From Candidatus Krumholzibacteriota bacterium (lineage in GTDB: Bacteria > Krumholzibacteriota > Krumholzibacteriia > JAJRXK01): a stretch of DNA of 64,000 nucleotides. Under the pieces are notes generated by a model. It was not told the DNA's origin. It searched no databases and saw nothing but the letters and a program-made list of their open reading frames with translations. Positions 1 through 64,000 of this stretch are shown here, one piece after another (the stretch's first letter is position 1; the number at the start of each line of letters is the position of its first letter). Location: the NCBI GenBank assembly GCA_029262065.1, contig JAJDAC010000017.1, forward strand, positions 1 to 64,000, in the 5' to 3' direction. Both the position numbers and the translations under genes were made by a program.

Positions 1-492
1 GCCAGCGGCGACATCGACCTGGACGGAAAGGTCGAGGTCGTCTTTCTGACCGACTCGGAGCTGGTGGTGCTGGACGTGAACAATTCGCTGGAGAGCGACG
101 GGTCGAAGCGTTGGCCGATGTACGGTCACGACGCGCAGCGCACCAACTGCGCCAATTGCCAGGTCGACACGGTCACGGGACTCGAGCCATCGTTTGGGCC
201 CAGCTCGGTTTCGTTCGCGGCGCCGTGGCCCAACCCTTCGAGTGGCAACAGCGTGTTTTCCTACCAGCTCCAGGTGCGGGCCACCGTGTCCCTGGACGTC
301 TTCGACGCACGCGGTCGGCGGGTGCGGACGCTGGTGAAGGAAGAGCAGGAACCCGGTGACTATCAGGTTGGTTGGAGCGGAGAGGACAACGCGGGGTCGA
401 AGGTGAGCAGCGGACAATACTTCGGGCGACTGCTGGTTCGTGGAGGGACCTTTGCGGAGCAGCACACTCGAAAGCTCGTCATCACTCACTAG
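1..492 (+). CDS. C-terminal part of a secreted protein with FlgD-like Ig domain (5' end outside window)
   Basis: The open frame runs from base 1 with no stop, so the start lies upstream of the window. The first 25 or so residues (DIDLDGKVEVVFLTDSELVV) look like the end of an FG-GAP/VCBS-type propeller repeat. A linker with two close cysteines (NCANC) follows. The last ~95 residues form a FlgD-like Ig module: the PWPNPSSG opening, the VFDARGRRVRTLV strand pair, the W-x-G-x-D-N-G turn, SGQYF, and a final KLVITH strand. In related phyla this module sits at the C-terminus of exported proteins and may act in surface sorting or attachment. The job of the missing N-terminal part is unknown. Confidence 0.75.
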   Translation, partial: ASGDIDLDGKVEVVFLTDSELVVLDVNNSLESDGSKRWPMYGHDAQRTNCANCQVDTVTGLEPSFGPSSVSFAAPWPNPSSGNSVFSYQLQVRATVSLDVFDARGRRVRTLVKEEQEPGDYQVGWSGEDNAGSKVSSGQYFGRLLVRGGTFAEQHTRKLVITH

Positions 493-686
493 TGCTCACG
501 GTTCACTCACCCCAACGGCGGCCTTCGCTGCGCCGTCCCCTCATGCGGATCGTTCCCACCGATGCGCCCCAGGGCAACTTGTAGACGAAAAGGGGCAGAC
601 CTGGCTCGATCATGAGCCAACGCCGCGGAACTCTGTGGTAGGGTGGAGGGTAGCTTGGCCGGCCATCCTCCCCCCTACGACTGCCC

Positions 687-1280
687 ATGCCCTGGCAAAC
701 AACCCAGCCTTCGCTCATTGCCCGCCTCGGGGATCACCGGGATCACACGGCCTGGCTCGAGTTCGATCGCCGATACGGCGCGCTCATCATCGCCTACGGC
801 CAGCGCCGCGGCCTGTCTCGTGAAGATGCTGAGGACGTGCGGCAGATCGTCCTGGTGAGCCTGTTGCGTGCGATGCAGTCGTTTCAGCTGGATCCCGCCC
901 GGGGACGGTTCCGCAGTTACCTGGGCCGAGTCGTTGCGAACACCATCGTTCGCTATCGCAATCGTCCGCATCGCCGCCGTGAAGACCGGGACATCGACGA
1001 GCTCCTGCAGGAATCGCTGCCGGACGTGCCCCAACTCGACCCGCTCTGGGAAGAGGAGTGGCGACGGCACCACCTGCGCCAGGCAATGCGCACTCTGGAA
1101 CAGTCTTTCGAACCCCGGTCGGTGGCGATCTTCCATCAGTTGATCCAGGGTGAGACCACCGGGCGGGTGGCGGCCAACTTCGGAGTCTCCGTGGAAGCGG
1201 TGCACAAGGTGAAACAGCGGGCGCGCAATCGGCTCATGACAATCGTTGCCCGTCAGCTCCAGGAAGAGGGCGAAGGATGA
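687..1280 (+). CDS. ECF-type RNA polymerase sigma factor
   Basis: A 197-residue sigma-70 family protein with only regions 2 and 4. Region 2 spans about residues 28-92: SREDAEDVRQIVLVSLLRAM is the core-binding helix and DPARGRFRSYLGRVVANTIV the -10 recognition part. Region 4 is a helix-turn-helix at about 141-186 (GRVAANFGVSVEAVHKVKQR). It would direct RNA polymerase to a special promoter set. Its stop overlaps the ATG of the downstream kinase by four bases (ATGA), so the two are translationally coupled. Such ECF/STPK pairs are known in Planctomycetes and related soil bacteria, where the kinase may control the sigma factor. There is no anti-sigma gene next to it. Confidence 0.88.
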   Translation: MPWQTTQPSLIARLGDHRDHTAWLEFDRRYGALIIAYGQRRGLSREDAEDVRQIVLVSLLRAMQSFQLDPARGRFRSYLGRVVANTIVRYRNRPHRRREDRDIDELLQESLPDVPQLDPLWEEEWRRHHLRQAMRTLEQSFEPRSVAIFHQLIQGETTGRVAANFGVSVEAVHKVKQRARNRLMTIVARQLQEEGEG

Positions 1281-3475
1281 ACGGTGATCGAGAGCGGTCG
1301 CGCTGGATCGGTCAGCTCGGTTTCGAGCTGGAGTCGCCGCGGTGGCTGGAGGAATTGAAGGTGGCCCTCGAGCAGCCACCGAACGGCCAACTGAACGGCT
1401 ACGAACTGGTCGAGGAGCTGAAAGGTGGCCAGGCCGTCGTCTACCGTGGGCAGTGTGCAACCGGGCAGGTGGCGATCAAGCGGCTGCGGGCCCCGGGGCT
1501 GCTGGACCACACGGCCCGGCAGCGGTTTCAGCGGGAGATCGAGGTCGTCAGCTCTCTGCGGCATCCGGGCATCGTCGGTGTTTTGGAAGTCGCGGATACC
1601 GGTGAGCACCCGCTTCTGGTGATGGAATGGATCGACGGCCTGCCTGCCACCGAATGGGTCGCGCCCGATGGAGCACGACGCAGTACTTCCGAGATCCTGT
1701 CCCTGTTCCAGAAGATCTGCGAAGCGCTGCTGTTCGCGCACCAGAACGGCGTCATCCATCGCGACCTCAAACCTTCCAACATTCTGGTGGACGAGACGGG
1801 CAACCCTCATCTGCTGGACTTTGGTCTGGCCAAGCTCGTGGACGTGGGGGCACACAATGCCACGCTCACCAACGAAGGGGAGTTTGTCGGAACGCTGGGC
1901 TACTGCTCACCTGAGCAACTTGTGGCCGACGAAGGAACGGTGGATTCGCGCACCGATATCTACTCCCTGGGCGTTCTCCTGTTCGAATGCCTTACGGGTG
2001 AGATGCCCTACCGCCTCGGTCCGTCCATCACGGCAACGATCCAGACCGTCCTCACCGGGACCTCCAGAAAGCCATCCCAGCTGGACCCCAACCTCGATCG
2101 TCAACTGGACGCCATCGTGGACAAGGCCCTGGCCAAGGCGCCAGGAGACCGATATCAGTCCGTCGATGCCTTCTCGGAAGATCTGCTTCGCTACCAGCGG
2201 GGCGCGCCACTCCTCGCCCGGGAGCGATCGACCTGGGACACCCTCAAGCGGCAGGCTCGCTTCCACCGGGGACCACTCCTGGGTGGACTGTTGCTGCTGC
2301 TTCTGCTGATGGGCTTCGGAGCTACCATGGCGGTGTTCCAGCATCGTTCTTCCGAGGCGTTGGCCCGGAGCGAGCGCGTGCAGGCATTCCTGGAACGAGC
2401 GATCACCGGATACTCCGACCCTGGGGCGCCGCCCAACGTTCCGGGTCTGCTGGCGGGCGCCGCGGCGCGCATCGAACAGGAGTTCGTCGACAACCCCGAC
2501 GTGGCCTTGCGCATCCGCAATCGCCTCGCCGAGCGATACATGCAGCTCTCCATGTGGCCCGAGGTGGCCGAGCAGGGGGAAGCAGCCCTGGCCCTGGCCG
2601 ACCGTATCAGCGACCGCGAAGAGCTGGAACTCGTGTGGAGCCGGCACCATCTGGGCCTGGCCCGCGTCCTGATGAACGACCCAGAGGGGTTCGGGGACCT
2701 CGCCACGGCCCAGAGCGAGTATCGGCGTCTGCTGGGAGACGAGCATCCCCGCGTTGCGCAGGTAGACGCCAGCACCGGCACCGGCTATCTGTTCTGCGCT
2801 GGATCCAGATCCCTCGAGCAGGCCGAGTTCCATCTCGCGCGTTCGCTGCAGACCTTCGAACGCTCCGATCAGCAAGCTTCCCTTGAACCCGCCAGCGTGC
2901 TGCGATTCCTGGGTATTCTCCGGCAGCGCCAGGGACGGTTCGAAGAGGGGATCCTGTTGTTCCGACGAGCCCTCGCGGATTGCGAGGCAATGGGTGCGCA
3001 GAACCATACCGTTGCCATTGCCAGCCTCGAAGGCATCGGCCAAGCTCTCAGCAGTCTGGGCCGATTCGAAGAGGCAACCGAATACCTGCTCCAGGCCATT
3101 GCCTCCCGCCAGGGGGGCAGCGACGACATGCTCCCGGCATGCTATGCCAATCTCGCCACGGCGTACACGAGGCTGGCTCGCTTCGACGAGGCCCTGGCCC
3201 GGTACCACCAGGCCATCGCCGCTCGGTGCCGCCGCCTGGCGGAGAAGTACCCGACGCATCGGGCATCGTTGGATGTTCTGGCGGCGCGAATCCTGAGCAG
3301 CGGCCTGGAACCCGAGGACGTGGCGCAGCTGCGGGACGCCTTTGCTGCGACCGAGCCCTATGTTCTGAACCTGCTCCGATTCACCGCCGACAGGATCGTC
3401 GCGGTTCAGGAGCGCAGGGGCGAGAAGGCCGCCGCGGCAGAGCTTCGCGGCGCCCTTCTCGCTGCCCTGCCCTAG
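1277..3475 (+). CDS. Membrane-anchored Ser/Thr protein kinase with C-terminal TPR region
   Basis: A 732-residue Hanks-type kinase. A glycine-loop-like segment lies at about 48-55 (LKGGQAVV), the ATP lysine at K68 (VAIKRL), a conserved glutamate in QREIE, the catalytic loop HRDLKPSN at 161-168, the DFG triplet at 181-183 and a SPEQ activation-segment motif at about 211. A single hydrophobic segment at about 332-354 (rich in Leu) anchors it in the inner membrane. The rest (~360-732) is helical with tetratricopeptide-like repeats (RFEEGILLFRRAL, RFEEATEYLLQAI, RFDEALARYHQAI) and would face the periplasm as a binding platform. Co-translated with the ECF sigma factor, its probable partner. It converges on the next gene with one base between stops. 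Confidence 0.9.
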   Translation: MNGDRERSRWIGQLGFELESPRWLEELKVALEQPPNGQLNGYELVEELKGGQAVVYRGQCATGQVAIKRLRAPGLLDHTARQRFQREIEVVSSLRHPGIVGVLEVADTGEHPLLVMEWIDGLPATEWVAPDGARRSTSEILSLFQKICEALLFAHQNGVIHRDLKPSNILVDETGNPHLLDFGLAKLVDVGAHNATLTNEGEFVGTLGYCSPEQLVADEGTVDSRTDIYSLGVLLFECLTGEMPYRLGPSITATIQTVLTGTSRKPSQLDPNLDRQLDAIVDKALAKAPGDRYQSVDAFSEDLLRYQRGAPLLARERSTWDTLKRQARFHRGPLLGGLLLLLLLMGFGATMAVFQHRSSEALARSERVQAFLERAITGYSDPGAPPNVPGLLAGAAARIEQEFVDNPDVALRIRNRLAERYMQLSMWPEVAEQGEAALALADRISDREELELVWSRHHLGLARVLMNDPEGFGDLATAQSEYRRLLGDEHPRVAQVDASTGTGYLFCAGSRSLEQAEFHLARSLQTFERSDQQASLEPASVLRFLGILRQRQGRFEEGILLFRRALADCEAMGAQNHTVAIASLEGIGQALSSLGRFEEATEYLLQAIASRQGGSDDMLPACYANLATAYTRLARFDEALARYHQAIAARCRRLAEKYPTHRASLDVLAARILSSGLEPEDVAQLRDAFAATEPYVLNLLRFTADRIVAVQERRGEKAAAAELRGALLAALP

Positions 3476-3476
3476 T

Positions 3477-6152
3477 TCACCGGACCAGCAGCACCCGCCG
3501 CGTCTCGGCGACTCCCCCCGCCGAGATCTGTACGAAGTAGGGCCCTGAAGCCACGGTCACCCCGCGGGCATCTCTCCCGTCCCAGGTCACCGACTGCAGC
3601 CCGACCCCCACCTGGGCCCACCCGAGGTCCTGGATCCGCTGACCCATGGTGTTGAACACGGCCACGCTCACGGGCAGATCGCGCAACAGCTCATAGCGAA
3701 GGGTGACGCTGCTGCCGAAGGGCGTCGGGCCGACGGACTGGATCCGGAAGAAAGCCGCGGTTTGCGGTGGGCCCACTGCCGTGGGAAGTGCGTCCATAGC
3801 GGGGCTCACCCAAACTCCGCGCCCGAGGGTGGCCAGTCGGATCGTTCGGGTTGCCTCGTGGTAGTGGATGTCGTGTGCGTAAACGAAAGGCAAGCCGTCG
3901 TTCCATTGCTGCCAGGAGCCGCCGGCGTTCGTGGAGACGAACACGCCCAGCTCCGTGGCAAGGTACAGATGGTCGGCATTGAAGGGGCTGATGGCGATGG
4001 CGTAGGTAAAGATGTCGGGAAGATTTCCGGTGATGTTGGTCCACGTGGCTCCGAAGTCGAACGATTTCTTGACGTGGTCGGAGTTGGGAAACGCGCTGTT
4101 GCGGGTGGCGTACACAACCCCCGAGGTAAACGGACAAGCTTCGAGGTCGGTGACCCGCCAGGTGGGGATTGTCGAGTGGTTGATGGGAGCCCAACTCGCT
4201 CCCGCATTGAAGCTCCTCCAGATCGTCCAGCTCGACGACGTGTATGCGTGTGCATACACGATGTCCGGGTTGACTCGGTCCAGCCCGATCGTCATGACAT
4301 TCGCCGCATTGGCACTCACCGACCAGTTGGTCCCGCCATTGGTGGTCTTGTAGATGCGGCTCGTGCTGGCCGTGTAGAGCGTCAGATCGTCCGTCGGATG
4401 GATCACCGTGGGCGAAATGAACGGACCTGACTCCATGATGCCGGCATTGATGCCGATGGGCTGCGCGGCGAACGTGCCACTGGAAAAAGATTTGACGTGG
4501 TTTCCGTTCTGAAGATCGCCATAGATGATGTTGACGTTGTCGTGGTCCCAGTTCACCGCGCACCCGTCGTTCGTGGTCCAGCGCGTCCAGCGGGTGTTTC
4601 CCCCGGTGTGGTCCAGTCGTTGCAGACCGTGGTCCTGGAATCCTGCCACCAACTGGTTGCCATCACCGGAGAAACTGGCCACCCGGTAGATCATGGAGGT
4701 CACCAGACCCGTGCACGCCGGATCCCACCACTGGCCCGAGTCGGTCGATTTGAAGACGCCCCCGTCGTTGAACGCGTAGACGGTGGTGTCATCGGACGGA
4801 TCGAAGCCAAAGGCGAAGTGGTCCACGTAGGTGAGGCCGTCGTTGTTCACGCCGATGCCATTGGAAAGATAGTCATGCCATGTCCAGCTCTGGCCGCCGT
4901 TCTCGGTCCTCCACGCCTGGACCCCTCCCACCAGCAACAGGTCGGGGTCGACGGGGGAAACCTGGATGGCGTTGAACAGCCAACCCACGCAACCGGTGGA
5001 CTGCCCCGGCTGACACATGAAGTTGGGCGTGCCGTTGAGCTTCATCCACGTGTCCCCGCCATCATTTGTCCGGTAGAGCCCCTCGAGGCCCAGCGTCGTG
5101 GAGTGAGCAATGGCGGTGTACAGTACATCAGGGGATCCGTCGCAGATCGTCAGGCTCGTCTGTGCCATCACAGTGCCGTTGGGGAGGCCGTTGCTGAGTC
5201 GGGTGTACGACTGTCCGGAGTTCGTGCTGCGATAGATGCCATCTCCCTGGACGGCCGCGTAGACGGTTTGCGGCGCGCTCTTGTTGAGGACAAGCGCACT
5301 GGTTTCGCCCGAGATCCGAAGGATCCAATTGAGTCCACCATCGGTGGAGAGCCACGTCCCGTTGGTAGCGGCCAGGTGTATTCGACTTCCATCGGTGGGA
5401 TCCCAGACCAGATCGTAGGTGGACACGCCCGCGGACTCGTTGAACGGATACGAGAAGTTGGTGGGCTGGAACGTGAGTCCGCCATCGGTGGACCGCAGCA
5501 CTCCAACTCCCGGTTTCAGGTTCAGGGTGTTGGCCCAGCCCGAACCGGTGCCGATCAGGATCTGGTCCGGGTCCTGCGGATTGATGGCGATGCTCGAGAT
5601 GCGCAAGGATGGGATCTGATCGGTGAGGGGAAACCACTGCGCACCGCCATCGACGGTCTTCCAGAGCCCGCCTCCGTTGGATCCGACGAAGAGAACCTGG
5701 GAGTCGTTTGGGTGAAAGGCGTGCGAAAGAATTCTGCCGCCGAGATCGTTCAGGGTGTCCGGCCCCCACGATTCCCAAGCGGCGGCCATCCGTTTCCCGG
5801 ACTGGCCCAATGCCATCTCGCGGCTCCTGAGATAGGCAGCCCAGCGACGCTGAGGATCCACTTCCCCCCGGTGATTTCGGTTCTGTTCGTAGAACCACCG
5901 GCTGCGCTGGTACGGAAGGTAGCCCGTCCCGGACATGTTGCCCGGGGAGTGCCCCTTCGAGAAATAGTGCTCCTGGTAGAAGGCATCGAACTCTTGCAGG
6001 GCCTGCTCGGCCTGTCGGCCGGCGGGGCTGAACTGCTCGGGGTCGAGGCCATCGGGGGCGGCTTGGCCACTGGAGGGGGAGAGGACGTTCATCGGTACGA
6101 GAAGCAGGCCCACGAGGGTGGGCAGCGGAGTTCGGCGCAGAATCGCGAACAT
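3477..6152 (-). CDS. Exported sortilin/BNR-type beta-propeller protein with C-terminal FlgD-like domain
   Basis: An 891-residue protein with an N-terminal signal peptide (residues 1-32, ending SSGQAAP). The body holds many repeats of the Asp-box/VPS10 type: S-T-D-G-G-x-T/N-W or close variants (KTVDGGAQWFPL, RSTDGGLTFQP, RTNDGGDTWMKL, KTTNGGTNWSVS, KSFDFGATWTNI). This predicts one or two beta-propellers as in sortilins and glycosyl-hydrolase-related exoproteins. No catalytic residues of a known hydrolase are obvious. The last ~90 residues (GPTPFGSSVTLRY to VLLVR) form a FlgD-like Ig domain like the one at the start of the window, fitting surface display or secretion. The physiological substrate is unknown. 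Confidence 0.82.
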   Translation of the reverse strand: MFAILRRTPLPTLVGLLLVPMNVLSPSSGQAAPDGLDPEQFSPAGRQAEQALQEFDAFYQEHYFSKGHSPGNMSGTGYLPYQRSRWFYEQNRNHRGEVDPQRRWAAYLRSREMALGQSGKRMAAAWESWGPDTLNDLGGRILSHAFHPNDSQVLFVGSNGGGLWKTVDGGAQWFPLTDQIPSLRISSIAINPQDPDQILIGTGSGWANTLNLKPGVGVLRSTDGGLTFQPTNFSYPFNESAGVSTYDLVWDPTDGSRIHLAATNGTWLSTDGGLNWILRISGETSALVLNKSAPQTVYAAVQGDGIYRSTNSGQSYTRLSNGLPNGTVMAQTSLTICDGSPDVLYTAIAHSTTLGLEGLYRTNDGGDTWMKLNGTPNFMCQPGQSTGCVGWLFNAIQVSPVDPDLLLVGGVQAWRTENGGQSWTWHDYLSNGIGVNNDGLTYVDHFAFGFDPSDDTTVYAFNDGGVFKSTDSGQWWDPACTGLVTSMIYRVASFSGDGNQLVAGFQDHGLQRLDHTGGNTRWTRWTTNDGCAVNWDHDNVNIIYGDLQNGNHVKSFSSGTFAAQPIGINAGIMESGPFISPTVIHPTDDLTLYTASTSRIYKTTNGGTNWSVSANAANVMTIGLDRVNPDIVYAHAYTSSSWTIWRSFNAGASWAPINHSTIPTWRVTDLEACPFTSGVVYATRNSAFPNSDHVKKSFDFGATWTNITGNLPDIFTYAIAISPFNADHLYLATELGVFVSTNAGGSWQQWNDGLPFVYAHDIHYHEATRTIRLATLGRGVWVSPAMDALPTAVGPPQTAAFFRIQSVGPTPFGSSVTLRYELLRDLPVSVAVFNTMGQRIQDLGWAQVGVGLQSVTWDGRDARGVTVASGPYFVQISAGGVAETRRVLLVR

Positions 6153-6413
6153 GGCGAATCCTTCCGGAAATGAACCCTTGGAGGCTGGTGGATAGGCGGT
6201 GGGGATTGCCTCACCAACCCATAGTCATCCCGGCGAGCGATCTGGACACCCGATCTCCAACCGTCTCAGGGCCGACCAAACTGGCTGCGATACCACTAGC
6301 TCTCGTCATAGTCCCGGGCGACGGGTATGCGTCGACGGATTGCCGAAGCGATGATTGATAGCGGCGGGTACAAGCTGCCGGCGTAGTCGCGGCGCGCGCG
6401 ACTTTCGAGTGAA

Positions 6414-6445
6414 GAATCCCCCCGGTTTTAGTACCGGGGGGATTC
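6414..6445. terminator. Perfect 12-bp GC-rich hairpin
   Basis: GAATCCCCCCGG and CCGGGGGGATTC are perfect inverted repeats with an 8-base loop (ttttagta). A short T-rich run (ctccttttg) follows on the plus strand. It could stop transcripts entering the gap, or be part of a dispersed palindromic element. No gene ends directly beside it. Confidence 0.45.
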
Positions 6446-6465
6446 TCCTTTTGAGTCACCGGGGG

Positions 6466-6580
6466 GCTGGATGGACGCTCGTAGCTGTCGACCAAACGAC
6501 ATGCATTGGATTGACGTTTGCAGTTGTCGACCAAACGACGCGAGCTGGATGGACGCTCGGGGTTTCCGAGAAACCTCGGA
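6466..6580. repeat. Short tandem degenerate repeats (~39-bp unit)
   Basis: Two full units share the core GTCGACCAAACGAC (6487-6500 and 6526-6539) preceded by a TGGATGGACGCTCG/TGGATTGACGTTTG stretch. A third unit starts identically (GCTGGATGGACGCTCG at 6544) but diverges. The core contains the palindrome GTCGAC. Function unknown. It resembles dispersed intergenic repeats rather than coding sequence. Confidence 0.6.
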
Positions 6581-6730
6581 ACGAGGCGCAAGAAGGCCAC
6601 GTCGGCAATCGGCACGGTCCAGAATCTTCGGAGGAATGACATCGCTTGGTCCGCAACTGGGAGCTGCGACACGCAACGAAAGGATTGTACCAAGATACAC
6701 AAGTCGATTCTATTGGTCATATGGCCCGAC

Positions 6731-6747
6731 CGCGTAGTGTCCGAAAA
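6731..6747. repeat. Solo copy of an insertion-sequence end
   Basis: The 17 bases cgcgtagtgtccgaaaa are identical to the outer part of the 26-bp inverted repeat bounding the insertion sequence at 15406-16573. No matching transposase of that type lies here, so this is a remnant end or a recombination scar. The identity stops at base 6748, where the IS256-type fragment begins. Confidence 0.65.
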
Positions 6748-6748
6748 A

Positions 6749-6951
6749 GGCGATGACCTTGTCGTCGAAGCCCGGCAATCTACGGCGGCCTTTGGGGACG
6801 AGCTTAGGATCGAAACTGCCGTCGCGGTCGCGTGGCACCTCGATCTCGCTAACACAGAAATCAGCACAGTCCCGACCGAACCGACGATCCGGTACGCTCG
6901 AGTCTCTCGCTCGTTGAAAGAGGCTTCGAAAAGCTCGAGGAGTCGCTTCAT
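6749..6951 (-). pseudogene. IS256-family (mutator) transposase fragment
   Basis: The minus strand encodes about 35 residues typical of IS256-family transposases ([20 protein letters not shown] then [13 protein letters not shown]). This is the well-conserved stretch before the catalytic core. Upstream, in another frame, TVLIS-like residues and [14 protein letters not shown] may continue the N-terminal part, implying a frameshift. The reading is cut off where the IS end at 6731-6747 begins. The catalytic DDE residues are absent, so it cannot be active. Confidence 0.72.
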
Positions 6952-7037
6952 GCTGAAGATCCGTCCTGCTCCGGTGGTGACGCTACTCGACGCCAATGTC
7001 CTTTGATGCGTCGCACGCTTCTTCGTCAGGTCAGTAC

Positions 7038-7868
7038 CTACTGCACGATCACCTCGTTCAGCAGCGCCGTGTTGGCCATCGACCATTTGCCGTCGCCGCT
7101 GCGAAAGAGCGTATCGACCGCCCCGACTCTTTCTACCACGCCCTTGCGCCCGGCAACCTCAACTGACTTGCCTTCGGGCAGGAGTTTGCGCAGGGCATGC
7201 CCGGCGAGAATGTGGGTCACCAGCGGGCGGGCCCCCATGGCGAAGGTGAGGCCAAGGGTAATTCCCAGCGTTGCCAACACGGTAGTGATTACCGTGACGA
7301 GGATATTGGTGTCTACTCCCACGTGCTCGAGGGCGAGGACCCAGGTCAATAGGACGACCACGGCATGCGCTACTGTCCCCAATTGAGTCGCTTGCGCCAG
7401 GTTGGCCACCATACCCGCGGAGCGGACCAGGTTCTGGACGAGTCGGCCCAGCACGCTGCCGAGAACGATGATGACAAGAGCCGTAGCCACGCTCGGAAGG
7501 TAGACGACCAGTCGATCGACGGTTGCCGATATTGCCCGTAGCCCCAGGGCTTCGAGCGCGGACAGGACGAACGTGAGCATCAGCATCCACCAAACGATAC
7601 CGGCCACGATCGCCGATGGTTCCGACTTCACTCTTGCCCTTCGCAGGCCTTCGGAAACTCGGATCTGCTCGGCCGCACGGTCGAAGCCGACGCGCCGCAG
7701 TGCGCGTCGGATCACGGCCGCCACGAGCCGGGATACCCCGAAACCCACCAGAAGAATGAGGATTGCGCCCAACAACGTTGGCAAGAGATCAACGGATCTG
7801 GCCACGAGTTCTGTGAAGGAATCTGCGACGGCTTGGCGCCAGGCCTCTATATCTATGATCTTGCTCAT
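7038..7868 (-). CDS. MscS-like mechanosensitive channel family membrane protein
   Basis: 276 residues from the ATG at 7868, chosen because GGAG precedes it and the 31 upstream codons look non-coding. Several hydrophobic helices are visible: LLPTLLGAILILLVGFGVSRLV, IVAGIVWWMLMLTFVLSAL, YLPSVATALVIIVLGSVLG, VVVLLTWVLAL and a glycine-rich ILVTVITTVLATLGITLG. The 'conserved TM helix' pattern (P-x-L/V-x(n)-I-L-x-G) is found in small MscS relatives. The C-terminal part is short (KSVEVAGRKGVVERVGAVDT), like the first strands of an MscS beta domain, and the large cytoplasmic vestibule is missing. Likely an inner-membrane channel releasing solutes on turgor change. Divergent from the mgtE pair. Confidence 0.75.
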   Translation of the reverse strand: MSKIIDIEAWRQAVADSFTELVARSVDLLPTLLGAILILLVGFGVSRLVAAVIRRALRRVGFDRAAEQIRVSEGLRRARVKSEPSAIVAGIVWWMLMLTFVLSALEALGLRAISATVDRLVVYLPSVATALVIIVLGSVLGRLVQNLVRSAGMVANLAQATQLGTVAHAVVVLLTWVLALEHVGVDTNILVTVITTVLATLGITLGLTFAMGARPLVTHILAGHALRKLLPEGKSVEVAGRKGVVERVGAVDTLFRSGDGKWSMANTALLNEVIVQ

Positions 7869-8020
7869 GGCGGCTCTCCTGGGGGCGGGTCCTGGGTATT
7901 GACTGCAAGGAAACCGAGACCGGAACATCGGCAGAGACAGCATACGGGTTTCCGGGCACAATTCACCTCCGAAGCATCGGTCGTTGCTTGCGACCGCGCG
8001 CCACAGTCGGAGGAAGACCG

Positions 8021-8884
8021 ATGGACATTCGACGCCGCCTCGCTACCGATTTCGCCTCTGAACACCCGGCCCAGGCGGCCAGCGTGCTGGACGGTCGGCC
8101 GGTTCTTGAAGTTGCTCCCGTACTTGCGTCGCTTCCTCGCGCCATCGGCGCCAAGGTGTTGCAGAAACTGTCGCCGGGGGTTGCTCGTCAGGTTCTGGAA
8201 TCGCTCGAACCGCAGGCGGCCGCCGAGATCGTGACCAGCATGCCGCTGGAAGCGGTGGCGGCGGCACTCCGAGGTATCGATGAAGATCGGCGAGAAGCCA
8301 TCTTGTCCGGATTGGAAGTTGAGTTCGCCGACGACCTGCGAACCGTCATTGAGTGTCCGCCGGGAACGGCCGGCGCCGTCATGGATCCGCGCTCGGTCGC
8401 GTTGCCGGCCGACCTGACCGTGGCAGAGGCCATGAGCATCTTGCAGCGCCAGGCCCAATACGTTCTGTACAACGTCTACACCGTCGATCGAGATGGAATG
8501 CTGATCGGCGTCTTCAATCTGCAGGCGCTGATGGCCGCCTCGTCGCGTGACCTGGTCTCGACGATCATGCAACCGGCCAACCACCGGCTGTTGGTCACGG
8601 CCGATCACCGCGCCATCGTAGAACACGAGGGGTGGCGTACCGTGTACTCCCTGCCCGTGGTGAACGAGAAGGGTCAGTACGTGGGAGCTATCCGGTATCG
8701 AACTCTGCGTCGCCTCGAGTCCGAGTCCAGCCGGGCAGGTACCGAGGCTGTCACGGCGGCTGCCCTGGGAGATCTGTTCCGCACGGGCATTGGCGGGGTC
8801 ATCGAGGCCCTGTCGGGAATGGTAGGCGCGCCCGGCTCCGAGGGCGGTCGAGGGCCGACGCCACCGAAGGGAGTGGAATCATGA
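8021..8884 (+). CDS. MgtE N-domain plus CBS-domain protein lacking the membrane channel
   Basis: 287 residues from the ATG at 8021, which has a strong ribosome site (GGAGGAAGACC). Residues ~20-125 are the helical MgtE_N superhelix (VLDGRPVLEVAPVLASLPRA; ALRGIDEDRREAILSGL). Residues ~115-235 are a CBS pair starting CPPGTAGAVMDPRSVALPAD and including a nucleotide/Mg-sensing-type second CBS (YSLPVVNEKGQYVGAIRYRT). Transmembrane helices are absent. Its stop overlaps the ATG of the full-length MgtE by four bases. By family knowledge these domains sense cytosolic Mg2+ and gate the pore, so this could be a soluble regulatory subunit or a second gating ring. That role is inference. Confidence 0.85.
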   Translation: MDIRRRLATDFASEHPAQAASVLDGRPVLEVAPVLASLPRAIGAKVLQKLSPGVARQVLESLEPQAAAEIVTSMPLEAVAAALRGIDEDRREAILSGLEVEFADDLRTVIECPPGTAGAVMDPRSVALPADLTVAEAMSILQRQAQYVLYNVYTVDRDGMLIGVFNLQALMAASSRDLVSTIMQPANHRLLVTADHRAIVEHEGWRTVYSLPVVNEKGQYVGAIRYRTLRRLESESSRAGTEAVTAAALGDLFRTGIGGVIEALSGMVGAPGSEGGRGPTPPKGVES

Positions 8885-10194
8885 TCCCAACCAGCAAGGT
8901 CGATGCGACCCTGGATCGTCTGGCCGCGGCCTACGCCGATCACCATCCGGCCCTGGTCGCGCGTGTTGTCGAGAGCGCAAGCCTCGACGAGGCGAGCGAG
9001 TTCCTGGCCTCGGCCAGTAGGTCACGGGCCATCGAAATCCTGCGCCGGCTCACGCCGACGACGGCCAGCGGAGCTCTGACCCAGATGGATGTGCCGAAGG
9101 CCGGCCGTCTTCTCTCGAAGCTCGACCTGCATCGAGCCGCGGCAATCCTGGCCGGCATGGATGACAAGCCACAGCAGGAGTGTATCGAGCAGCTCGATCC
9201 CGAGCTGGCGCAGGAACTACGGGCGCTCATGGCGTTTCCCGCCGGCACCGCCGGCAGCCTCATGGATCCGCGCGTGACGACCTTTCGCCCCGATGCTCTC
9301 GTTCGTGACGTGATCCCTCGTCTGCGCGAGATTCGGCGTCGTCGACTGCAGGACGTGTTCCTGGTCGACGAGGACGATCACCTGGTTGGGTCGGTGGGTC
9401 TGGCCGATGTCATTCTCGCGGCCCCCGATGACCGACTCGACGAGATTGCCGATCTAGAACCTCCCCGAGTCACAGCGTTCGCGCCGCGCGAGGAAATCAT
9501 GGAGACCCTCGAGAACCGGCGGGTGCGCAGTCTTCCCGTCGTGGACTTCGAAGGTCGGATTCTGGGCGTGCTGCGACAGAACGAGCTGATCCAGGCCGCA
9601 CGACAGGCAACCTCCACCAATCTGGTAACCATGGTTGGCGCGGGCCGCGACGAGCGAGCCCTCTCTCCTGCCTTGTTCGCGGTCCGCAAGCGGCTTCCCT
9701 GGCTCGAAATCAATCTGGTTACGGCCTTCCTCGCCGCGGCCGTCGTGGGCCTTTTCGAGGACATCATCGCGCGCAATACGGCGCTGGCAATCCTGCTTCC
9801 GGTGGTGGCTGGCCAGTCGGGGAACACAGGAGCTCAAGCTCTGGCCGTCACCATGCGAGGATTGGCGCTGCGCGAGGTCCGACTCCACCAATGGATTCGA
9901 ATCTCGTTGAAGGAACTTACGGTCGGGGCAGTGAACGGGGTCGCGGTCGCGATCACGACCGGCGTTGCCGTCTTCTTGTGGAGTCGTTCGTGGGGCCTGG
10001 CTCTCGTCATTGCTTCGTCCATGATCGTATCCATGACCGCGGCGGGACTGTCAGGGGCCGTGATTCCCATGTTGCTTACGCGGCTAGGGCAGGACCCGGC
10101 CCAATCTTCTTCGATCGTGCTCACCACGGTGACCGATGTGGTTGGGTTTTTCAGCTTCCTGGGCATTGCAACCCTGCTGTCGAGGTTTCTCTGA
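8881..10194 (+). CDS. mgtE: Magnesium transporter MgtE
   Basis: 437 residues from the ATG at 8881 (ATGA overlap with the preceding gene). Domain order is the usual one. An MgtE_N helical domain (~10-130) comes first, then a CBS pair (~120-260, beginning FPAGTAGSLMDPRVTTFRPD). A plug helix and a five-helix membrane domain from ~270 follow (LPWLEINLVTAFLAAAVVGL; VVAGQSGNTGAQALAVTMRG; LTTVTDVVGFFSFLGIATLL). The family-typical GNTGAQ and TTVTDVVGFF motifs line the ion path. Imports Mg2+ (possibly Co2+) through the inner membrane. Length is near the family average (~450). The upstream gene duplicates its soluble half. Confidence 0.93.
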   Translation: MIPTSKVDATLDRLAAAYADHHPALVARVVESASLDEASEFLASASRSRAIEILRRLTPTTASGALTQMDVPKAGRLLSKLDLHRAAAILAGMDDKPQQECIEQLDPELAQELRALMAFPAGTAGSLMDPRVTTFRPDALVRDVIPRLREIRRRRLQDVFLVDEDDHLVGSVGLADVILAAPDDRLDEIADLEPPRVTAFAPREEIMETLENRRVRSLPVVDFEGRILGVLRQNELIQAARQATSTNLVTMVGAGRDERALSPALFAVRKRLPWLEINLVTAFLAAAVVGLFEDIIARNTALAILLPVVAGQSGNTGAQALAVTMRGLALREVRLHQWIRISLKELTVGAVNGVAVAITTGVAVFLWSRSWGLALVIASSMIVSMTAAGLSGAVIPMLLTRLGQDPAQSSSIVLTTVTDVVGFFSFLGIATLLSRFL

Positions 10195-10292
10195 TCGACG
10201 GCGGTGGGTCTGACCGCACATCGTCCGCCCCTCGGACGCTTCACACCGCGCGCGACCTCCGCGACGCAAGTTGCGCCTCGTCTCTCCCCGTG

Positions 10293-10380
10293 CAGGCCAA
10301 CATTCCACCCCACATTGCGGACACAGCAGCGGGTCGACCTCGAAGATCTTCCGCAGCAATCGCTGCGTGGCTTCGTGCGC
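10293..10380 (-). pseudogene. Fragment resembling the zinc-finger end of an IS91-type transposase
   Basis: About 29 codons on the minus strand read HEATQRLLRKIFEVDPLLCP then QCG. This pattern (F-x-V/L-D-x-L-x-C-P-x-C-G) is common near the C-terminus of IS91/ISCR-like transposases. The similarity then fades into low-complexity arginine-rich codons. No other part of such an element is near. The 3' side abuts the mgtE stop and the 5' side a hairpin at 10408-10438. Confidence 0.4.
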
Positions 10381-10407
10381 ACAGAGGGGCAGGATCGAGA
10401 GCAGAGC

Positions 10408-10438
10408 GAGACCCCACCGGCATCTCCGGCGGGGTCTC
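10408..10438. terminator. Probable bidirectional transcription terminator
   Basis: GAGACCCCACCGG and CCGGCGGGGTCTC pair over 13 bases with one A/G mismatch and a 5-base loop. It lies between the convergent mgtE and the cysteine-rich lipoprotein gene. No long T-run is visible, so intrinsic termination would rest on the very stable stem. Confidence 0.5.
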
Positions 10439-10464
10439 CATCCCGTTTCAGTAATACGCCGCCA

Positions 10465-11013
10465 TCACGGGCACTCCAAGCAGCCGGCACGGAGCACGGG
10501 CAGGCTACCCGAGGCGCCGTTGAAGTTCACCTCGCCGTCGCACTCATACTTTCCCGTGGCCTGATTGTAGCTGCAGTCCTGTGCGGGGTTGCTCATTACC
10601 GCGCCCGCGAGATCATAGTTGGAATAGAACGGGTCGCATCGCTCGGCGGGGTCGGTGTCGGGGCAGACCGCGCACGTGAACTGGTCGTATACGTCCTTCT
10701 TGAGCGCGTCGAGGGCAGCCATGTCCATGGCGTGGAGCAGGGTGCTTCCGCTGCCGCTGCCCGTGCCCGTGGCCGCGTCGGGCGTGTACTCGCTGGTGGT
10801 CTCGTTGCACAGACGGTACTCCTCGAGAGTGGGCTCGATGACCGCCGCGCCGTCGCCGCGATAGGACTGGACCTCCTTGGCCAACGAAGCGCTCTCGACG
10901 TTCGATGGGCTCGACGATACGAGCGAGGCCTCTTCGTCTCCACAGCCCACGATGCCGAATGTCGCCGTCACCAGAATCAAGGTGATGAACGGTCGTTGAT
11001 TCCATACCTGCAT
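10465..11013 (-). CDS. Cysteine-rich lipoprotein, member A of a tandem family
   Basis: 182 residues from the ATG at 11013 (GGAGATAGCA ribosome site). The signal peptide ends in a lipobox (GIVGC), so the mature protein should be lipid-anchored. The mature part has eight cysteines in a pattern shared with the two next genes: YRLC, then TSEYT, a Gly/Ser-rich stretch, QFTCAVC, RCD, QDC, YECDGEV-F, and a closing AGCLEC. I recognise no known family. Even cysteine number and conserved spacing suggest four disulfides or a metal site outside the cytoplasm. No catalytic motif is visible. Transcribed last of the three. Confidence 0.72.
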   Translation of the reverse strand: MQVWNQRPFITLILVTATFGIVGCGDEEASLVSSSPSNVESASLAKEVQSYRGDGAAVIEPTLEEYRLCNETTSEYTPDAATGTGSGSGSTLLHAMDMAALDALKKDVYDQFTCAVCPDTDPAERCDPFYSNYDLAGAVMSNPAQDCSYNQATGKYECDGEVNFNGASGSLPVLRAGCLECP

Positions 11014-11056
11014 TGCTATCTCCTTCACTACTTGTCTGGGGAGTCGAAATGGGGGA

Positions 11057-11584
11057 TTACTCGTCGCAGTCTTCGCAGCCGGCATCGGCCGTGGGGGTGG
11101 GTGCGCCGGGTACCTGGAAGGTCACTTCGCCGTCGCAGCCCCACAGGCCCGTGACAGGATCCTTCGAGCAGTCATTCACCGGATCGGTGACCACTGCCCC
11201 GGCGGAGTCGGCGCCGCCGTCGATCTTGTCGCAGGGATCTTCTTCTCCCTCGCAGGTCTTGCAACTGAACTGATCCTTGGCCGCCTTGTACAGCGCGTCC
11301 CAGCAGGCGTTCTGCATTGCTTCATTGATGGTCGGGTGGCCGCTGCTCTCACCTTCACCGGTCGTCGATTCCGGTGTGTACGTGCTCGTGGTTCCGTCGC
11401 AGTTTCGGTACTCGTCGAGCGGTTTTGGTTCGGCGACAACGGCTTCGCCGAGGGACTCGCGAGCGTGGGCTTGCGGTGTGGTTGCGGTGGTCATGAGATG
11501 GACGGAAACGGCAGCGGCCATCACCACCAGAATGTAGAACACCGAATCCCGGTGGGCGCGCATTGCATCTGTCATTGAACGCAT
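11057..11584 (-). CDS. Cysteine-rich exported protein, member B of the tandem family
   Basis: 175 residues from the ATG at 11584 (AGGAG, seven bases upstream). It has an N-terminal hydrophobic segment (VFYILVVMAAAVSVHLM) and a possible signal peptidase I site (PQAHA), but no lipobox, unlike its two neighbours. The mature part repeats the family pattern: EYRNCDGTTSTYT, a Gly/Glu/Ser stretch, ALYKAAKDQFSCKTCEG, PCD, NDC, LWGCDGEVTF and AGCEDC. A ninth cysteine (NACWDAL) is extra. Function unknown. It sits 43 bases before member A and the same distance after member C, so the three look like one transcription unit. Confidence 0.7.
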   Translation of the reverse strand: MRSMTDAMRAHRDSVFYILVVMAAAVSVHLMTTATTPQAHARESLGEAVVAEPKPLDEYRNCDGTTSTYTPESTTGEGESSGHPTINEAMQNACWDALYKAAKDQFSCKTCEGEEDPCDKIDGGADSAGAVVTDPVNDCSKDPVTGLWGCDGEVTFQVPGAPTPTADAGCEDCDE

Positions 11585-11626
11585 GGAAGTTCTCCTAGAA
11601 TGGGTATTGGAGGCGTTGGGGAGGGC

Positions 11627-12193
11627 CTACTGGCCGAGGACCTGAACCTCAGCCTTCGTCTTGTCGTCGTTGTCGCAGAGGTCGCAGCCGGCCTGAGCGG
11701 CCGACTGGCGCCCGGGAGTGCTGTCGAAGTTCACCCAGTCGAAGCAGTACCAGGTGCCGTCGATGAGTTCGCAGTTCTCGTCTTCATCTTCAAGCTCGGC
11801 CCCACCCATCGCGATGGTGCCCCACTTGCGATCGCACGGTTCGGGGAACTCGCCCGGGCAATCGTCGCACTCGAACTGTCCCGATATGTCTTCCTTGATT
11901 GCGTTCTCGATGGTGTCGGTGATTGCGTCTTGCTTGGATCCTCCTTGACCCTCAGCGACGGCACGGTCGGCATCCACCGTGTAGACCGACATCGTGCCGT
12001 CGCAGTCCCGATACTGTGTGGGGAAGGCTTGCGAAGGAACGGCGAGGTCGGTCTTCGACGTGGCGTCGGGAGCAGTGAGCTCCGGACTCTGGTCATTGCA
12101 GCCGCCGAGTGCCATGGGGAGTAGGCTGGTGGCGATCACGCTCAGGACTACGCGACGCCATCCGGCGTGGCGCAGGCGAAACACTGAATTCAT
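11627..12193 (-). CDS. Cysteine-rich lipoprotein, member C of the tandem family
   Basis: 188 residues. The signal peptide (RRVVLSVIATSLLPMALGG) ends in a lipobox LGGC. The family core follows: QYRDCDGTMSVYT, a helix-like DAITDTIENAIKEDI, GQFECDDCPG, PCD, ENCELIDGTWYCFDWVNF and AGCDLC. It ends in an acidic/basic tail (DNDDKTKAEVQVLGQ) absent from the other two. First gene of the trio, reading away from the divergent lipoprotein gene at 12364. The shared promoter region holds a 7-bp inverted repeat. No known family recognised. Confidence 0.72.
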   Translation of the reverse strand: MNSVFRLRHAGWRRVVLSVIATSLLPMALGGCNDQSPELTAPDATSKTDLAVPSQAFPTQYRDCDGTMSVYTVDADRAVAEGQGGSKQDAITDTIENAIKEDISGQFECDDCPGEFPEPCDRKWGTIAMGGAELEDEDENCELIDGTWYCFDWVNFDSTPGRQSAAQAGCDLCDNDDKTKAEVQVLGQ

Positions 12194-12270
12194 TTGAAAG
12201 TGCCTTTTTGTAGGAGAGCACGCGCGGTGACTCCGCGCGCTTCGGATATACGGGCGCGCAGTAGGCCGAT

Positions 12271-12297
12271 TGATACATGAAAAACGTGGGTGTATCA
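12271..12297. promoter_or_regulatory. Inverted repeat TGATACA-N13-TGTATCA between divergent lipoprotein genes
   Basis: A perfect 7-bp inverted repeat with 13-base spacing sits in the 170-base region between the cysteine-rich trio (minus) and the lipoprotein gene at 12364 (plus). Two half-sites about two helical turns apart fit an operator for a dimeric regulator. No regulator gene is adjacent, so this is a candidate only. Confidence 0.35.
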
Positions 12298-12363
12298 GGT
12301 ACGCGAGTTCCGCCCCTTCTTGGTCACATGCAGTATTGTTTCCCGGACAAAAAGGAGATATTC

Positions 12364-13455
12364 ATGTCCATACAATCGATACGTGCGGTGATCGTGGTCG
12401 TCACGATGGTGGGTTTGGCCGTGGGCATTGGCTGTGAGCGGGGCTCGGATACGCCCACGGCTGCCCATGCGCCGAGCAAGAACATCGAGCAGCCGGCACC
12501 GGTCCTGGATGACCCGTTCTTCGAGGATGTCTGGGAGACCGTGTACGTCACGCCGTTCTCCGTGGTGACAGGGAACGTGAGTTGGACGTTCGTAAGCCAG
12601 GAAGTGGCCGCGCCGGGAACCTACACCGGCGTAAACAACTCAGGGGAACCGTTCACGTTGGACGTCCAGGATGTGGACTACTACGACGCGGCAACCCTGA
12701 GTTCATGGGATCCGCCCAACGCTGCCGTGTACTCGGCCCACAACGTGGCCGTAGCCGTGGTGTACGGGACGTACTCGGGGCCGGCGGGATCGTTGGTTCT
12801 GCGCGGATGTGTGCGCTCGCATGACTACGATGGAGTCCGCTATCACTACTACTTTCCGTTCGCATACGACGGGCAGAACACCTTGGTGGGTAGTTTGTCG
12901 TCGGCCAAGAGGGTCGGAGGTGTTGAGCTCCTTGAAAAACGAGCGGAGACCTCCGAATGCACCGGCAGCTGGATGAACTGCGACGAGAACTCCGAGCGAC
13001 CCTCGAAGCCAAGCTTCGAATGTCCTCGGGGCAAGACCATGGACAGCGGCTGCGAAGAGGACTGCGACGAGGAGTTCGAGGGAGACATCGACCGGGCGAT
13101 CGAAGACGGTTGCAAACGACTGTGCCAGGCTGCTGAAGCCCTCGACACGGCACTCGACGGTTGCGACCTGGGCGGAGGTCTCGGGGCGGGCGCGGCGATC
13201 GTCGGAACGTTCGCGGTGTCCAATCCCATAGGACTGGTGGCGCTAGTCGTTGGTGACCTTGCGTTGGCCGGCGGATACAGACTCTGCGTCGACGGTGCGT
13301 GGGATGCCTACAACACCAGCGTCGGTCAAGCGCAGACCGCGTACCAGGAAGACGTCGACCAGGCGAACAGCGACTACGAGAGTTGCGCCAGCGACTGTTG
13401 CGTGGACGAATTGATTCCGGTGGAAGAAATCTACGAGATCATTGGTGAAGGCTGA
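12364..13455 (+). CDS. Putative lipoprotein with cysteine-rich C-terminal region, unknown function
   Basis: 363 residues from the ATG at 12364, which follows a good ribosome site (AAAGGAGATATTC). The in-frame upstream codons from 12277 are not needed. The signal peptide ends VGIGC (lipobox), then a Thr/Ala/Pro linker. Residues ~55-190 look like a beta-rich domain with many Tyr and Val. Residues ~200-285 are cysteine-rich and acidic (SECTGSWMNC, DSGCEEDCDEEFEGD, DGCKRLCQAAEAL). A glycine-rich hydrophobic stretch (AAIVGTFAVSNPIGLVALVV) could be a membrane hairpin. A helical tail with CASDCC ends it. I recognise no family. Divergent from the cysteine-rich trio, with which it may share function. 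Confidence 0.68.
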   Translation: MSIQSIRAVIVVVTMVGLAVGIGCERGSDTPTAAHAPSKNIEQPAPVLDDPFFEDVWETVYVTPFSVVTGNVSWTFVSQEVAAPGTYTGVNNSGEPFTLDVQDVDYYDAATLSSWDPPNAAVYSAHNVAVAVVYGTYSGPAGSLVLRGCVRSHDYDGVRYHYYFPFAYDGQNTLVGSLSSAKRVGGVELLEKRAETSECTGSWMNCDENSERPSKPSFECPRGKTMDSGCEEDCDEEFEGDIDRAIEDGCKRLCQAAEALDTALDGCDLGGGLGAGAAIVGTFAVSNPIGLVALVVGDLALAGGYRLCVDGAWDAYNTSVGQAQTAYQEDVDQANSDYESCASDCCVDELIPVEEIYEIIGEG

Positions 13456-13469
13456 GTCGGTCTCGAAAC

Positions 13470-13500
13470 CCGGGCGGGGGCTCCAAGGCGGGCCCCCGCC
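13470..13500 (+). terminator. GC-rich hairpin after the lipoprotein gene
   Basis: GGGCGGGGGC and GCCCCCGCCC are perfect 10-bp inverted repeats with a 10-base loop, starting about 15 bases after the stop at 13455. It lacks a T-run but is well placed to end transcription of the upstream gene. Confidence 0.5.
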
Positions 13501-13754
13501 CCAACAGCGGGGAAGCCGGGCCGATCCAACCAGGCGCTGGTCTGCACGACGAGCGGACGAAGGAATACACGAACCAGTCCAGCGATGGAACCATGCGGCC
13601 CGCCGTGTCGAGTCTTGCGACGGTGGAATCGGCGTGCTGCAGCAGGTTGGAGAGGGCACCACCGAACTGGAGCTTGGGGCGGGTTGGGGAAAGGGCATGC
13701 GGCACGAACGCGTCGACGGTCTCGCCCTCCTCCCTCCCCCAAAGAGCGCCTTGT

Positions 13755-14060
13755 CAGAAAATGGCCCGGAAGAGAAGCCGGCCGGTTCATTTCGGCTCTC
13801 TGCTCCGTATCCCAATCCGGCCAATCCGTCAGCTTCCATCTCGTTCTCGACCCGGCGAAGCGGTCCCGTTACTCTTGCCATCTACAACCTTCAGGGTCGT
13901 AGAGTTCGTGGTCTCGTGAACTCGCCCCTAGGGGCTGGAGCACACACGGGTTTGGCAAGGGATCGACGACTACGGAGCCCCTGTAGCGAGCGGAACGTAC
14001 GTGGTGGTACTTAGGACTCTCGAAGGGGAACACTCCCAGAGGCTAACTCTCCTAAAATGA
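13755..14060 (+). pseudogene. FlgD-like C-terminal domain remnant with a frameshift
   Basis: The first part reads FRLSAPYPNPANPSASISFS then VTLAIYNLQGRRVRGLVNSP, the start of a FlgD-like Ig domain. After the GGG at 13948-13950 the domain continues one frame over (VWQGIDDYGAPVASGTYVVV, ending RLTLLK and TGA at 14058-14060). One extra G would explain the shift. Upstream (13456-13754) I see no protein-like sequence, so the main body of the gene is missing. Either a decayed secreted-protein gene, or a sequencing error in a domain whose gene was already truncated. The final TGA overlaps the next ATG by three bases. Confidence 0.68.
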
Positions 14061-15211
14061 AACTCATGCATCATGCGGCCGCGGGAGTGCTATTCGCTCT
14101 CGCGGCAGCGACATCAGCTAAGGCAGATACCATCGTTGTCGCGAAAGACGGAAGCGGCGACTTTTTGGTACTTCAGGACGGCATTGAGAGCGCAGCGCCA
14201 GGAGACACGGTACTTGTTCGGCCGGGGCGGTATGACGATACGCTTACCTTTAGCCTGCCGGGGTGGACCGACACCGTTCACGCCGGTGTTGAGGTAGACG
14301 ATCTCACAATTCGAGGCGAAGACCGAGATTCAGTCATCATAGGCCCCACGGTGCCCAACTTCACGGGCTTTGGGCCAAAAGGCATAGTCACCCAGGTTGG
14401 AATCAGCTCGCTCCGAGTCGAGAATCTCACCATCGAAAACGTGCGTGAGGCCCTCTACATCGCTGAGTACACGACAGTAGAAGGTTGCACTCTTCGAGAC
14501 TGCTACATAGGCCTGATCGGATTTTCCTCGTCAAGTCTGCTTCTTAGGGACTCAGTCATTCGCAATTGTGTGGTGGGAGCGACCACTGGCCCTCCTTCCC
14601 GGGACCCTACTTTCAATGGCGTTACGTTTCGGGAGAACGACACAGCCATGGAGATAATCAACACGCCCGGCGCTCTTGTCTTGGACTCCCATTTTCGCGC
14701 CTGCGGTATGGGTATCATCATTCAACAGGGGTCGGCCGGAACCATGATGAGATGTACCTTTGATAGCCTGCTAACGAACAATCTTATCGCGATTGATGCT
14801 CAAATCGACGTTCAAGACTCGGACTTCGGAGGCGTGGGGGAGAATTCTGTCCTGCTTGCCGCTGCTGCGACGCTAACAGGCGTACGAAACAGGTTCCACC
14901 CCTCACCCACTCTCTTTCTCTTTAGCACGGCCGGAGCCGCAAGTCTCTCGGACAGCGAGCTGCTCTTCGGGAGTGGTTTTGCTGCTCGACTTCGCGATGG
15001 CGAATACACCAGCGATCCCCCGGTTTTAATCGACTTTCGTGGAAACTATTGGGGAGCCGGAGTCGACTCCACACAGATAGCCGCCGCGATCCTTGACGGG
15101 AACGACAATCCAGAAACGAAGGCGTTCGTACACTTTGTTCCCTTCTCCACAACGCCAATACCCACGCAAGCAATCGGCTTCAGCGACCTAAAGGCTCGCT
15201 TCGGGAACTAG
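14057..15211 (+). CDS. Exported right-handed parallel beta-helix protein
   Basis: 384 residues with a cleavable signal peptide (residues 1-23, ending TSAKA). The mature start IVVAKDGSGDFLVLQDGIES then AAPGDTVLVRPGRY is the classic opening of pectin-lyase-fold proteins. Repeated rungs follow (ISSLRVENLTIENVREALYI, TTVEGCTLRDCYIGLIGFSS, SLLLRDSVIRNCVVGATTG, ALVLDSHFRACGMGIIIQQG). The C-terminus has the NYWG signature and DGNDNPETKAFVHFVPFS. No catalytic triad of a polysaccharide lyase is evident, so it may bind rather than cleave a glycan. A second copy, reduced to its C-terminus, lies at 16574-16899 beyond the insertion sequence. Ends without a FlgD-like domain. Confidence 0.82.
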   Translation: MKLMHHAAAGVLFALAAATSAKADTIVVAKDGSGDFLVLQDGIESAAPGDTVLVRPGRYDDTLTFSLPGWTDTVHAGVEVDDLTIRGEDRDSVIIGPTVPNFTGFGPKGIVTQVGISSLRVENLTIENVREALYIAEYTTVEGCTLRDCYIGLIGFSSSSLLLRDSVIRNCVVGATTGPPSRDPTFNGVTFRENDTAMEIINTPGALVLDSHFRACGMGIIIQQGSAGTMMRCTFDSLLTNNLIAIDAQIDVQDSDFGGVGENSVLLAAAATLTGVRNRFHPSPTLFLFSTAGAASLSDSELLFGSGFAARLRDGEYTSDPPVLIDFRGNYWGAGVDSTQIAAAILDGNDNPETKAFVHFVPFSTTPIPTQAIGFSDLKARFGN

Positions 15212-15405
15212 CCCCAACTCGTCGGAAATCGATGCTGCATCGAGCCCACAGACGAGTCGTTCAATGGTCTTACTGAGAGCCTCGGTTCCCCGCTGTCTCT
15301 CCGCCAAGGATTGCGGTATCCTCGATGATCGTGCATGGGGCTCCCAGTACCTCCCCGGAATTCGAAGGCCAGTTCCGTAAGCGGTCAGGGAACGGAGTCA
15401 GCAAT
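15212..15405. other. Unassigned flank between the beta-helix gene and the insertion sequence
   Basis: Short open frames exist on both strands here, but none carries a motif I recognise. In particular the plus strand does not show an N-terminal or middle part of the beta-helix paralogue whose end lies beyond the insertion sequence. A minus-strand frame reading EALSKTIERLVCGLDAASIS is protein-like but too short to assign. Confidence 0.5.
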
Positions 15406-16573
15406 CGCGTAGTGTCCGAAAACTCGAACGACACATTCACGCGGCCCTCCGGTGATAATAGCTCAGCATTCCGCCAAGTCGTCGTCGAGCAGTCACGCGG
15501 CCATAACTCTGAGGTTCCGCCCCACTGACGAGCCGATTGCCGATACCCTGATGGCTCCGCTCGTCGTGGTAGTGCTCGACGTACTCCCTGATCGCTTTCT
15601 CGAGCGACCCCTGCCCGACGAAGATCATCTGGTCGAGACACTCCGACTTGATGGACCTGATGACTCGCTCGGCATGGGCATTCATGTTCGGGGCCTGGTA
15701 GGCCGTCAGCAGAATCTCTATCCCAACATCTTCGAGTATCGACCTGAAGGGCGGCGAGAAGATCGAGTCGCGATCGATGATGAGGAAGCTCTTCCCATTG
15801 AGGAATCCATCCTCGTAGTCCGTCAGGTTTCGCGCGATCTGTTCCATCCAGGCCGAGACCGGATTCGTCGTGGTGCCAGCGATATGGACGCGGCGTGTGG
15901 CGATATCGATCACTACGAGAGTGTAGTGAGTCACCAACCCGCGAGCTGTCCACACTTCGGTGGTGAAGAAATCTGCAGCCGCGATCAGGTGGGCATGGGA
16001 TCGAACGAATGTCGTCCTGCTCATAGGCCGATCGGGTGAGGGCTTGATCCCATGCTCCTTCAATGTCTTGGCGATTGTGCTGCGAGCCACGCGGTGGTCC
16101 AAGTGCTTCAACGCACCCTGGATGCGAGCGTATCCCCAGCTCGGGTTGTCTTCGGCCATTTCCACGATCAGGCGTCGGATTTCCTTCATAACACCAGGTC
16201 GCCCAATACTCTTTCGTGGATATGTCCACTTCGCGGCGATGAGTCGGCGATGCCAGACCAGGATCGTGTCTGGCGTGACAATCGTGGCGATCCTCTTCAG
16301 AATCCTACGGCCTAGCGGTCGCCCTTTGGCCGCGAGTCGCCGACGCTGATCATCCGTCAGGCGCATTCGGTGGCCGCTGGACTCAATCTGCTCTTTCAAG
16401 ACGCGGTTCTCTTCGACCAGGTAGTCGATCACACAGGTTTGCTGGCGACCAACCCAGCCCGCGAACGTCGCCAAAAGTAGCTGCAATTGGATTGTGGGGC
16501 TCATCAGGGGAGTCTATCAGAGCACCCGTAAGTCTAGCAGTTTCAGTTCGTTCGAGTTTTCGGACACTACGCG
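15406..16573 (-). mobile_element. Insertion sequence with 26-bp perfect terminal inverted repeats
   Basis: The two ends (15406-15431 and 16548-16573) are perfect 26-bp inverted copies starting cgcgtagtgtccgaaaactc. The 1.17-kb element carries one transposase gene on the minus strand that nearly fills it. Size, end sequence and a single DDE/rve transposase fit the IS481/IS3-like group. No clear target-site duplication is seen at the outer edges (..gcaat / ..caagg), suggesting later rearrangement. A solo copy of the end lies at 6731. Confidence 0.88.
15437..16504 (-). CDS. DDE transposase with integrase (rve) core
   Basis: 355 residues. The N-terminal third has helix-turn-helix character (RMRLTDDQRRRLAAKGRPLG; NPSWGYARIQGALKHLDHRV, a typical HTH_21-like stretch). 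The catalytic core has the three acidic residues in context: D in AADFFTTEVWT, D in IDRDSIFSPPFR and E in NAHAERVIRSIKSECLD. The tail HYHDERSHQGIGN is typical of integrase-core transposases. Open and full length, so the element may still be mobile. It catalyses cut and transfer of its own ends. Confidence 0.92.
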   Translation of the reverse strand: MSPTIQLQLLLATFAGWVGRQQTCVIDYLVEENRVLKEQIESSGHRMRLTDDQRRRLAAKGRPLGRRILKRIATIVTPDTILVWHRRLIAAKWTYPRKSIGRPGVMKEIRRLIVEMAEDNPSWGYARIQGALKHLDHRVARSTIAKTLKEHGIKPSPDRPMSRTTFVRSHAHLIAAADFFTTEVWTARGLVTHYTLVVIDIATRRVHIAGTTTNPVSAWMEQIARNLTDYEDGFLNGKSFLIIDRDSIFSPPFRSILEDVGIEILLTAYQAPNMNAHAERVIRSIKSECLDQMIFVGQGSLEKAIREYVEHYHDERSHQGIGNRLVSGAEPQSYGRVTARRRLGGMLSYYHRRAA

Positions 16574-16899
16574 CAAGGGAATCCCGATTCAGCGGTGGCC
16601 TTGACCGCACCATCGATGTCGGTCGGGACTGTACGGTCCAGGTGAATAATTGCGATATTCTTAACGGTGGCAGGTCCACGGTTTGGGCCACCGGAACAGG
16701 TACAGCCCCGATAGAAGTGGACTTCACCAACAACTACTGGGGTACGGTGGATGCTGCGGTGATTGCGGAGTGGATCCTCGACGGAAACGACAACCCCGTC
16801 TGGCCGGCGAGAGTTCGATTCGAGCCGTTCCTGAACCGCCCTGTTCCCACTGCCCGACAATCGATCAGCTTGTTCAAGGCCCGTTTCAAAGGCCAATGA
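16574..16899 (+). pseudogene. C-terminal remnant of a second beta-helix protein
   Basis: The frame entering from the insertion-sequence end reads VQVNNCDILNGGRSTVWATG, then VDFTNNYWGTVDAAVIAEWI, LDGNDNPVWPARVRFEPFLN and a final SLFKARFKGQ. This parallels the end of the protein at 14057-15211 (NYWGAGVD..ILDGNDNPETKAFVHFVPF..SDLKARFGN). Only about 105 codons are left and there is no start. Its N-terminal part is missing, removed by insertion or by an adjacent deletion. It converges on frr. Confidence 0.78.
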
Positions 16900-16914
16900 G
16901 AGGGGACGAGAAGA

Positions 16915-17472
16915 TCAGACCTCCATGATCTCCGCTTCTTTGGCCTCCAACACCTGATCGACCGTCTTCACCCACTCGTCGGTGAGCTTCTGCACCTGGT
17001 CGGTGCCGCGCTTCAGGTCGTCTTCGGTAATGTCCGAATCGCCCTTGGCCTTCTTCAACTGCTCGTTGGCGTCGCGCCGCACGCCGCGAATGGAAACCTT
17101 CGCGTCCTCGCCCTGCTTGCGCGCTTGCTTCACGTATTCCTTGCGGCGCTCTTCGTTCAGCGGAGGAATGGGCAGGCGAATCACCGTGCCATCGCTGGTC
17201 GGCGTGATGCCCAGGTCGCTGATCATGATGGCCTTTTCTATGGCGCTGATCTGGCCCTTGTCGAACGGGGTTACCGTCAGCAGGCGCGCCTCGGGCGTGC
17301 CGATGGTGGCAACCTGATTGAGAGGCATCCTCGAGCCGTAGGCTTCGACCATGATCCGATCGAGCATGCGCGGCGAGGCCTTGCCCGTGCGCAGGGATGA
17401 CAATTGGTCCTTCAAAGACTCCACACATTTTTCCATGTGCGTCTTGGTGTCGGTGTACAGCGCGTCCAACAT
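16915..17472 (-). CDS. frr: Ribosome recycling factor
   Basis: 185 residues, the family length. The opening DTKTHMEKCVESLKDQLSSL, the conserved RTGKASPRMLDRIMVEAYGS, and PFDKGQISAIEKAIMISDLG with NEERRKEYVKQARKQGEDAK are all typical. With EF-G it splits post-termination 70S ribosomes. Last gene of the rpsB-tsf-pyrH-frr series, 15 bases after pyrH, so likely coupled. Confidence 0.96.
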   Translation of the reverse strand: MLDALYTDTKTHMEKCVESLKDQLSSLRTGKASPRMLDRIMVEAYGSRMPLNQVATIGTPEARLLTVTPFDKGQISAIEKAIMISDLGITPTSDGTVIRLPIPPLNEERRKEYVKQARKQGEDAKVSIRGVRRDANEQLKKAKGDSDITEDDLKRGTDQVQKLTDEWVKTVDQVLEAKEAEIMEV

Positions 17473-17487
17473 TTCCAGTTTCCTTTC

Positions 17488-18201
17488 CTAGGAAGCCGAA
17501 GCTTCAACGATGGTTCCGGTCATCGAGCCGTCGAGCACCTTCAACAGGTTCTCGGGGCGGGTCAGATCGAACACCATCACTTTCATCTTGGCGTCGCGGC
17601 ACAGCGCAAAAGCCGTCTGGTCCATCACCTGCAGATTCCGTCGCAGCACTTCGTCGAAACTCAGGGAGTCGAAGCGCACCGCATCGGAATGTCGGTTGGG
17701 ATCCTTGTCGTACACGCCGTCGACAGTTGTACCCTTGAGCAGCACGTTACATTCCAACTCAATGGATCGCAGCGCCGCGGCCGAATCGGTCGAGAAGAAC
17801 GGATTGCCCGTTCCGCCACCCAGAAGCACGATCTGACCCTCTTCGAGGGCATCGAGGGCACGGCGGCGATAGAAGGTTTCGGCCACCGGGGGCACGCCCC
17901 GGGCCGAGAATACGCGGCAGGCCTGGCCCAGGTCTTCCAGGTAGAAACGCAGCATGCCCACGTTGAGAACGGTGGCCAGCATGCCCACCTGGTCCACGTC
18001 GGCCCGCGCACGGTGTCCCTCGTGGGTGCGGCCGCGAACGATGTTGCCACCGCCCACCACCACGGCCAGCTCGATGCCACTTTGCGCTACCTGCACCAGG
18101 ACGCGTGCTACGGCCCGCATGTTCTCCGGAGAGAAACAGCCCGCGTCGTCGCCGAGAACCTCGCCGCTGAGTTTCAGGAGAACTCGCGAATATTCTGCCA
18201 T
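17488..18201 (-). CDS. pyrH: Uridylate (UMP) kinase
   Basis: 237 residues of the amino-acid-kinase fold. The N-terminal YSRVLLKLSGEVLG and VVVGGGNIVRG loops bind phosphates, and the DKDPNRHSDAVRFDSLSFDE region is typical of bacterial PyrH. Makes UDP from UMP with ATP, feeding RNA, nucleotide-sugar and CTP synthesis, and is usually GTP-activated. Sits between tsf and frr (20 and 15 bases), the most common bacterial arrangement. Confidence 0.96.
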   Translation of the reverse strand: MAEYSRVLLKLSGEVLGDDAGCFSPENMRAVARVLVQVAQSGIELAVVVGGGNIVRGRTHEGHRARADVDQVGMLATVLNVGMLRFYLEDLGQACRVFSARGVPPVAETFYRRRALDALEEGQIVLLGGGTGNPFFSTDSAAALRSIELECNVLLKGTTVDGVYDKDPNRHSDAVRFDSLSFDEVLRRNLQVMDQTAFALCRDAKMKVMVFDLTRPENLLKVLDGSMTGTIVEASAS

Positions 18202-18221
18202 GGCGTACGGACGCGCGGGCG

Positions 18222-18815
18222 TCAGCCGCCGATCTGAAAGCGGGAGAAGCGCTTGATGACCATGTTCTCGCCCAGGCTGGCGATCTTGTCCTTCAACAGC
18301 AGTTCGATGGTTTCATCGGGGTTCTTCACGAAGGGCTGCGCCATGAGTGCGTTCTCCTTCTTGAACTTCGCCAACCGGCCTTCGACCATCTTTTCGGCGA
18401 TGTGCTCGGGTTTGCCCTCTTCCATGGCCTGGCCAATGAAGATCTGGCGTTCCTTCTCCAGGATCTCCTGGTCCAGATCGTCGGGGCTCACGGTCAGCGG
18501 ATTCGTGGCCGCCACGTGCATGGCCAGATCATGAACGAAGGCCTTGAACTCATCGGTTCGCGCGACGAAATCGGTCTCGCAATTCACCTCGATGAGCACG
18601 CCGACCCGGCCGCCCGGATGGATGTACGACTCCACCAGACCCTCAGCCGTTTCCTTGCCCGCGCGCTTGGCGGCGCTCGCAATACCTTTCTTGCGAAGGT
18701 GGTCGATGGCGGCTTCCACGTCGCCGTTGACCTCTTTCAGGGCGTTCTTGCAGTCCATCATGCCGGCTCCGGTCTTCTCGCGGAGCTCCTTGACCATCGA
18801 TGCGCTGATACTCAT
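18222..18815 (-). CDS. tsf: Translation elongation factor Ts (short form)
   Basis: About 197 residues from the ATG at 18815. A TTG nine bases upstream is a weaker choice. The N-terminal UBA-like part is clear (SASMVKELREKTGAGMMDCK), followed by AIDHLRKKGIASAAKRAGKE and the core VLIEVNCETDFVARTDEFKA, all EF-Ts signatures. Recharges EF-Tu by exchanging GDP for GTP. Length matches the short, single-core EF-Ts of Thermus and many phyla rather than the ~280-residue E. coli type. Downstream of rpsB by ~126 bases, which include a small hairpin. Confidence 0.95.
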   Translation of the reverse strand: MSISASMVKELREKTGAGMMDCKNALKEVNGDVEAAIDHLRKKGIASAAKRAGKETAEGLVESYIHPGGRVGVLIEVNCETDFVARTDEFKAFVHDLAMHVAATNPLTVSPDDLDQEILEKERQIFIGQAMEEGKPEHIAEKMVEGRLAKFKKENALMAQPFVKNPDETIELLLKDKIASLGENMVIKRFSRFQIGG

Positions 18816-18941
18816 GACCTTCAAATTCCTCTTCGCTGAACTCGTTCTTGGCTTGGGCGTTCTTGGCCGTTCCCTGGTTTGGGGAACGACCTCGATACCT
18901 TCGGATACGTTGACGAAATCTTGGCGAACAACCTTGGGAGG

Positions 18942-19727
18942 CTAGCTTGCGTCGGTGGCGGCTTCGGCGCTCTCGACGGCCTTCTTCTCGGCTGCGCCGT
19001 TGGTTTCCATCTCTACCGCGCTACCAACCTTGGCCCCTTCACTTCCCAACGAGATGCCGTTCTGGATGGCGTCCAACGCCATGTTGGTGAACAGCTGGAT
19101 GGCGCGAATGGCGTCATCGTTGCCCGGAATGGGGTAGGTGATGACGTCGGGGTCGGCGTTGGTATCGACGATACCCACCACCGGAATACCCAACTTGGTG
19201 GCCTCGTTCACCGCGATCGACTCTTCGTTGGTGTCGATGATGAACAGAGCGCCCGGCAGCCGCTTCATGGCGCGAATGCCGCCCAGGTTGCGACGCAGCT
19301 TGTCGCCCAGGCGCGACAGCTGGAGAGCTTCCTTCTTGTTGAGGTTCGACGCTTCGTCACCCAGCAGGGCTTCGATCTCGTCGAGCTTCTTGATGCTCTT
19401 GCTGATGGTCTGGAAGTTCGTGAGCATTCCACCCAGCCAGCGCTCGGTTACCCAGGGCATGCCACACGCGGTGGCCGCCTTCTGCATGGGCAAGCGCGCT
19501 TGCTTCTTGGTGGATACAAACAGAATGGGGCGACCAGTGGCGGCGGTCTTCACCAGGAAGTCGTGCGCCGTGTGCAGGTGACGCAAAGTCCGCTGCAGGT
19601 CGATGATGTGGATTCCGCCACGGGCGATGAAGATATATTCCTTCATCTTGGGGTTCCACTTGCGGGTCTGATGACCGAAGTGAACACCCGCCTCGAGCAG
19701 ATCCTTCAGGGATACGTTGGCAGGCAT
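18942..19727 (-). CDS. rpsB: 30S ribosomal protein S2
   Basis: 261 residues. Begins ANVSLKDLLEAGVHFGHQTR, followed by RKWNPKMKEYIFIARGGIHI and later ALFIIDTNEESIAVNEATKL and GIPVVGIVDTNADPDVITYP, all S2 landmarks. The C-terminal ~25 residues (Ala/Glu-rich) are a lineage extension. Binds the head/body junction of the 30S subunit. A strong hairpin lies in its leader (19813-19857). First gene of the S2-EF-Ts-PyrH-RRF block. Confidence 0.96.
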   Translation of the reverse strand: MPANVSLKDLLEAGVHFGHQTRKWNPKMKEYIFIARGGIHIIDLQRTLRHLHTAHDFLVKTAATGRPILFVSTKKQARLPMQKAATACGMPWVTERWLGGMLTNFQTISKSIKKLDEIEALLGDEASNLNKKEALQLSRLGDKLRRNLGGIRAMKRLPGALFIIDTNEESIAVNEATKLGIPVVGIVDTNADPDVITYPIPGNDDAIRAIQLFTNMALDAIQNGISLGSEGAKVGSAVEMETNGAAEKKAVESAEAATDAS

Positions 19728-19812
19728 ACTATCTATCCGTCCTTATTCGCCCAGCCGTCGGGTTGCTCCCGATCGGTGGGGCTGTTTTGGTTGAGCCTCC
19801 CCGCCGTTCATC

Positions 19813-19857
19813 GTGAGACGTCCATCCCGGCTAGCCGGAACACCCGGGACGTCTCAC
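19813..19857 (-). promoter_or_regulatory. Hairpin between rpsI and rpsB (terminator or S2 leader)
   Basis: GTGAGACGTCC and GGGACGTCTCAC are inverted repeats flanking an inner CCGG/CCGG pair around a short loop. The stem lies 34 bases after the rpsI stop and 86 before the rpsB start. No T-run follows. It may terminate rplM-rpsI transcripts or serve as an S2-binding leader for feedback control. The sequence alone does not decide. Confidence 0.45.
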
Positions 19858-19890
19858 TCCCGGCGGGTGGGAATTTGCCAATCCGAAAGA

Positions 19891-20280
19891 TTAGCGCTTG
19901 CTGAACTGGAACCTCTTACGCGCGCCAGGCTGACCGTACTTCTTGCGCTCCACCTCACGGGCGTCACGCGTGAGCAGGCCGGCGCGTCGCAGCACCTTGC
20001 GAAACTCCTCATCGGACGTGACCAGGGCGCGCGACAATCCGTAACGCAGCGCACCCGCCTGGCCCGAGGGACCGCCACCACGAATGGTCGCGACGATGTC
20101 GTACTCGCCCAACTTGCTCAGAACGTCCAGAGGCTGCTGGATGATCATGCGGTGGGTCTCGGCCGGAAAATAGGCCGCGAACTCACGGCCATTCACCTTG
20201 ATCTGGCCGGTGCCGGGAGTCAACCAAACGCGGGCGACAGCTTCCTTGCGACGGCCAGTGGCGTAGAATCGATTGCTCAT
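19891..20280 (-). CDS. rpsI: 30S ribosomal protein S9
   Basis: 129 residues. The opening [20 protein letters not shown] is diagnostic, as are [34 protein letters not shown] and the basic C-terminus ([17 protein letters not shown]), whose last residues reach the tRNA in the P site. Follows rplM by 22 bases, the near-universal L13-S9 pair. Confidence 0.97.
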
Positions 20281-20302
20281 CTCGTCCTTACTCGTAGGCC
20301 GA

Positions 20303-20731
20303 CTAGAAGGTCAGCGGCTGGGGCTTCTGGGCGCCGTGCGGATGTTCCGTGCCGGCGTAGATCTTCAGTTTGCGAATCATCTGACGACCCAGGCTGTTCT
20401 TGGGCAACATGCCCTTGACCGCCTTGCGGATCATTTCCGTGGGATCGATCTCGTGCTGCTCGGCCGCGGTACGCGTGTAGCGACCGCCGGTGTAGCCCGA
20501 GTAGCGCTCGTAGATCTTGTCCGACGCCTTGGCCCCGGTCAGGACCAGGTTTGACGCATTGATGATGACCACATGGTCACCGGTGTCCATGTGCGGCGTG
20601 AACATGGCTTTGTGCTTCCCACGCAGCACGGTGGCAACGCGGCTGGCCAGGCGCCCCATGGGCATTTCGCTGGCGTCGGCCACGAACCAGACTCGCTCGA
20701 TTTCGTGTGGTCTGGCGCTATAGGTCTTCAA
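20303..20731 (-). CDS. rplM: 50S ribosomal protein L13 (TTG start)
   Basis: 142 residues from a TTG at 20731. This start gives exactly the usual L13 length and begins [20 protein letters not shown] as in other L13 proteins. GGGAGG lies upstream. An in-frame start at 20785 would add 18 residues without homology. Conserved [40 protein letters not shown] and [20 protein letters not shown] are present. Early-assembly 23S-binding protein. Promoter at 20815-20843. Confidence 0.95.
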
Positions 20732-20814
20732 CGGAGAACCCTCCCAAAGGCCGCCGGAAACCCCGGTTTCGGCCCTCATCGGCATACGTTTCCAAACTGC
20801 AGAACAGGCCGAGA

Positions 20815-20843
20815 AATGTAGCAGCGCGGCCCACGTATGTCAA
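20815..20843 (-). promoter_or_regulatory. Sigma-70 type promoter of the rplM-rpsI operon
   Basis: On the minus strand TTGACA (20838-20843), 17 bases of spacer and TACATT (20815-20820). The predicted start lies about 75-80 bases before the TTG of rplM, leaving room for a leader. The -35 box is a perfect consensus match. Confidence 0.7.
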
Positions 20844-20894
20844 GAATACGTGCGAAGATAGCCACTTTTCGCCCGGCGGCCGGGCGCCGCGAGG

Positions 20895-21914
20895 CTAGCC
20901 GCCCGGATAACTCGCTGCGAACGCGGCAGGATACGGCGGCCGCATGATTCCCCGTTCGGTCACGATGGCCGTCACCAGGTCGGCTGGGGTTATGTCGAAT
21001 GCTGGATTGTACGCCTGCGTACCTTCTGGGGCAACAGCGTGACCCTGGACCGCCGTGACCTCTTCGGCCGCCCGCTCTTCGATCGGGATATCGGCTCCGG
21101 TGGGCACGGTCATGTCCAGCGTGCTGTAGGGAATGGATACGTAGAAGGGGATGCCGTGGCGCGCCGCCAGCACCGCCACCGGGTAGGTCCCGATCTTGTT
21201 GGCCACATCGCCGTTGGCCGCCACCCGGTCCGAGCCCACGATCACGGCCGACACGTTCTTCTTCAGCATCGTCCACCCCGCCGCCCCGTCGCATACCAGG
21301 GTGGCCGGAATGCCGTGCTGTTGCAGTTCCCACATGGTCAGACGCGCCCCCTGTTGCAAGGGTCGCGTTTCGTTGGCGATCACCGAGATGTTCTTACCCT
21401 GCCGGTGCGCAGTGAGAAGCGCGGCAAACGCGGTCCCGATGCCGCCGGTGGCAAGCGCCCCCGTATTGCAATGCGTCATGACCACGGCACCCTCGGGCAA
21501 CAACGACGCGCCGTGCGCGCCGAGTCGCTCGCACAACGCGCGATCTTCTTCGTGGATACGATGAGCTTCCGCGCGCAGCGCGGCGGTGGGATCGGCCTGG
21601 GTGTCGTTGAGCACCACCTGCATGCGATCGAGCGCCCAACCCAGGTTCACCGCGGTGGGGCGCGCCGTACGCAGATTGCGCATGTGCGCCTCGATGGCGG
21701 TTCGGTCTCCACCAGAAACGTCGGAGGCCAGAGCGGTGCCGTACGCCGCGGTCACGCCAATGGCTGGCGCGCCGCGCACGCTCAGGCGCACGATGGCGTC
21801 GATCACATGCTGGACGGTGGTGCAGTGCAGAGTGGTGATCCGTGCGGGCAGTTGCGTCTGATCGAGAAGGCGAACCACCCCTGGCTCATACGACACGGTT
21901 TCATACGGAGTCAC
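20895..21914 (-). CDS. mtnA: S-methyl-5-thioribose-1-phosphate isomerase
   Basis: 339 residues of the eIF2B-like isomerase family. Key motifs: RGAPAIGVTAAYG (substrate loop), THCNTGALATGGIGTA with the catalytic cysteine, NETRPLQQGARLTMWEL, and SDRVAANGDVANKIGTYPVA with the catalytic aspartate. Converts methylthioribose-1-phosphate to methylthioribulose-1-phosphate in methionine salvage. No other salvage genes are next to it, so it could also serve a related 5-deoxyribose-phosphate route. Last in the recJ-rel-dtd-maf-mtnA run, four bases after maf. Confidence 0.93.
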   Translation of the reverse strand: MTPYETVSYEPGVVRLLDQTQLPARITTLHCTTVQHVIDAIVRLSVRGAPAIGVTAAYGTALASDVSGGDRTAIEAHMRNLRTARPTAVNLGWALDRMQVVLNDTQADPTAALRAEAHRIHEEDRALCERLGAHGASLLPEGAVVMTHCNTGALATGGIGTAFAALLTAHRQGKNISVIANETRPLQQGARLTMWELQQHGIPATLVCDGAAGWTMLKKNVSAVIVGSDRVAANGDVANKIGTYPVAVLAARHGIPFYVSIPYSTLDMTVPTGADIPIEERAAEEVTAVQGHAVAPEGTQAYNPAFDITPADLVTAIVTERGIMRPPYPAAFAASYPGG

Positions 21915-21918
21915 GTCG

Positions 21919-22533
21919 TCACTCCCGCGCGGTAGCTTGCCGCCATAATCGCAACAGCGCGGGCAACGGCAAACCCATGACGTTGAAATAATCGCCAGAA
22001 ATCGAATCGATCATCAGGGCTCCCACGCCCTGGATACCATAGGCTCCCGCCTTGTCCATGGGCTCTCCGGTCTGGACGTAGTCCTGGATTTCATTGTCGC
22101 CGAGTTGACGAAAATGCACGCGGGTGGTTTCGTGATCTTCGGCCACGAAACCCACTTCTTCGCAGGCCAGGGCCGCGGCACTGATGACGACGTGCTCGCG
22201 CCCCGCGAGGCGTCGAATCATGGCCACCGCTTCGGTGGCATCGACCGGCTTGCCCAGCACCTCGTCATCGATCACCACGATGGTATCCGACCCCAGCACC
22301 AGTGCGGCGGGATTCTTCTGGGCCACGGCCCGCGCCTTCAGACACGCCAGTCGTCGCGCGTATTCGGCGGGAGGCTCCCCCGTCCACGCGTCTTCTTCGA
22401 CGTGGGCCGGTTCGACCTGGAACGTCAGACCCTGGGCCCGCAGGATGTCGGCCCGGCGCGGACTGGCGCTGGCCAGAATGAGCGGGCGTCGGGGGTCGGC
22501 GAGAAACGGATGCGACCACGCCGATGCGTTCAC
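21919..22533 (-). CDS. maf: Maf-family nucleotide pyrophosphatase
   Basis: 204 residues from a GTG at 22533 that overlaps the dtd stop by four bases. Longer in-frame starts would run over dtd and were rejected. The hallmark LILASASPRRADILRAQGL and LGSDTIVVIDDEVLGKP are present, as is the VQTGEPMDKAGAYGIQGVGA stretch. Hydrolyses dTTP/UTP or modified nucleotides to monophosphates, a house-cleaning role also linked to septum arrest. Confidence 0.92.
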   Translation of the reverse strand: MNASAWSHPFLADPRRPLILASASPRRADILRAQGLTFQVEPAHVEEDAWTGEPPAEYARRLACLKARAVAQKNPAALVLGSDTIVVIDDEVLGKPVDATEAVAMIRRLAGREHVVISAAALACEEVGFVAEDHETTRVHFRQLGDNEIQDYVQTGEPMDKAGAYGIQGVGALMIDSISGDYFNVMGLPLPALLRLWRQATARE

Positions 22534-22985
22534 GGCCGCTCCCGTTCGCCACGGTCGAGAATCAGCGTGACCGGACCGTCGTTTACCAACTCCACCTGCA
22601 TCATGGCTCCGAACGTTCCCGTGGCCACCGGAACTCCGGTGTCGCGCAACGCCTGGGCGAACTGCTCGTACAGTGCCTCGGCCTGAGCCGGCGGAGCCGA
22701 CTCGATGAAGCTGGGCCGGCGCCCTTTGCGCGCGTCTCCGTACAGCGTGAATTGACTCACCAACAGCACACTGCCACCCACGTCGAACAACGTCTCGTTC
22801 ATCTTGTCGTCGGCGTCGCGAAAAATACGCAGTCCGGTCACCTTCGTAGCCATCCACGCCAGATCGTCGGCCGTGTCGCCCAGGCGAAACGCTGCCAACA
22901 GAAGAAGGCCACCGTCGATGGCCCCCACTACTTCGTCGTGAACAGTTACCGAAGCGCGCGATACGCGCTGAAGTACTACCCTCAA
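22530..22985 (-). CDS. dtd: D-aminoacyl-tRNA deacylase (TTG start)
   Basis: 151 residues from a TTG at 22985, overlapping the rel stop by four bases (TTGA). This start gives the standard N-terminus RVVLQRVSRASVTV. The two catalytic-site signatures SQFTLYGD and NDGPVTLILD are intact. Frees tRNA from wrongly attached D-amino acids or glycine. The rel-dtd order is common in bacteria, supporting the assignment. Confidence 0.94.
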   Translation of the reverse strand: MRVVLQRVSRASVTVHDEVVGAIDGGLLLLAAFRLGDTADDLAWMATKVTGLRIFRDADDKMNETLFDVGGSVLLVSQFTLYGDARKGRRPSFIESAPPAQAEALYEQFAQALRDTGVPVATGTFGAMMQVELVNDGPVTLILDRGERERP

Positions 22986-25198
22986 CTCTGCTGCTCCAGA
23001 TCGATGGGCGCGTCGCCAGTAAACACGGCACGGTCGACGCGGGTAACGCCGGGCAACTTCTCGATGGCCTTCAGTATTCGGCTGAGCTGGTTGAGGTTGC
23101 GCACTTCCACCAGAAACGTACACCGTGCGTACTCATGCTCGCCCTCGAACGTGCCCGACTGGATATTGCAATCGAACTCGCCGATGGCACGCGAGATGTC
23201 GGCCAGTAGGTTCACACGATCCTGGGCCACCACCCCCACCTGCACGGGGAATGTGGTCTCTTTCTCGTCGACGTCCCAGGTTACCTCGATGATGCGCTCG
23301 GGTCCCACGTTGGGGTCATCCAGGGAATTGCAGTCGTGCCGATGCACGCTGACGCCGCGACCGATGGTGATGATGCCGTTGATGGAATCGCCGGGCACCG
23401 GCTGGCAACAGCGACCGAAACTGATGAGAAGATTGTCGACACCCTCAATACGGACCGCACCCTGATTGCGGCGCGACAGCGCGCGCTGAATTCGACCGGT
23501 GAGCGGAATGCGCCGCTTCTTTGGTTCGACCGGCGCCAGTTTGTTGGCCACCTTTTGCATCGGCAAATTGCCACTGCCGATGGCGGCGAGCAGTTTCTCG
23601 CTATCGAGGTGCCCAAGTCCCTGGGCCACGTCCACCAGATCCTTGTCCAGATCGACGCTTGCCTTGCGCTTCTTCAACTCGCGTTCGAGCATCTCCCGGC
23701 CCAGCTTGACTGACTCGTCGAGCTGCTTGGTCTTGATCCAGTGGCGAATGTGGTGCTTGGCCCGGCTCGTCTTCACCACTTCCAACCAGCTGGTCGAAGG
23801 CTTGGCGTTCTTTTGCGTGAGAATCTCGACTGACTCGCCGCTGTTGAGTTCGTAGCGCAAAGGCACCATGCGACCGTCGACCCGGGCGCCCGCGCAATGC
23901 AACCCCACCTGACTGTGCACGTGGAACGCGAAGTCGAGCGGGGTGGCTCCCTTGGGCAACTTGAACAGGTCGCCCGCCGGACTGAACACGTAGATTTCTT
24001 CCTGGAAGATGTCGATCTTCAGCGCGTCCATGAACTCGCGCGGATCACTGACGTCGCGCTGCCAGTCGAGCACCTCGCGAAACCAGCGCAGCTGCTCGTC
24101 GAGCGGATCGGCGACGGCGGTCGAACCTTCTTTGTAGCGCCAGTGCGCCGCGATCCCCATCTCGGCGCGACGATGCATGTCGCGCGTGCGAATCTGGACT
24201 TCCACCAGGTGACCGGTGGGTCCGTACACCGTGGTGTGAAGCGACTGGTACATGTTGCGCTTGGGCGTAGCTACGTAGTCCTTCACGCGGTCGTGCAACG
24301 GAGTGAAGTTGGAATGGACGATGCCCAGCGTGTGGTAGCACTCGGCGGTGGTATCAACCAGAACGCGCACGGCCAACAGATCGTAGATCTGGTCGAGCGA
24401 CGCGCTGCGTCGCTTCATCTTGTCCCAGATGGAGTAGAAGTGCTTGGGGCGCCCCGAGATCTCGGCCGCGATGCCGGCCTCTTTCAACTTCTCGGCCAAC
24501 GGCCCCTGCATGGCGGCAATGGTGGCCTCGCGATCGCCACGTCGAGCGGCGATGCCTTCGTCGATATGTTTGTATTCGTCGGGGTAGAGCGTCTTGAACG
24601 CCAGATCCTCCAGCTCCCATTTGATACGCGCGATTCCGAACCGGTGAGCCAACGGCGCGTACACGGTCAGCGTTTCCTGCGCGATTGCTTTCTGGCGGTC
24701 CGCGGACAGGTACGAAATGGTGCGCATGTTGTGCAGACGATCGGCCAGCTTGATCAAGATGACCCGCACGTCCTTGGACATGGTAAGCAGCATCTTGCGA
24801 TAGTTCTCGGCCTGCTGCGCTTCGGGGTTCTCGTAGCGGATCTCGTTGATCTTGGTGACACCGTCCACCAGCAGCGCAACGTCTTCGCCGAATTGGGTGC
24901 GCAGTTGCGTCAGGTCGACGGTGGTGTCTTCGACCGTGTCGTGCAACAGCCCGGCCACGACCGTGTCGACGTCCAGGCGCAGGGTCACCAGGTTTTCGGC
25001 CACCGAGAGTGCGTGGGTGAAGTAGGGCTCGCCGCTCTTGCGCAGCTGTCCGTCGTGCGCGTCGCGACCGAAATGAAACGCGCGCCAGAGTTTTTCGAGG
25101 TCGGCTTTGTCGTGGTAGCCGCGCACGGATTCGACCATCGTGGACATGCGTCCTTCGAAGTCGAGCATCCCAGCTGTGTTGCCGTTGGTGCGGCCCAT
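22982..25198 (-). CDS. rel: Bifunctional (p)ppGpp synthase/hydrolase, RelA/SpoT family
   Basis: 738 residues in the standard order. An HD hydrolase domain has H62 and HDTVED at 86-91, so hydrolysis should be active. A synthetase domain follows (YDLLAVRVLVDTTAECYHTL, then YQSLHTTVYGPTGHLVEVQI). A TGS domain (IYVFSPAGDLFKLPKGATPL), a CC/zinc-finger-like stretch (LLISFGRCCQPVPGDSINGI) and a C-terminal ACT domain complete it. Makes and degrades the stringent-response alarmone on the ribosome. Start at 25198 chosen as the first codon with typical Rel-like downstream sequence. recJ lies 33 bases upstream. Confidence 0.95.
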   Translation of the reverse strand: MGRTNGNTAGMLDFEGRMSTMVESVRGYHDKADLEKLWRAFHFGRDAHDGQLRKSGEPYFTHALSVAENLVTLRLDVDTVVAGLLHDTVEDTTVDLTQLRTQFGEDVALLVDGVTKINEIRYENPEAQQAENYRKMLLTMSKDVRVILIKLADRLHNMRTISYLSADRQKAIAQETLTVYAPLAHRFGIARIKWELEDLAFKTLYPDEYKHIDEGIAARRGDREATIAAMQGPLAEKLKEAGIAAEISGRPKHFYSIWDKMKRRSASLDQIYDLLAVRVLVDTTAECYHTLGIVHSNFTPLHDRVKDYVATPKRNMYQSLHTTVYGPTGHLVEVQIRTRDMHRRAEMGIAAHWRYKEGSTAVADPLDEQLRWFREVLDWQRDVSDPREFMDALKIDIFQEEIYVFSPAGDLFKLPKGATPLDFAFHVHSQVGLHCAGARVDGRMVPLRYELNSGESVEILTQKNAKPSTSWLEVVKTSRAKHHIRHWIKTKQLDESVKLGREMLERELKKRKASVDLDKDLVDVAQGLGHLDSEKLLAAIGSGNLPMQKVANKLAPVEPKKRRIPLTGRIQRALSRRNQGAVRIEGVDNLLISFGRCCQPVPGDSINGIITIGRGVSVHRHDCNSLDDPNVGPERIIEVTWDVDEKETTFPVQVGVVAQDRVNLLADISRAIGEFDCNIQSGTFEGEHEYARCTFLVEVRNLNQLSRILKAIEKLPGVTRVDRAVFTGDAPIDLEQQS

Positions 25199-25231
25199 CG
25201 CGGTTACCTCTGGCGAGCCCCGCAGCGAGCG

Positions 25232-26980
25232 TCAGTCGGCGGCGGCCGAGACTTGCTCTGCGGGACGCAAAGTATGGATCAACAGCTCCCAGGGATCGAA
25301 GCGCGATCCCTTCCTGTACCGAATACGATATGCAATATCCAGACTATGCCCACCACGGCCCATCGACCGATAGTACTCGGCCATGCCGAAACCCACGAAT
25401 TTCCACTGCCTCGGACCCCGTCCATTGCGGGGCGGCTCTTCGAGCGTGAGCTTGACGTGGTCTTCGCCAATCCATTTCGGCACGCCCACCCGACGCACGC
25501 CGCAGCTTGCGAACAACGGCTGACGGTTGCCCGGACCGAACGGACCCAACCTCTGAAGGAATACTGCCAGATCCGTGTCTATCTCTTCCAGCGCCAAGCG
25601 ACCATCGATCGACATCGAGTCCTGCTTGGCCCCCCGCGGTAACTCTCGTGCGGCCTGGTCGAAGCTGGCCTGGAACGCCGGAATGTTGCGAACCGGAAGC
25701 GTCATGCCCGCCGCCGCCGCGTGACCTCCATACCGGGACAGGTGCTCGGCGCAGAGGTCGAGGGCGGCCTTCAGGTCAAAGCCCGGTACGCTCCGGGCCG
25801 ATCCACGCGCCTCGTCTCCCTCGATGGAGAGTAGCACGGTGGGAACATCGAACTCCTCGGCCACGCGAGCCGCGCCGATGCCCACCACGCCCATGTGCCA
25901 TTGATCCGAGGCCAGAACCAGGCCCTGGGCCCCGGTGTCGCGCTGCAGTTGAGCCGCATCCTTGCTGGCCTGGAGGCTCACCTCGCGGTCCAGCAACTTG
26001 CGCTCACCGTTCAACACGTCGATACGCTGGGCCAGCGGGCGGGCCTCGGCCAGATTGCTGGCCAACAGCAGGTTCAACGCCGTGAGGGCTTTTTCGATGC
26101 GGCCGGCGGCGTTGACCCGCGGCGCAATCTGGAAGGCCACGTCGTCGGCTTCCACCTTCATGCCCTCCAGCCGTGCCACCTCCAACAGAGCCATGATGCC
26201 CGGGCGGGGGTTGTCGGTCATGCGCTGCAGCCCGCGACGGACCAGCGAACGGTTCTCCCCGTGCAGATTCATCTGGTCGCCCAACAGCCCAATGGCCACC
26301 AGGTCGAGCTCGACCTCCAGGTCGATGTCGTCGCGGATTCGGGCCAGCCCCTGCAACAGTTTGTAGGCGACGGCGCAGCCACAGAGATCCCGATTCGGGT
26401 ATTTGCTGTCCAGACGATGGGGATTCAGAAAGAACGTGGCGCCGTCGGGCCGGCGATCGAACAGGTGGTGGTCGCATACGATCACGTCGATGCCGTCGGC
26501 CAAGGTCTGCTCGAGCTGCTCGTGGGCGCTGCTGCCGGTATCCACGGTGATGATCAACTTCACGTCGGCCTGGGCGGCATGAGCCACCAGTCGGTCGGCT
26601 ACCCCGTAGCCGTCCCTCACCCGATCGGGGACGAACGGTTCGGCCACGGCCCCCACCCGGCGCAGGGCTCCGGTGAGCAACGCAGTGCCCGAAATGCCGT
26701 CGGCATCGTAGTCGCCATGCACCACGATGCGTTCACCGTCGACGATAGCGCGCTGGACCCGATGGGCGGCGGCCTCCAGCTCGGGCAACAGGAAGGGATC
26801 CTCGGGATCGGTCACCTCGGCGTCCAGGTAGGCCAGCGCCGCCGCCGGATCTTCCAGACCCCGACGAGCCAGAATCTCGGCTGCGACCCGGCCGATTGCC
26901 AATTCGTTCTTCAGTCTCTCGATGACCGCGGGCGACACAGGCGTGGGAAAGACCCAATGCGATGGATGGGAACGGGCCAT
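25232..26980 (-). CDS. recJ: Single-stranded-DNA-specific exonuclease RecJ
   Basis: 582 residues from the ATG at 26980. 23 extra upstream codons enter the RNase P RNA region and were dropped. DHH-family metal motifs are visible: VVHGDYDADGISGTALLTGA, the DTGSSAHEQ turn and VCDHHLFDRRPDGATFFLNP. The DHHA1 region includes QWHMGVVGIGAARVAEEFDV and GGHAAAAGMTLP, followed by an OB-like C-terminus. A 5'-3' exonuclease for recombination and mismatch repair. First coding gene after rnpB and probably the operon head. Confidence 0.93.
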   Translation of the reverse strand: MARSHPSHWVFPTPVSPAVIERLKNELAIGRVAAEILARRGLEDPAAALAYLDAEVTDPEDPFLLPELEAAAHRVQRAIVDGERIVVHGDYDADGISGTALLTGALRRVGAVAEPFVPDRVRDGYGVADRLVAHAAQADVKLIITVDTGSSAHEQLEQTLADGIDVIVCDHHLFDRRPDGATFFLNPHRLDSKYPNRDLCGCAVAYKLLQGLARIRDDIDLEVELDLVAIGLLGDQMNLHGENRSLVRRGLQRMTDNPRPGIMALLEVARLEGMKVEADDVAFQIAPRVNAAGRIEKALTALNLLLASNLAEARPLAQRIDVLNGERKLLDREVSLQASKDAAQLQRDTGAQGLVLASDQWHMGVVGIGAARVAEEFDVPTVLLSIEGDEARGSARSVPGFDLKAALDLCAEHLSRYGGHAAAAGMTLPVRNIPAFQASFDQAARELPRGAKQDSMSIDGRLALEEIDTDLAVFLQRLGPFGPGNRQPLFASCGVRRVGVPKWIGEDHVKLTLEEPPRNGRGPRQWKFVGFGMAEYYRSMGRGGHSLDIAYRIRYRKGSRFDPWELLIHTLRPAEQVSAAAD

Positions 26981-27011
26981 ACGAACTCCGCGGGCGGGAA
27001 GCGAAAAAAGG

Positions 27012-27408
27012 ATCGAGTGGAAGTGGAACGGTAAGCCGAGTTCTGTCACCCCGGTGCCTCACGGCGCCGGGGGTAACGACCATTTATCTCGACCCACGAT
27101 TACCCGTGGGTTCTAGCGACCTACCCGGGAGTCAAACGAGACGGGCCGCCTCTCCTCCCCTATTTGGTCTTGCACCGGGTGGGGTTTACCGTGCCCTCTT
27201 CGTCACCGAAGAGGCGGTGGGCTCTTACCCCACCGTTTCACCCTTGCCGCCCCCGGGTCACCCCGGAGGGTAGGCGGTCTGTTCTCTGTGGCACTTTCCT
27301 TAGGATCACTCCCACTGGGTGTTATCCAGCGCCCTGCCCTGCGGTGCTCGGACTTTCCTCGACCCCGGCAAGCCGGGACCGCGGCCGTCTGTTCCACTTC
27401 TACTCGAA
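27012..27408 (-). ncRNA. rnpB: RNase P RNA (class A)
   Basis: Read on the minus strand, the region has the conserved 5' block (GGTCGAGGAAAGTCCGAGC), GCAGGGCAGGGCGCTGG, the CR motif GGTAAGGGTGAAACGGTG with AAGAGCCCACCG, GGTAAACCCC, GGTGCAAGACCAAATAGGGG, and the 3' ACAGAACTCGGCTTAC. The ends pair as P1: 16 bases near 27391-27406 with 27014-27029, one mismatch. A T6 run follows the 3' end. Ends are set from P1 and may be off by a few bases. Catalytic RNA that matures tRNA 5' ends. Confidence 0.95.
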
Positions 27409-27454
27409 GTGGCACAGTCTATCCGAAGTGAGCCCCTGCCCGCCAGGTGCTTCC

Positions 27455-28066
27455 CTAGCGGTAGAGCGACTTCACGTTGCCCAACGTCGTAGACTCGGTC
27501 GCCACGGCGTTTTCGTCGGGTGTGAGGGTTACGTCGAAGCGCAGATCGTCACCAAAGTTGATCCAGGGATCTTCGTCGAAGCGGATGATGCGGTTGCCAT
27601 CCGCGAAAGAACCCGCGGGATCGAACGTGATCAGACACAACGCATCGGCCGTCGTGGACAACGAAACAAAGTAGTGCCCAGGGTTGAGAATCGTGTCCAG
27701 GTTCGAGAAATCGAAATAGATGAGCTTCGTGCCGTCGGAGAAATCAATGAGCTGGGTAACCGACGCAACCAAATTGTGATTGTTGTCGAGCAGCGCGGCG
27801 GTGAGATCGTCGCCTACCGTCAGCTCACGCCGGCCCTGGGTTACGGCCCCTTCGTTGAGACGCAACTCGAACGAGGCTCCTTCGAAGTTCGATCGGCAGG
27901 AAACGATGAATCCCTGACCGCCCTCGATACGCTTGTCGTCCCACCGCAATCCAAACACCGCGGAGCCAGTGTCAGCCGCGTTCTCGATGAACTGCGGGCA
28001 CTGCGCACCGGCCAGGGCCGGCGCCATCGCCAACCCACAAATCGTTATCAGCATCACTCTCAACAT
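27455..28066 (-). CDS. Exported protein of unknown function
   Basis: 203 residues from the ATG at 28066. GAGGAG lies ten bases before. An ATG at 28075 is also in frame but too close to the ribosome site. The N-terminus is a signal peptide (LITICGLAMAPALAGAQ). The mature part is short, beta-rich and acidic, with Cys pairs at CPQF and IVSC, and stretches such as GASFELRLNEGAV and LIYFDFSNLDTILNPGHYFV. I recognise no family; a beta-sandwich is a guess. It sits just before rnpB in the same direction, with no shared function implied. Confidence 0.6.
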   Translation of the reverse strand: MLRVMLITICGLAMAPALAGAQCPQFIENAADTGSAVFGLRWDDKRIEGGQGFIVSCRSNFEGASFELRLNEGAVTQGRRELTVGDDLTAALLDNNHNLVASVTQLIDFSDGTKLIYFDFSNLDTILNPGHYFVSLSTTADALCLITFDPAGSFADGNRIIRFDEDPWINFGDDLRFDVTLTPDENAVATESTTLGNVKSLYR

Positions 28067-28227
28067 GCGTGGCATTCTCCTCGAAAGGGGTTGTGGTTTC
28101 TCATGATGTCCAAACACGGCATGCCGGGCTTTGCTTCCGAGACGCCCAGAATACGTGCCCCTCAAGGCTACCACGATCCACGACGCTTGTTTGAGAATCG
28201 TACTGGTAGTGGCCCGGATCGAGAAAC

Positions 28228-28932
28228 CTAGCTCTCTTGAAACGAAGAACGGGGACAGATCCGGTAGCCGATCGTGCGCACCGTCAAGATGTGCCGGGGC
28301 GACGCTGGGTCGGTTTCGAGCTTTCGGCGAAGTTCGGAAATGTGCGTATCGACGGTGCGACTCAGGACATCGGACGGGTAGCCCCAGACTTCTTCCATGA
28401 GTTCGACCCGGGTAGCCACCGCCCCGTCACGCCGATACAACGCGAGTAGCAGATCGAACTCCTTGGGAGCCAGCGCCACCTCGCGACCGCTTCGTAGGAC
28501 GGTCCGGCGCATCGGATCCACCTCTATCTCACCGATTCGAATCGGGCTTTCTGCGGGGGGCAGCGGCGCCCCCCTTCGCAGCAAGGCCTCGACCCTGGCC
28601 AGCAGCTCCAGAACCGAGAACGGCTTGGTAACGTAGTCGTCGGCCCCCAGCTTCAGGCCTCTCACCTTGTCGGCTTCGCTCCCACGCGCCGTGAGAATCA
28701 GAACCGGGACCTTGACCCCGCCCCGCCGTAGCTCAGCCAGCACGCGAAAGCCATCCATCTCGGGCAGCATCAGGTCCAGGATGACCAGGTCGTGCTCGCC
28801 GCTCGTGGCGGCCGACAACCCCGAGGCGCCATCCATGGCCAGCCGCACTTCGTATCCCTCGATCTCCAGATTGTTGCGAAGCCCGTACGCCAGGTTCTCG
28901 TTGTCTTCGACTACCAGGACGCTCGGGGACAT
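28228..28932 (-). CDS. OmpR/PhoB-type response regulator
   Basis: 234 residues from the ATG at 28932. The receiver domain has the acidic pair (VVEDNE), phospho-acceptor D53 in VILDLMLPEMDG, T in LILTARG and K in YVTKPFS. The C-terminal winged helix (~130-230) ends with VDTHISELRRKLETDPASPR and HILTVRTIGYR, typical of DNA-binding OmpR-type output. Follows the histidine kinase by one base between its stop and this ATG, so they form one unit. Targets unknown. Confidence 0.93.
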   Translation of the reverse strand: MSPSVLVVEDNENLAYGLRNNLEIEGYEVRLAMDGASGLSAATSGEHDLVILDLMLPEMDGFRVLAELRRGGVKVPVLILTARGSEADKVRGLKLGADDYVTKPFSVLELLARVEALLRRGAPLPPAESPIRIGEIEVDPMRRTVLRSGREVALAPKEFDLLLALYRRDGAVATRVELMEEVWGYPSDVLSRTVDTHISELRRKLETDPASPRHILTVRTIGYRICPRSSFQES

Positions 28933-28933
28933 A

Positions 28934-30523
28934 TCAGACCACCGCCAGAGGTAGTTCGAGCACGAACCGCGCGCCAAGCGGCGAGCGGGATTCCACGCGA
29001 ACGCGGCCGCCGTGAAGCTGCGCGATCTCGCGTACCACCGACAGCCCGATTCCCGTGCCGGCTACCTGTCCGTTTCGTTCGCGATCCAACCTTACGAAGC
29101 GATCGAAAATGCGACCGCGATCGCGCGACGGAACCCCGGGGCCTTCGTCTTCCACGGCAACCGTCGCGATGGTGTCGTTGCTGGCCATGACCAACTTGAC
29201 CTGCTGGCCAGGGGGTCCGTACTTCACCGCATTGTCCAGCAGGTTCAGCAACAGCTGTTTGAGGGCATCGACGTCCACCTTGAGCGAGAACGGGATCTTT
29301 CCTTCGGCGCGTACCGTCACACCGGCCGCGTGCGCCAGTGGCGCGAACGCCTCCACCACCTCGTCCACAACGTGTTCGATGTTTGCTTCACTCAAATGGA
29401 GTTCGAGCGCGCCCCGTTCGGCTCGGCTGAAGTTCAGGGCCGTCTCCACCAGATGGGTCAGTCTTCTCGCTTCCTGGTCGATGATCTGGATCGAACGATC
29501 ATGCTCCTGTTGGTCGCGAACACGCCCCAGCCTCAGCGTTTCGGCGAACAACCGGATCTGGGCCAGCGGCGTGCGGAACTCATGGGAGATGCCCGAGACG
29601 AAGTCGCCGCGCAGTCGTGCAAGTTCGGCCTCGCGTCGCATCAATCCCAGGCTCCCCACCAGAAGGAAACCCAGTAGCGCTACCACCGGCAGAATGGCCA
29701 GCCGGCGTGTCTTGTTGACACCGGTATCCAGAAAACGATCGGCGACCCGGGCATCGAGGTGGGTTACCACACGTAACTCGCCAAGTTCCGCACTCAGGGT
29801 ATCGGTGTGGGACAACCACGACTCGGCCGGTTCAATGGAGGGCGGCAGCATGTCCATCAACAACGTTCCGTCGGGCGCCCTCACTTCAACCCGAAACAGT
29901 TCGGGCAAGCCCTCCCCACCGGTCAGCATGGACGGCAGCAGGGGCTCAGCGTGGTAGGCCGCCTCGAACAGATGACCCACGGATTCCGGCGTCATGAGAA
30001 AGCCGCGCGTTCTGCCTTCATCGACACTCATCACCGAATACGACCCGTCGGTTGCCGCCGAGGGAGGAAAAAGCCGGTAGCCAGAGGATGTTGGCGTCCA
30101 CCGCGTACGATGGCCCTCAATCCAGGATTCGAACCCGGCGGGTTGGGAGCGCCCCACGAAGTCGACCCCGAGTTCGGAGGAACGAAACACCCCCGACACG
30201 GTCGAAAGCGCCCGAGTAGCATTCGCCGACATGCCGTCGGGCGGCGAGCTGGGATCGGGCAGAGGAACATCATCCGGCCACGAAGCGAGCACAGTCGAGA
30301 GAGGGTAGAACGTATTGTATCCAAGTTGCTGGAAGGCCCGCGAACGATACACGGCTGCAGCCAATGCGGTGTATCCCGACAACACGACCTTGGTCGTCGA
30401 GCGGTGGCGCCGGGCCTCCAGCTCGGCCTGTACGCCGAGGTAGGCGGCGCCAATGAGGGTGGCCACCGCCAACACGGCCGCCAACCCCAGTCGGCCCGAT
30501 CGCGAAGTTGTTCTGGCTGCCAT
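28934..30523 (-). CDS. Membrane sensor histidine kinase
   Basis: 529 residues from the ATG at 30523 (GAGGAGCGCGTC upstream). Two membrane helices (LGLAAVLAVATLIGAAYLGV at ~10-30 and LAILPVVALLGFLLVGSLGL near 285) bound a ~250-residue periplasmic sensor of no recognised type. Then come HisKA (GISHEFRTPLAQIRLFAETL with the phospho-histidine) and HATPase_c (LLLNLLDNAVKYGPPG; VEDEGPGVPSRDRGRIFDRF; GTGIGLSVV). No HAMP domain is evident between. Phosphorylates the OmpR-type regulator encoded next. Confidence 0.93.
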   Translation of the reverse strand: MAARTTSRSGRLGLAAVLAVATLIGAAYLGVQAELEARRHRSTTKVVLSGYTALAAAVYRSRAFQQLGYNTFYPLSTVLASWPDDVPLPDPSSPPDGMSANATRALSTVSGVFRSSELGVDFVGRSQPAGFESWIEGHRTRWTPTSSGYRLFPPSAATDGSYSVMSVDEGRTRGFLMTPESVGHLFEAAYHAEPLLPSMLTGGEGLPELFRVEVRAPDGTLLMDMLPPSIEPAESWLSHTDTLSAELGELRVVTHLDARVADRFLDTGVNKTRRLAILPVVALLGFLLVGSLGLMRREAELARLRGDFVSGISHEFRTPLAQIRLFAETLRLGRVRDQQEHDRSIQIIDQEARRLTHLVETALNFSRAERGALELHLSEANIEHVVDEVVEAFAPLAHAAGVTVRAEGKIPFSLKVDVDALKQLLLNLLDNAVKYGPPGQQVKLVMASNDTIATVAVEDEGPGVPSRDRGRIFDRFVRLDRERNGQVAGTGIGLSVVREIAQLHGGRVRVESRSPLGARFVLELPLAVV

Positions 30524-30686
30524 GACGCGCTCCTCAGGCGTTGAGCATGAACGCTCGGCCGACAAGGCACAAGGGCCGCCAAGCCATCCTGACCAAACCC
30601 TTACAAATCGCTGACGCGGGGTTCACCGCGCGATGCATCCAGTTGCGTAGCCTGTCTCAACCCCCGACCCAGGAAGGAAACACGCG

Positions 30687-31709
30687 ATGCGAATGTCGAA
30701 TGTACTGGCCGGAGCTGCCCTGGGGCTGCTTTTGACCCCCGCTGCGTTCGCGCAGGAGACCGAGACGATGCCAAGGTTCCCCGGACTGCCGCTGGAGAAG
30801 CTGAACATCGACACGAGCCACTCGAACATCTCGTTCGAGGCGCCGTTCATGGCGGTGTCTACCGTTTATGGTCGCTTCGACGATTTCGAGGGCATGCTGC
30901 TGTTCGACGAGGAAGACCCCACGCAGGGTTCGATCGTGGTTGAGATCGCCACCGAGAGCATCCACACCGCCAATGATCGACGCGACGATCACCTTCGCAG
31001 CGACGATTTCTTCGACGCCGAGAACTTCCCCACCATTCGATTCGCAAGCTACCGCATCGACCGCATGGGTGACGGCTACATCGCCGTGGGAACGCTGTCC
31101 TGCCACGGCGTGGAGAAGGACATCCAGATCCCGTTCACGGTCGCCGGCGCGGTGGCCAACGATAGTTGGAAGAATCGCCGGATCGTCCTGAACGGTAGCT
31201 TCGCATTCGACCGCCGGGACTTCGGAGTCGACGGCTGGGAGAAGAAGCGCTTTCGCCCCGGCGCGGACCTCATCGTAGCCCACGAGATCACGGTGAAGTT
31301 CGAGATCCACGGCATCCATCGCCGGCTGGATTCGGTACTGGACCGCCTGGACGACGAAAAATTCGCGTTCATGAAGGAAGTCTGGGAATCCCTCGAGGCC
31401 AACGGCGTGGACGCGACGATCAAGCTGGCCAGGGAGCGCGCCGAATCTTCACCCCCCGAGGGGCTTTCGACCCAGTTGAACAGCCTGGGCTACGCCGCGC
31501 TGGAACGAGGCAAGATCGACGCCGCCCGTGCCTTCTTGGAACTGGACGCAAGTCTACACCCCGACAGCGCGAACACGCTGGACAGCCTGGGCGAAGTCGC
31601 CGTGGTCGCGGGCAATACCGAACAGGCACGGGAGTACTTCGAGCGCTCGTTGGAGATGGACCCGGGAAATCTGAACGCGCAGATACTGTTGGCTTGGATG
31701 GGGCGGTAG
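30687..31709 (+). CDS. Exported YceI-domain protein fused to TPR repeats
   Basis: 340 residues with a signal peptide (residues 1-22, ending AAFA). Residues ~38-215 match the YceI lipocalin-like barrel: NIDTSHSNISFEAPF, DDHLRSDDFFDAENFPTIRF, GTLSCHGVEKDIQIPF and FGVDGWEKKRF. YceI proteins bind polyisoprenoids in the periplasm. Residues ~255-340 hold two TPR-like repeats (LNSLGYAALERGKIDAARAF; TLDSLGEVAVVAGNTEQARE). The TPR tail is unusual for YceI and suggests a protein partner. Divergent from the two-component system 163 bases away. Confidence 0.85.
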   Translation: MRMSNVLAGAALGLLLTPAAFAQETETMPRFPGLPLEKLNIDTSHSNISFEAPFMAVSTVYGRFDDFEGMLLFDEEDPTQGSIVVEIATESIHTANDRRDDHLRSDDFFDAENFPTIRFASYRIDRMGDGYIAVGTLSCHGVEKDIQIPFTVAGAVANDSWKNRRIVLNGSFAFDRRDFGVDGWEKKRFRPGADLIVAHEITVKFEIHGIHRRLDSVLDRLDDEKFAFMKEVWESLEANGVDATIKLARERAESSPPEGLSTQLNSLGYAALERGKIDAARAFLELDASLHPDSANTLDSLGEVAVVAGNTEQAREYFERSLEMDPGNLNAQILLAWMGR

Positions 31710-31738
31710 GCTGAGCCGGTTGAATCGTAGGGCCGGTC

Positions 31739-32052
31739 GCTAGCATATACATCATCGTTCGCTAGTCCTCGCCTAGCCCGGCCGGGTGTTGGTCCGGGGC
31801 CTGGCGGGGAATGTTGCAGCGGCCGGGCTGGCTGCGGGAACGCTCTCGACGATGTATATGCTAGCTCCCTCTCACCAGATGTACGGATAGAGTCCTGCTC
31901 GTTCGAGTACCTCGTGAGAGGGGGCGGGCAGCAAACATGTTGGGGAGCGTTTCCGCAGCGAGCCCGGCCGAATGCGGGACGTCGAGCGCCTCAATGACCT
32001 CGCGGCCGGACAAAGCGAGGACTAGCGAGCCAACTTGTTTGTGCCCGCCCCC
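31739..32052. repeat. Nested palindromic intergenic element
   Basis: No gene lies here, but four inverted-repeat pairs do. GCTAGCATATACATC-A-TCG (31739-31757) pairs with 31847-31865, one mismatch. TCGCTAGTCCTCGC (31759-31772) pairs perfectly with GCGAGGACTAGCGA (32015-32028). CCCTCTCAC (31867-31875) pairs with GTGAGAGGG (31914-31922). GGGGGCGGGCA-caaaca-GTTGG (31920-31943) pairs with 32030-32052 with small gaps. The arrangement resembles a miniature inverted-repeat element or a structured RNA. It is bounded by the yceI-type stop and the rnhA stop. Confidence 0.6.
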
Positions 32053-32069
32053 GGCCCACCGCAAGACTG

Positions 32070-32528
32070 CTACCGATCCAAAGCGTGGTTCGCCATAGCA
32101 TCAGCCAGCGTGTTCTTCTCCCGCCGCACATGCTCAAACTCGACCCGGTCAAACTGCTTGGCCAACTTGATTGCCTTGGCGTAGAGAATCTTCAGTTTGG
32201 CGTCCTTCACGCGGTACTGGCCGATCATCTGTCGCACCACCAGCTGGCTGTCGAGGCGGATGACGGCGTGGTCCACGTTCCACTTCAGCAGGCGCTCGAG
32301 CGCGGCCATCGCGCCGCGGTACTCGGCCACGTTGTTCGTGGTTTCGCCAATGGCTTCGGCTTCGGCGCAGAGAGCGGTGCCGTCTTCCAGGGTGTATACG
32401 CAACCGTAGGCGGCTGGCCCGGGATTGCCGCGGGAGGCGCCGTCGGCGTAGGCCACAGCCACACGGGCACTGCCGAACGGAGATTCGGCGGGCGGCGCCG
32501 GTAGGCTCACCGCATCGACATCACTCAC
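32070..32528 (-). CDS. rnhA: Ribonuclease HI family protein
   Basis: 152 residues. The RNase H fold is clear with its metal-binding acids: D29 in AYADGASRGNPGPAAYG, E in NNVAEYRGAMAALERLL, D in VIRLDSQLVVRQM and the last D in LADAMANHAL. A ~20-residue N-terminal extension without motif precedes it. Cuts RNA in RNA-DNA hybrids. Its ATG overlaps the stop of the zinc-ribbon gene (ATGA), a pairing seen in several phyla. Confidence 0.9.
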   Translation of the reverse strand: MSDVDAVSLPAPPAESPFGSARVAVAYADGASRGNPGPAAYGCVYTLEDGTALCAEAEAIGETTNNVAEYRGAMAALERLLKWNVDHAVIRLDSQLVVRQMIGQYRVKDAKLKILYAKAIKLAKQFDRVEFEHVRREKNTLADAMANHALDR

Positions 32529-33262
32529 GAGCCGTCGGCACCCTGGATGACCGACTCACCCGCCGCCACGATCGTGCGACCGCAGCTTTCACATGTGACC
32601 AACTCGCGTGACTGACGCACCACGATGGATGCCTGGGGCGTGAGCTTGTGGTGGCAGGCACCGCAGGCCCCATCCTGGATCCACACCACGGGGCGATCCT
32701 GTCGTTTGGCTCGGCGCTCGTAGAAACGGCGGGCAACGACGGGAACGGTTTCGAGGAAGGTGTCGAGCTGCTCCTGCTTCCCCTCCAGTTCGTCCTCGCT
32801 CTTCTTCTGGTCCTGCTTGAGTTGCGCGACCAGAGACGTCACCTCACCGGTCTTCGCTTCGAGCTGGGTCGAGGCACCCTCGACTCCCACCTCGCCTTTC
32901 TCGGCTTCTTCCATGAGCACGAGAATGGCTTCTTCCTTGTCGCCGATTTGGCGCTGCAGATATCGCACCTCGTCATTCAGGGCGCGAAACTCGCGTGAAT
33001 CGCTGATGTCGTTCAGGCGATGGTTATGCGTCTTCATCTGCCGTTTGAGATCTTCGACTTCCAACTCGAGCCGGCGCATGCCCAACTTCGTCTCAGTCAG
33101 CTGGTCCTTCTCTCGGGCCAACCCCGCCCTGACTTCATCTTCCTGCTCGGTAAGTTGCGCGCGCTTGCGCTTGATGGCGGCGATGGTCATGCGACAGTGG
33201 CTGACGGCGTGATCCAGACCAGCGAGCTGGGAAAGTATACGGGGGTCGATACCATTGCTCAC
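32525..33262 (-). CDS. Coiled-coil protein with C4 zinc ribbon
   Basis: 245 residues from a GTG at 33262 (GAGGAG seven bases upstream). The first ~170 residues are a long coiled coil rich in Lys, Glu and Leu (e.g. RAQLTEQEDEVRAGLAREKD). The C-terminal ~50 hold a four-cysteine ribbon, GACGACHHKL and LVTCESCGRTI. This is the CT398/DUF164-type architecture (C4-type zinc ribbon), which often sits beside rnhA-like or RNA-metabolism genes. Exact role unknown in the family; nucleic-acid or flagellar-export links have been proposed elsewhere. Confidence 0.85.
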   Translation of the reverse strand: MSNGIDPRILSQLAGLDHAVSHCRMTIAAIKRKRAQLTEQEDEVRAGLAREKDQLTETKLGMRRLELEVEDLKRQMKTHNHRLNDISDSREFRALNDEVRYLQRQIGDKEEAILVLMEEAEKGEVGVEGASTQLEAKTGEVTSLVAQLKQDQKKSEDELEGKQEQLDTFLETVPVVARRFYERRAKRQDRPVVWIQDGACGACHHKLTPQASIVVRQSRELVTCESCGRTIVAAGESVIQGADGS

Positions 33263-33322
33263 GAAGCTGCTCCTCTTGCGGTGTATCCAAACTTGCCCAC
33301 GGTCCTTGAGGGGAACGGGCAA

Positions 33323-33354
33323 GGAAAAAGGGAGCGCTTTTGCGCTCCCTTTCC
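33323..33354 (-). terminator. Intrinsic terminator after tRNA-Val
   Basis: AAAGGGAGCGC and GCGCTCCCTTT form a perfect 11-bp stem with a 4-base loop. Reading on the minus strand it ends in CCCTTTTTCC. It sits downstream of the two tRNA genes in their direction and upstream of the zinc-ribbon gene. Confidence 0.75.
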
Positions 33355-33499
33355 AAAAAACCTATCTACGCGACTCACCGGGGCATCGACGATGGTTCGG
33401 ATGCCTCGCGTCGAGTTTGTTTGCTGTCGGGAGGGCCAAGCCATACTCCTGACATTCACTCCTTCGCAGCGAACCAAAGACCGGTGAACGAGTCGAGGA

Positions 33500-33576
33500 T
33501 GGTGGGCGATACTGGACTTGAACCAGTGACCTCTCGCGTGTGAGGCGAGCGCTCTAGCCAGCTGAGCTAATCGCCC
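33500..33576 (-). tRNA. tRNA-Val (anticodon CAC)
   Basis: Minus strand folds as a cloverleaf: acceptor GGGCGAT/ATCGCCC, D-arm AGCTCAGCTGGCTAGAGC, anticodon stem CTCGC/GCGAG with loop CTCACAC (CAC), T-arm CTGG/CCAG with TTCAAGT. Discriminator A and an encoded CCA. 77 bases including CCA. Reads GUG codons. Confidence 0.95.
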
Positions 33577-33638
33577 CAACCTGTTCTCGTTCCAGCCCTT
33601 CGTTCGATCCGGTAACGTTTGCCCGTGGGCCGCTGAAG

Positions 33639-33715
33639 TGGTGGGCCCACCAGGACTTGAACCTGGGACCTACCGGTTATGAGCCGGCTGCTCTAACCAA
33701 CTGAGCTATGGGCCC
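33639..33715 (-). tRNA. tRNA with CAT anticodon (elongator Met or Ile2)
   Basis: Acceptor GGGCCCA/TGGGCCC, D-arm AGCTCAGTTGGTTAGAGC, anticodon stem CCGGC/ACCGG region with CAT in the loop, T-arm with GTTCAAGTC, discriminator A and encoded CCA. The first pair is G-C, so it is not initiator tRNA. Whether it is elongator Met or lysidine-modified Ile2 cannot be set by eye. 62 bases from tRNA-Val and probably co-transcribed with it. Confidence 0.93.
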
Positions 33716-33787
33716 CAAAGGCCAGATTGGACAAGCTAACAGCAGGGACAGGGGTGGTCAAGAGCCAGCCCCCGTCCCAACCGTGAA

Positions 33788-35542
33788 TCAGAAGATCTCG
33801 GTATATCCCTTTAGCTTACGGCTGCGGCTGGGGTGTCGCAGCTTGCGCAGGGCCTTGGCCTCGATCTGACGTACACGCTCTCGGGTGACCTTGAAGATGG
33901 TGCCCACTTCCTCCAGCGTCCGCGGCGTTCCGTCGCCCAACCCAAAGCGCAGGCGAATCACCTTCTCCTCGCGACGCGTGAGGGTGGAAAGGACCCGACT
34001 CATCCGGTCCTGCAGCATGGCGTGGGCCGCCTGCCGGGCCGGACTCGGAGCCGAGGTATCTTCGATGAAGTCGCCCAGATTGCTGTCTTCGTCCTCGCCA
34101 ATGGGTCGGTCCAGCGACACCGGCTCCAAGCTGGCCTTCATGACGCTCTTGACCTTGTCCACCGGCATGTCCAGCTTCTTGGCCATCTCAGCTGGGGTTG
34201 GTTCGCGGCCGTACTGCTGCAGCAGCTGGCGACTGACCCGGTTGACCTTGTTGATGGCCTCGATCATGTGGACGGGAACACGAATGGTGCGCGCCTGGTC
34301 GGCGATGGCTCGCGTGATTGCCTGGCGAATCCACCAGGTGGCGTAGGTCGAGAACTTGTAGCCCTTGCGATAGTCGAACTTCTCGACCGCGCGCATCAGG
34401 CCACTGTTGCCCTCCTGGATGAGATCCAGAAACTCAAGACCACGATTGGTGTAGCGCTTGGCAATGGAGATGACCAGCCGCACGTTGGCTTCGATCATCT
34501 GCTTCACGGCCTGCTGCAATTGTCGCTCGCCCGCTTCGATCTCGCGCACCAACTCTTCCAAGCGAGGTGTGGCCAGACCCAATTCGTCTTCGATCTTCTT
34601 GATGCGCGCCCGCAGGCTACGAATCTTGTTCTGGATGTCCACCAGGTCCTTCTTGGCGAAGGTGCCCTTGTTCGCCACCTTGACCGTCTTGGTCTTCTTG
34701 GCGTTCATCTCGCGGATCTTGGCGTTCAGATCCTTGCTGGGCATGCCAATGAAGTCTTCGCACTCGGAGATCTGGCTGCGGATGTCGTTGATCTTCTGAA
34801 GTACCACGCGTAGCGAAGTGCTCATGGACTCGATCTGCCGATTGCTCATCTTGAGCGCGCAGAACTCGGTCATGACCTTCTCTTGGCGACCCTCGATCAT
34901 CTTCTCGAGGGTCTTGGCCCGCGCCGCGGCCGGCTTACCCTTCAGTTCCTTCTTGGCCTTCTCGATCTCCTCGTTCCACTTTTCGATCTTGTCCACGCAG
35001 CGCATGATGCGCACGCTTTCCTTGCGCGGCGTCAGGTTTACGTTCCAGCTACTGGCGTCGGTCTGGATTACGTCGTCCACCACGAGCATTTCGCGGCCCA
35101 GACGATCAGCAATACTGCGCAGTTCTCGGAGCGTGTTGTCGGACTGCAAAATGGCGCGGATCACGCGCAGGTGACCCTCTTCCATTCGCATGGCCAGACG
35201 AACCTCGCCCTGGCGATCGAGCAGAGGCACCTTCCCCATTTCGCGCAGATACATGCGAACGGGGTCGTCGTACTTGATGGTCGTGCGAGCGCTCTTCTTT
35301 TCGGCCTTCAGTTTCTTCTGACGACGCTTCTCGCGCAGGTCCATCTTCCGCTTGGCCGTGGCCTCGTCGTCAAAGAACTCGATCTTGAGATCGTTGAGCT
35401 TCTCGTAGATGTCATCGAGTTCAGATACGTCGAAGTCGTCGGTGAGCAGTGAGTTGATTTCATCGTTGAGGACGTACCCGCCGCGGGTCTTCGCCTTCTT
35501 CTTGAGATCGTGGATCAGTCCACGAAAGTCTTTCTTCTTCAC
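33788..35542 (-). CDS. rpoD: Housekeeping RNA polymerase sigma-70 factor
   Basis: 584 residues from a GTG at 35542 that begins the usual [21 protein letters not shown]-terminus. 36 in-frame codons further upstream run over dnaG and were dropped. Region 1.1 (~1-85), 1.2 with [20 protein letters not shown], a moderately long non-conserved insert (~150-290), region 2 ([40 protein letters not shown]), region 3 ([12 protein letters not shown]) and region 4 ([20 protein letters not shown]) are in order. 25 bases after dnaG, the classic macromolecular-synthesis pair (here without rpsU). Confidence 0.96.
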
Positions 35543-35567
35543 TCGAGAGTCCCCCAGGGTGCAGGGT

Positions 35568-37301
35568 TCATGAATCCCGTGTGGGGCCCACGTCCGTACC
35601 TTCGCGTGGCAGGCGGCTACGCCAATCCTCGCCGGTACGATACGCTTCATCCAACTGCTCTCGCCGCGTCTTTGCGTCGTCGCGCTGTCGGAGATCTTGG
35701 AGCCGCTCTAGCGCCGCCGATATTTCGGCCGCCGCATCGAGCTCGGGTCCGGGCATTTCTATTAGCAATCGCGCCAAAACGCGCTGCGCGTCTTCGTCGA
35801 GGCCAGCCAGGTCGCCTTCTCCCACTACGTCGACGCTGTCCTCGAGTTCCCGCAGGGCCTCGAATAGGTGTTGATGTCGCAAGTGGTGGAAATCGTCTTG
35901 GGTGAGTGAGCGCGACAGCAATTGACGCCCTTTTCGGCCCGCCAGGGCCAGGGCCAATAATTGTCGCTCCATGTCGGCCCGCGGTCCCTCTTCTCTCGAA
36001 GTGACCGGGGCATCATTCCTTTGCGCCGCCCGGGAACCTGGTCGTAGCAACGACTGGGGTACCGAAAACGCGGCGGCCGCTTCCTGGATCAGGAGTTCGG
36101 CCCTTATGGGATCGGAAATCCGAGGCATCATGTCTCGCAGGTGACGCAACGCGCGCTCTTTCATTTCTCGTCTGGCTCCACGCGCCTGTACTTCCCGGCG
36201 CATGCTTTCGACCAGCCCTGGAGCTTCGTCAATCGTCGACTGCAAGGTATCGACCTCTCCTGCCGCAAGCAGATCCGCGGGATCCTTCCCCGCCGGCAAC
36301 CGGGCGATCTTCACGTCCAGCCCACCGGCCAGGGCCGTGTCGGCTGCCTTGAAAGCGGCCTTCACGCCGGCCCCGTCGCCATCGAACAGCACCACCACCT
36401 GGTCGGCGTAGCGTCCCAGTTCCACCACCTGTTCGGCGGTGAGCGCCGTGCCACAGGTGGCAACGGCCTGGTTCCAGCCGGCCTGGTGCAGAAGAAGAGC
36501 ATCGAGATACCCTTCTACCAGAATCGCCGTCTTGGCGCGGATGATGTTCGCCCTCGCGTCGGGCAGAGCGAACAGTGTCTTGCGTTTGTGAAAGATCGCC
36601 GTTTCGGGACTATTGAGGTACTTGGGCTCGCCGGGCCCCAGGATTCGTCCTCCAAATCCGTAGATCTTCTGTGCAACGCCTCGAATGGGGAATATAAGGC
36701 GCGATCGAAAATAGGCAAAGGGACTCCGCCCTTCCTGTCGCCGTAGCACCGACGTCTGCAGCAGAGGCTCGGTGGCCATCTGGGCCGCGTTGGCGGCTCG
36801 CACCATGGCTTGGCTGTCCTCGGGCGCGAATCCCACCCCGAAGGCTTCGATGGTTTCGGGGCGCAAACCGCGTTCCTGCGCGTATTCCCGCGCTTTCGCG
36901 CCCGAACTTTCATTCAGTTGATCGGCGTACCATTGGGTCGCCCAGGCGGTAGCTGCCAGCAAGGCCGAGCGGCGATCGGCGACTCCCTTGTTTTCTTCCA
37001 TGAATCGCGAAAGATCCAGCCCGATGCGCCCGGCGCACCACTCGACCGCCTCGGGGAAGGCCATACCCTCGAGTTCCATGAGAAATCGGAAGACGTTTCC
37101 GCCGCGACCGCAGCCGAAGCAGTAGAAGATCTGGCGGTCGGGGTGAACGTGGAAGCTGGGTGTCTTCTCGCGGTGGAACGGGCACAGACCCCAGTAGGAG
37201 GCCCCTTTTTGCTGCAGCGAGAGAAAATGGCCCACCACGTCAACGACCGACACCTCGTCGCGGATCTTGTCGATGACGTCTTCGGGAATCAGTCCGGCCA
37301 T
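35568..37301 (-). CDS. dnaG: DNA primase
   Basis: 577 residues. The CHC2-type zinc finger has C40, H43, C61 and C64 ([21 protein letters not shown]). The RNA-polymerase/Toprim core shows [22 protein letters not shown] and [15 protein letters not shown] shorter helical C-terminal domain (~430-577) would contact DnaB helicase. Makes RNA primers for the replication fork. 74 bases after mutS2 and 25 before rpoD. Confidence 0.96.
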
Positions 37302-37375
37302 GCAGAGATTCCTAGGGGACCAAGGAGAAAGGGCTCACAACTCCGACAGCATACGCGCGAAGGCGGGCTCGTGCC

Positions 37376-39787
37376 CTAGATTCGCACCAGGGTCACGCCA
37401 TCATCAAAACGGTTGTTGCCCCCGAGAGTGGCTTCCCGCACACGCGAATCCCGATCGAGCCGGCGCCTCAGCGTGTCGCGCAGCACGCCGGTTCCTTTTC
37501 CGTGGATGACTTCCAGCTCCGACACCCCGGCCAGTACACACCCGTCGATTGCCTTGTCCACCGCCCGCCACGCGTCCTGCGCGTCCTGACCGCGAACATC
37601 CACGCGATTGGAAAGGGCCGGCTCCACGCTCACGTGGGCGCGAACGCTGCCCTCACGAGCCGGCGGTGGCAGGATCGGCTCGCTGCCATCGGGCCGCGCC
37701 AGCTGGTCCTGATCGGCCACGACCCTGCGGCCCCCCATTTCCAACGTTACCCGTTTGCCCCGCACTTCGACCACGCGCGCGACCTGACCCAAGCCTACGT
37801 GACGCACCTGGACCCCGGGTTCCAGAACCGGTCTCTGGGCCGGCGCGGGTGTGGTTCGATCGTGCCGACGCTGCGCGAGATTTTCGGCCCGCGTATCGAT
37901 TTGTTCGCGCACTTCACGTGCGATTTCCTTGGCCTCGTCGCCGCCGCCGGCCTCACGGATACGACCCAACAGTCGTTCCACGCGGGCCCGCGCGTTGCGG
38001 ACGATACCCTCGGCTTCACGCTCGGCGCGCTCCAGGTGCTCGCGTCGATTGGCCTTCAGGTCGCGGGCCATCTCCTCGTATTTCTTCTGCGCCACCCGGG
38101 CTCGTAGCGCCCTGTCTTCCAGGTCGGCTGCGTGTTCCTCGGCGGCCCGCTGCGCCTTTTCCATGGCGGCGAGCACCGCATCGAGGCGCAGACTCTCCTG
38201 TCCCACCAACGATCGGGCCCGCTCCAGAACCGACGCGGGAAGTTTTAACCGCTCGGCGATTTCGAGCGCATGGCTACTACCCGGCACATCGAGACGAAGC
38301 GAGAAACGAGGCCGATAGGTTTCGTCGTCGAACGCCATGCTGGCGTTGCGAAAGCCATCGGTATCGTGCACCAACGCCTTCAACTGACCGTAGTGGGTGG
38401 TGGCCAACGTGCGCGCACCCCGGGCCCCGAGATATTCGAGAGTCGCGCGCGCCAAGGCCACGCCTTCGTGCGGATCGGTACCACTGCCAACCTCGTCGAG
38501 CAATACCAACGATCGATCCGAAACCTGATCGAGAATTCGTTGCAGATGGGTCACGTGAGCACTGAAGCTGCTGAGCGCGTCGGCAATGGACTGTTCATCG
38601 CCCAGATCCACCAACACGGCATCGAACACCGGCAAATGAGGATGATCGGCGGCCGGTAAGGGGATACCCGTCTGCGCCATGAGCGCGGCAATCCCCACCG
38701 CCTTCAGCGCCACGGTTTTTCCACCCGCGTTGGGTCCGCTGATCAACAACACGCGATCGCTGGCGCGAAGCGTGAGGTTGAGCGGCACTATGTCATCTCC
38801 GCGATCCAGATTGCGCAGGCTGCTGGCCAGTATGGGATGACGGAAGCCTTCCAGGCGCAACTCGCCGGTGGCCCACCGCGGAGATAGCGCCTGGTTCTCC
38901 CGCCCCCACCGCACGCGAGCGCGAACCGTGTCGAGCTTCACCAGTCGGTGGTACAGGTCGAGCAACGCCTTGGACTGCGAACCCACACGTTGGTTCAGCG
39001 CCGCGACGATGCGCTGTTCTTCTTCGCGTACCGCGATCCGCGCTTCCTGCAGATCGTTCGACGACTCCACAACCGCCATGGGTTCGATATAGATCGTCTG
39101 ACCCGAATCAGAGCGATCATGCACGATGCCGGGCACGCTGCCCTTGCGCCCCGACTTCACCGGTATGCAGTAGTGGTCGCCACGCAACGTCAACTCGCCG
39201 GCGGTGGTCCAGTCCTTGCCCACGGCCCGACCCATCTCCCGTCGTGCGATGTCGCGCACGCGCGCCAGCAACGAGGTCAGGCTACGGCGAAGGCTGCCCA
39301 ACCGGGGGCTGGCTCCGTCCTTGATCCGACCATCGGTTTCGAGAGCGGCCTGAAGGTGTTCGGCCAGGGCCCGCGGATTGTGGGCGTTCGCCAGATGGCC
39401 CACGGTAATGGGAGCGTGAGCCGCGTGTTCCTCGGCCGCTTCGAGCACCTCGGCCATGGTAAATGCCGCGGCACCGATCCCGGCCAGCTCGGACGATTCG
39501 ATGAGGCCGGTAGTGAGACGCTCGGGACCAATCGCCGATTCCAGGTCCAGCATCGGCGCCAGCCGAAGGTCGCGTTCGGCTTCGATCAGCTCGCGCAACT
39601 CCTCGACCCATGCCCAGAGTTGATCGAGACTCGCCCGATCGGACGTGGGAGTCAGCCGGCGGACACTTTCCGCGCTGCGGCCAATGGCCACGAAACGCGC
39701 CACGTCCTCGAGCAGTTCGGGAAACTCGAGCAGCCGGCCGGCGCGCAACTCTTCCGAGGTGCGAAACATTTCGGGCAATGAGCTCAA
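37376..39787 (-). CDS. mutS2: MutS2-family ATPase with Smr domain
   Basis: 803 residues. Lacks the MutS mismatch-recognition domain. Has core/clamp helices, an ABC-type ATPase (ISGPNAGGKTVALKAVGIAA; LVLLDEVGSGTDPHEGVALA; ATTHYGQLK), a long coiled-coil/basic linker, and a C-terminal Smr nuclease-like domain (VDVRGQDAQDAWRAVDKAID, LEVIHGKGTGVLRDTLRRRL). Family roles: suppressing homologous recombination, and in Bacillus/Helicobacter splitting collided ribosomes. Overlaps the cvpA stop by four bases. Confidence 0.95.
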   Translation of the reverse strand: MSSLPEMFRTSEELRAGRLLEFPELLEDVARFVAIGRSAESVRRLTPTSDRASLDQLWAWVEELRELIEAERDLRLAPMLDLESAIGPERLTTGLIESSELAGIGAAAFTMAEVLEAAEEHAAHAPITVGHLANAHNPRALAEHLQAALETDGRIKDGASPRLGSLRRSLTSLLARVRDIARREMGRAVGKDWTTAGELTLRGDHYCIPVKSGRKGSVPGIVHDRSDSGQTIYIEPMAVVESSNDLQEARIAVREEEQRIVAALNQRVGSQSKALLDLYHRLVKLDTVRARVRWGRENQALSPRWATGELRLEGFRHPILASSLRNLDRGDDIVPLNLTLRASDRVLLISGPNAGGKTVALKAVGIAALMAQTGIPLPAADHPHLPVFDAVLVDLGDEQSIADALSSFSAHVTHLQRILDQVSDRSLVLLDEVGSGTDPHEGVALARATLEYLGARGARTLATTHYGQLKALVHDTDGFRNASMAFDDETYRPRFSLRLDVPGSSHALEIAERLKLPASVLERARSLVGQESLRLDAVLAAMEKAQRAAEEHAADLEDRALRARVAQKKYEEMARDLKANRREHLERAEREAEGIVRNARARVERLLGRIREAGGGDEAKEIAREVREQIDTRAENLAQRRHDRTTPAPAQRPVLEPGVQVRHVGLGQVARVVEVRGKRVTLEMGGRRVVADQDQLARPDGSEPILPPPAREGSVRAHVSVEPALSNRVDVRGQDAQDAWRAVDKAIDGCVLAGVSELEVIHGKGTGVLRDTLRRRLDRDSRVREATLGGNNRFDDGVTLVRI

Positions 39788-40344
39788 GGCCCCGAGCGCA
39801 GTTCCTCGGCCGCGCGCCGCGCCGCCGGTTCGGCGCTGCGCACCATGTCGAAGAAGGCCTCGCCGTCCCAGACCTGGCGAACGACATCGTAGACCGCCGG
39901 AGCAACGCGCAGCAGCGGACCAGCTACCGGGTGCTCACGGATTTCGGTCTTGAAGTCATCGTCGATCGGCGCCGCTACCAGGCCCACGAGAGCACAGCTG
40001 ACCAACACGGCGCCGAAAGCCACTCCCAGCGTGGCGCCGCCCGCCCGATCGAGCCAACCGATGATGGAAAATCGCAGGACCTTCGATATCGTCAGCGCCA
40101 GAAGGCGTACACCGATGACACCAACGACCAACACGCCGATCCACGAACCAAAGAACGCCAACTCCTGGGACAAGCCCAGCTGATCGGCGAGGCGTTCCTC
40201 GACCGCGCCCGCCAGCGACGACGCGAACACGAACATGGCCAACAGGCCCAGGACTTCGATGGCACGACGGATGACGCCGTGGCGAAACCCTTCCACGGCG
40301 CTCAAGAGCACCAGGACCGCGGCTGCGATGAGAATGATTTGCAC
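39784..40344 (-). CDS. cvpA: CvpA-family inner-membrane protein
   Basis: 186 residues from a GTG at 40344, preceded by AGGAGG at ideal distance. An in-frame TTG at 40362 was rejected. Four hydrophobic helices (IILIAAAVLVLLSAVEGFRH, LLAMFVFASSLAGAV, LAFFGSWIGVLVVGVIGVRL, GATLGVAFGAVLVSCALVGL) and the linking G-F-R-x-G pattern are typical of CvpA. The family is tied to colicin V export and envelope stress. Sits upstream of mutS2, a frequent arrangement. Confidence 0.85.
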   Translation of the reverse strand: MQIILIAAAVLVLLSAVEGFRHGVIRRAIEVLGLLAMFVFASSLAGAVEERLADQLGLSQELAFFGSWIGVLVVGVIGVRLLALTISKVLRFSIIGWLDRAGGATLGVAFGAVLVSCALVGLVAAPIDDDFKTEIREHPVAGPLLRVAPAVYDVVRQVWDGEAFFDMVRSAEPAARRAAEELRSGP

Positions 40345-40362
40345 AAGGCCTCCTGAGAGCAA

Positions 40363-40806
40363 TCAGCCCAGTCGCTTGCGTACGATCTGGCCGATGCGAT
40401 TGCCATCGGCCCGGCCGGCCACGCGCTCCTGGCAGGCCTTCATGACCTTGCCCATGTCCTTCATGGACGCCGCACCCGTTTCCCCGATGACCTCATCGAC
40501 CAGGGCACCAAGTTCAGTATCGCTCAGGGGCTCGGGAAGGTAGTCCTTCAGCACTTCGATCTCGGCGAGCTCCTTGGCCACCAGATCGTCCCGGCCGGCT
40601 TTCTCGGCGCCGGCCTTGGCTTCTTCACGCTTCTTGGCATAGCTCATGAGCAGTTTCATGACGTCTTCGTCGCTTACGTCGGCGCGTGTCTCGATAGCAA
40701 CGTCCTTCACCATGGACGTGAGCATTCGCAGTACGGACACGCGGTCCTTCTGCTTGGCCTTCATGGCCACGATCATGTCTTCACGAATCTTTTCCGCCAA
40801 TGACAC
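40363..40806 (-). CDS. yqeY: GatB/YqeY domain protein
   Basis: 147 residues. Starts SLAEKIREDMIVAMKAKQKD and has the helical bundle with VLRMLTSMVKD, the KKREEAKAGAEKAGRDDLVA stretch and KVMKACQERVAGRADGNRIG near the end, all typical of stand-alone YqeY. The domain is the tRNA-binding tail of GatB. The free-standing protein's role is uncertain. Between rsmE (33 bases) and cvpA (18 bases). Confidence 0.9.
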   Translation of the reverse strand: MSLAEKIREDMIVAMKAKQKDRVSVLRMLTSMVKDVAIETRADVSDEDVMKLLMSYAKKREEAKAGAEKAGRDDLVAKELAEIEVLKDYLPEPLSDTELGALVDEVIGETGAASMKDMGKVMKACQERVAGRADGNRIGQIVRKRLG

Positions 40807-40839
40807 GGCAAACTCCTTAGCGTTCGAGCGAGTTGGATC

Positions 40840-41589
40840 CTATTTGCGCACCCAGCCACCCTGGGCCGCACCGTGCATGATGGAAATGAGAACCACGGCC
40901 GCGGTCTCGGCGCGCAACCGATACGGGCCCAAGCTGAGCACGAATGCCCCCGCGTCGGCCAGCAGCTGCTTCTCCTGGGGTGAGAAGGCTCCCTCGGGCC
41001 CCACGACACCCACGAACGGTTGAGGCGGCTGGTAGCCGCTGTCGGCCAGTGATCGTACTCGTTCTTCTTCGTCGCCCACCACCAGCTTCTGGCCAGCCGC
41101 CACCGCCGACGCGGTCAGCTCGGCCACCGTGACCGGGGGTAGAACCTCGGGCAACCAGGAGCGCGTGGATTGCTTCATGGCGCTTTCGGCAATACGCCGC
41201 CAGCGCTCGAGCTTTCGGGCGCCACCGGATTCTTTCCATCGCACCACCGAGCGCTCGGCCAACAGGGGCTGCACGCGATGCACTCCAAGTTCGACCGCCT
41301 TCTCCAGGGCCAGCTCGAAGTGGTCGGCTTTCAGCAGGGCCAGCGCCAGCGTCGACCAGGCCCCGTGCTGCTCGCGCGGGTCGTCTTCGGTACGCTCGAT
41401 CGAGGCATGGATGTCTTTCGCCGAACACCGATCGATTCGCGTGTGGAGGAAATGACCACGGCCGTCGGTGAATACCACCTCGTCGCCCGGACCCAGCCGG
41501 CGCGCTTTGGTGATGTGCCTCACCTCGGGACCCTGTACGAAGAGCGTCTTGCCGTGAATCGAATCGGGATGCGCGTAGTGGACCTGCAT
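40840..41589 (-). CDS. rsmE: 16S rRNA (uracil-1498-N3)-methyltransferase
   Basis: 249 residues. N-terminal PUA-like domain (VRHITKARRLGPGDEVVFTD), then a SPOUT methyltransferase with the trefoil-knot motifs FVGVVGPEGAFSPQEKQLL and LSLGPYRLRAETAAVVLISI. Methylates U1498 in the 30S decoding region. Two bases downstream of dnaJ, as in many genomes. Confidence 0.94.
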   Translation of the reverse strand: MQVHYAHPDSIHGKTLFVQGPEVRHITKARRLGPGDEVVFTDGRGHFLHTRIDRCSAKDIHASIERTEDDPREQHGAWSTLALALLKADHFELALEKAVELGVHRVQPLLAERSVVRWKESGGARKLERWRRIAESAMKQSTRSWLPEVLPPVTVAELTASAVAAGQKLVVGDEEERVRSLADSGYQPPQPFVGVVGPEGAFSPQEKQLLADAGAFVLSLGPYRLRAETAAVVLISIMHGAAQGGWVRK

Positions 41590-41591
41590 TG

Positions 41592-42728
41592 CTATCCGTA
41601 GACGCCCCGGCCGGGGCCGGGCACCGTGCTTTTCTGCTGTTCGCGCAATTGCTCCAGCAATCGCTTTTCATCGGATGACAACTTCTGTGCGGTCCAGGCA
41701 ATCACCCGCACGAGTTGATCGCCAGCACCTCGGCCGTGCAACCGAGGTAGTCCCTTGCCACGCATGCGGAAGATCTTGTGCGATTGTGTACCCGGCGGGA
41801 TTTTCAGGCTCACACGGCCGTCGATCGTGGGAACTTCGATCTTGGTACCCAGGGCCAGGTCGGACATGGACACCGGCAAGTCCAGCAACAGGTCGTCGCC
41901 GTGGCGGTCGTACAGCTTGTGCTGGGCCTCTTCGACTACAACGTACACGTCGCCGTTGGGGGCATCGCGCTCACCCGCGTCACCCTGACCCTTGAGGGTA
42001 AGATAGTTTCCTGACGCAACACCGGCCGGAATGGAAACCTCGACCGTACGTTCGCCACGCACGGTTCCGGTACCGTTGCAGTCTTTGCAGGGGTCGCGCA
42101 CCACGCTGCCATCGCCGTTGCACTGCGAACAGACAACGACATTGACGAACTGGCCCAGCAGCGTGCGCTGGACCCGGCGCACCTGACCCTGCCCACTACA
42201 GGCATCGCAGGTCACAGCTTCCCGGCCGGCCGCCGCGCCACTGCCCGAACAGGTGTCACACTTGACGAGCTTCTTGAGCTTGATCTTCTTCTTCGCGCCC
42301 GCCGCGATTTCTTCGAGCGTAAGCTTTACCTTTATCTGTAGATCGCGGCCTCGGCCGGATCGACCCCGGCCCCGCCCGGTTTCGCCGAACATGTCGCCGA
42401 ACCCTCCACCGCCGAAGTCGCGCATGAAGGCCCGCAGCGCGTCGGACAGGTCGAACTCCATGCCCTGGCCACCAAAGCCGCCACCACCAGCACCACCGGC
42501 ACCACCAAGTCCAGCGTGCCCGTACTGGTCGTAAAGCTGGCGCTTCTCACCGTCACGCAACACCTCGTAGGCCTCGGTGGCTTCCTTGAACTTCTCTTCG
42601 GCGGAAGCGTCGTCGGGGTTCTTGTCAGGGTGGAATTTGACGGCCAGTTTGCGGTACGCCCGCTTGATGTCGTCGTCGCCGGCGCCTTTTTCGACACCCA
42701 GGATTTCGTAGTAGTCGCGCTTGCTCAT
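41592..42728 (-). CDS. dnaJ: Chaperone DnaJ (type I Hsp40)
   Basis: 378 residues. J-domain with HPD ([10 protein letters not shown]), a Gly/Phe-rich linker, four zinc-finger repeats ([32 protein letters not shown]) and the substrate-binding C-terminal domains. Stimulates DnaK ATPase and delivers unfolded substrate. 180 bases separate it from dnaK, holding two GCAA-loop hairpins. Confidence 0.96.
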
Positions 42729-42781
42729 AGTCCTGCTACGGAAGGGTAGGCATGAAGGGCTCGGTGGTACTCAAGAGGTCA

Positions 42782-42837
42782 GTCCCGGTTTGCACCGGGA
42801 CCTGCCCCACGAGGGCAGTCCTGGCTTGCGCCGGGAT
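42782..42837 (-). repeat. Two tandem GCAA-loop hairpins between dnaK and dnaJ
   Basis: GTCCCGGT-TTGC-ACCGGGAC (42782-42801) is a perfect 8-bp stem whose minus-strand loop is GCAA, a GNRA tetraloop. GTCCTGGC-TTGC-GCCGGGAT (42818-42837) is a near copy with one stem mismatch and a wobble end. They are separated by GCCC/GGGC that can also pair. A REP-like repeat or mRNA stabiliser in the dnaK-dnaJ transcript. Confidence 0.6.
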
Positions 42838-42908
42838 CTAAGTCTATTCATTGGGGGCTGAGGTGCAAGCACGCTGCAGCTTTTTTGGAGCCGCCCCGGG
42901 GGAGGAGC

Positions 42909-44702
42909 CTAGCTGTAGAGGGTGCGAGCCAGGTTGTGCGAGGTCTGCTTCACCTGTTCCATGGCGGCCTCGATGGCTATCATATCGTCGCCCTGGAGGG
43001 CGTCGCGTAGCCGCCGACACTCGGCCATGACCTTCTCCGCCGCCGCCCCGTCGATCGCGTCGCCGACGTTGGCCAAGGACTCTTCCAGGTCAATGAGCAT
43101 GGTCTCGCCGCGGTGCCGCATCTCCACCAGCTTTCGCTTGGCCCGATCTTCATCCGAGCGTTGCTCGGCTTCCTGGACCAAACGGTCGATCTCTTCCTCG
43201 CCCAGGTTGCTGGAGCCCTCGATAGCAACGGTCTGCTCCTTGCCGGTGCCAAGGTCCTTGGCTCCGACGTTCAGGATGCCGTTGGCATCGATGTCAAACG
43301 TCACCTCGATCTGGGGTACCCCACGCGGGGCCATGGGCACGCCGCTCAACTCCACCCGCGCCAGACTGCGATTGTCTACCGCCATCTCGCGTTCGCCCTG
43401 AAGCACGTGCACACTCACCGATGTCTGGTTGTCGGCGGCGGTCGAAAACACCTGGCTGCGTCGCGTTGGCACCGTGGTGTTGCGCTCGATGATCTTGGTG
43501 ATCACGCCGCCTAGCGTTTCGATGCCCAGCGACAACGGCGTGACATCGAGCAGCAGTACTTCTTCCACCTCGCCCTTGAGAACACCGGCCTGGATCGCGG
43601 CGCCCAGCGCCACCACTTCATCGGGGTTCACCGATTTGTTGGGCATGCGGCCAAACAGTTCCTCCACCGCGTGTTGCACGGCGGGAATGCGGGTCGACCC
43701 ACCCACCAGAATGACCTCGTCCAGCTCGAGCGGCTTCACGTCGGCGTCGTCCATGGCCGCAAGACAGCACTCGAGCGTGCGATCGATCAGCGGCTGAATG
43801 AGCTTCTGCAAGCGGGCGCGGCTCAGAGCCAGCTCCAGATGCACCGGACCACTGCTACCGCTGGAAATGAACGGCAGCTGGACCTCTGTTTCCATGCTGG
43901 ACGAGAGATCTCGCTTGGCCTTTTCGGCCGCTTCCTTCAGTCGCCCCATGGCCGCGCGGTCTTCGCGCAGGTCGATGCCTTCGGCTTCTTCGAACTCGTC
44001 GATCATCCATCCCACGATAGCGTTGTCGAAGTCGTCGCCGCCCAGATGGGTGTCACCACCGGTGGCCTTGACTTCGAACACGCCGTCGCCCACGAACAGG
44101 ATGGAGATATCAAACGTACCTCCACCAAAGTCGAACACGGCGATGGTTTGGCTTTCGCCGTGGTCCATTCCGTAGGCCAACGCAGCCGCGGTGGGCTCGT
44201 TGATGATGCGCAGAACGTCGAGGCCGGCGACCTTGCCAGCATCCTTGGTGGCCTGGCGCTGACCATCGTTGAAGTACGCGGGGACGGTGATGACCGCCTC
44301 GGTGACCTCTTCACCCAGGACATCTTCGGCGCGCTCGCGTAACGAGCGCAGAATCATGGCCGAGATCTCCACCGGAGAATAGTACTCGCCGTCGATGCGA
44401 GCGTAGGCCAGACCGTGATCGCCCTTGGCGACTTCGTAGCCGAATGAATCCAGGTCGAAGGGAATTTCATCGAAGCGCATGCCGATGAGGCGCTTGATCG
44501 AAGTGATGGTACGTTCGGGAAGTGTGACGCCCTGGCGTCGCGCGACTTCACCCACCAGCCAATCGCCAGCCTTGCTCTTGCCCACGACCGATGGCGTGAC
44601 GCGCGAGCCCTGCTCGTTCGTGATGATCTCAGGCTGATTGTTCTGTAGAACGGCAATACAGCTGTTGCTGGTTCCGAGGTCGATGCCTATGACCTTGCCC
44701 AT
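42909..44702 (-). CDS. dnaK: Chaperone DnaK (Hsp70)
   Basis: 597 residues. ATPase domain starts [20 protein letters not shown], with [37 protein letters not shown] and [20 protein letters not shown]. The substrate domain begins near [20 protein letters not shown] and includes the [20 protein letters not shown] region. It ends NLARTLYS, so it lacks the ~40-residue disordered tail of typical DnaK. ATP-driven folding chaperone with GrpE and DnaJ encoded in the same run. Confidence 0.96.
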
Positions 44703-44758
44703 GCTTCGTTCAGCTCTCCGGATGTCGACGTTCTCGCCGTCCCGGGCAGCTGCTCTAG

Positions 44759-45517
44759 CTAGGCAGCCACGACGACCCGGGCCGGTCGCAAAACGACGTT
44801 GTTCAACAAATACCCCTCCTGCACCACGACGACGATGTGCTCACTGGCCACTTCGTCTGTCTCGATTTGCGAGACCGCCTCGTGCAGATTGGGATCGAAC
44901 GGTTGCCCCTGACACTCGATCCGGGTCAAACCGTTACGCTTGAGAATCTCGAGAAACTGGTCTTCGATCAGCGTCACGCCCCGTTTCAGGGCGGCCGCCG
45001 GGCCGTCTTCCGGCTCCTTGGACGCGTCCAAGGCACGCTGGAAGTTATCGGCCACCTCGACCAGCTCACGTATCAAGTCCGCATTAGCAAGATTGATGGT
45101 CGTTTCCAGTTCTTTCCGCATCCGGCGCCGAACATTTTCCAGCTCGGCCATGGCCCGAATCCACTTATCGCGTTGCTCGGCCGCTTCCTGCTGCGATGCC
45201 TGCAGTTGCGCCTCGAGTTGTGCGACCTGACCGGCGATTCCCACCGGTGCTTCCGCCGGCGATTCTTCGTCATCGACCAGCTCTTCGTAGGCAACCTCTT
45301 CCGCCGCGAGGTCGGGTTGTGCCTCTTCGGCGGAGGCATCGGACGACCCCTGGGGATTCCCCGTACCGGACTCGTAGGAGGCCCCCGGGTCGGGAATCGA
45401 CAGGTCCAGGTCGAGATCCAGGTCTTTCTCCGCCGCAGTGAGATCGGAGAGGATCTCGTCCAACGTGGCGTCGACGTGTTCGTCGGATTGCTTGTCGGGT
45501 CGAGGGTCAGAAGTCAT
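44759..45517 (-). CDS. grpE: Nucleotide exchange factor GrpE
   Basis: 252 residues from the ATG at 45517, longer than the usual ~190 because of an acidic N-terminal extension (~1-95; stretches such as LDLDLDLSIPDPGASYESG). The GrpE dimer helix (LQASQQEAAEQRDKWIRAMA; ELENVRRRMRKELE) and the compact head (VEVADNFQRALDASKEPEDG; PFDPNLHEAVSQIETDEVAS; GYLLNNVVLRPARVVVA) are clear. Releases ADP from DnaK. Between hrcA and dnaK. Confidence 0.94.
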   Translation of the reverse strand: MTSDPRPDKQSDEHVDATLDEILSDLTAAEKDLDLDLDLSIPDPGASYESGTGNPQGSSDASAEEAQPDLAAEEVAYEELVDDEESPAEAPVGIAGQVAQLEAQLQASQQEAAEQRDKWIRAMAELENVRRRMRKELETTINLANADLIRELVEVADNFQRALDASKEPEDGPAAALKRGVTLIEDQFLEILKRNGLTRIECQGQPFDPNLHEAVSQIETDEVASEHIVVVVQEGYLLNNVVLRPARVVVAA

Positions 45518-45575
45518 TGCGTTCAGAAGCTCCAAGAACTGAGGTTGGGCTCAGATGTTCGAAAGTCAGGCCAAC

Positions 45576-46610
45576 TCACACCGACAAGCGGTCAAGGTGG
45601 CGGGCAATCAACCGAATCACGGCAAGGCTCCGGGCGTATCGCATTCGTCGCGGCCCCAGAAGGGCGAGATACCCGTATTTCTCGCCCAATTCAAATCGAG
45701 TCGCCAACAGGGAGAACGGGTGCAAACTTGGCAACGCGTTCTCCTGGCCGATGGCCAGGGCCACTTCTCCACGCGTCTGTCCGGCAAATTGGTCCAGGGC
45801 CAGTTCAAAACGTTCCGCACTGGAGATCAACTCCAGAAGCGCCTTCAGCCGAGCGGGATCACCGAACTCCGGTTGGTCGAGCGCCTCGCTGACGCCCTCG
45901 AACGTCAGGTGCAATGTCCCTTCGGGATCGAACAGACTACGCCCGCTGAGCGCCAGGTTGTGCGCCATGTCCTTCTCGGGGTCGCCCGAGTCGGTTTGCA
46001 GCAGGTCCTGCAGATCACGACGAGTGTCATCGAGCGTGCGCCCCATCAGACGTTCGGCCAGAAACGAGTTGGCCGCCAGTAGGGTCTCGGCCCGAACCTC
46101 GCGTCCGGTGTCCACCAGCTCCGTGCGCGTAGCTCCGCTCTCGAGTTGGATGGCCACCAGGACGTTGTTGGTATCGCGCTGGTACAGATCGACGCCCACG
46201 ATACGACTCGCGAATTCGCGCGGTCCAGCGAGGATGGCGATGTTCTGGCTGAAGCGGCCGAGCACACGAACCGTGGCGTGGAGAATCTCGTGTAGGTCTT
46301 CGCCGGCCTCGTGCAGTGCGTGCTCCACTTCGGCGGCCTGGTCGCGGTCGAGATCGAGATCCGAGATGAGACCATCCACGTAGACGCGGTAGCCCTCGTC
46401 GGTGGGCAACCGACCGGCGCTGGAATGCGGCTGGGTAAGAAGACCCCGCTTCTCCAGCTCGTGCATTACCGAACGGATCGATGCGCTCTTGATCGAGAGC
46501 CGCCCGGACTCCTCGATCATGCGGCTGCTCACGGGCTCACGCCGTTCGATGTAAAGCTTGATGAGCGCGTCGAGAACCTGTTGTTCCCGGTCGCTGGCTC
46601 CATGGCGCAT
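45576..46610 (-). CDS. hrcA: Heat-shock repressor HrcA
   Basis: 344 residues. N-terminal winged helix (QQVLDALIKLYIERREPVSS; RSVMHELEKRGLLTQPHSSA, with the conserved GRLPTDEGYRVYVDGL), a GAF-like middle and a dimerisation part ending in SLAVIRLIARHLDRLS. By family knowledge it binds CIRCE operators and needs GroE for folding. I see no CIRCE sequence in front of it. Starts the hrcA-grpE-dnaK-dnaJ run. Confidence 0.93.
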   Translation of the reverse strand: MRHGASDREQQVLDALIKLYIERREPVSSRMIEESGRLSIKSASIRSVMHELEKRGLLTQPHSSAGRLPTDEGYRVYVDGLISDLDLDRDQAAEVEHALHEAGEDLHEILHATVRVLGRFSQNIAILAGPREFASRIVGVDLYQRDTNNVLVAIQLESGATRTELVDTGREVRAETLLAANSFLAERLMGRTLDDTRRDLQDLLQTDSGDPEKDMAHNLALSGRSLFDPEGTLHLTFEGVSEALDQPEFGDPARLKALLELISSAERFELALDQFAGQTRGEVALAIGQENALPSLHPFSLLATRFELGEKYGYLALLGPRRMRYARSLAVIRLIARHLDRLSV

Positions 46611-46650
46611 GCCCGATCACCCCCTGGCGGAGTATGCCACGCCGAGGCTC

Positions 46651-46678
46651 AATCTAGCCGGTTGGAGCCAGTTGTCAA
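46651..46678 (-). promoter_or_regulatory. Sigma-70-like promoter before hrcA
   Basis: On the minus strand TTGACA (46673-46678), a 16-base spacer and TAGATT (46651-46656), with a start ~35-40 bases before the ATG. The GAC-x-TTG/CTTGAC context also resembles a heat-shock -35, but no matching CCCCAT box is seen. Confidence 0.55.
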
Positions 46679-46732
46679 GCTGGTGACGACCTTGACTTCT
46701 GAGCGCAATCCGTTGGTTTTGAACCAATTGGG

Positions 46733-47869
46733 TTACTGAACGAGCTGTGCGACCATCTGATCGAGAACCAACCATCCGGCGGGCGTGGCCCGCAGTCGCC
46801 CCTTGTTGCGCTCCACCAGATGCGCGGCGGCCCACGCCGCGCAGAGTTGCTCGCGGCCCCGAAGCCAGTCCAGGGGCACACCTTCGCGCGTGCGCAGTCC
46901 CAGGAGTATTCGCTCCTCCCACTGCTGGTCGGCATTGAGCGTTTCCCGGAAGTCCACCGGCCGTTTGCCTGCTTCAACATCGGCGCAGTAGGCGGCGGCA
47001 TCGCGATGGTTGGACCAACGCTGCTCGCCGCCGTACGAATGAGCGGACGCCCCGAGGCCAAGATACGGCTGACGCCGCCAGTACCGCGCGTTGTGGCGCG
47101 ACTCGAAGCCCGGGTGGGCGAAGTTGCTGAGTTCGTACGGCTCGTAGCCCCGCTCCTGCAACCAGTCCACGGCCCGCAGATACAACCCGGTCTGTTGCTC
47201 GTCGGGGGCCGGCTTCCATTTGCCGGCCTTCACATCGCGTCCAAACCGGGTGGCCGCGTGGACCTCCAGCAGGTAGCCCGACAGGTGCTGCACCGGTCGC
47301 GAGCAGATCGCTTCCAGCGAACGTAGTACTTTTCCCCAGTCGCCGCCGGGCGTCCCCAGGATCAAGTCGGCCGACACGTTCTCGACCCGCGCGCAGGCCA
47401 GATCGAGAGCACGAAGGTTGGAGCGCGGCGTGTTCAGGCGACCCAGGAACTTCAGGGTCTCTTCGTCCATGCTCTGGATACCAACGCTGATGCGGTTCAC
47501 ACCCGCCTCGACCCACGGATCGATCGTTTCTGCCCAGGCACTCTCGGGATTCACCTCGACCGTGATCTCACCTTGGGGCGACAGGCGCGGCACCAGCGAA
47601 TCGGCGATCCATTGGGTCAGAACCGCACGCGCGTCGGGGGGTAACGCCGACGGCGTACCGCCGCCGAAGTAGACGCTGGCCAACGGAGCATCGAATTCAC
47701 CGCCGTCCAGATAGGCATCGAATTCGGTGGCGAGAGCGCGGACGTAACGCAGCGGCAGCTGCGCGTCGCGGTTCACGAAACAATAGAAGTGACAGTACGG
47801 GCAGCGCACATCGCAGAATGGGATGTGCACGTAGAGCGAGACTTCGTCACTACCGCGCGGGCGAACCAC
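46733..47869 (-). CDS. hemW: Heme chaperone HemW (radical SAM, oxygen-independent coproporphyrinogen oxidase-like)
   Basis: 378 residues from a GTG at 47869, five bases after the lepB stop. A farther start would overlap lepB by 64 bases. The radical-SAM cluster C19-x3-C23-x2-C26 (HIPFCDVRCPYCHF) lacks the extra cysteine typical of HemN, as in HemW. Also GGGTPSALPPDA, VNPESAWAETIDPWVEAGVN and SNFAHPGFESRHNARYW. HemW-type proteins hand heme to respiratory enzymes rather than oxidise coproporphyrinogen. Confidence 0.9.
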   Translation of the reverse strand: MVRPRGSDEVSLYVHIPFCDVRCPYCHFYCFVNRDAQLPLRYVRALATEFDAYLDGGEFDAPLASVYFGGGTPSALPPDARAVLTQWIADSLVPRLSPQGEITVEVNPESAWAETIDPWVEAGVNRISVGIQSMDEETLKFLGRLNTPRSNLRALDLACARVENVSADLILGTPGGDWGKVLRSLEAICSRPVQHLSGYLLEVHAATRFGRDVKAGKWKPAPDEQQTGLYLRAVDWLQERGYEPYELSNFAHPGFESRHNARYWRRQPYLGLGASAHSYGGEQRWSNHRDAAAYCADVEAGKRPVDFRETLNADQQWEERILLGLRTREGVPLDWLRGREQLCAAWAAAHLVERNKGRLRATPAGWLVLDQMVAQLVQ

Positions 47870-47874
47870 GCTGA

Positions 47875-48540
47875 TCAGCGGATGATGTCGAAGATGCGGC
47901 TGAAGCGGGGCCGATTGGAATCGGAATTCCAGGACCAATAGATGAACAACGCCTTGCCCCGGATAAGGTTCTCGTCCAGGAAACCCCAGGAGCGCGAGTC
48001 AGCGCTGTAGTCGCGGTTGTCTCCCATCATGAACAAATGGCCATCGGGCACTACAATGGGCCCGAAATTGTTCCGCGAGGGATCCCTGCGCCTGGCATCC
48101 AATTTCGTAAACGGTTCGTCCTGCTGCTCGCCGTTTATGAACAGGACCTTGTCGCGAAACTCGATGGTGTCGCCCGCCACCGCGACACAGCGCTTGATGT
48201 AGTCGGTGGAAGTATCCTGGGGAAACTTGAAGACGATGATATCGCCGCGCTCGGGGTCACCAATGGAAGGCAACCGCATGCCACCGGTGAACGGAACCTC
48301 GGCACCGTAGAGAAACTTGTTGACGAACAGGTAGTCGCCAATGAGCAGCGTGTCTTCCATCGACCCCGAGGGGATCCGGAAGGCCTGGAAGCCGAACGTG
48401 CGAATGACCAGAGCCAGAGCCACCGCCACCAGCAGGGCCTCCATGTACTCGCGCCATACGGGCTTGCTCGAAGACTTGGCTTTGGCCTTGGTCTTACCCT
48501 TGGCGGTTTCTGCCTGCAGCGTGGCCTCGGTACCGGTCAT
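47875..48540 (-). CDS. lepB: Signal peptidase I
   Basis: 221 residues. A lysine-rich N-terminus and one membrane helix ([20 protein letters not shown]) precede the catalytic Ser60 in [20 protein letters not shown]. The catalytic Lys116 lies in [18 protein letters not shown]. Family box E is at [18 protein letters not shown]. Cleaves signal peptides on the outer face of the inner membrane. Its ATG overlaps the lepA stop (ATGA). Confidence 0.95.
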
Positions 48541-50342
48541 CGTTCTACTTTCAGGACGGCAAGGAAGGCTTCTTGGGGAATTTCGACGCTACCAACTTGC
48601 TTCATACGCCGCTTCCCATCCTTTTGTTTCTCCAACAGCTTACGCTTACGCGTGATATCGCCACCATAGCATTTGGCGGTCACGTTCTTCCGCAGGGCTT
48701 TCACGGTACTGCGAGCAATGATCCGGCCACCCAGGGCCGCCTGCACCGCGATATCGAACAATTGACGCGGAATCAGTTCCTTCAGTTTGTCGGCCAGGTC
48801 GCGGCCCCATTCGTAGGCCTTGGAACGATGCACGATCACGCTCAGGGCGTCAACCGGCTCGCCGTTGAGCAGAATGTCCAGGCGAACGAGGTCGCTCACC
48901 CGGTACTCGGCGTACTCGTAGTCCAGACTGGCGTAGCCGCGGGTCACGCTCTTGAGCTTGTCGAAGTAGTCCACGACCAGTTCGGACAGCGGCATGAGGT
49001 ACTCGATCTGAACGCGGTCGCCATCCATGTACTCCATGGATGACTGCTCACCTCGCCGATCGAGTGTAACGGACATCACCGACCCCACGTACTCGCGCGG
49101 CGTGATGATCGACGCTTTCACGAATGGCTCGCCGATAGATTCGATGGTCCCGGGATCTGGCAGCTGACTGGGGTTCTCCACCAACATCGTTTCGCCGTCG
49201 GTGAGCTTGGTTTCGTAGACCACGTTGGGCAACGTGGCGATGAGACTCAGTCCGTACTCGCGCTCGAGTCTTTCCTGCACGATTTCCATGTGCAATAGAC
49301 CCAGAAAACCCACGCGGTAGCCAAAGCCAAGCGCGGCGCTGGTTTCGGGCACGTACGTCAGCGCGGCGTCGTTGAGCTTCAACTTGTCCAACGAGTCCTT
49401 CAACTCTTCGTAGTCTTCGGTGCTAATGGGGTAGAAGCCACTGAACACCATGGGCTTCGCCGCCACGTAACCCAGCACTGGATCGGTAGCCGGGTTGGCC
49501 TTGGTGGTGATGGTATCGCCCATCTGCACCGCCGAAACGTTCTTGGCCCCGGTAGCGATGTAGCCCACCTCGCCGGCCGAGAGCTGGGGCGTGGCTACCT
49601 GCTGCATGCGAAAGAAACCCGTCTCTCCGACTTCGTGCTCCTGGCCGCCGCCCATCATCTTGATGATGTCACCCTTGCGCACTTCGCCGTCGACCACCCG
49701 CACGTAGGCGATGGTGCCGCGGTAGGCGTCGAATTGGCTGTCGAACACCACGGCTTTCAATGGCGCCGCTCCGTCCCCCTTGGGCGCCGGTATCTGACGC
49801 ACGATGTGCTCCATGAGCTCGGGCACACCCTCGCCGGTTTTCGCGCTCACCCGCGCGATGTCGTCCAGTTCGCAGCCGATGAGATCAACGATATCCATGG
49901 CTACTTCGTCGGGTCGCGCGGCATCCAGGTCGATCTTGTTGATCACCGGCACGATCTCCAGATCGTGCTCGAGGGCCAGATATAGATTGTTGATGGTCTG
50001 CGCCTGGACGCCCTGCGCCGCGTCGACCACCAGCAACGTACCCTCGCAGGCCGAAAGACTGCGACTCACCTCGTGATGAAAGTCCACGTGGCCCGGGGTA
50101 TCGATGAGATGGAACACATACGTCTGCCCGTCCGCGGCCTTGTAGTCCATCCGGATGGGATGGCTCTTGATCGTGATGCCGCGTTCCTTCTCCAGATCCA
50201 TGCTGTCCAGCAGCTGCGCTCGCATATCGCGGGCGTGGATGGTCGCGGTGTGCTCGAGCAGGCGGTCAGCCAGGGTCGACTTGCCGTGATCAATGTGCGC
50301 AATGATGCAGAAATTGCGCGTGTGCGCCTGATCGAGGGCCAT
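48537..50342 (-). CDS. lepA: Elongation factor 4 (LepA)
   Basis: 601 residues from the ATG at 50342. 54 in-frame codons upstream have no homology. GTPase motifs: [18 protein letters not shown] (G1), RGIT (G2), [12 protein letters not shown] (G3), NKIDL (G4), SAKTGEG (G5). The LepA-specific C-terminal domain ends [20 protein letters not shown]. Back-translocates or remodels stalled ribosomes. Coupled to lepB, as in many bacteria. Confidence 0.95.
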
Positions 50343-50400
50343 GGTGTTGGTATCCGGGGGACCGTGGTTTCGAGGTAGTAGGTGCCGACCGGGTCGGGCT

Positions 50401-51012
50401 TTAAAAGCTGAAGTGTACCGCCATGGACACATCCTCGCCATCATCGCCCGACCAGTCGCGATCGAGATCTGGCGTGGGAGGCCCGCCGCTGTCGAAATCG
50501 GCAAGCTGGACGCTCACATAGGCATCGAGGGCCAGGATCAGGAAAGCGCCGCTGGCCCACCACACGTTGTCGCGGGCACGTTCGCCATGCTCGTCAATGA
50601 ACAGCTCGCGCACGGCCCGGCGGGCATCGTCGGTTTCGAGGTCACGGGCGGCCCTTTGCCTACTCTGGCGCCGGTTTTCCATGAGAATCCGACCCAGGTA
50701 GTAGGACTGAACAGCGAAGCCCAGAATTCCCCAGAACGGAGCATCGGAGTAGAGCTGCCCCCACCCCGGTACCGGAATGGTCATGAGAATGGCCGCCCGC
50801 GCCGACCGCTGGGCACCGCGAATGGGTTCGAGCAAATCGTTGGCGGGCGGCGGCTCGGCGGCGGCCGGTCCCTGCGCCAAAGCTCCGAGCAATGGCACCG
50901 ATGGCGCCGACCGCTCGGCCGGTGGCGCGGACCAGGTGGCATTGACCTGGGCAGATTGGAGCGTGACGATCGTCGCTACCACCAGGGTGGTCAGGCGCAT
51001 CCGGGTGCTCAC
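50401..51012 (-). CDS. DUF5683-like exported/membrane protein
   Basis: 203 residues with a signal peptide (residues 1-25, ending QVNA). The central [19 protein letters not shown] motif followed by a hydrophobic helix, a basic/acidic loop and a second helix ([20 protein letters not shown]) matches the DUF5683-type pattern, common in FCB-group genomes. Function unknown. Upstream of lepA by 58 bases. Its ATG overlaps the stop of the lipid-kinase gene. Confidence 0.65.
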
Positions 51013-51959
51013 GCTACCACTTCCTCGGACACTCGGTCCGCCACCGGCGGCTCCACCACGCCTGGCCTACGAACCGTGATTGCCAGCGGACGAACCTTCA
51101 CGCTGTGCTCACCGCGCGACAGCAATCTGATTTCGCCATCCACGTGCACCATGACTTGCGACTCCACCCGCAAGCGAAATCCGGGCACCTGTTCGTAGCC
51201 GACCAGCGGGTGACCAATGTGTTTGCCGAACAGTCCGCGCGGCAGCACGAGCGGCAACCGCAACCGGGACATCCCCTTCACCACGCAGACATCGAGCAAC
51301 CCATCGGCGGGATCGGCGTTTTCGGTCAGCCGGAATCCGCCACCGCAACGATTGCCAATGCCAACTTCCATCAGCGTGATGCGCTTGGTGCCAGACTCTT
51401 TCAATCCATCGAGTGAAATCGACATGGGATGGAATTTCCGGAATGCGCGCAGGATTGCCAGCCCGTAGCGAGCCAGGCCCCTCAAGGGACCCGTGTTGCG
51501 ACTGTGGTAGCTGACGCTCGCCGAGAACCCAAAGCCCACGGTGTTGAAGAAGTGGTGCGGACCCACGACGCCCACGTCCCACTTTTCATTGTGGCCATTG
51601 ATGATGGCTTCGAGCGCCACCAGGGGGTCGTCGGGCATGCCCAGCAAAGATGCGTAGTCGTTGCCCGAGCCGATGGGAATGACGCCCAGGATGACCCCTT
51701 CGTGCTCGAGCACGGCGTTGCCCACCTCGTGGACCGTCCCATCTCCCCCGACCGCCACCACGATCGAACCCGGCGGCGGTTTCAGCCCCGCTACGAACGT
51801 GGCGGCATCACCCTCGGCCTGCGTCAGGTAGATTTCGCCGTCCACGTCACCCTGCTGCAGCCGATGCCTCAGGCGCACCAACTCAACACCACCGCGGCCC
51901 TTCCCGGCCGTGGGATTCATCACCAGAATCACCCGTGGTTTGGACGCGGCCTCGCTCAT
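51009..51959 (-). CDS. Diacylglycerol/lipid kinase family protein
   Basis: 316 residues from the ATG at 51959. Key motifs: VILVMNPTAGKGRGGVEL, VAVGGDGTVHEVGNAVLEHE (GGDGT nucleotide loop), LGVIPIGSGNDYASLLGMP, and VCVVKGMSRLRLPLVLPRGL toward the C-terminus. YegS/DgkB-like enzymes phosphorylate diacylglycerol or similar lipids, recycling membrane lipid. Exact substrate not decidable. tRNA-Sec lies 30 bases upstream. Confidence 0.88.
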   Translation of the reverse strand: MSEAASKPRVILVMNPTAGKGRGGVELVRLRHRLQQGDVDGEIYLTQAEGDAATFVAGLKPPPGSIVVAVGGDGTVHEVGNAVLEHEGVILGVIPIGSGNDYASLLGMPDDPLVALEAIINGHNEKWDVGVVGPHHFFNTVGFGFSASVSYHSRNTGPLRGLARYGLAILRAFRKFHPMSISLDGLKESGTKRITLMEVGIGNRCGGGFRLTENADPADGLLDVCVVKGMSRLRLPLVLPRGLFGKHIGHPLVGYEQVPGFRLRVESQVMVHVDGEIRLLSRGEHSVKVRPLAITVRRPGVVEPPVADRVSEEVVA

Positions 51960-51988
51960 GGGTATCGCTCGCTGGCGTGCGGAAAAAA

Positions 51989-52084
51989 TGGCGGGAATGT
52001 GTGGGAATCGAACCCACCTCGGACGCTGAGCGCCCGACCGCAGGATTTGAAGTCCCCGGGGCCCACCAGGACCCATCCACTCCC
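51989..52084 (-). tRNA. selC: tRNA-Sec (anticodon TCA)
   Basis: 96 bases, much longer than a standard tRNA. Read on the minus strand it has GACTTCAAATCC around the anticodon TCA, a long variable arm (CGGTCGGGCGCTCAGCGTCCGA), T-arm GTGGG-TTCGATT-CCCAC, an 8-base acceptor strand, discriminator G and an encoded CCA, then T6. G as discriminator and the long acceptor match bacterial tRNA-Sec. It would insert selenocysteine at UGA codons with SelA/SelB/SelD, none of which are in this window. Confidence 0.93.
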
Positions 52085-52256
52085 GAGTAAGAAGCCCGAG
52101 TTCAAGGCGCCGGTCCGCCGAAGGTAAGGGCAACCGTTCGCTATCCACAAGAAAGGAACGACAACCGGCCGGAAGCAACTGCTTCCTTCGCGGCACCCGT
52201 CATCGGCCCCCGAATCTTTTCTTCGCACCACCGAACGCCTGACGTAGCCTCCTACG

Positions 52257-53639
52257 ATGTCCCGCTCAACCGCACTTCTGGCCGCCATCGCACTGGTATG
52301 GGCTCTACTGCTGGTGTTTCAGTCGACCGCCGGCCCGGTCGATGGCTACGTCCCCGCCCACGTGGGCCGCGACGGCGCCAGCGTGGGGCTGGGACCCTCG
52401 CTGCACGGATGGTTCGCGCAACCCCTGCTGAACGCTCTGGGATCGATCGGTGTGCACGCGGTGTACGCCGCCTTGATCTTCGTATTGGCCCTACTGGCTG
52501 CCCTGGTTCAGGGTACCGACGTGCCCCGTGCCGTGGCCTTGGTCCTGGCCGCGCTCATCGGCCTGACCGCGCTGGTGAACCTTCCCTACCTGAGCAACGA
52601 TCTATATCTCTACGGCGTCATGGGCGAGATGCAGGCCCACGGCATTCATCCCTACGAAAACGCGCCGCTCCAGAATTACCCGCCGGGAGCCCTGGAACGG
52701 ATTCCGTGGACCTCACAAACCGCGGCCTACGGCCCGCTGGCTCTCAACCTCTTTCATCTACCCGCTAGTCTGGCGCAGGACTACTCAACCCGGTTCTGGC
52801 TGCTCAAGTCATTGCTGGCGCTACCCTGGCTCGCGGCCCTGGCAATCGCCGCGCGACGGTCGAATCGCGCGTTGGCGTGGATCGCGCTGAGTCCCCTTCT
52901 GTGGTTCGAAGTACTCCAGAGTGGTCACCTGGAAGGTTGGATCGGCCTGGCCCTCATGGTCGCCGTGTTCGCCGCGCAAAGAGGCGGTAGACCCGGAGCC
53001 ATGTTGGTAGGCGCCTCGCTCGCGCTGGCGGTATGCATGAAACTCTCGGCCGTGGTCGTACTCGGCGCCTTCGGTGTCCACGCGTACCGGCGTCGCGATG
53101 GTACTTTGCCATACGTGGCGGTAGCGTTCGTACTGGTGGCGGCCGCGCTCTACATTCCGCATTGGAAAGGCGCGGCCACGTTTGAAGGAGCCCGCGTGGA
53201 ATCGTTGAAGGTTTTGCGGTCGATTCCGGCCCTCATTGCACAGACCACGGGAATGAGCGCTCAGGCCACGCGAAGCCTGGCGGCCATCGGCAGCGTGGTC
53301 GCGCTACTCACGGGTTCCATCGTACGCTGGCGCGGGTCGTCGTTGGCCACCGCCTGCGTGGCCACGTTGTTGGTGCAGGCATTTCTGGGTCGTACGTTCT
53401 TTCAACCCTGGTATCTCGCCACGGCGTGGATGTTGGTTACACCCGACCTGTTCGGTGCACGCGACGAATCCTGGTACATGAACCCTCGGCTGTGGAGCGT
53501 GTTGGGTGTCTCCGCCCTGGTTGGCGGCTACGGTGTGTTCCTGTTGAGCCGCAGCGTGTCGCCGGGATACCAGGCACTTTCCATCGCAATCATTCTTCTG
53601 CCGGCGGCGGCCAGCCTGCGTTGGTGGCACCGAACATGA
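52257..53639 (+). CDS. Multi-spanning membrane glycosyltransferase (GT87/mannosyltransferase-like)
   Basis: 460 residues with about ten hydrophobic helices. An N-terminal loop after the second or third helix carries the acidic/aromatic pattern LPYLSNDLYLYGVMGEMQAH, GIHPYENAPLQNYPPG, which resembles the catalytic first loop of polyprenol-phosphate-sugar dependent transferases. No strong family hallmark at the C-terminus beyond FFQPWYLATAWMLV. Probably moves a sugar from a lipid carrier to an outer glycan. Its stop overlaps the sulfatase-like gene by four bases, implying a joint role on envelope glycans. Confidence 0.78.
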   Translation: MSRSTALLAAIALVWALLLVFQSTAGPVDGYVPAHVGRDGASVGLGPSLHGWFAQPLLNALGSIGVHAVYAALIFVLALLAALVQGTDVPRAVALVLAALIGLTALVNLPYLSNDLYLYGVMGEMQAHGIHPYENAPLQNYPPGALERIPWTSQTAAYGPLALNLFHLPASLAQDYSTRFWLLKSLLALPWLAALAIAARRSNRALAWIALSPLLWFEVLQSGHLEGWIGLALMVAVFAAQRGGRPGAMLVGASLALAVCMKLSAVVVLGAFGVHAYRRRDGTLPYVAVAFVLVAAALYIPHWKGAATFEGARVESLKVLRSIPALIAQTTGMSAQATRSLAAIGSVVALLTGSIVRWRGSSLATACVATLLVQAFLGRTFFQPWYLATAWMLVTPDLFGARDESWYMNPRLWSVLGVSALVGGYGVFLLSRSVSPGYQALSIAIILLPAAASLRWWHRT

Positions 53640-55027
53640 AACCATGGATCTTGATGTTCGCGGCTCTTTGCTGCTTGTCGTGTCAGCCGGCCGCGCGAAA
53701 CCGGCGCCCGCATGTCGTTCTCATCTCCATCGATACACTGCGACCCGATCACCTGGGTTGCTACGGCTACGAGCGACAGACATCACCCAACATCGACCGC
53801 CTGGCGCGCGAAGGAACGCGGTACACGCGCGCGTATAGCCCGACCAGCTGGACGCTGCCCGCCCACATGTCCATGTTCACGTCGCAAACACCCTCCCATC
53901 ACGGCATCGTCGAAGACCGCTACGCGTTGGGACAAGACGCCACCACCCTTGCCGAAGTCATCCAGGCCGGGGGATACGACACCGCGGCGATCACCAGCTG
54001 GATCTACGTGGGCCGCAAATTCGGCTTCGACCAGGGCTTCGCGCACTTCGAGGAGTTGGCGCAACCGCAGCGTCGCGCGGCCGCATCGGGCACGGGCGCA
54101 TCGCCCGCCCGCACCACCACCGACGCCGCCATCCGGTGGCTGCAACGTCCGCGGGAAAACCCCGCGTTCTTGTTCGTGCACTACTTCGACCCGCACATGA
54201 ACTACGAGCCGCCGCCGCCCTACGACATCATGTTCGACGCCGATTACCGCGGTGATGCCGACGGAAGCTACACGTGGGCAAAGCCGTTCATCGCCGCATT
54301 CCAGAGTGAGCCGCGCGCCATCGACGCGCGAGATCGCGAACACATGTTGGCCTTGTACGATGGCGAGATCGCCTACACCGACGCGCACGTGGGCCGCCTG
54401 CTCGACGCCGTCGACCGTGAGTTGGGGCTGGACAACTGCATCGTCGTCTTGACCAGCGACCACGGAGAAGAATTCGGCGAGCACGGCTCACTCGAAGGCC
54501 ACGGCTGGACCCTGTACGACGAAGTGCTGAACGTGCCGTTGATCGTGCGCTGGCCGGGCCACGTGGCGGCGGGCCGCGCGGTGGATGACCCGGTAACGCT
54601 GGTGGACCTGGGCCCCACCGTGCTAGACCTGCTGAAGCTGACTCGTCCCGCCTCGTTCGCCGGGCGCTCCGTCCTGGAATCGGCGCCCGGGCAACCGCGC
54701 TGGCTGTTCGCCGAGTCCGATCGATTCGGCGTGCGCAAGAGATCGCTGCGCGGACCGCGCTACAAAATCATCTCCACCGAGGACACCGGCGGCAGCGCGA
54801 AGGGGCTTCCCATTCGGGAGGGGCTGGAGGTGTTTGATTTGATCGAAGACCCGGGCGAGACCAACGACCTGTCCACGCGCGATTCCACGCGCACGAGCGA
54901 CCTGGCCAAACTTCTGGCCGAAGCAACGGCCAGAGCCAGCTCAGGGTCGATGACCGCGTCGGCGCGCGATGAAGAATTGAGTGCGGAAGAGGAAGAGCGA
55001 CTCCGCAGCCTGGGCTACATCCGGTAG
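53636..55027 (+). CDS. Sulfatase/alkaline-phosphatase-fold lipoprotein
   Basis: 463 residues from the ATG at 53636 (ATGA overlap). The N-terminus is a lipobox signal (ALCCLSCQ, C16). Metal and fold motifs are present: VVLISIDTLRPDHLGCYGY (D33), SPNIDRLAREGTRYTRAYSP and VVLTSDHGEEFGEHGSLEGH. Where classic sulfatases have C/S-x-P-x-R it has T-L-P-A-H (residues 73-77 within SWTLPAHMSMF), so a formylglycine residue is unlikely. Some relatives with this variant are phosphoethanolamine or phosphoglycerol transferases or esterases. Substrate unknown. Confidence 0.85.
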   Translation: MKPWILMFAALCCLSCQPAARNRRPHVVLISIDTLRPDHLGCYGYERQTSPNIDRLAREGTRYTRAYSPTSWTLPAHMSMFTSQTPSHHGIVEDRYALGQDATTLAEVIQAGGYDTAAITSWIYVGRKFGFDQGFAHFEELAQPQRRAAASGTGASPARTTTDAAIRWLQRPRENPAFLFVHYFDPHMNYEPPPPYDIMFDADYRGDADGSYTWAKPFIAAFQSEPRAIDARDREHMLALYDGEIAYTDAHVGRLLDAVDRELGLDNCIVVLTSDHGEEFGEHGSLEGHGWTLYDEVLNVPLIVRWPGHVAAGRAVDDPVTLVDLGPTVLDLLKLTRPASFAGRSVLESAPGQPRWLFAESDRFGVRKRSLRGPRYKIISTEDTGGSAKGLPIREGLEVFDLIEDPGETNDLSTRDSTRTSDLAKLLAEATARASSGSMTASARDEELSAEEEERLRSLGYIR

Positions 55028-55043
55028 TTACACTTCAAGACGA

Positions 55044-55430
55044 CTAGCTGGCCCGCGCCACCACGTCGATCTCGACCAGTGCGCCCAGGGGCAGCCCCGC
55101 CACGGCCACCGTACTGCGCGCGGGCGGCGCGTCGGCAAACACCGCGCCGTACACCTCGTTCACCGCGGCGAAGTGGTCCATGGTGGTGAGATAGATGGTC
55201 GTCTTCACGATGTCGGCGAAGTCCAGCTGGGCCGCCGCCAACACCGCCTTCAGGTTTCGCATGACCTGGTGCGCCTGGGCGGTGACATCGCCGTCGACCA
55301 GTTTGGCCGTAGCCGGATCGATGGCCACCTGGCCCGCGCTATAGAGAAAGCCACCGCTCACAACCGCTTGGCTGTAGGGGCCCACGGCCGCGGGGGCTGC
55401 ATTGGTCTGGATGATCTTCCGGTCGCTCAT
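55044..55430 (-). CDS. ridA: RidA-family imine/enamine deaminase
   Basis: 128 residues. NAAPAAVGPYSQAVVSGGFL, SAGQVAIDPATAKLVDGDVT, QAHQVMRNLKAVLAAAQLDF and the C-terminal ARSTVAVAGLPLGALVEIDV are standard for YjgF/RidA, with the arginine that binds the carboxylate. Hydrolyses reactive 2-aminoacrylate-type intermediates. Its ATG overlaps the glmS stop by four bases. Confidence 0.94.
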   Translation of the reverse strand: MSDRKIIQTNAAPAAVGPYSQAVVSGGFLYSAGQVAIDPATAKLVDGDVTAQAHQVMRNLKAVLAAAQLDFADIVKTTIYLTTMDHFAAVNEVYGAVFADAPPARSTVAVAGLPLGALVEIDVVARAS

Positions 55431-57253
55431 TCTACCGTTACGCTCTTGGCCAGGTTACGCGGTTGATCCACGTTGCACCCGCGCAGCACGGCGATGTGGT
55501 ACGCAAGCAACTGCAGCGGCACCACATTCAGCAGCGGCGAAACCAGGTCCAACGTGGGGGGCACGGTGATCACATGGTCGGCCATGTCGGCGATTTCCTT
55601 GTCGCCATCGGTAACAATGGCCAGCACGCGCCCGCTGCGCGCCTTCACTTCCTGCACGTTGCCTTTGATCTTTTCGTAGGTGCTGTCCTGCGTGCAAACC
55701 ACGACCACCGGCATGTCCCGGTCGATCAGAGCGATGGGGCCGTGTTTCATTTCGGCCGCGGGGTAACCCTCGGCGTGCACGTAGCTGATTTCCTTCAGCT
55801 TCAACGCGCCCTCCAGGGCGATCGGGAAATTGTAGCCACGCCCCAGGTAAAGGAAGTTGGAATGACCGGCGTACTCTTCGGCCACCTTGCGAATGCGGTC
55901 TTCCTGGTCGAGCACCTGCTGAATCAGCTGGGGTGCCTCTTGCAGCGCCTTGATCACGCGCTGGCCCTCTTCGATCGACATGTGCCGCGTACGCGCCAAC
56001 AACAACGTAAGAATGGTCAGCGCGGTAACCTGACAGCTGAAGGCCTTGGTCGAAGCCACGCCGATCTCAGGACCCGCGTGGATGTACACACCACCCTGGC
56101 TCTCGCGCGCAATGGTTGAACCCACCACGTTGGTGATACCCAATACCCGCGCGCCCTGCTTACGCGCCTCACGCATGGCCGAGAGCGTATCCACGGTTTC
56201 GCCCGACTGACTGATGGCAATGACCAGGGTGTCGGGGTCGATGACCGGGCGGCGGTAGCGGAACTCGCTGGCGTACTCCACCTCTACCGGAATTCGGGCG
56301 TAGTCTTCGATCATGTACTCGCCCACGAGCCCGGCGTGCCACGAAGTGCCGCAGGCCAGGAATACCACGCGTTTCACTGCGCGCAGCTCGTCGTCCGTCA
56401 TGTTGAGCCCGCCCAGATGAGCGTCGCCCTCTTCGTACACGACGCGTCCGCGGAACGTGTTGCGGATGGTCTCGGGTTGCTCGTGGATTTCCTTCAACAT
56501 GAAGTGCGGGTAGCCGCCCTTCTCGATCTGGCCGAGGTCCCAGGTGACTTCGTGCACCAGCTTGGCGACTGACTCGTTCTGGACGTTGCACGTGTGATAT
56601 CCGTCGGGCGTGATGACGGCCATCTCGCCGTCGTCCAGGTAGATGACCTGACGCGTGCGCGCGACCATGGCGGCCACATCGCTGGCCAGGAAGAACTCGT
56701 GATCGCCCAGGCCCAGAACCAGCGGGCTACCGTTGCGCGCGCCCACGATCTTGTGGGGCTCTTTCTCGTGGATCACGGCGATACCGTAGGTACCTTCGAC
56801 ACGCTTCAGCGCTTCCTGCACCGCCGCTTCGAGGTTGCCCGAGTAGTGATACTGGATGAGGCCGGCCAGGACTTCCGAATCGGTGTCCGTGGAAAACTTG
56901 TAACCCTCGCCCTCGAGCAAAGACTTGATGACCTGGTAGTTTTCAATGATGCCGTTGTGCACCAGCGCAACCGAACCGGAGTGGCTGACGTGGGGATGCG
57001 CATTGTTGGTATTGGGAGCGCCGTGAGTTGCCCACCGGGTATGGGCGATTCCGGTGTGACCGTCTACCGGATCGCGTTCCATCAGGGCCGCGAGCTCGGC
57101 GATCTTGCCCGCGCACTTGCGCACCTCGATGCCGTTTTCGTTGATGACGGCTACGCCAGCGCTATCGTAACCCCGGTACTCGAGTCGCTTGAGTCCTTCG
57201 ACCAGTACCTTGGAGGTGGGCTGGTGCCCCACCATGGCGATGATTCCACACAT
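55427..57253 (-). CDS. glmS: Glutamine-fructose-6-phosphate aminotransferase
   Basis: 608 residues, full length. N-terminal glutamine amidotransferase with nucleophile Cys2 (CGIIAMVGHQ), HTRWATHGAPNTNNAHPH and GIIENYQVIKSLLEGEG. Two SIS sugar-isomerase domains follow (VFLACGTSWHAGLVGEYMIE; AISQSGETVDTLSAMREARK; ALEGALKLKEISYVHAEGYP) and the terminal NLAKSVTVE. First committed step to UDP-GlcNAc for peptidoglycan and lipopolysaccharide. Next to glmM. Confidence 0.97.
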   Translation of the reverse strand: MCGIIAMVGHQPTSKVLVEGLKRLEYRGYDSAGVAVINENGIEVRKCAGKIAELAALMERDPVDGHTGIAHTRWATHGAPNTNNAHPHVSHSGSVALVHNGIIENYQVIKSLLEGEGYKFSTDTDSEVLAGLIQYHYSGNLEAAVQEALKRVEGTYGIAVIHEKEPHKIVGARNGSPLVLGLGDHEFFLASDVAAMVARTRQVIYLDDGEMAVITPDGYHTCNVQNESVAKLVHEVTWDLGQIEKGGYPHFMLKEIHEQPETIRNTFRGRVVYEEGDAHLGGLNMTDDELRAVKRVVFLACGTSWHAGLVGEYMIEDYARIPVEVEYASEFRYRRPVIDPDTLVIAISQSGETVDTLSAMREARKQGARVLGITNVVGSTIARESQGGVYIHAGPEIGVASTKAFSCQVTALTILTLLLARTRHMSIEEGQRVIKALQEAPQLIQQVLDQEDRIRKVAEEYAGHSNFLYLGRGYNFPIALEGALKLKEISYVHAEGYPAAEMKHGPIALIDRDMPVVVVCTQDSTYEKIKGNVQEVKARSGRVLAIVTDGDKEIADMADHVITVPPTLDLVSPLLNVVPLQLLAYHIAVLRGCNVDQPRNLAKSVTVE

Positions 57254-57279
57254 GGAATTCGTCTCCTGCCTTCGACGGG

Positions 57280-58623
57280 CTAGACCAAATTAGATTTCAC
57301 GCGATGTATGAGCTCGGTTGCAACCTGAAGATCGCCAGCCTCCGCAATGATACGCAGGGCATTTTCCGTGTTCGACCGTCGCACATGTACCCAGCGGTCT
57401 CCCAGATCATACTTGAGGCCGTCAGTAGAGTCCATTTGACCCTCCGAACCCAGCGACCGGAGGGCAGCCTCCCATTGGCGGGGGTCGTCCACTTCCGGGC
57501 GTAGGGCCAACTTGTCCTTGGCCATCGAGGCCGCCGGCCACCGATCGAGACACGCCTTCAGACTGCCCCGCTCGACCACGGCCGCCAGGACCAGCGCGGC
57601 GCCCAGCAGGGCGTCGCGGCCAGGGTGCAGCTGGGGCAGGATAACGCCCCCGTTGCCCTCGCCTCCCACAACAGAGCCGACATCTAGCATCTTCTGCACC
57701 ACATTGGCCTCGCCCACCGCGGTGCGATGAATAGGCACGTCGTGCGCTTCGGCCACCCGGTCCATGACCATCGTGGTGCTGAGGTTGACCACTACCGGAC
57801 CCTTGCGCTGGCCCAGCACGTGGTCGGCGGCCACCGCCAACGTCATTTCCTCGCTCACCGGTACGCCACCCTTGTCCACCAGGGCCAGACGATCCACATC
57901 CGGGTCCACGGCCAGGCCCAGATCCGCACCGGTTGCGGCGACCTTTTCCTGCAGTTCTCCCAGATGATCCGCGCGCGGCTCGGGATCGTGGGGAAACATC
58001 CCCGTGCAGCCACAGTACATTTCGACAACCTCGGCCCCCAGTTCACGCAACAAGGCGGGCAACGCATGACCGCCGGCGCCCTCGACACAGTCGACCACCA
58101 CCTTGAGCTTGGCGGCGCGCACCTTTTCGCAGTCGATCAGATCGAGCGCAAGAATCGCGTCGAGGTGAAGCTTTTCTCCAGAGTCGTCCGATGAGAACGC
58201 ACCGAGCTTGAGAGCGGTGCGATGGTCGCGTCGCTCTGCATTGAAATGCTTGAGCACGGCGTCGACGTCGAGCTGCGACAAGAACAAGCCGTCGGACCGC
58301 AACAGTTTCAGCGCGTTCCATTCCACCGGATTGTGACTGGCCGTAACGATGATTCCACCCACGGCGTCGGTCGTCTGAACCAGGTATTCGGTACCCGGCG
58401 TACTAAGAAGACCGGCGTCGATCACGTCGTGACCGGTCGACGACAAAGCGGCCTGCACCGCCATCGAAACCATGGGACCCGACGGACGCGAGTCTCGAGC
58501 AACTACGATGGGACCCTCAGGCGCCCAGGCGCCGTAGGCGCTGGCAAACCGTGAAAGAACTTCGGCGTCGAGATCTTCGCCGATGATTCCGCGAATCCCA
58601 GAGACGCTGATCTTCAATGCCAT
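57280..58623 (-). CDS. glmM: Phosphoglucosamine mutase
   Basis: 447 residues from the ATG at 58623 (GGAGG upstream). The catalytic serine is S96 in IIVTASHNPVEWNALK. The metal loop is VDPDVDRLALVDKGG and the sugar loop GEGNGGVILPQ. IVVARDSRPSGPMV opens the first domain. Isomerises glucosamine-6- to -1-phosphate, downstream of GlmS, 26 bases away. Some relatives are general phosphohexomutases; the glmS neighbour supports GlmM. Confidence 0.93.
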   Translation of the reverse strand: MALKISVSGIRGIIGEDLDAEVLSRFASAYGAWAPEGPIVVARDSRPSGPMVSMAVQAALSSTGHDVIDAGLLSTPGTEYLVQTTDAVGGIIVTASHNPVEWNALKLLRSDGLFLSQLDVDAVLKHFNAERRDHRTALKLGAFSSDDSGEKLHLDAILALDLIDCEKVRAAKLKVVVDCVEGAGGHALPALLRELGAEVVEMYCGCTGMFPHDPEPRADHLGELQEKVAATGADLGLAVDPDVDRLALVDKGGVPVSEEMTLAVAADHVLGQRKGPVVVNLSTTMVMDRVAEAHDVPIHRTAVGEANVVQKMLDVGSVVGGEGNGGVILPQLHPGRDALLGAALVLAAVVERGSLKACLDRWPAASMAKDKLALRPEVDDPRQWEAALRSLGSEGQMDSTDGLKYDLGDRWVHVRRSNTENALRIIAEAGDLQVATELIHRVKSNLV

Positions 58624-58674
58624 GGTGGGGACCTCCTGGGCACATGCGCGCTCGAACAACCGAGAGCATCAGGC

Positions 58675-58711
58675 AAAAAAAAGGAAGGGACCCGGCTGCA
58701 GGGCCCCTTCC
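58675..58711 (-). terminator. Intrinsic terminator between tRNA-Thr and glmM
   Basis: On the minus strand GGAAGGGG and CCCTTCC frame a 13-base inner part (gccctgcagccgg pairs partly) and are followed by eight T residues. It ends the tRNA-Thr transcript, so glmM should start from its own promoter. Confidence 0.78.
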
Positions 58712-58754
58712 AGCGACTATCCCACAACAAACCGCCCCGGCAAGCCGGGGAAAC

Positions 58755-58831
58755 TGGAGCTGGTGTGGGGACTCGAACCCCAGACCTGCTCATTACGAGT
58801 GAGCTGCTCTACCAGACTGAGCTACACCAGC
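58755..58831 (-). tRNA. tRNA-Thr (anticodon CGT)
   Basis: Acceptor GCTGGTG/CACCAGC, D-arm AGCTCAGTCTGGTAGAGC, anticodon stem GCTCA/TGAGC with loop CTCGTAA (CGT), T-arm GGGG-TTCGAGT-CCCC, discriminator T and encoded CCA. 77 bases. Reads ACG. Confidence 0.95.
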
Positions 58832-58963
58832 ACCCATGGCAGAAGTGGAAGACGGAAGCCGATGCTTTGGTAAGCATCGTCATGTCGCACGGGGGAGTGT
58901 AACTCGACCGTCAAGCGTGTCAAGATGGCCGAGTCGCGATTTTGAAAGAACGGGTGAAAACAG

Positions 58964-58991
58964 GTGACAGATAACAATATCGAAGTACAAT
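58964..58991 (+). promoter_or_regulatory. Sigma-70-like promoter before the MarR gene
   Basis: GTGACA (58964-58969), a 16-base spacer and TACAAT (58986-58991) lie 24 bases before the ATG at 59015. The region is strikingly A/T-rich for this genome. A MarR protein commonly represses its own promoter, but no clean palindrome was identified. Confidence 0.5.
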
Positions 58992-59014
58992 AGTTGCATC
59001 TACCAAGGACCTGT

Positions 59015-59500
59015 ATGGCAACGCGAAACCGACATCCTTCCAGGGTTTTTCAGCCAGCCACGTATATCGGGCTGTCGCGCGAGTTGAGCCGGATCTGGCA
59101 ACTCGAGGACCGCATAGTCGGTAGCAAGTTGGGCCTCACGCCGACCCAGGTACACGCCCTCGCCGATCTGTGGCAGCACCCCGCCCTACCCATGAGCGAG
59201 CTCGCCGAGCACCTGCAGATCACACGAAGCACCGCGACACGAATCGTCGATGTCCTTGTAAAAAAAGGACTTGTAGCACGAACCGTGTCGCGCGAGGACC
59301 GCCGCAGGCAAGAAGTAGAACTAACCAACAAGGGCGAGGAGCAGTACCTGGACCTGGAGTCGCACCTGCGCTCGATTGCCCAGCGGGTAATTCGCGATAC
59401 CGGCCCCGAGGCGTCACGGCTAATGGAGTCCCTGGCCTCGCTACTCGAGGTCGAGCGCGAGATCGCCAAGCGGGAGAGTTCATCCAACCCACCCAGCTAG
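59015..59500 (+). CDS. MarR-family transcriptional regulator
   Basis: 161 residues from the ATG at 59015. Winged helix-turn-helix: LTPTQVHALADLWQHPALPM, SELAEHLQITRSTATRIVDV and the wing LVARTVSREDRRRQEVELTN. Flanking helices dimerise. Single gene between two tRNA genes on the other strand, so its targets are not suggested by context. No sign of a linked transporter or oxidoreductase. Confidence 0.9.
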   Translation: MATRNRHPSRVFQPATYIGLSRELSRIWQLEDRIVGSKLGLTPTQVHALADLWQHPALPMSELAEHLQITRSTATRIVDVLVKKGLVARTVSREDRRRQEVELTNKGEEQYLDLESHLRSIAQRVIRDTGPEASRLMESLASLLEVEREIAKRESSSNPPS

Positions 59501-59704
59501 CGGGCCGTATTGCCAGAAGCTGCCCGTCGCCGCATACAGTTGGCAGTACCAACTATCTGCAAATGGACGGCCAGTGCCCGAAACAATACCGGGGAATTTT
59601 TGGCCACATTTCACACTGACAGCATTGGGAAGTCGCGGGCACGAGGCAAGCCCCACCGCGCAAGGCAGCCGGCGACAATGTCAATGGATCTGCATGGGTG
59701 GAGA

Positions 59705-59780
59705 TGGTGCGACGGGGCGGAATTGAACCGCCGACACACGGATTTTCAATCCGTTGCTCTACCAACTGAGCTACCGTCGC
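59705..59780 (-). tRNA. tRNA-Phe (anticodon GAA)
   Basis: Acceptor GCGACGG/CCGTCGC, D-arm AGCTCAGTTGGTAGAGC, anticodon stem GGAT/ATCC with loop TTGAAAA (GAA), T-arm GGCGG-TTCAATT-CCGCC, discriminator A and encoded CCA. 76 bases. Confidence 0.96.
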
Positions 59781-59911
59781 ACCCAATCGAGACCGGTCGC
59801 GTCGCGGGGTACGTGCGCGCGGCCAGCCTGCGTCTCAGAGCGAAGGCGACCACGATTGCGGCCGCCTTGCTCAAAGAGGAACAGAGAATATCTCTCAGCG
59901 GGTGGGGTCTG

Positions 59912-60331
59912 TCAAGACACCGCGCGGGCCGAGGTGGCCGGCGGCAGTAGGGTCTTGACCGACGATATCAGCCGATCCAACGAGAATGGCTTGTAGACCA
60001 CCGAATCGGCCCGGGACCACGTGGAAACGAACTCTTCGCGTTCGACGCTGTTCACCCGCCGCGCGGTCAGCAACAGAATGGGAAATTCCTGCGCGTCTTC
60101 GTCGACAGACATCCATTCCTTGAGCTTGCGACTCACCTCGTAGCCGTTCATTCCGGGCAGCATGACGTCCAGCAGCATGATGTCTGGCGGGTCCTGCTTG
60201 GCGCTCTCCAGCGCCTGCTCTCCGTCTTCGGCCGTGCGCACCAGGAAACCGCGGCGCCGTAGGGCAAAGTCGAGCGTCTCGAGGATATCCGGCTCGTCGT
60301 CCACGACCAGCACGGTTGGTTGGCGACTCAT
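59912..60331 (-). CDS. Single-domain response regulator (receiver)
   Basis: 139 residues, a receiver domain and short tail. VLVVDDEPDILETL gives the acidic pair, D55 in IMLLDVMLPGMNG is the phosphorylation site, and ILLLTARRV and VVYKPFSLDRL complete the active site. Without an output domain it likely relays phosphate or acts by protein contact. Its ATG overlaps the large histidine kinase stop (ATGA), so they are partners. Confidence 0.92.
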   Translation of the reverse strand: MSRQPTVLVVDDEPDILETLDFALRRRGFLVRTAEDGEQALESAKQDPPDIMLLDVMLPGMNGYEVSRKLKEWMSVDEDAQEFPILLLTARRVNSVEREEFVSTWSRADSVVYKPFSLDRLISSVKTLLPPATSARAVS

Positions 60332-63321
60332 CTCGCGATTACCTCCTGGTCGGAGGCCGCAGGGCCCCGACCCGATGCATGAAATTCAGCGGGCACCTCA
60401 CGTCCAGCCCGCTCATGGGCCAAGGCAAGCAGCGTACCGACATCGGTCCCTTCCTCGGGGAACGCGCCCCATCCCACTCTCAGATCCCCGGACAGATCCC
60501 GGGTCCGGCCCTGGGAATGGCCTTCGGGTGCCTCGCCGGGCCCCGTCAACCAGGCCACCACGCGCGGACCCAACCATTCGAACTCGGTATCGGGCTGAGC
60601 CCAGGCGGAAAGTCTTGCCTCCACGTCGGCGACCAAAGAGGCCCGATCGGTCGACGCAACCTCGGGCCCGCTCGGCACCAGGCACGCCACGCCGATTCGC
60701 CCGGCGTCCAGATGCTGCGACACATCGGCCATGGCCGCTCGCAACCGCAACAACGCGGCCGGTATGTCAGCGTCGGACTTCGTACTGGGAATCCAGACCG
60801 TCATGGTGGTCCCCATGTCCAGCTCGCTGTGCATGTCGATGAAGCCACCATGAGCCTGCACCAGTGCGCGGGTGATCGTGAGCCCCAGTCCGGCCCCTTG
60901 GGGTCTTCCCACCAGGGGATCACCCTCCTGGAAGAATCGTTCAAACACCTGAGCCTGAGCGGAGGGATCCATACCCGCGCCGTCGTCACCTACTGTTAGT
61001 TCGAAGCCGCGCACGGATTGACCCAGCGTGTAGGCAAGTTCGACGGCTTGCTTATCTGGGCACGGCACATCGACACGTATGTTCACGTCGATGCGCCCGC
61101 CGGTGTCGGTGAATTTCATGGCGTTGCCCACGAGATTCTCGACGATCTCGGGGAAGCGATCGCTGTCCACGTACCCCTGCACATCTTCGGGCACTTCGCA
61201 GCCCAGAGTGCGGCCCTGCCGCTCGGCGTTGCGCTGAAAACCCAGCAACACGTCACGAAGAATGTGCGTCACATTGTTGGGCTGAGGCTGAAGATGTAGT
61301 CGCCCCGCTTCCTGACGCGCCACGTCCAACAACTGCTGGATCAAGCGACCCAAGCGATCGAGGTTGCGCAGGGTCATCTCCAGGAAGTGCGTCTGCTCTT
61401 CGCTGACCGGCCCGCTTTCACCCTGACTGACGATTTCGATCGCGGTCTTCATGCTGGTGAGCGGTGTGCGCAGCTCGTGCGAAACGGTGCTGACGAATTC
61501 GGCCTGCTCCAGCTCCAACCGCTTCACTCGACTGATGTCGCGAATCGTCATCAGCCACCCGACGTCTGACCCGCCGTCGCCGAACACGCGGCTGACATCG
61601 GCGCGCAGGTACCGGGGGTTCTGCTCTCCCCATACGATCTCACGTCCGCTCAATTCGCCATGGCCCTCATCGGCCTCTTCGAGCAGCCGGCTCAGAGCCA
61701 GGCCGCTGCTTTCTTCCAGGTCATCCAGGTGGTCGGGTCGCGTTGAGCTTCGAAGCAGCCGCCGCGCCGCCGGGTTGACCACGCGAACCTCGCGGTGCGG
61801 GCCAACCATGATGACCGAGGTGGGAAGGTGCTCCACCAGTTGTTCCAGCAGGCGCTGTTCGCGCTTGGCCATGCCGTACAGTTGGCCCAGACCTTCCGCC
61901 GCCTCTCCCGCCAGCAATTGCAACGCGGCCTCGGCTTCGGCACCGAAGTCTCGCGGCCGGCGAGCGCCCAGACAAAGCAGCGCGGGACCGTGGGCCAGCG
62001 ACAGCGGGGCGGTCAGGCGCGTCGGCCACGCGTCGGTGTCGTCGCCTTCTTGATCTTCCACGCCGTCCAGCGGCTCGAGAAACTCCGCGGTGAGCATGCG
62101 CGTGGAGGCCACGCTTCGACGCACCAGCAGGCCCTTTGTATTCGTGGATTCGTAGCGTTGTTCGTAGGCCCGCTTGGCGTAGGCCAGGAACTGACGCTCC
62201 TGCTCCTCGCCACCCTCTACCGAAGCCACGGCACAAAGATGCGCACGCTGGGATGACTCGTAGACGAACACCGCGGCGTCCGTCTGAAAACTCTCGCGAA
62301 CATCCCACACGATGCGGCCCATGGCCTGTTCGTCGTTCAGCGTCGAACGCAGGGTACGCGCAATGCGATGACTGGCGACGACCTGGTCCAACTTCTGTTG
62401 CAGAGTACGAGCGCGGTCGAGTATGCGGCCGACGTGTTCGCGTTCTCCCAGTGCGTTCAGCGTGCGCTGGCCCACGGTGTCGAGAAATTCCAGTTCCCAC
62501 GGATGAAACTCGCGGTCGCCCTGATGCCACATGACCAATTGCTCACCACCGACCGCATCGGCGAACGGGGCCGCCACCACCATGTGCATGGGTTCGTGCG
62601 TGGCGCGGCACAACGCGGCGTCTACCTCGTGCACGCCATCGCGTGTGCCTTCGAACCCCGCCCTGGCGGCCAGCTCGTGCGCCTTGAAAGTGGTTCCCCC
62701 TGGCGTTCTGGCCAACCATACCTGCGCGGCCGAATCGCGCGATGCAGGCGAACCGCTCGACGCCGGTGGCCGCAACAGGGCCACGGCCACCGCGTTCAAC
62801 TCGGCTGACAGAACCTCGGCCGCCGCGCGCAGCAGCTCCTTGGCACCGGCGGTGATGGGTTCGATGCGCTCGAACAACTCGTCCAGGCGACGCAGGCGTC
62901 GGAGTTCGCCACGCAGGCCACGCTCATCGATAGCTGAAACCGCCGCCGACGACACCTGGGCTTCGGCCTGCCTTTGGCCTACTTCGAACACGACGGTCGC
63001 CGCGGCCCGCAGGGCATCGGCGTCGTCGGGCGCGATCTCTTTGGCGGCGCTCAGCAGAACCACGATCTCGTCGTCCACGCGCAGGGTCGTGGCCAAAGAC
63101 GTGCACTCGCCCGAACGCGCCAGCTCTCGTGGCGGCACGCCGGCGCCCATCACGACCACTCCGGGGAATCCCAGAATGCGCGCCAATCTCACCACGGCCC
63201 GGGGTTCGCGCCCGGCCAGGTTCATGGCCAGCACGCGGGGCAAGGCTTGCAACACCACCGCGGCCAGGCCAGCGGTACGGTTCTCGACCCCGTGGTTTTC
63301 GTTGGTGGAATCCATGTCCAT
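60328..63321 (-). CDS. Soluble multi-domain sensor histidine kinase with C-terminal GGDEF-like region
   Basis: 997 residues, no membrane helix. The first ~520 residues contain GAF-like sensor segments. A PAS-like domain follows (VEHLPTSVIMVGPHREVRVV). HisKA is at ~TVSHELRTPLTSMKTAIEIV and HATPase at EIVENLVGNAMKFTDTGGRI, VGDDGAGMDPSAQAQVFERF and GAGLGLTITRALVQAHGGFI. The last ~150 residues resemble a worn GGDEF fold (LRVGWGAFPEEGTDVGTLLA; LAHERA) without the GGDEF signature. The start is uncertain: a TTG at 63333 and ATGs at 63321 and 63315 are all possible. Partner receiver follows. Confidence 0.88.
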   Translation of the reverse strand: MDMDSTNENHGVENRTAGLAAVVLQALPRVLAMNLAGREPRAVVRLARILGFPGVVVMGAGVPPRELARSGECTSLATTLRVDDEIVVLLSAAKEIAPDDADALRAAATVVFEVGQRQAEAQVSSAAVSAIDERGLRGELRRLRRLDELFERIEPITAGAKELLRAAAEVLSAELNAVAVALLRPPASSGSPASRDSAAQVWLARTPGGTTFKAHELAARAGFEGTRDGVHEVDAALCRATHEPMHMVVAAPFADAVGGEQLVMWHQGDREFHPWELEFLDTVGQRTLNALGEREHVGRILDRARTLQQKLDQVVASHRIARTLRSTLNDEQAMGRIVWDVRESFQTDAAVFVYESSQRAHLCAVASVEGGEEQERQFLAYAKRAYEQRYESTNTKGLLVRRSVASTRMLTAEFLEPLDGVEDQEGDDTDAWPTRLTAPLSLAHGPALLCLGARRPRDFGAEAEAALQLLAGEAAEGLGQLYGMAKREQRLLEQLVEHLPTSVIMVGPHREVRVVNPAARRLLRSSTRPDHLDDLEESSGLALSRLLEEADEGHGELSGREIVWGEQNPRYLRADVSRVFGDGGSDVGWLMTIRDISRVKRLELEQAEFVSTVSHELRTPLTSMKTAIEIVSQGESGPVSEEQTHFLEMTLRNLDRLGRLIQQLLDVARQEAGRLHLQPQPNNVTHILRDVLLGFQRNAERQGRTLGCEVPEDVQGYVDSDRFPEIVENLVGNAMKFTDTGGRIDVNIRVDVPCPDKQAVELAYTLGQSVRGFELTVGDDGAGMDPSAQAQVFERFFQEGDPLVGRPQGAGLGLTITRALVQAHGGFIDMHSELDMGTTMTVWIPSTKSDADIPAALLRLRAAMADVSQHLDAGRIGVACLVPSGPEVASTDRASLVADVEARLSAWAQPDTEFEWLGPRVVAWLTGPGEAPEGHSQGRTRDLSGDLRVGWGAFPEEGTDVGTLLALAHERAGREVPAEFHASGRGPAASDQEVIAR

Positions 63322-63470
63322 GGAATAGGGCAACCACAGTGCCAGCTACGTCGCTCGTCGCGACGCGCGTTTTTGGCAATGGTGGCCATGGTGGACCGCG
63401 CAGGCGACACGGCCGGGCAACGTTTGCCGTTGCGAGGGCCGAAGGTTCCGGCGGTCAGGGGTAGCGTGTT

Positions 63471-64000
63471 CTAGGCGCCGTACCCGTGAGGGTGTTCTCG
63501 GTGCCATCGCAGGGCGTCACCCACGACCGTGGCCAGGTCACTGTGCCGCGGCTTCCACGCCAGCCGGCGTTGCGCCATCTCGTTGCTCGCGACCAACCGG
63601 GCTGGATCGCCGGCTCGCCTTGGTCCACGCGGTGCGTCCAGTTCGACACCAGAGATCGACGCAACCACCTTCAGCACCTGCGCCACGCTGGCGCCATGCC
63701 CGGTGCCCAGGTTGATGGCTTCGAAGGAGTCGGGTTGCATCGCGCCCAGGGCCGCGGCGTGGGCGGTGGCCAGATCCTTCACGTGAACATAATCGCGCAC
63801 GGCGGTTCCGTCGGCGGTGGGATGATCGCCACCGTACACTGAAAACTCGGCCAGTCGTCCCAGCACGTGCAGACATACACGAGGAATCAAATGCGTCTCG
63901 GGCCGGTGGTCTTCGCCCCGCGTACCGTCGGCGCCGCAGGCGTTGAAGTAACGTAGGCAAACCGCGCCGATACCCTTGGCGCGCGACTGTTCCTGGAGGA
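63471..64000 (-). CDS. galE: UDP-glucose 4-epimerase, C-terminal part (5' end outside window)
   Basis: The frame stays open to the window edge. It reads QEQSRAKGIGAVCLRYFNAC, GADGTRGEDHRPETHLIPRV, FSVYGGDHPTADGTAVRDYV, HVKDLATAHAAALGA and INLGTGHGASVAQVLKVV, the C-terminal half of an extended short-chain dehydrogenase of the GalE type. Interconverts UDP-glucose and UDP-galactose. The NAD-binding N-terminus and YxxxK site lie beyond the window. Confidence 0.92.
   Translation of the reverse strand, partial: LQEQSRAKGIGAVCLRYFNACGADGTRGEDHRPETHLIPRVCLHVLGRLAEFSVYGGDHPTADGTAVRDYVHVKDLATAHAAALGAMQPDSFEAINLGTGHGASVAQVLKVVASISGVELDAPRGPRRAGDPARLVASNEMAQRRLAWKPRHSDLATVVGDALRWHREHPHGYGA

Follow-up and report, generated by a model that had tools for sequence, protein, structure and literature searches.

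Gene layout and relationship of the three paralogues

In the 64,000-nucleotide stretch of a Candidatus Krumholzibacteriota genome analysed here (the window), three neighbouring genes were found to follow one another head to tail between positions 10465 and 12193, all on the minus strand, as confirmed by translation. They are transcribed in the order 12193-11627 (paralogue 3), 11584-11057 (paralogue 2) and 11013-10465 (paralogue 1), with intergenic gaps of 42 and 43 bp, respectively, and a plausible ribosome-binding site precedes each of them. The three genes are probably co-transcribed; no promoter or terminator match was found at the locus. The positions assigned by an earlier, sequence-only reading of this DNA were correct except for the start of paralogue 1, for which we prefer 11013 (GAAGGAGATAGCA-ATG, with the signal peptide MQVWNQRPFITLILVTATFGIVGC) to 11085, since the latter would overlap the preceding gene and add 24 residues ahead of the signal peptide. 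The third-codon-position GC of the trio (0.74-0.84) is the same as that of the neighbouring genes. Antisense open reading frames (e.g., 10204-11154 and 11600-12124 on the plus strand) were rejected as coding frames because protein-level conservation falls on the minus strand.

The export signals were judged by eye from the sequence, a lipobox being defined as an N-terminal signal with [LVI][ASTVIG][GAS]C. By this definition, paralogues 1 and 3 are predicted lipoproteins and paralogue 2 is not, in agreement with the earlier description of two predicted lipoproteins flanking a protein with a signal peptide only. Paralogue 1 (182 aa; translation, ribosome-binding site and AlphaFold2) carries a lipoprotein signal (...LVTATFGIVG/C), a linker of about 40 residues and the eight-cysteine domain, and its C-terminal end reads ...AGCLECP. 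Paralogue 3 (188 aa; translation and AlphaFold2) has a lipoprotein signal (...LLPMALGG/C), the same eight-cysteine domain and a short charged C-terminal tail. Paralogue 2 (175 aa; translation, alignment and the ribosome-binding site AGGAG) begins with a hydrophobic stretch and a cleavable AxA-type site (PQAHA/RE), with no cysteine in the signal region. The mature forms are about 14-17 kDa, have a pI of 4.05 in all three cases and contain 0-1 histidine each. Paralogue 2 adds to the eight cysteines of the domain a ninth, located in the predicted helix (NACWDAL); lacking a lipid-bearing cysteine, it is left with an odd number, and the ninth residue could pair between molecules.

Translation, alignment and comparison with shuffled sequences bore out that these are three adjacent, related genes for signal-peptide proteins. 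An alignment of the mature domains spans 125 columns, with 46% identity between paralogues 1 and 2 and 33% otherwise, and tblastn between paralogues gave E values of 8.7e-13 and 1.9e-11. The Smith-Waterman scores were 258, 151 and 161 against shuffled maxima of 57, 66 and 68 (18-38 SD above the shuffles). With the cysteines masked, they still reached 189, 87 and 90 against shuffled maxima of 62, 51 and 56 (10-31 SD above), indicating that the likeness is not a mere matter of cysteine content. In total, 28 columns are invariant across the trio, namely all eight core cysteines, which the earlier reading had called conserved, and 20 other positions. Thirteen of these 28 columns use different synonymous codons among the three copies, which argues for conservation of the protein sequence rather than recent copying of the DNA. 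The shared motifs proposed earlier were found in all three copies in the case of YRxC, TxSxYT, QFxCxxC, CD, [DN]C, [YW]xCx3VxF and AGCxxC, but the Gly/Ser-rich stretch stands out in only two copies, the third having a weak version of it (VAEGQGGSK). Because copies 1 and 2 are the closest, copy 3 may have branched first, if rates were equal.

Directly upstream of the trio, and separated from it by a common 170-bp intergenic region, lies a divergently oriented gene on the plus strand (12364-13455; P0004), which encodes a cysteine-rich putative lipoprotein with the lipobox GIG/C (translation and ribosome-binding site) and, towards the C-terminus, a long hydrophobic segment rich in Gly and Ala. 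It showed no family match and no relative in 28 genomes, and we rejected it as a fourth paralogue (hhalign to the trio, probability 0.2); it is a possible companion of the trio.

Distribution of the family and its genomic setting

Searches of Pfam-A, NCBIfam, PHROGs and PADLOC with the trio gave no match above the cut-off. The sole Pfam/NCBIfam match, below the cut-off, was that of the CxxC stretch of paralogue 1 to the HVO_0758 zinc finger (PF23137 / NF041912; E 0.054-0.076), with 13.3 bits against a cut-off of 27 and 13.4 against 70, which does not place it in that family. This match covers 17-18 residues in paralogue 1 only, HVO_0758 itself being a small protein of 55 positions, and the CxxC stretch is the feature that paralogue 1 has in common with zinc-ribbon or HVO_0758-type proteins. 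Nothing was found among PDB sequences with the mature-domain profile, with which a chance match to XIAP (E 1.1) disappeared, or among phages and plasmids by tblastn with one paralogue or another, where a match to an Enterococcus phage (E 4) was regarded as chance. When about 85,000 GTDB genomes were scanned with a degenerate pattern, a method insensitive to remote relatives, 25 stretches matched and none of them was a relative; IMG/VR likewise yielded no relative. Literature searches also returned nothing relevant to the trio.

When whole genomes were searched with the profile, the trio was recovered from the host genome (5.77 Mb, 95.6% complete) but from none of the 79 other phylum members searched, three of which belong to the host's family. 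Among 395 genomes of Gemmatimonadota and 20 additional genomes, there was no convincing match. The candidates that did emerge were rejected one after another. The best of them, L099 from a Gemmatimonadota genome (NAMKRELSNQFEC...; hhalign probability 41), resembles the trio at a QFxC helix end and has no cysteine pattern past the first half and no clear signal peptide; its own relatives in 151 genomes were chance-level matches only, and the likeness was taken as chance. The same judgement was made for L097 (E 0.0026), whose hit frame is stop-free but without an open reading frame of at least 80 aa, and for L098 (E 0.009), which has one internal stop. The DNA of L096 (E 0.04) shows nothing recognizable as a relative, and L101 has no cysteine pattern. 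Matches in G017, G025, G018 and G036 with the full-length profile were driven by the signal peptide and vanished with the mature domain alone. Overall, the assignment of the trio to an unrecognized family, made from the sequence alone, held in family, PDB-sequence, Foldseek (PDB and BFVD) and relatives' genome searches, and alignment together with profile searching of related genomes led to no known family and to no homologue among the 79 genomes. The trio is thus a real protein family restricted to a species or genus, two levels that are indistinguishable in this search because the host genus was represented by the host genome alone.

The trio sits in a rearranged, lineage-specific region directly downstream of frr. 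In the window, rpsB-tsf-pyrH-frr run on the minus strand from 19727 to 16915, and the gene order breaks directly after frr (16915-17472). In the same-family genome G002, frr is followed by apparent uppS, cdsA, dxr, rseP and bamA in the usual order (judged by eye), and tblastn of this stretch against the window gave no match beyond frr, from which we conclude that the region has been rearranged. Downstream of frr, the interval 14057-16899 has the appearance of insertion and decay: it holds a gene for a right-handed beta-helix (NosD-like) protein (14057-15211), an integrase-core transposase gene with rve and HTH domains (15437-16504) and a fragment resembling the C-terminus of the beta-helix gene (16492-16899; 51% identity over 65 residues). 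Such a location fits the absence of the trio from related genomes, and no horizontal transfer need be invoked; the GC content of the trio is like that of its surroundings. An open reading frame at 13442-14014 (plus strand) has a partial match to the secretion-system sorting domain Por_Secre_tail (21 bits against a cut-off of 27), drops out of frame short of the expected end and is likely a gene remnant. On the other side of the trio, two adjacent mgtE-type genes occupy 7988-10194; by Pfam scan, the first has the N and CBS domains only, with no transmembrane MgtE domain, and the second is complete.

Predicted fold of the mature domain

AlphaFold2, given the three trio sequences only, modelled the mature domain of paralogue 1 with a pLDDT of 88.0 and a pTM of 0.80 and that of paralogue 3 with a pLDDT of 89.9 and a pTM of 0.83; both runs use one alignment and are hence not fully independent, and each run included, among its five models, two of far lower quality (pLDDT 59-71). 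Both models have a beta3-alpha-beta5 order, in which three strands are followed by an 18-residue helix, a short strand and four strands with a short helical turn, and the strand-rich second half bears the cysteines.

We took a significant Foldseek match or a TM of about 0.5 or more as a fold match. Foldseek searches of the PDB gave best E values of 0.89 and 0.32 for the two models and a best TM of 0.27, and those of the viral models in BFVD gave nothing convincing (best E 0.36, TM 0.35). Helicobacter pylori HP1454 (PDB 4kzs), which is secreted, as the trio is predicted to be, and ranked high in both Foldseek searches, is no real structural match (E 0.55-1.1, probability 0.15-0.21, TM 0.25-0.27). 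From this comparison with the PDB and viral models, a new fold is a possibility, not a finding. The fuller proposal, that the trio represents a new genus-restricted domain with a fold unseen in the PDB and with extracytoplasmic cysteine staples, in an organism that has no recognizable DsbB or VKOR, is put forward tentatively.

Possible roles and the chemistry of the cysteines

Apart from the cysteines, the invariant positions of the trio hold Gly, Ala, aromatics, Thr/Ser, Val and Pro, together with a single Arg, a single Gln and a single Asp. Neither His nor Glu nor Lys is invariant, which makes an enzyme active site unlikely as judged from these sequences. A rigid cysteine-stapled core on a flexible linker, with a lipid anchor or release, is most commonly used for binding, and the occurrence of tethered and soluble forms of one domain fits such a role. 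We therefore give roughly even odds to the trio being a lineage-specific, cysteine-stapled envelope domain that acts as a binding module and not as an enzyme, a function inferred for proteins for which the searches run returned no known function, partner or orthologue. On this account, the family would have arisen by duplication of one gene, and all its members would be exported across the inner membrane. In copies 1 and 3, a flexible acidic linker of 30-40 residues would connect the domain to a lipid anchor; copy 2 would be set free in soluble form. Stapling of the domain by the eight cysteines would most likely involve four disulfides made after export, and the resulting rigid scaffold with its variable acidic surface would most likely serve to recognize a ligand, whether a protein or something else, in the periplasm or at the cell surface. 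The earlier suggestion that tandem amplification points to a function profiting from variants would be one way to read three paralogues at 33-46% identity; an old duplication with ordinary divergence fits them equally well. Lineage-restricted clusters of tandem lipoprotein paralogues resemble the trio in being short, exported and head to tail, with divergent linkers, a conserved core and confinement to one lineage. The trio differs from them in its eight-cysteine core, for which no sequence relative was found, and in mixing lipidated and non-lipidated members.

These same features, i.e., lineage restriction, acidity and structural stapling, together with invariant residues that look structural, would also suit envelope or cell-surface components that have no specific ligand and were kept by drift after duplication. 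We consider this unlikely, as 28 invariant columns at 33% identity with synonymous change imply a real constraint on each copy.

Returning to the proposed binding domain, its eight cysteines would lie outside the cytoplasm, and it was reasonable of the earlier reading to expect either disulfides or a metal site there. Disulfides are plausible from the sequence. DsbB and VKOR are the known oxidants of DsbA (PMC11208910), and neither DsbB (PF02600) nor VKOR (PF07884) was detected in the 95.6%-complete host genome, a genome that encodes exported cysteine-rich proteins yet shows no such oxidant. This result counts against disulfides without dismissing them, because 4% of the genome is missing and other or uncatalysed oxidation is possible. 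The main rival to disulfides, on the cysteine pattern, would be a Cys4 metal site of zinc-ribbon or rubredoxin type formed by the CxxC pairs of QFxCxxC and AGCxxC, in which case the proteins might store, deliver or sense envelope metal. Both CxxC motifs occur in every copy, which together with the missing DsbB/VKOR and the two adjoining mgtE-like Mg transporter genes speaks for such a site. However, the proximity of mgtE may be chance, the trio has no conserved histidine, no zinc-ribbon or rubredoxin family was matched (the sole match scored 13 bits against 27 and 70), the PDB offered no fold match, and few metal sites outside the cytoplasm are built from cysteine alone; hence, we regard a metal site as improbable. 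Least probable of all is a role in competition or signalling, as the earlier reading suggested, for small proteins (bacteriocin-like, or variants of an effector/immunity kind) that tandem duplication would have diversified. The paralogues are tandem and cysteine-rich, occur in one species only among those searched and lie in a rearranged region, but two of them are probably lipid-anchored, which ill suits released toxins. None of the adjoining genes encodes an immunity protein, a protease, an exporter or a modification enzyme, and PADLOC gave no match.

Lineage-specific tandem lipoproteins are common and the function given here to the trio is a guess, so the general interest of these genes is modest; it is somewhat raised by a confidently predicted fold without a PDB match. 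If real in the laboratory, the trio would offer a small and clear-cut example of a new protein domain, with a confident AlphaFold2 fold obtained from three sequences and no match to a family or solved fold. It would also raise the question of how an eight-cysteine exported domain becomes oxidized, or whether it is metal-bound, in an organism where DsbB and VKOR were not found.
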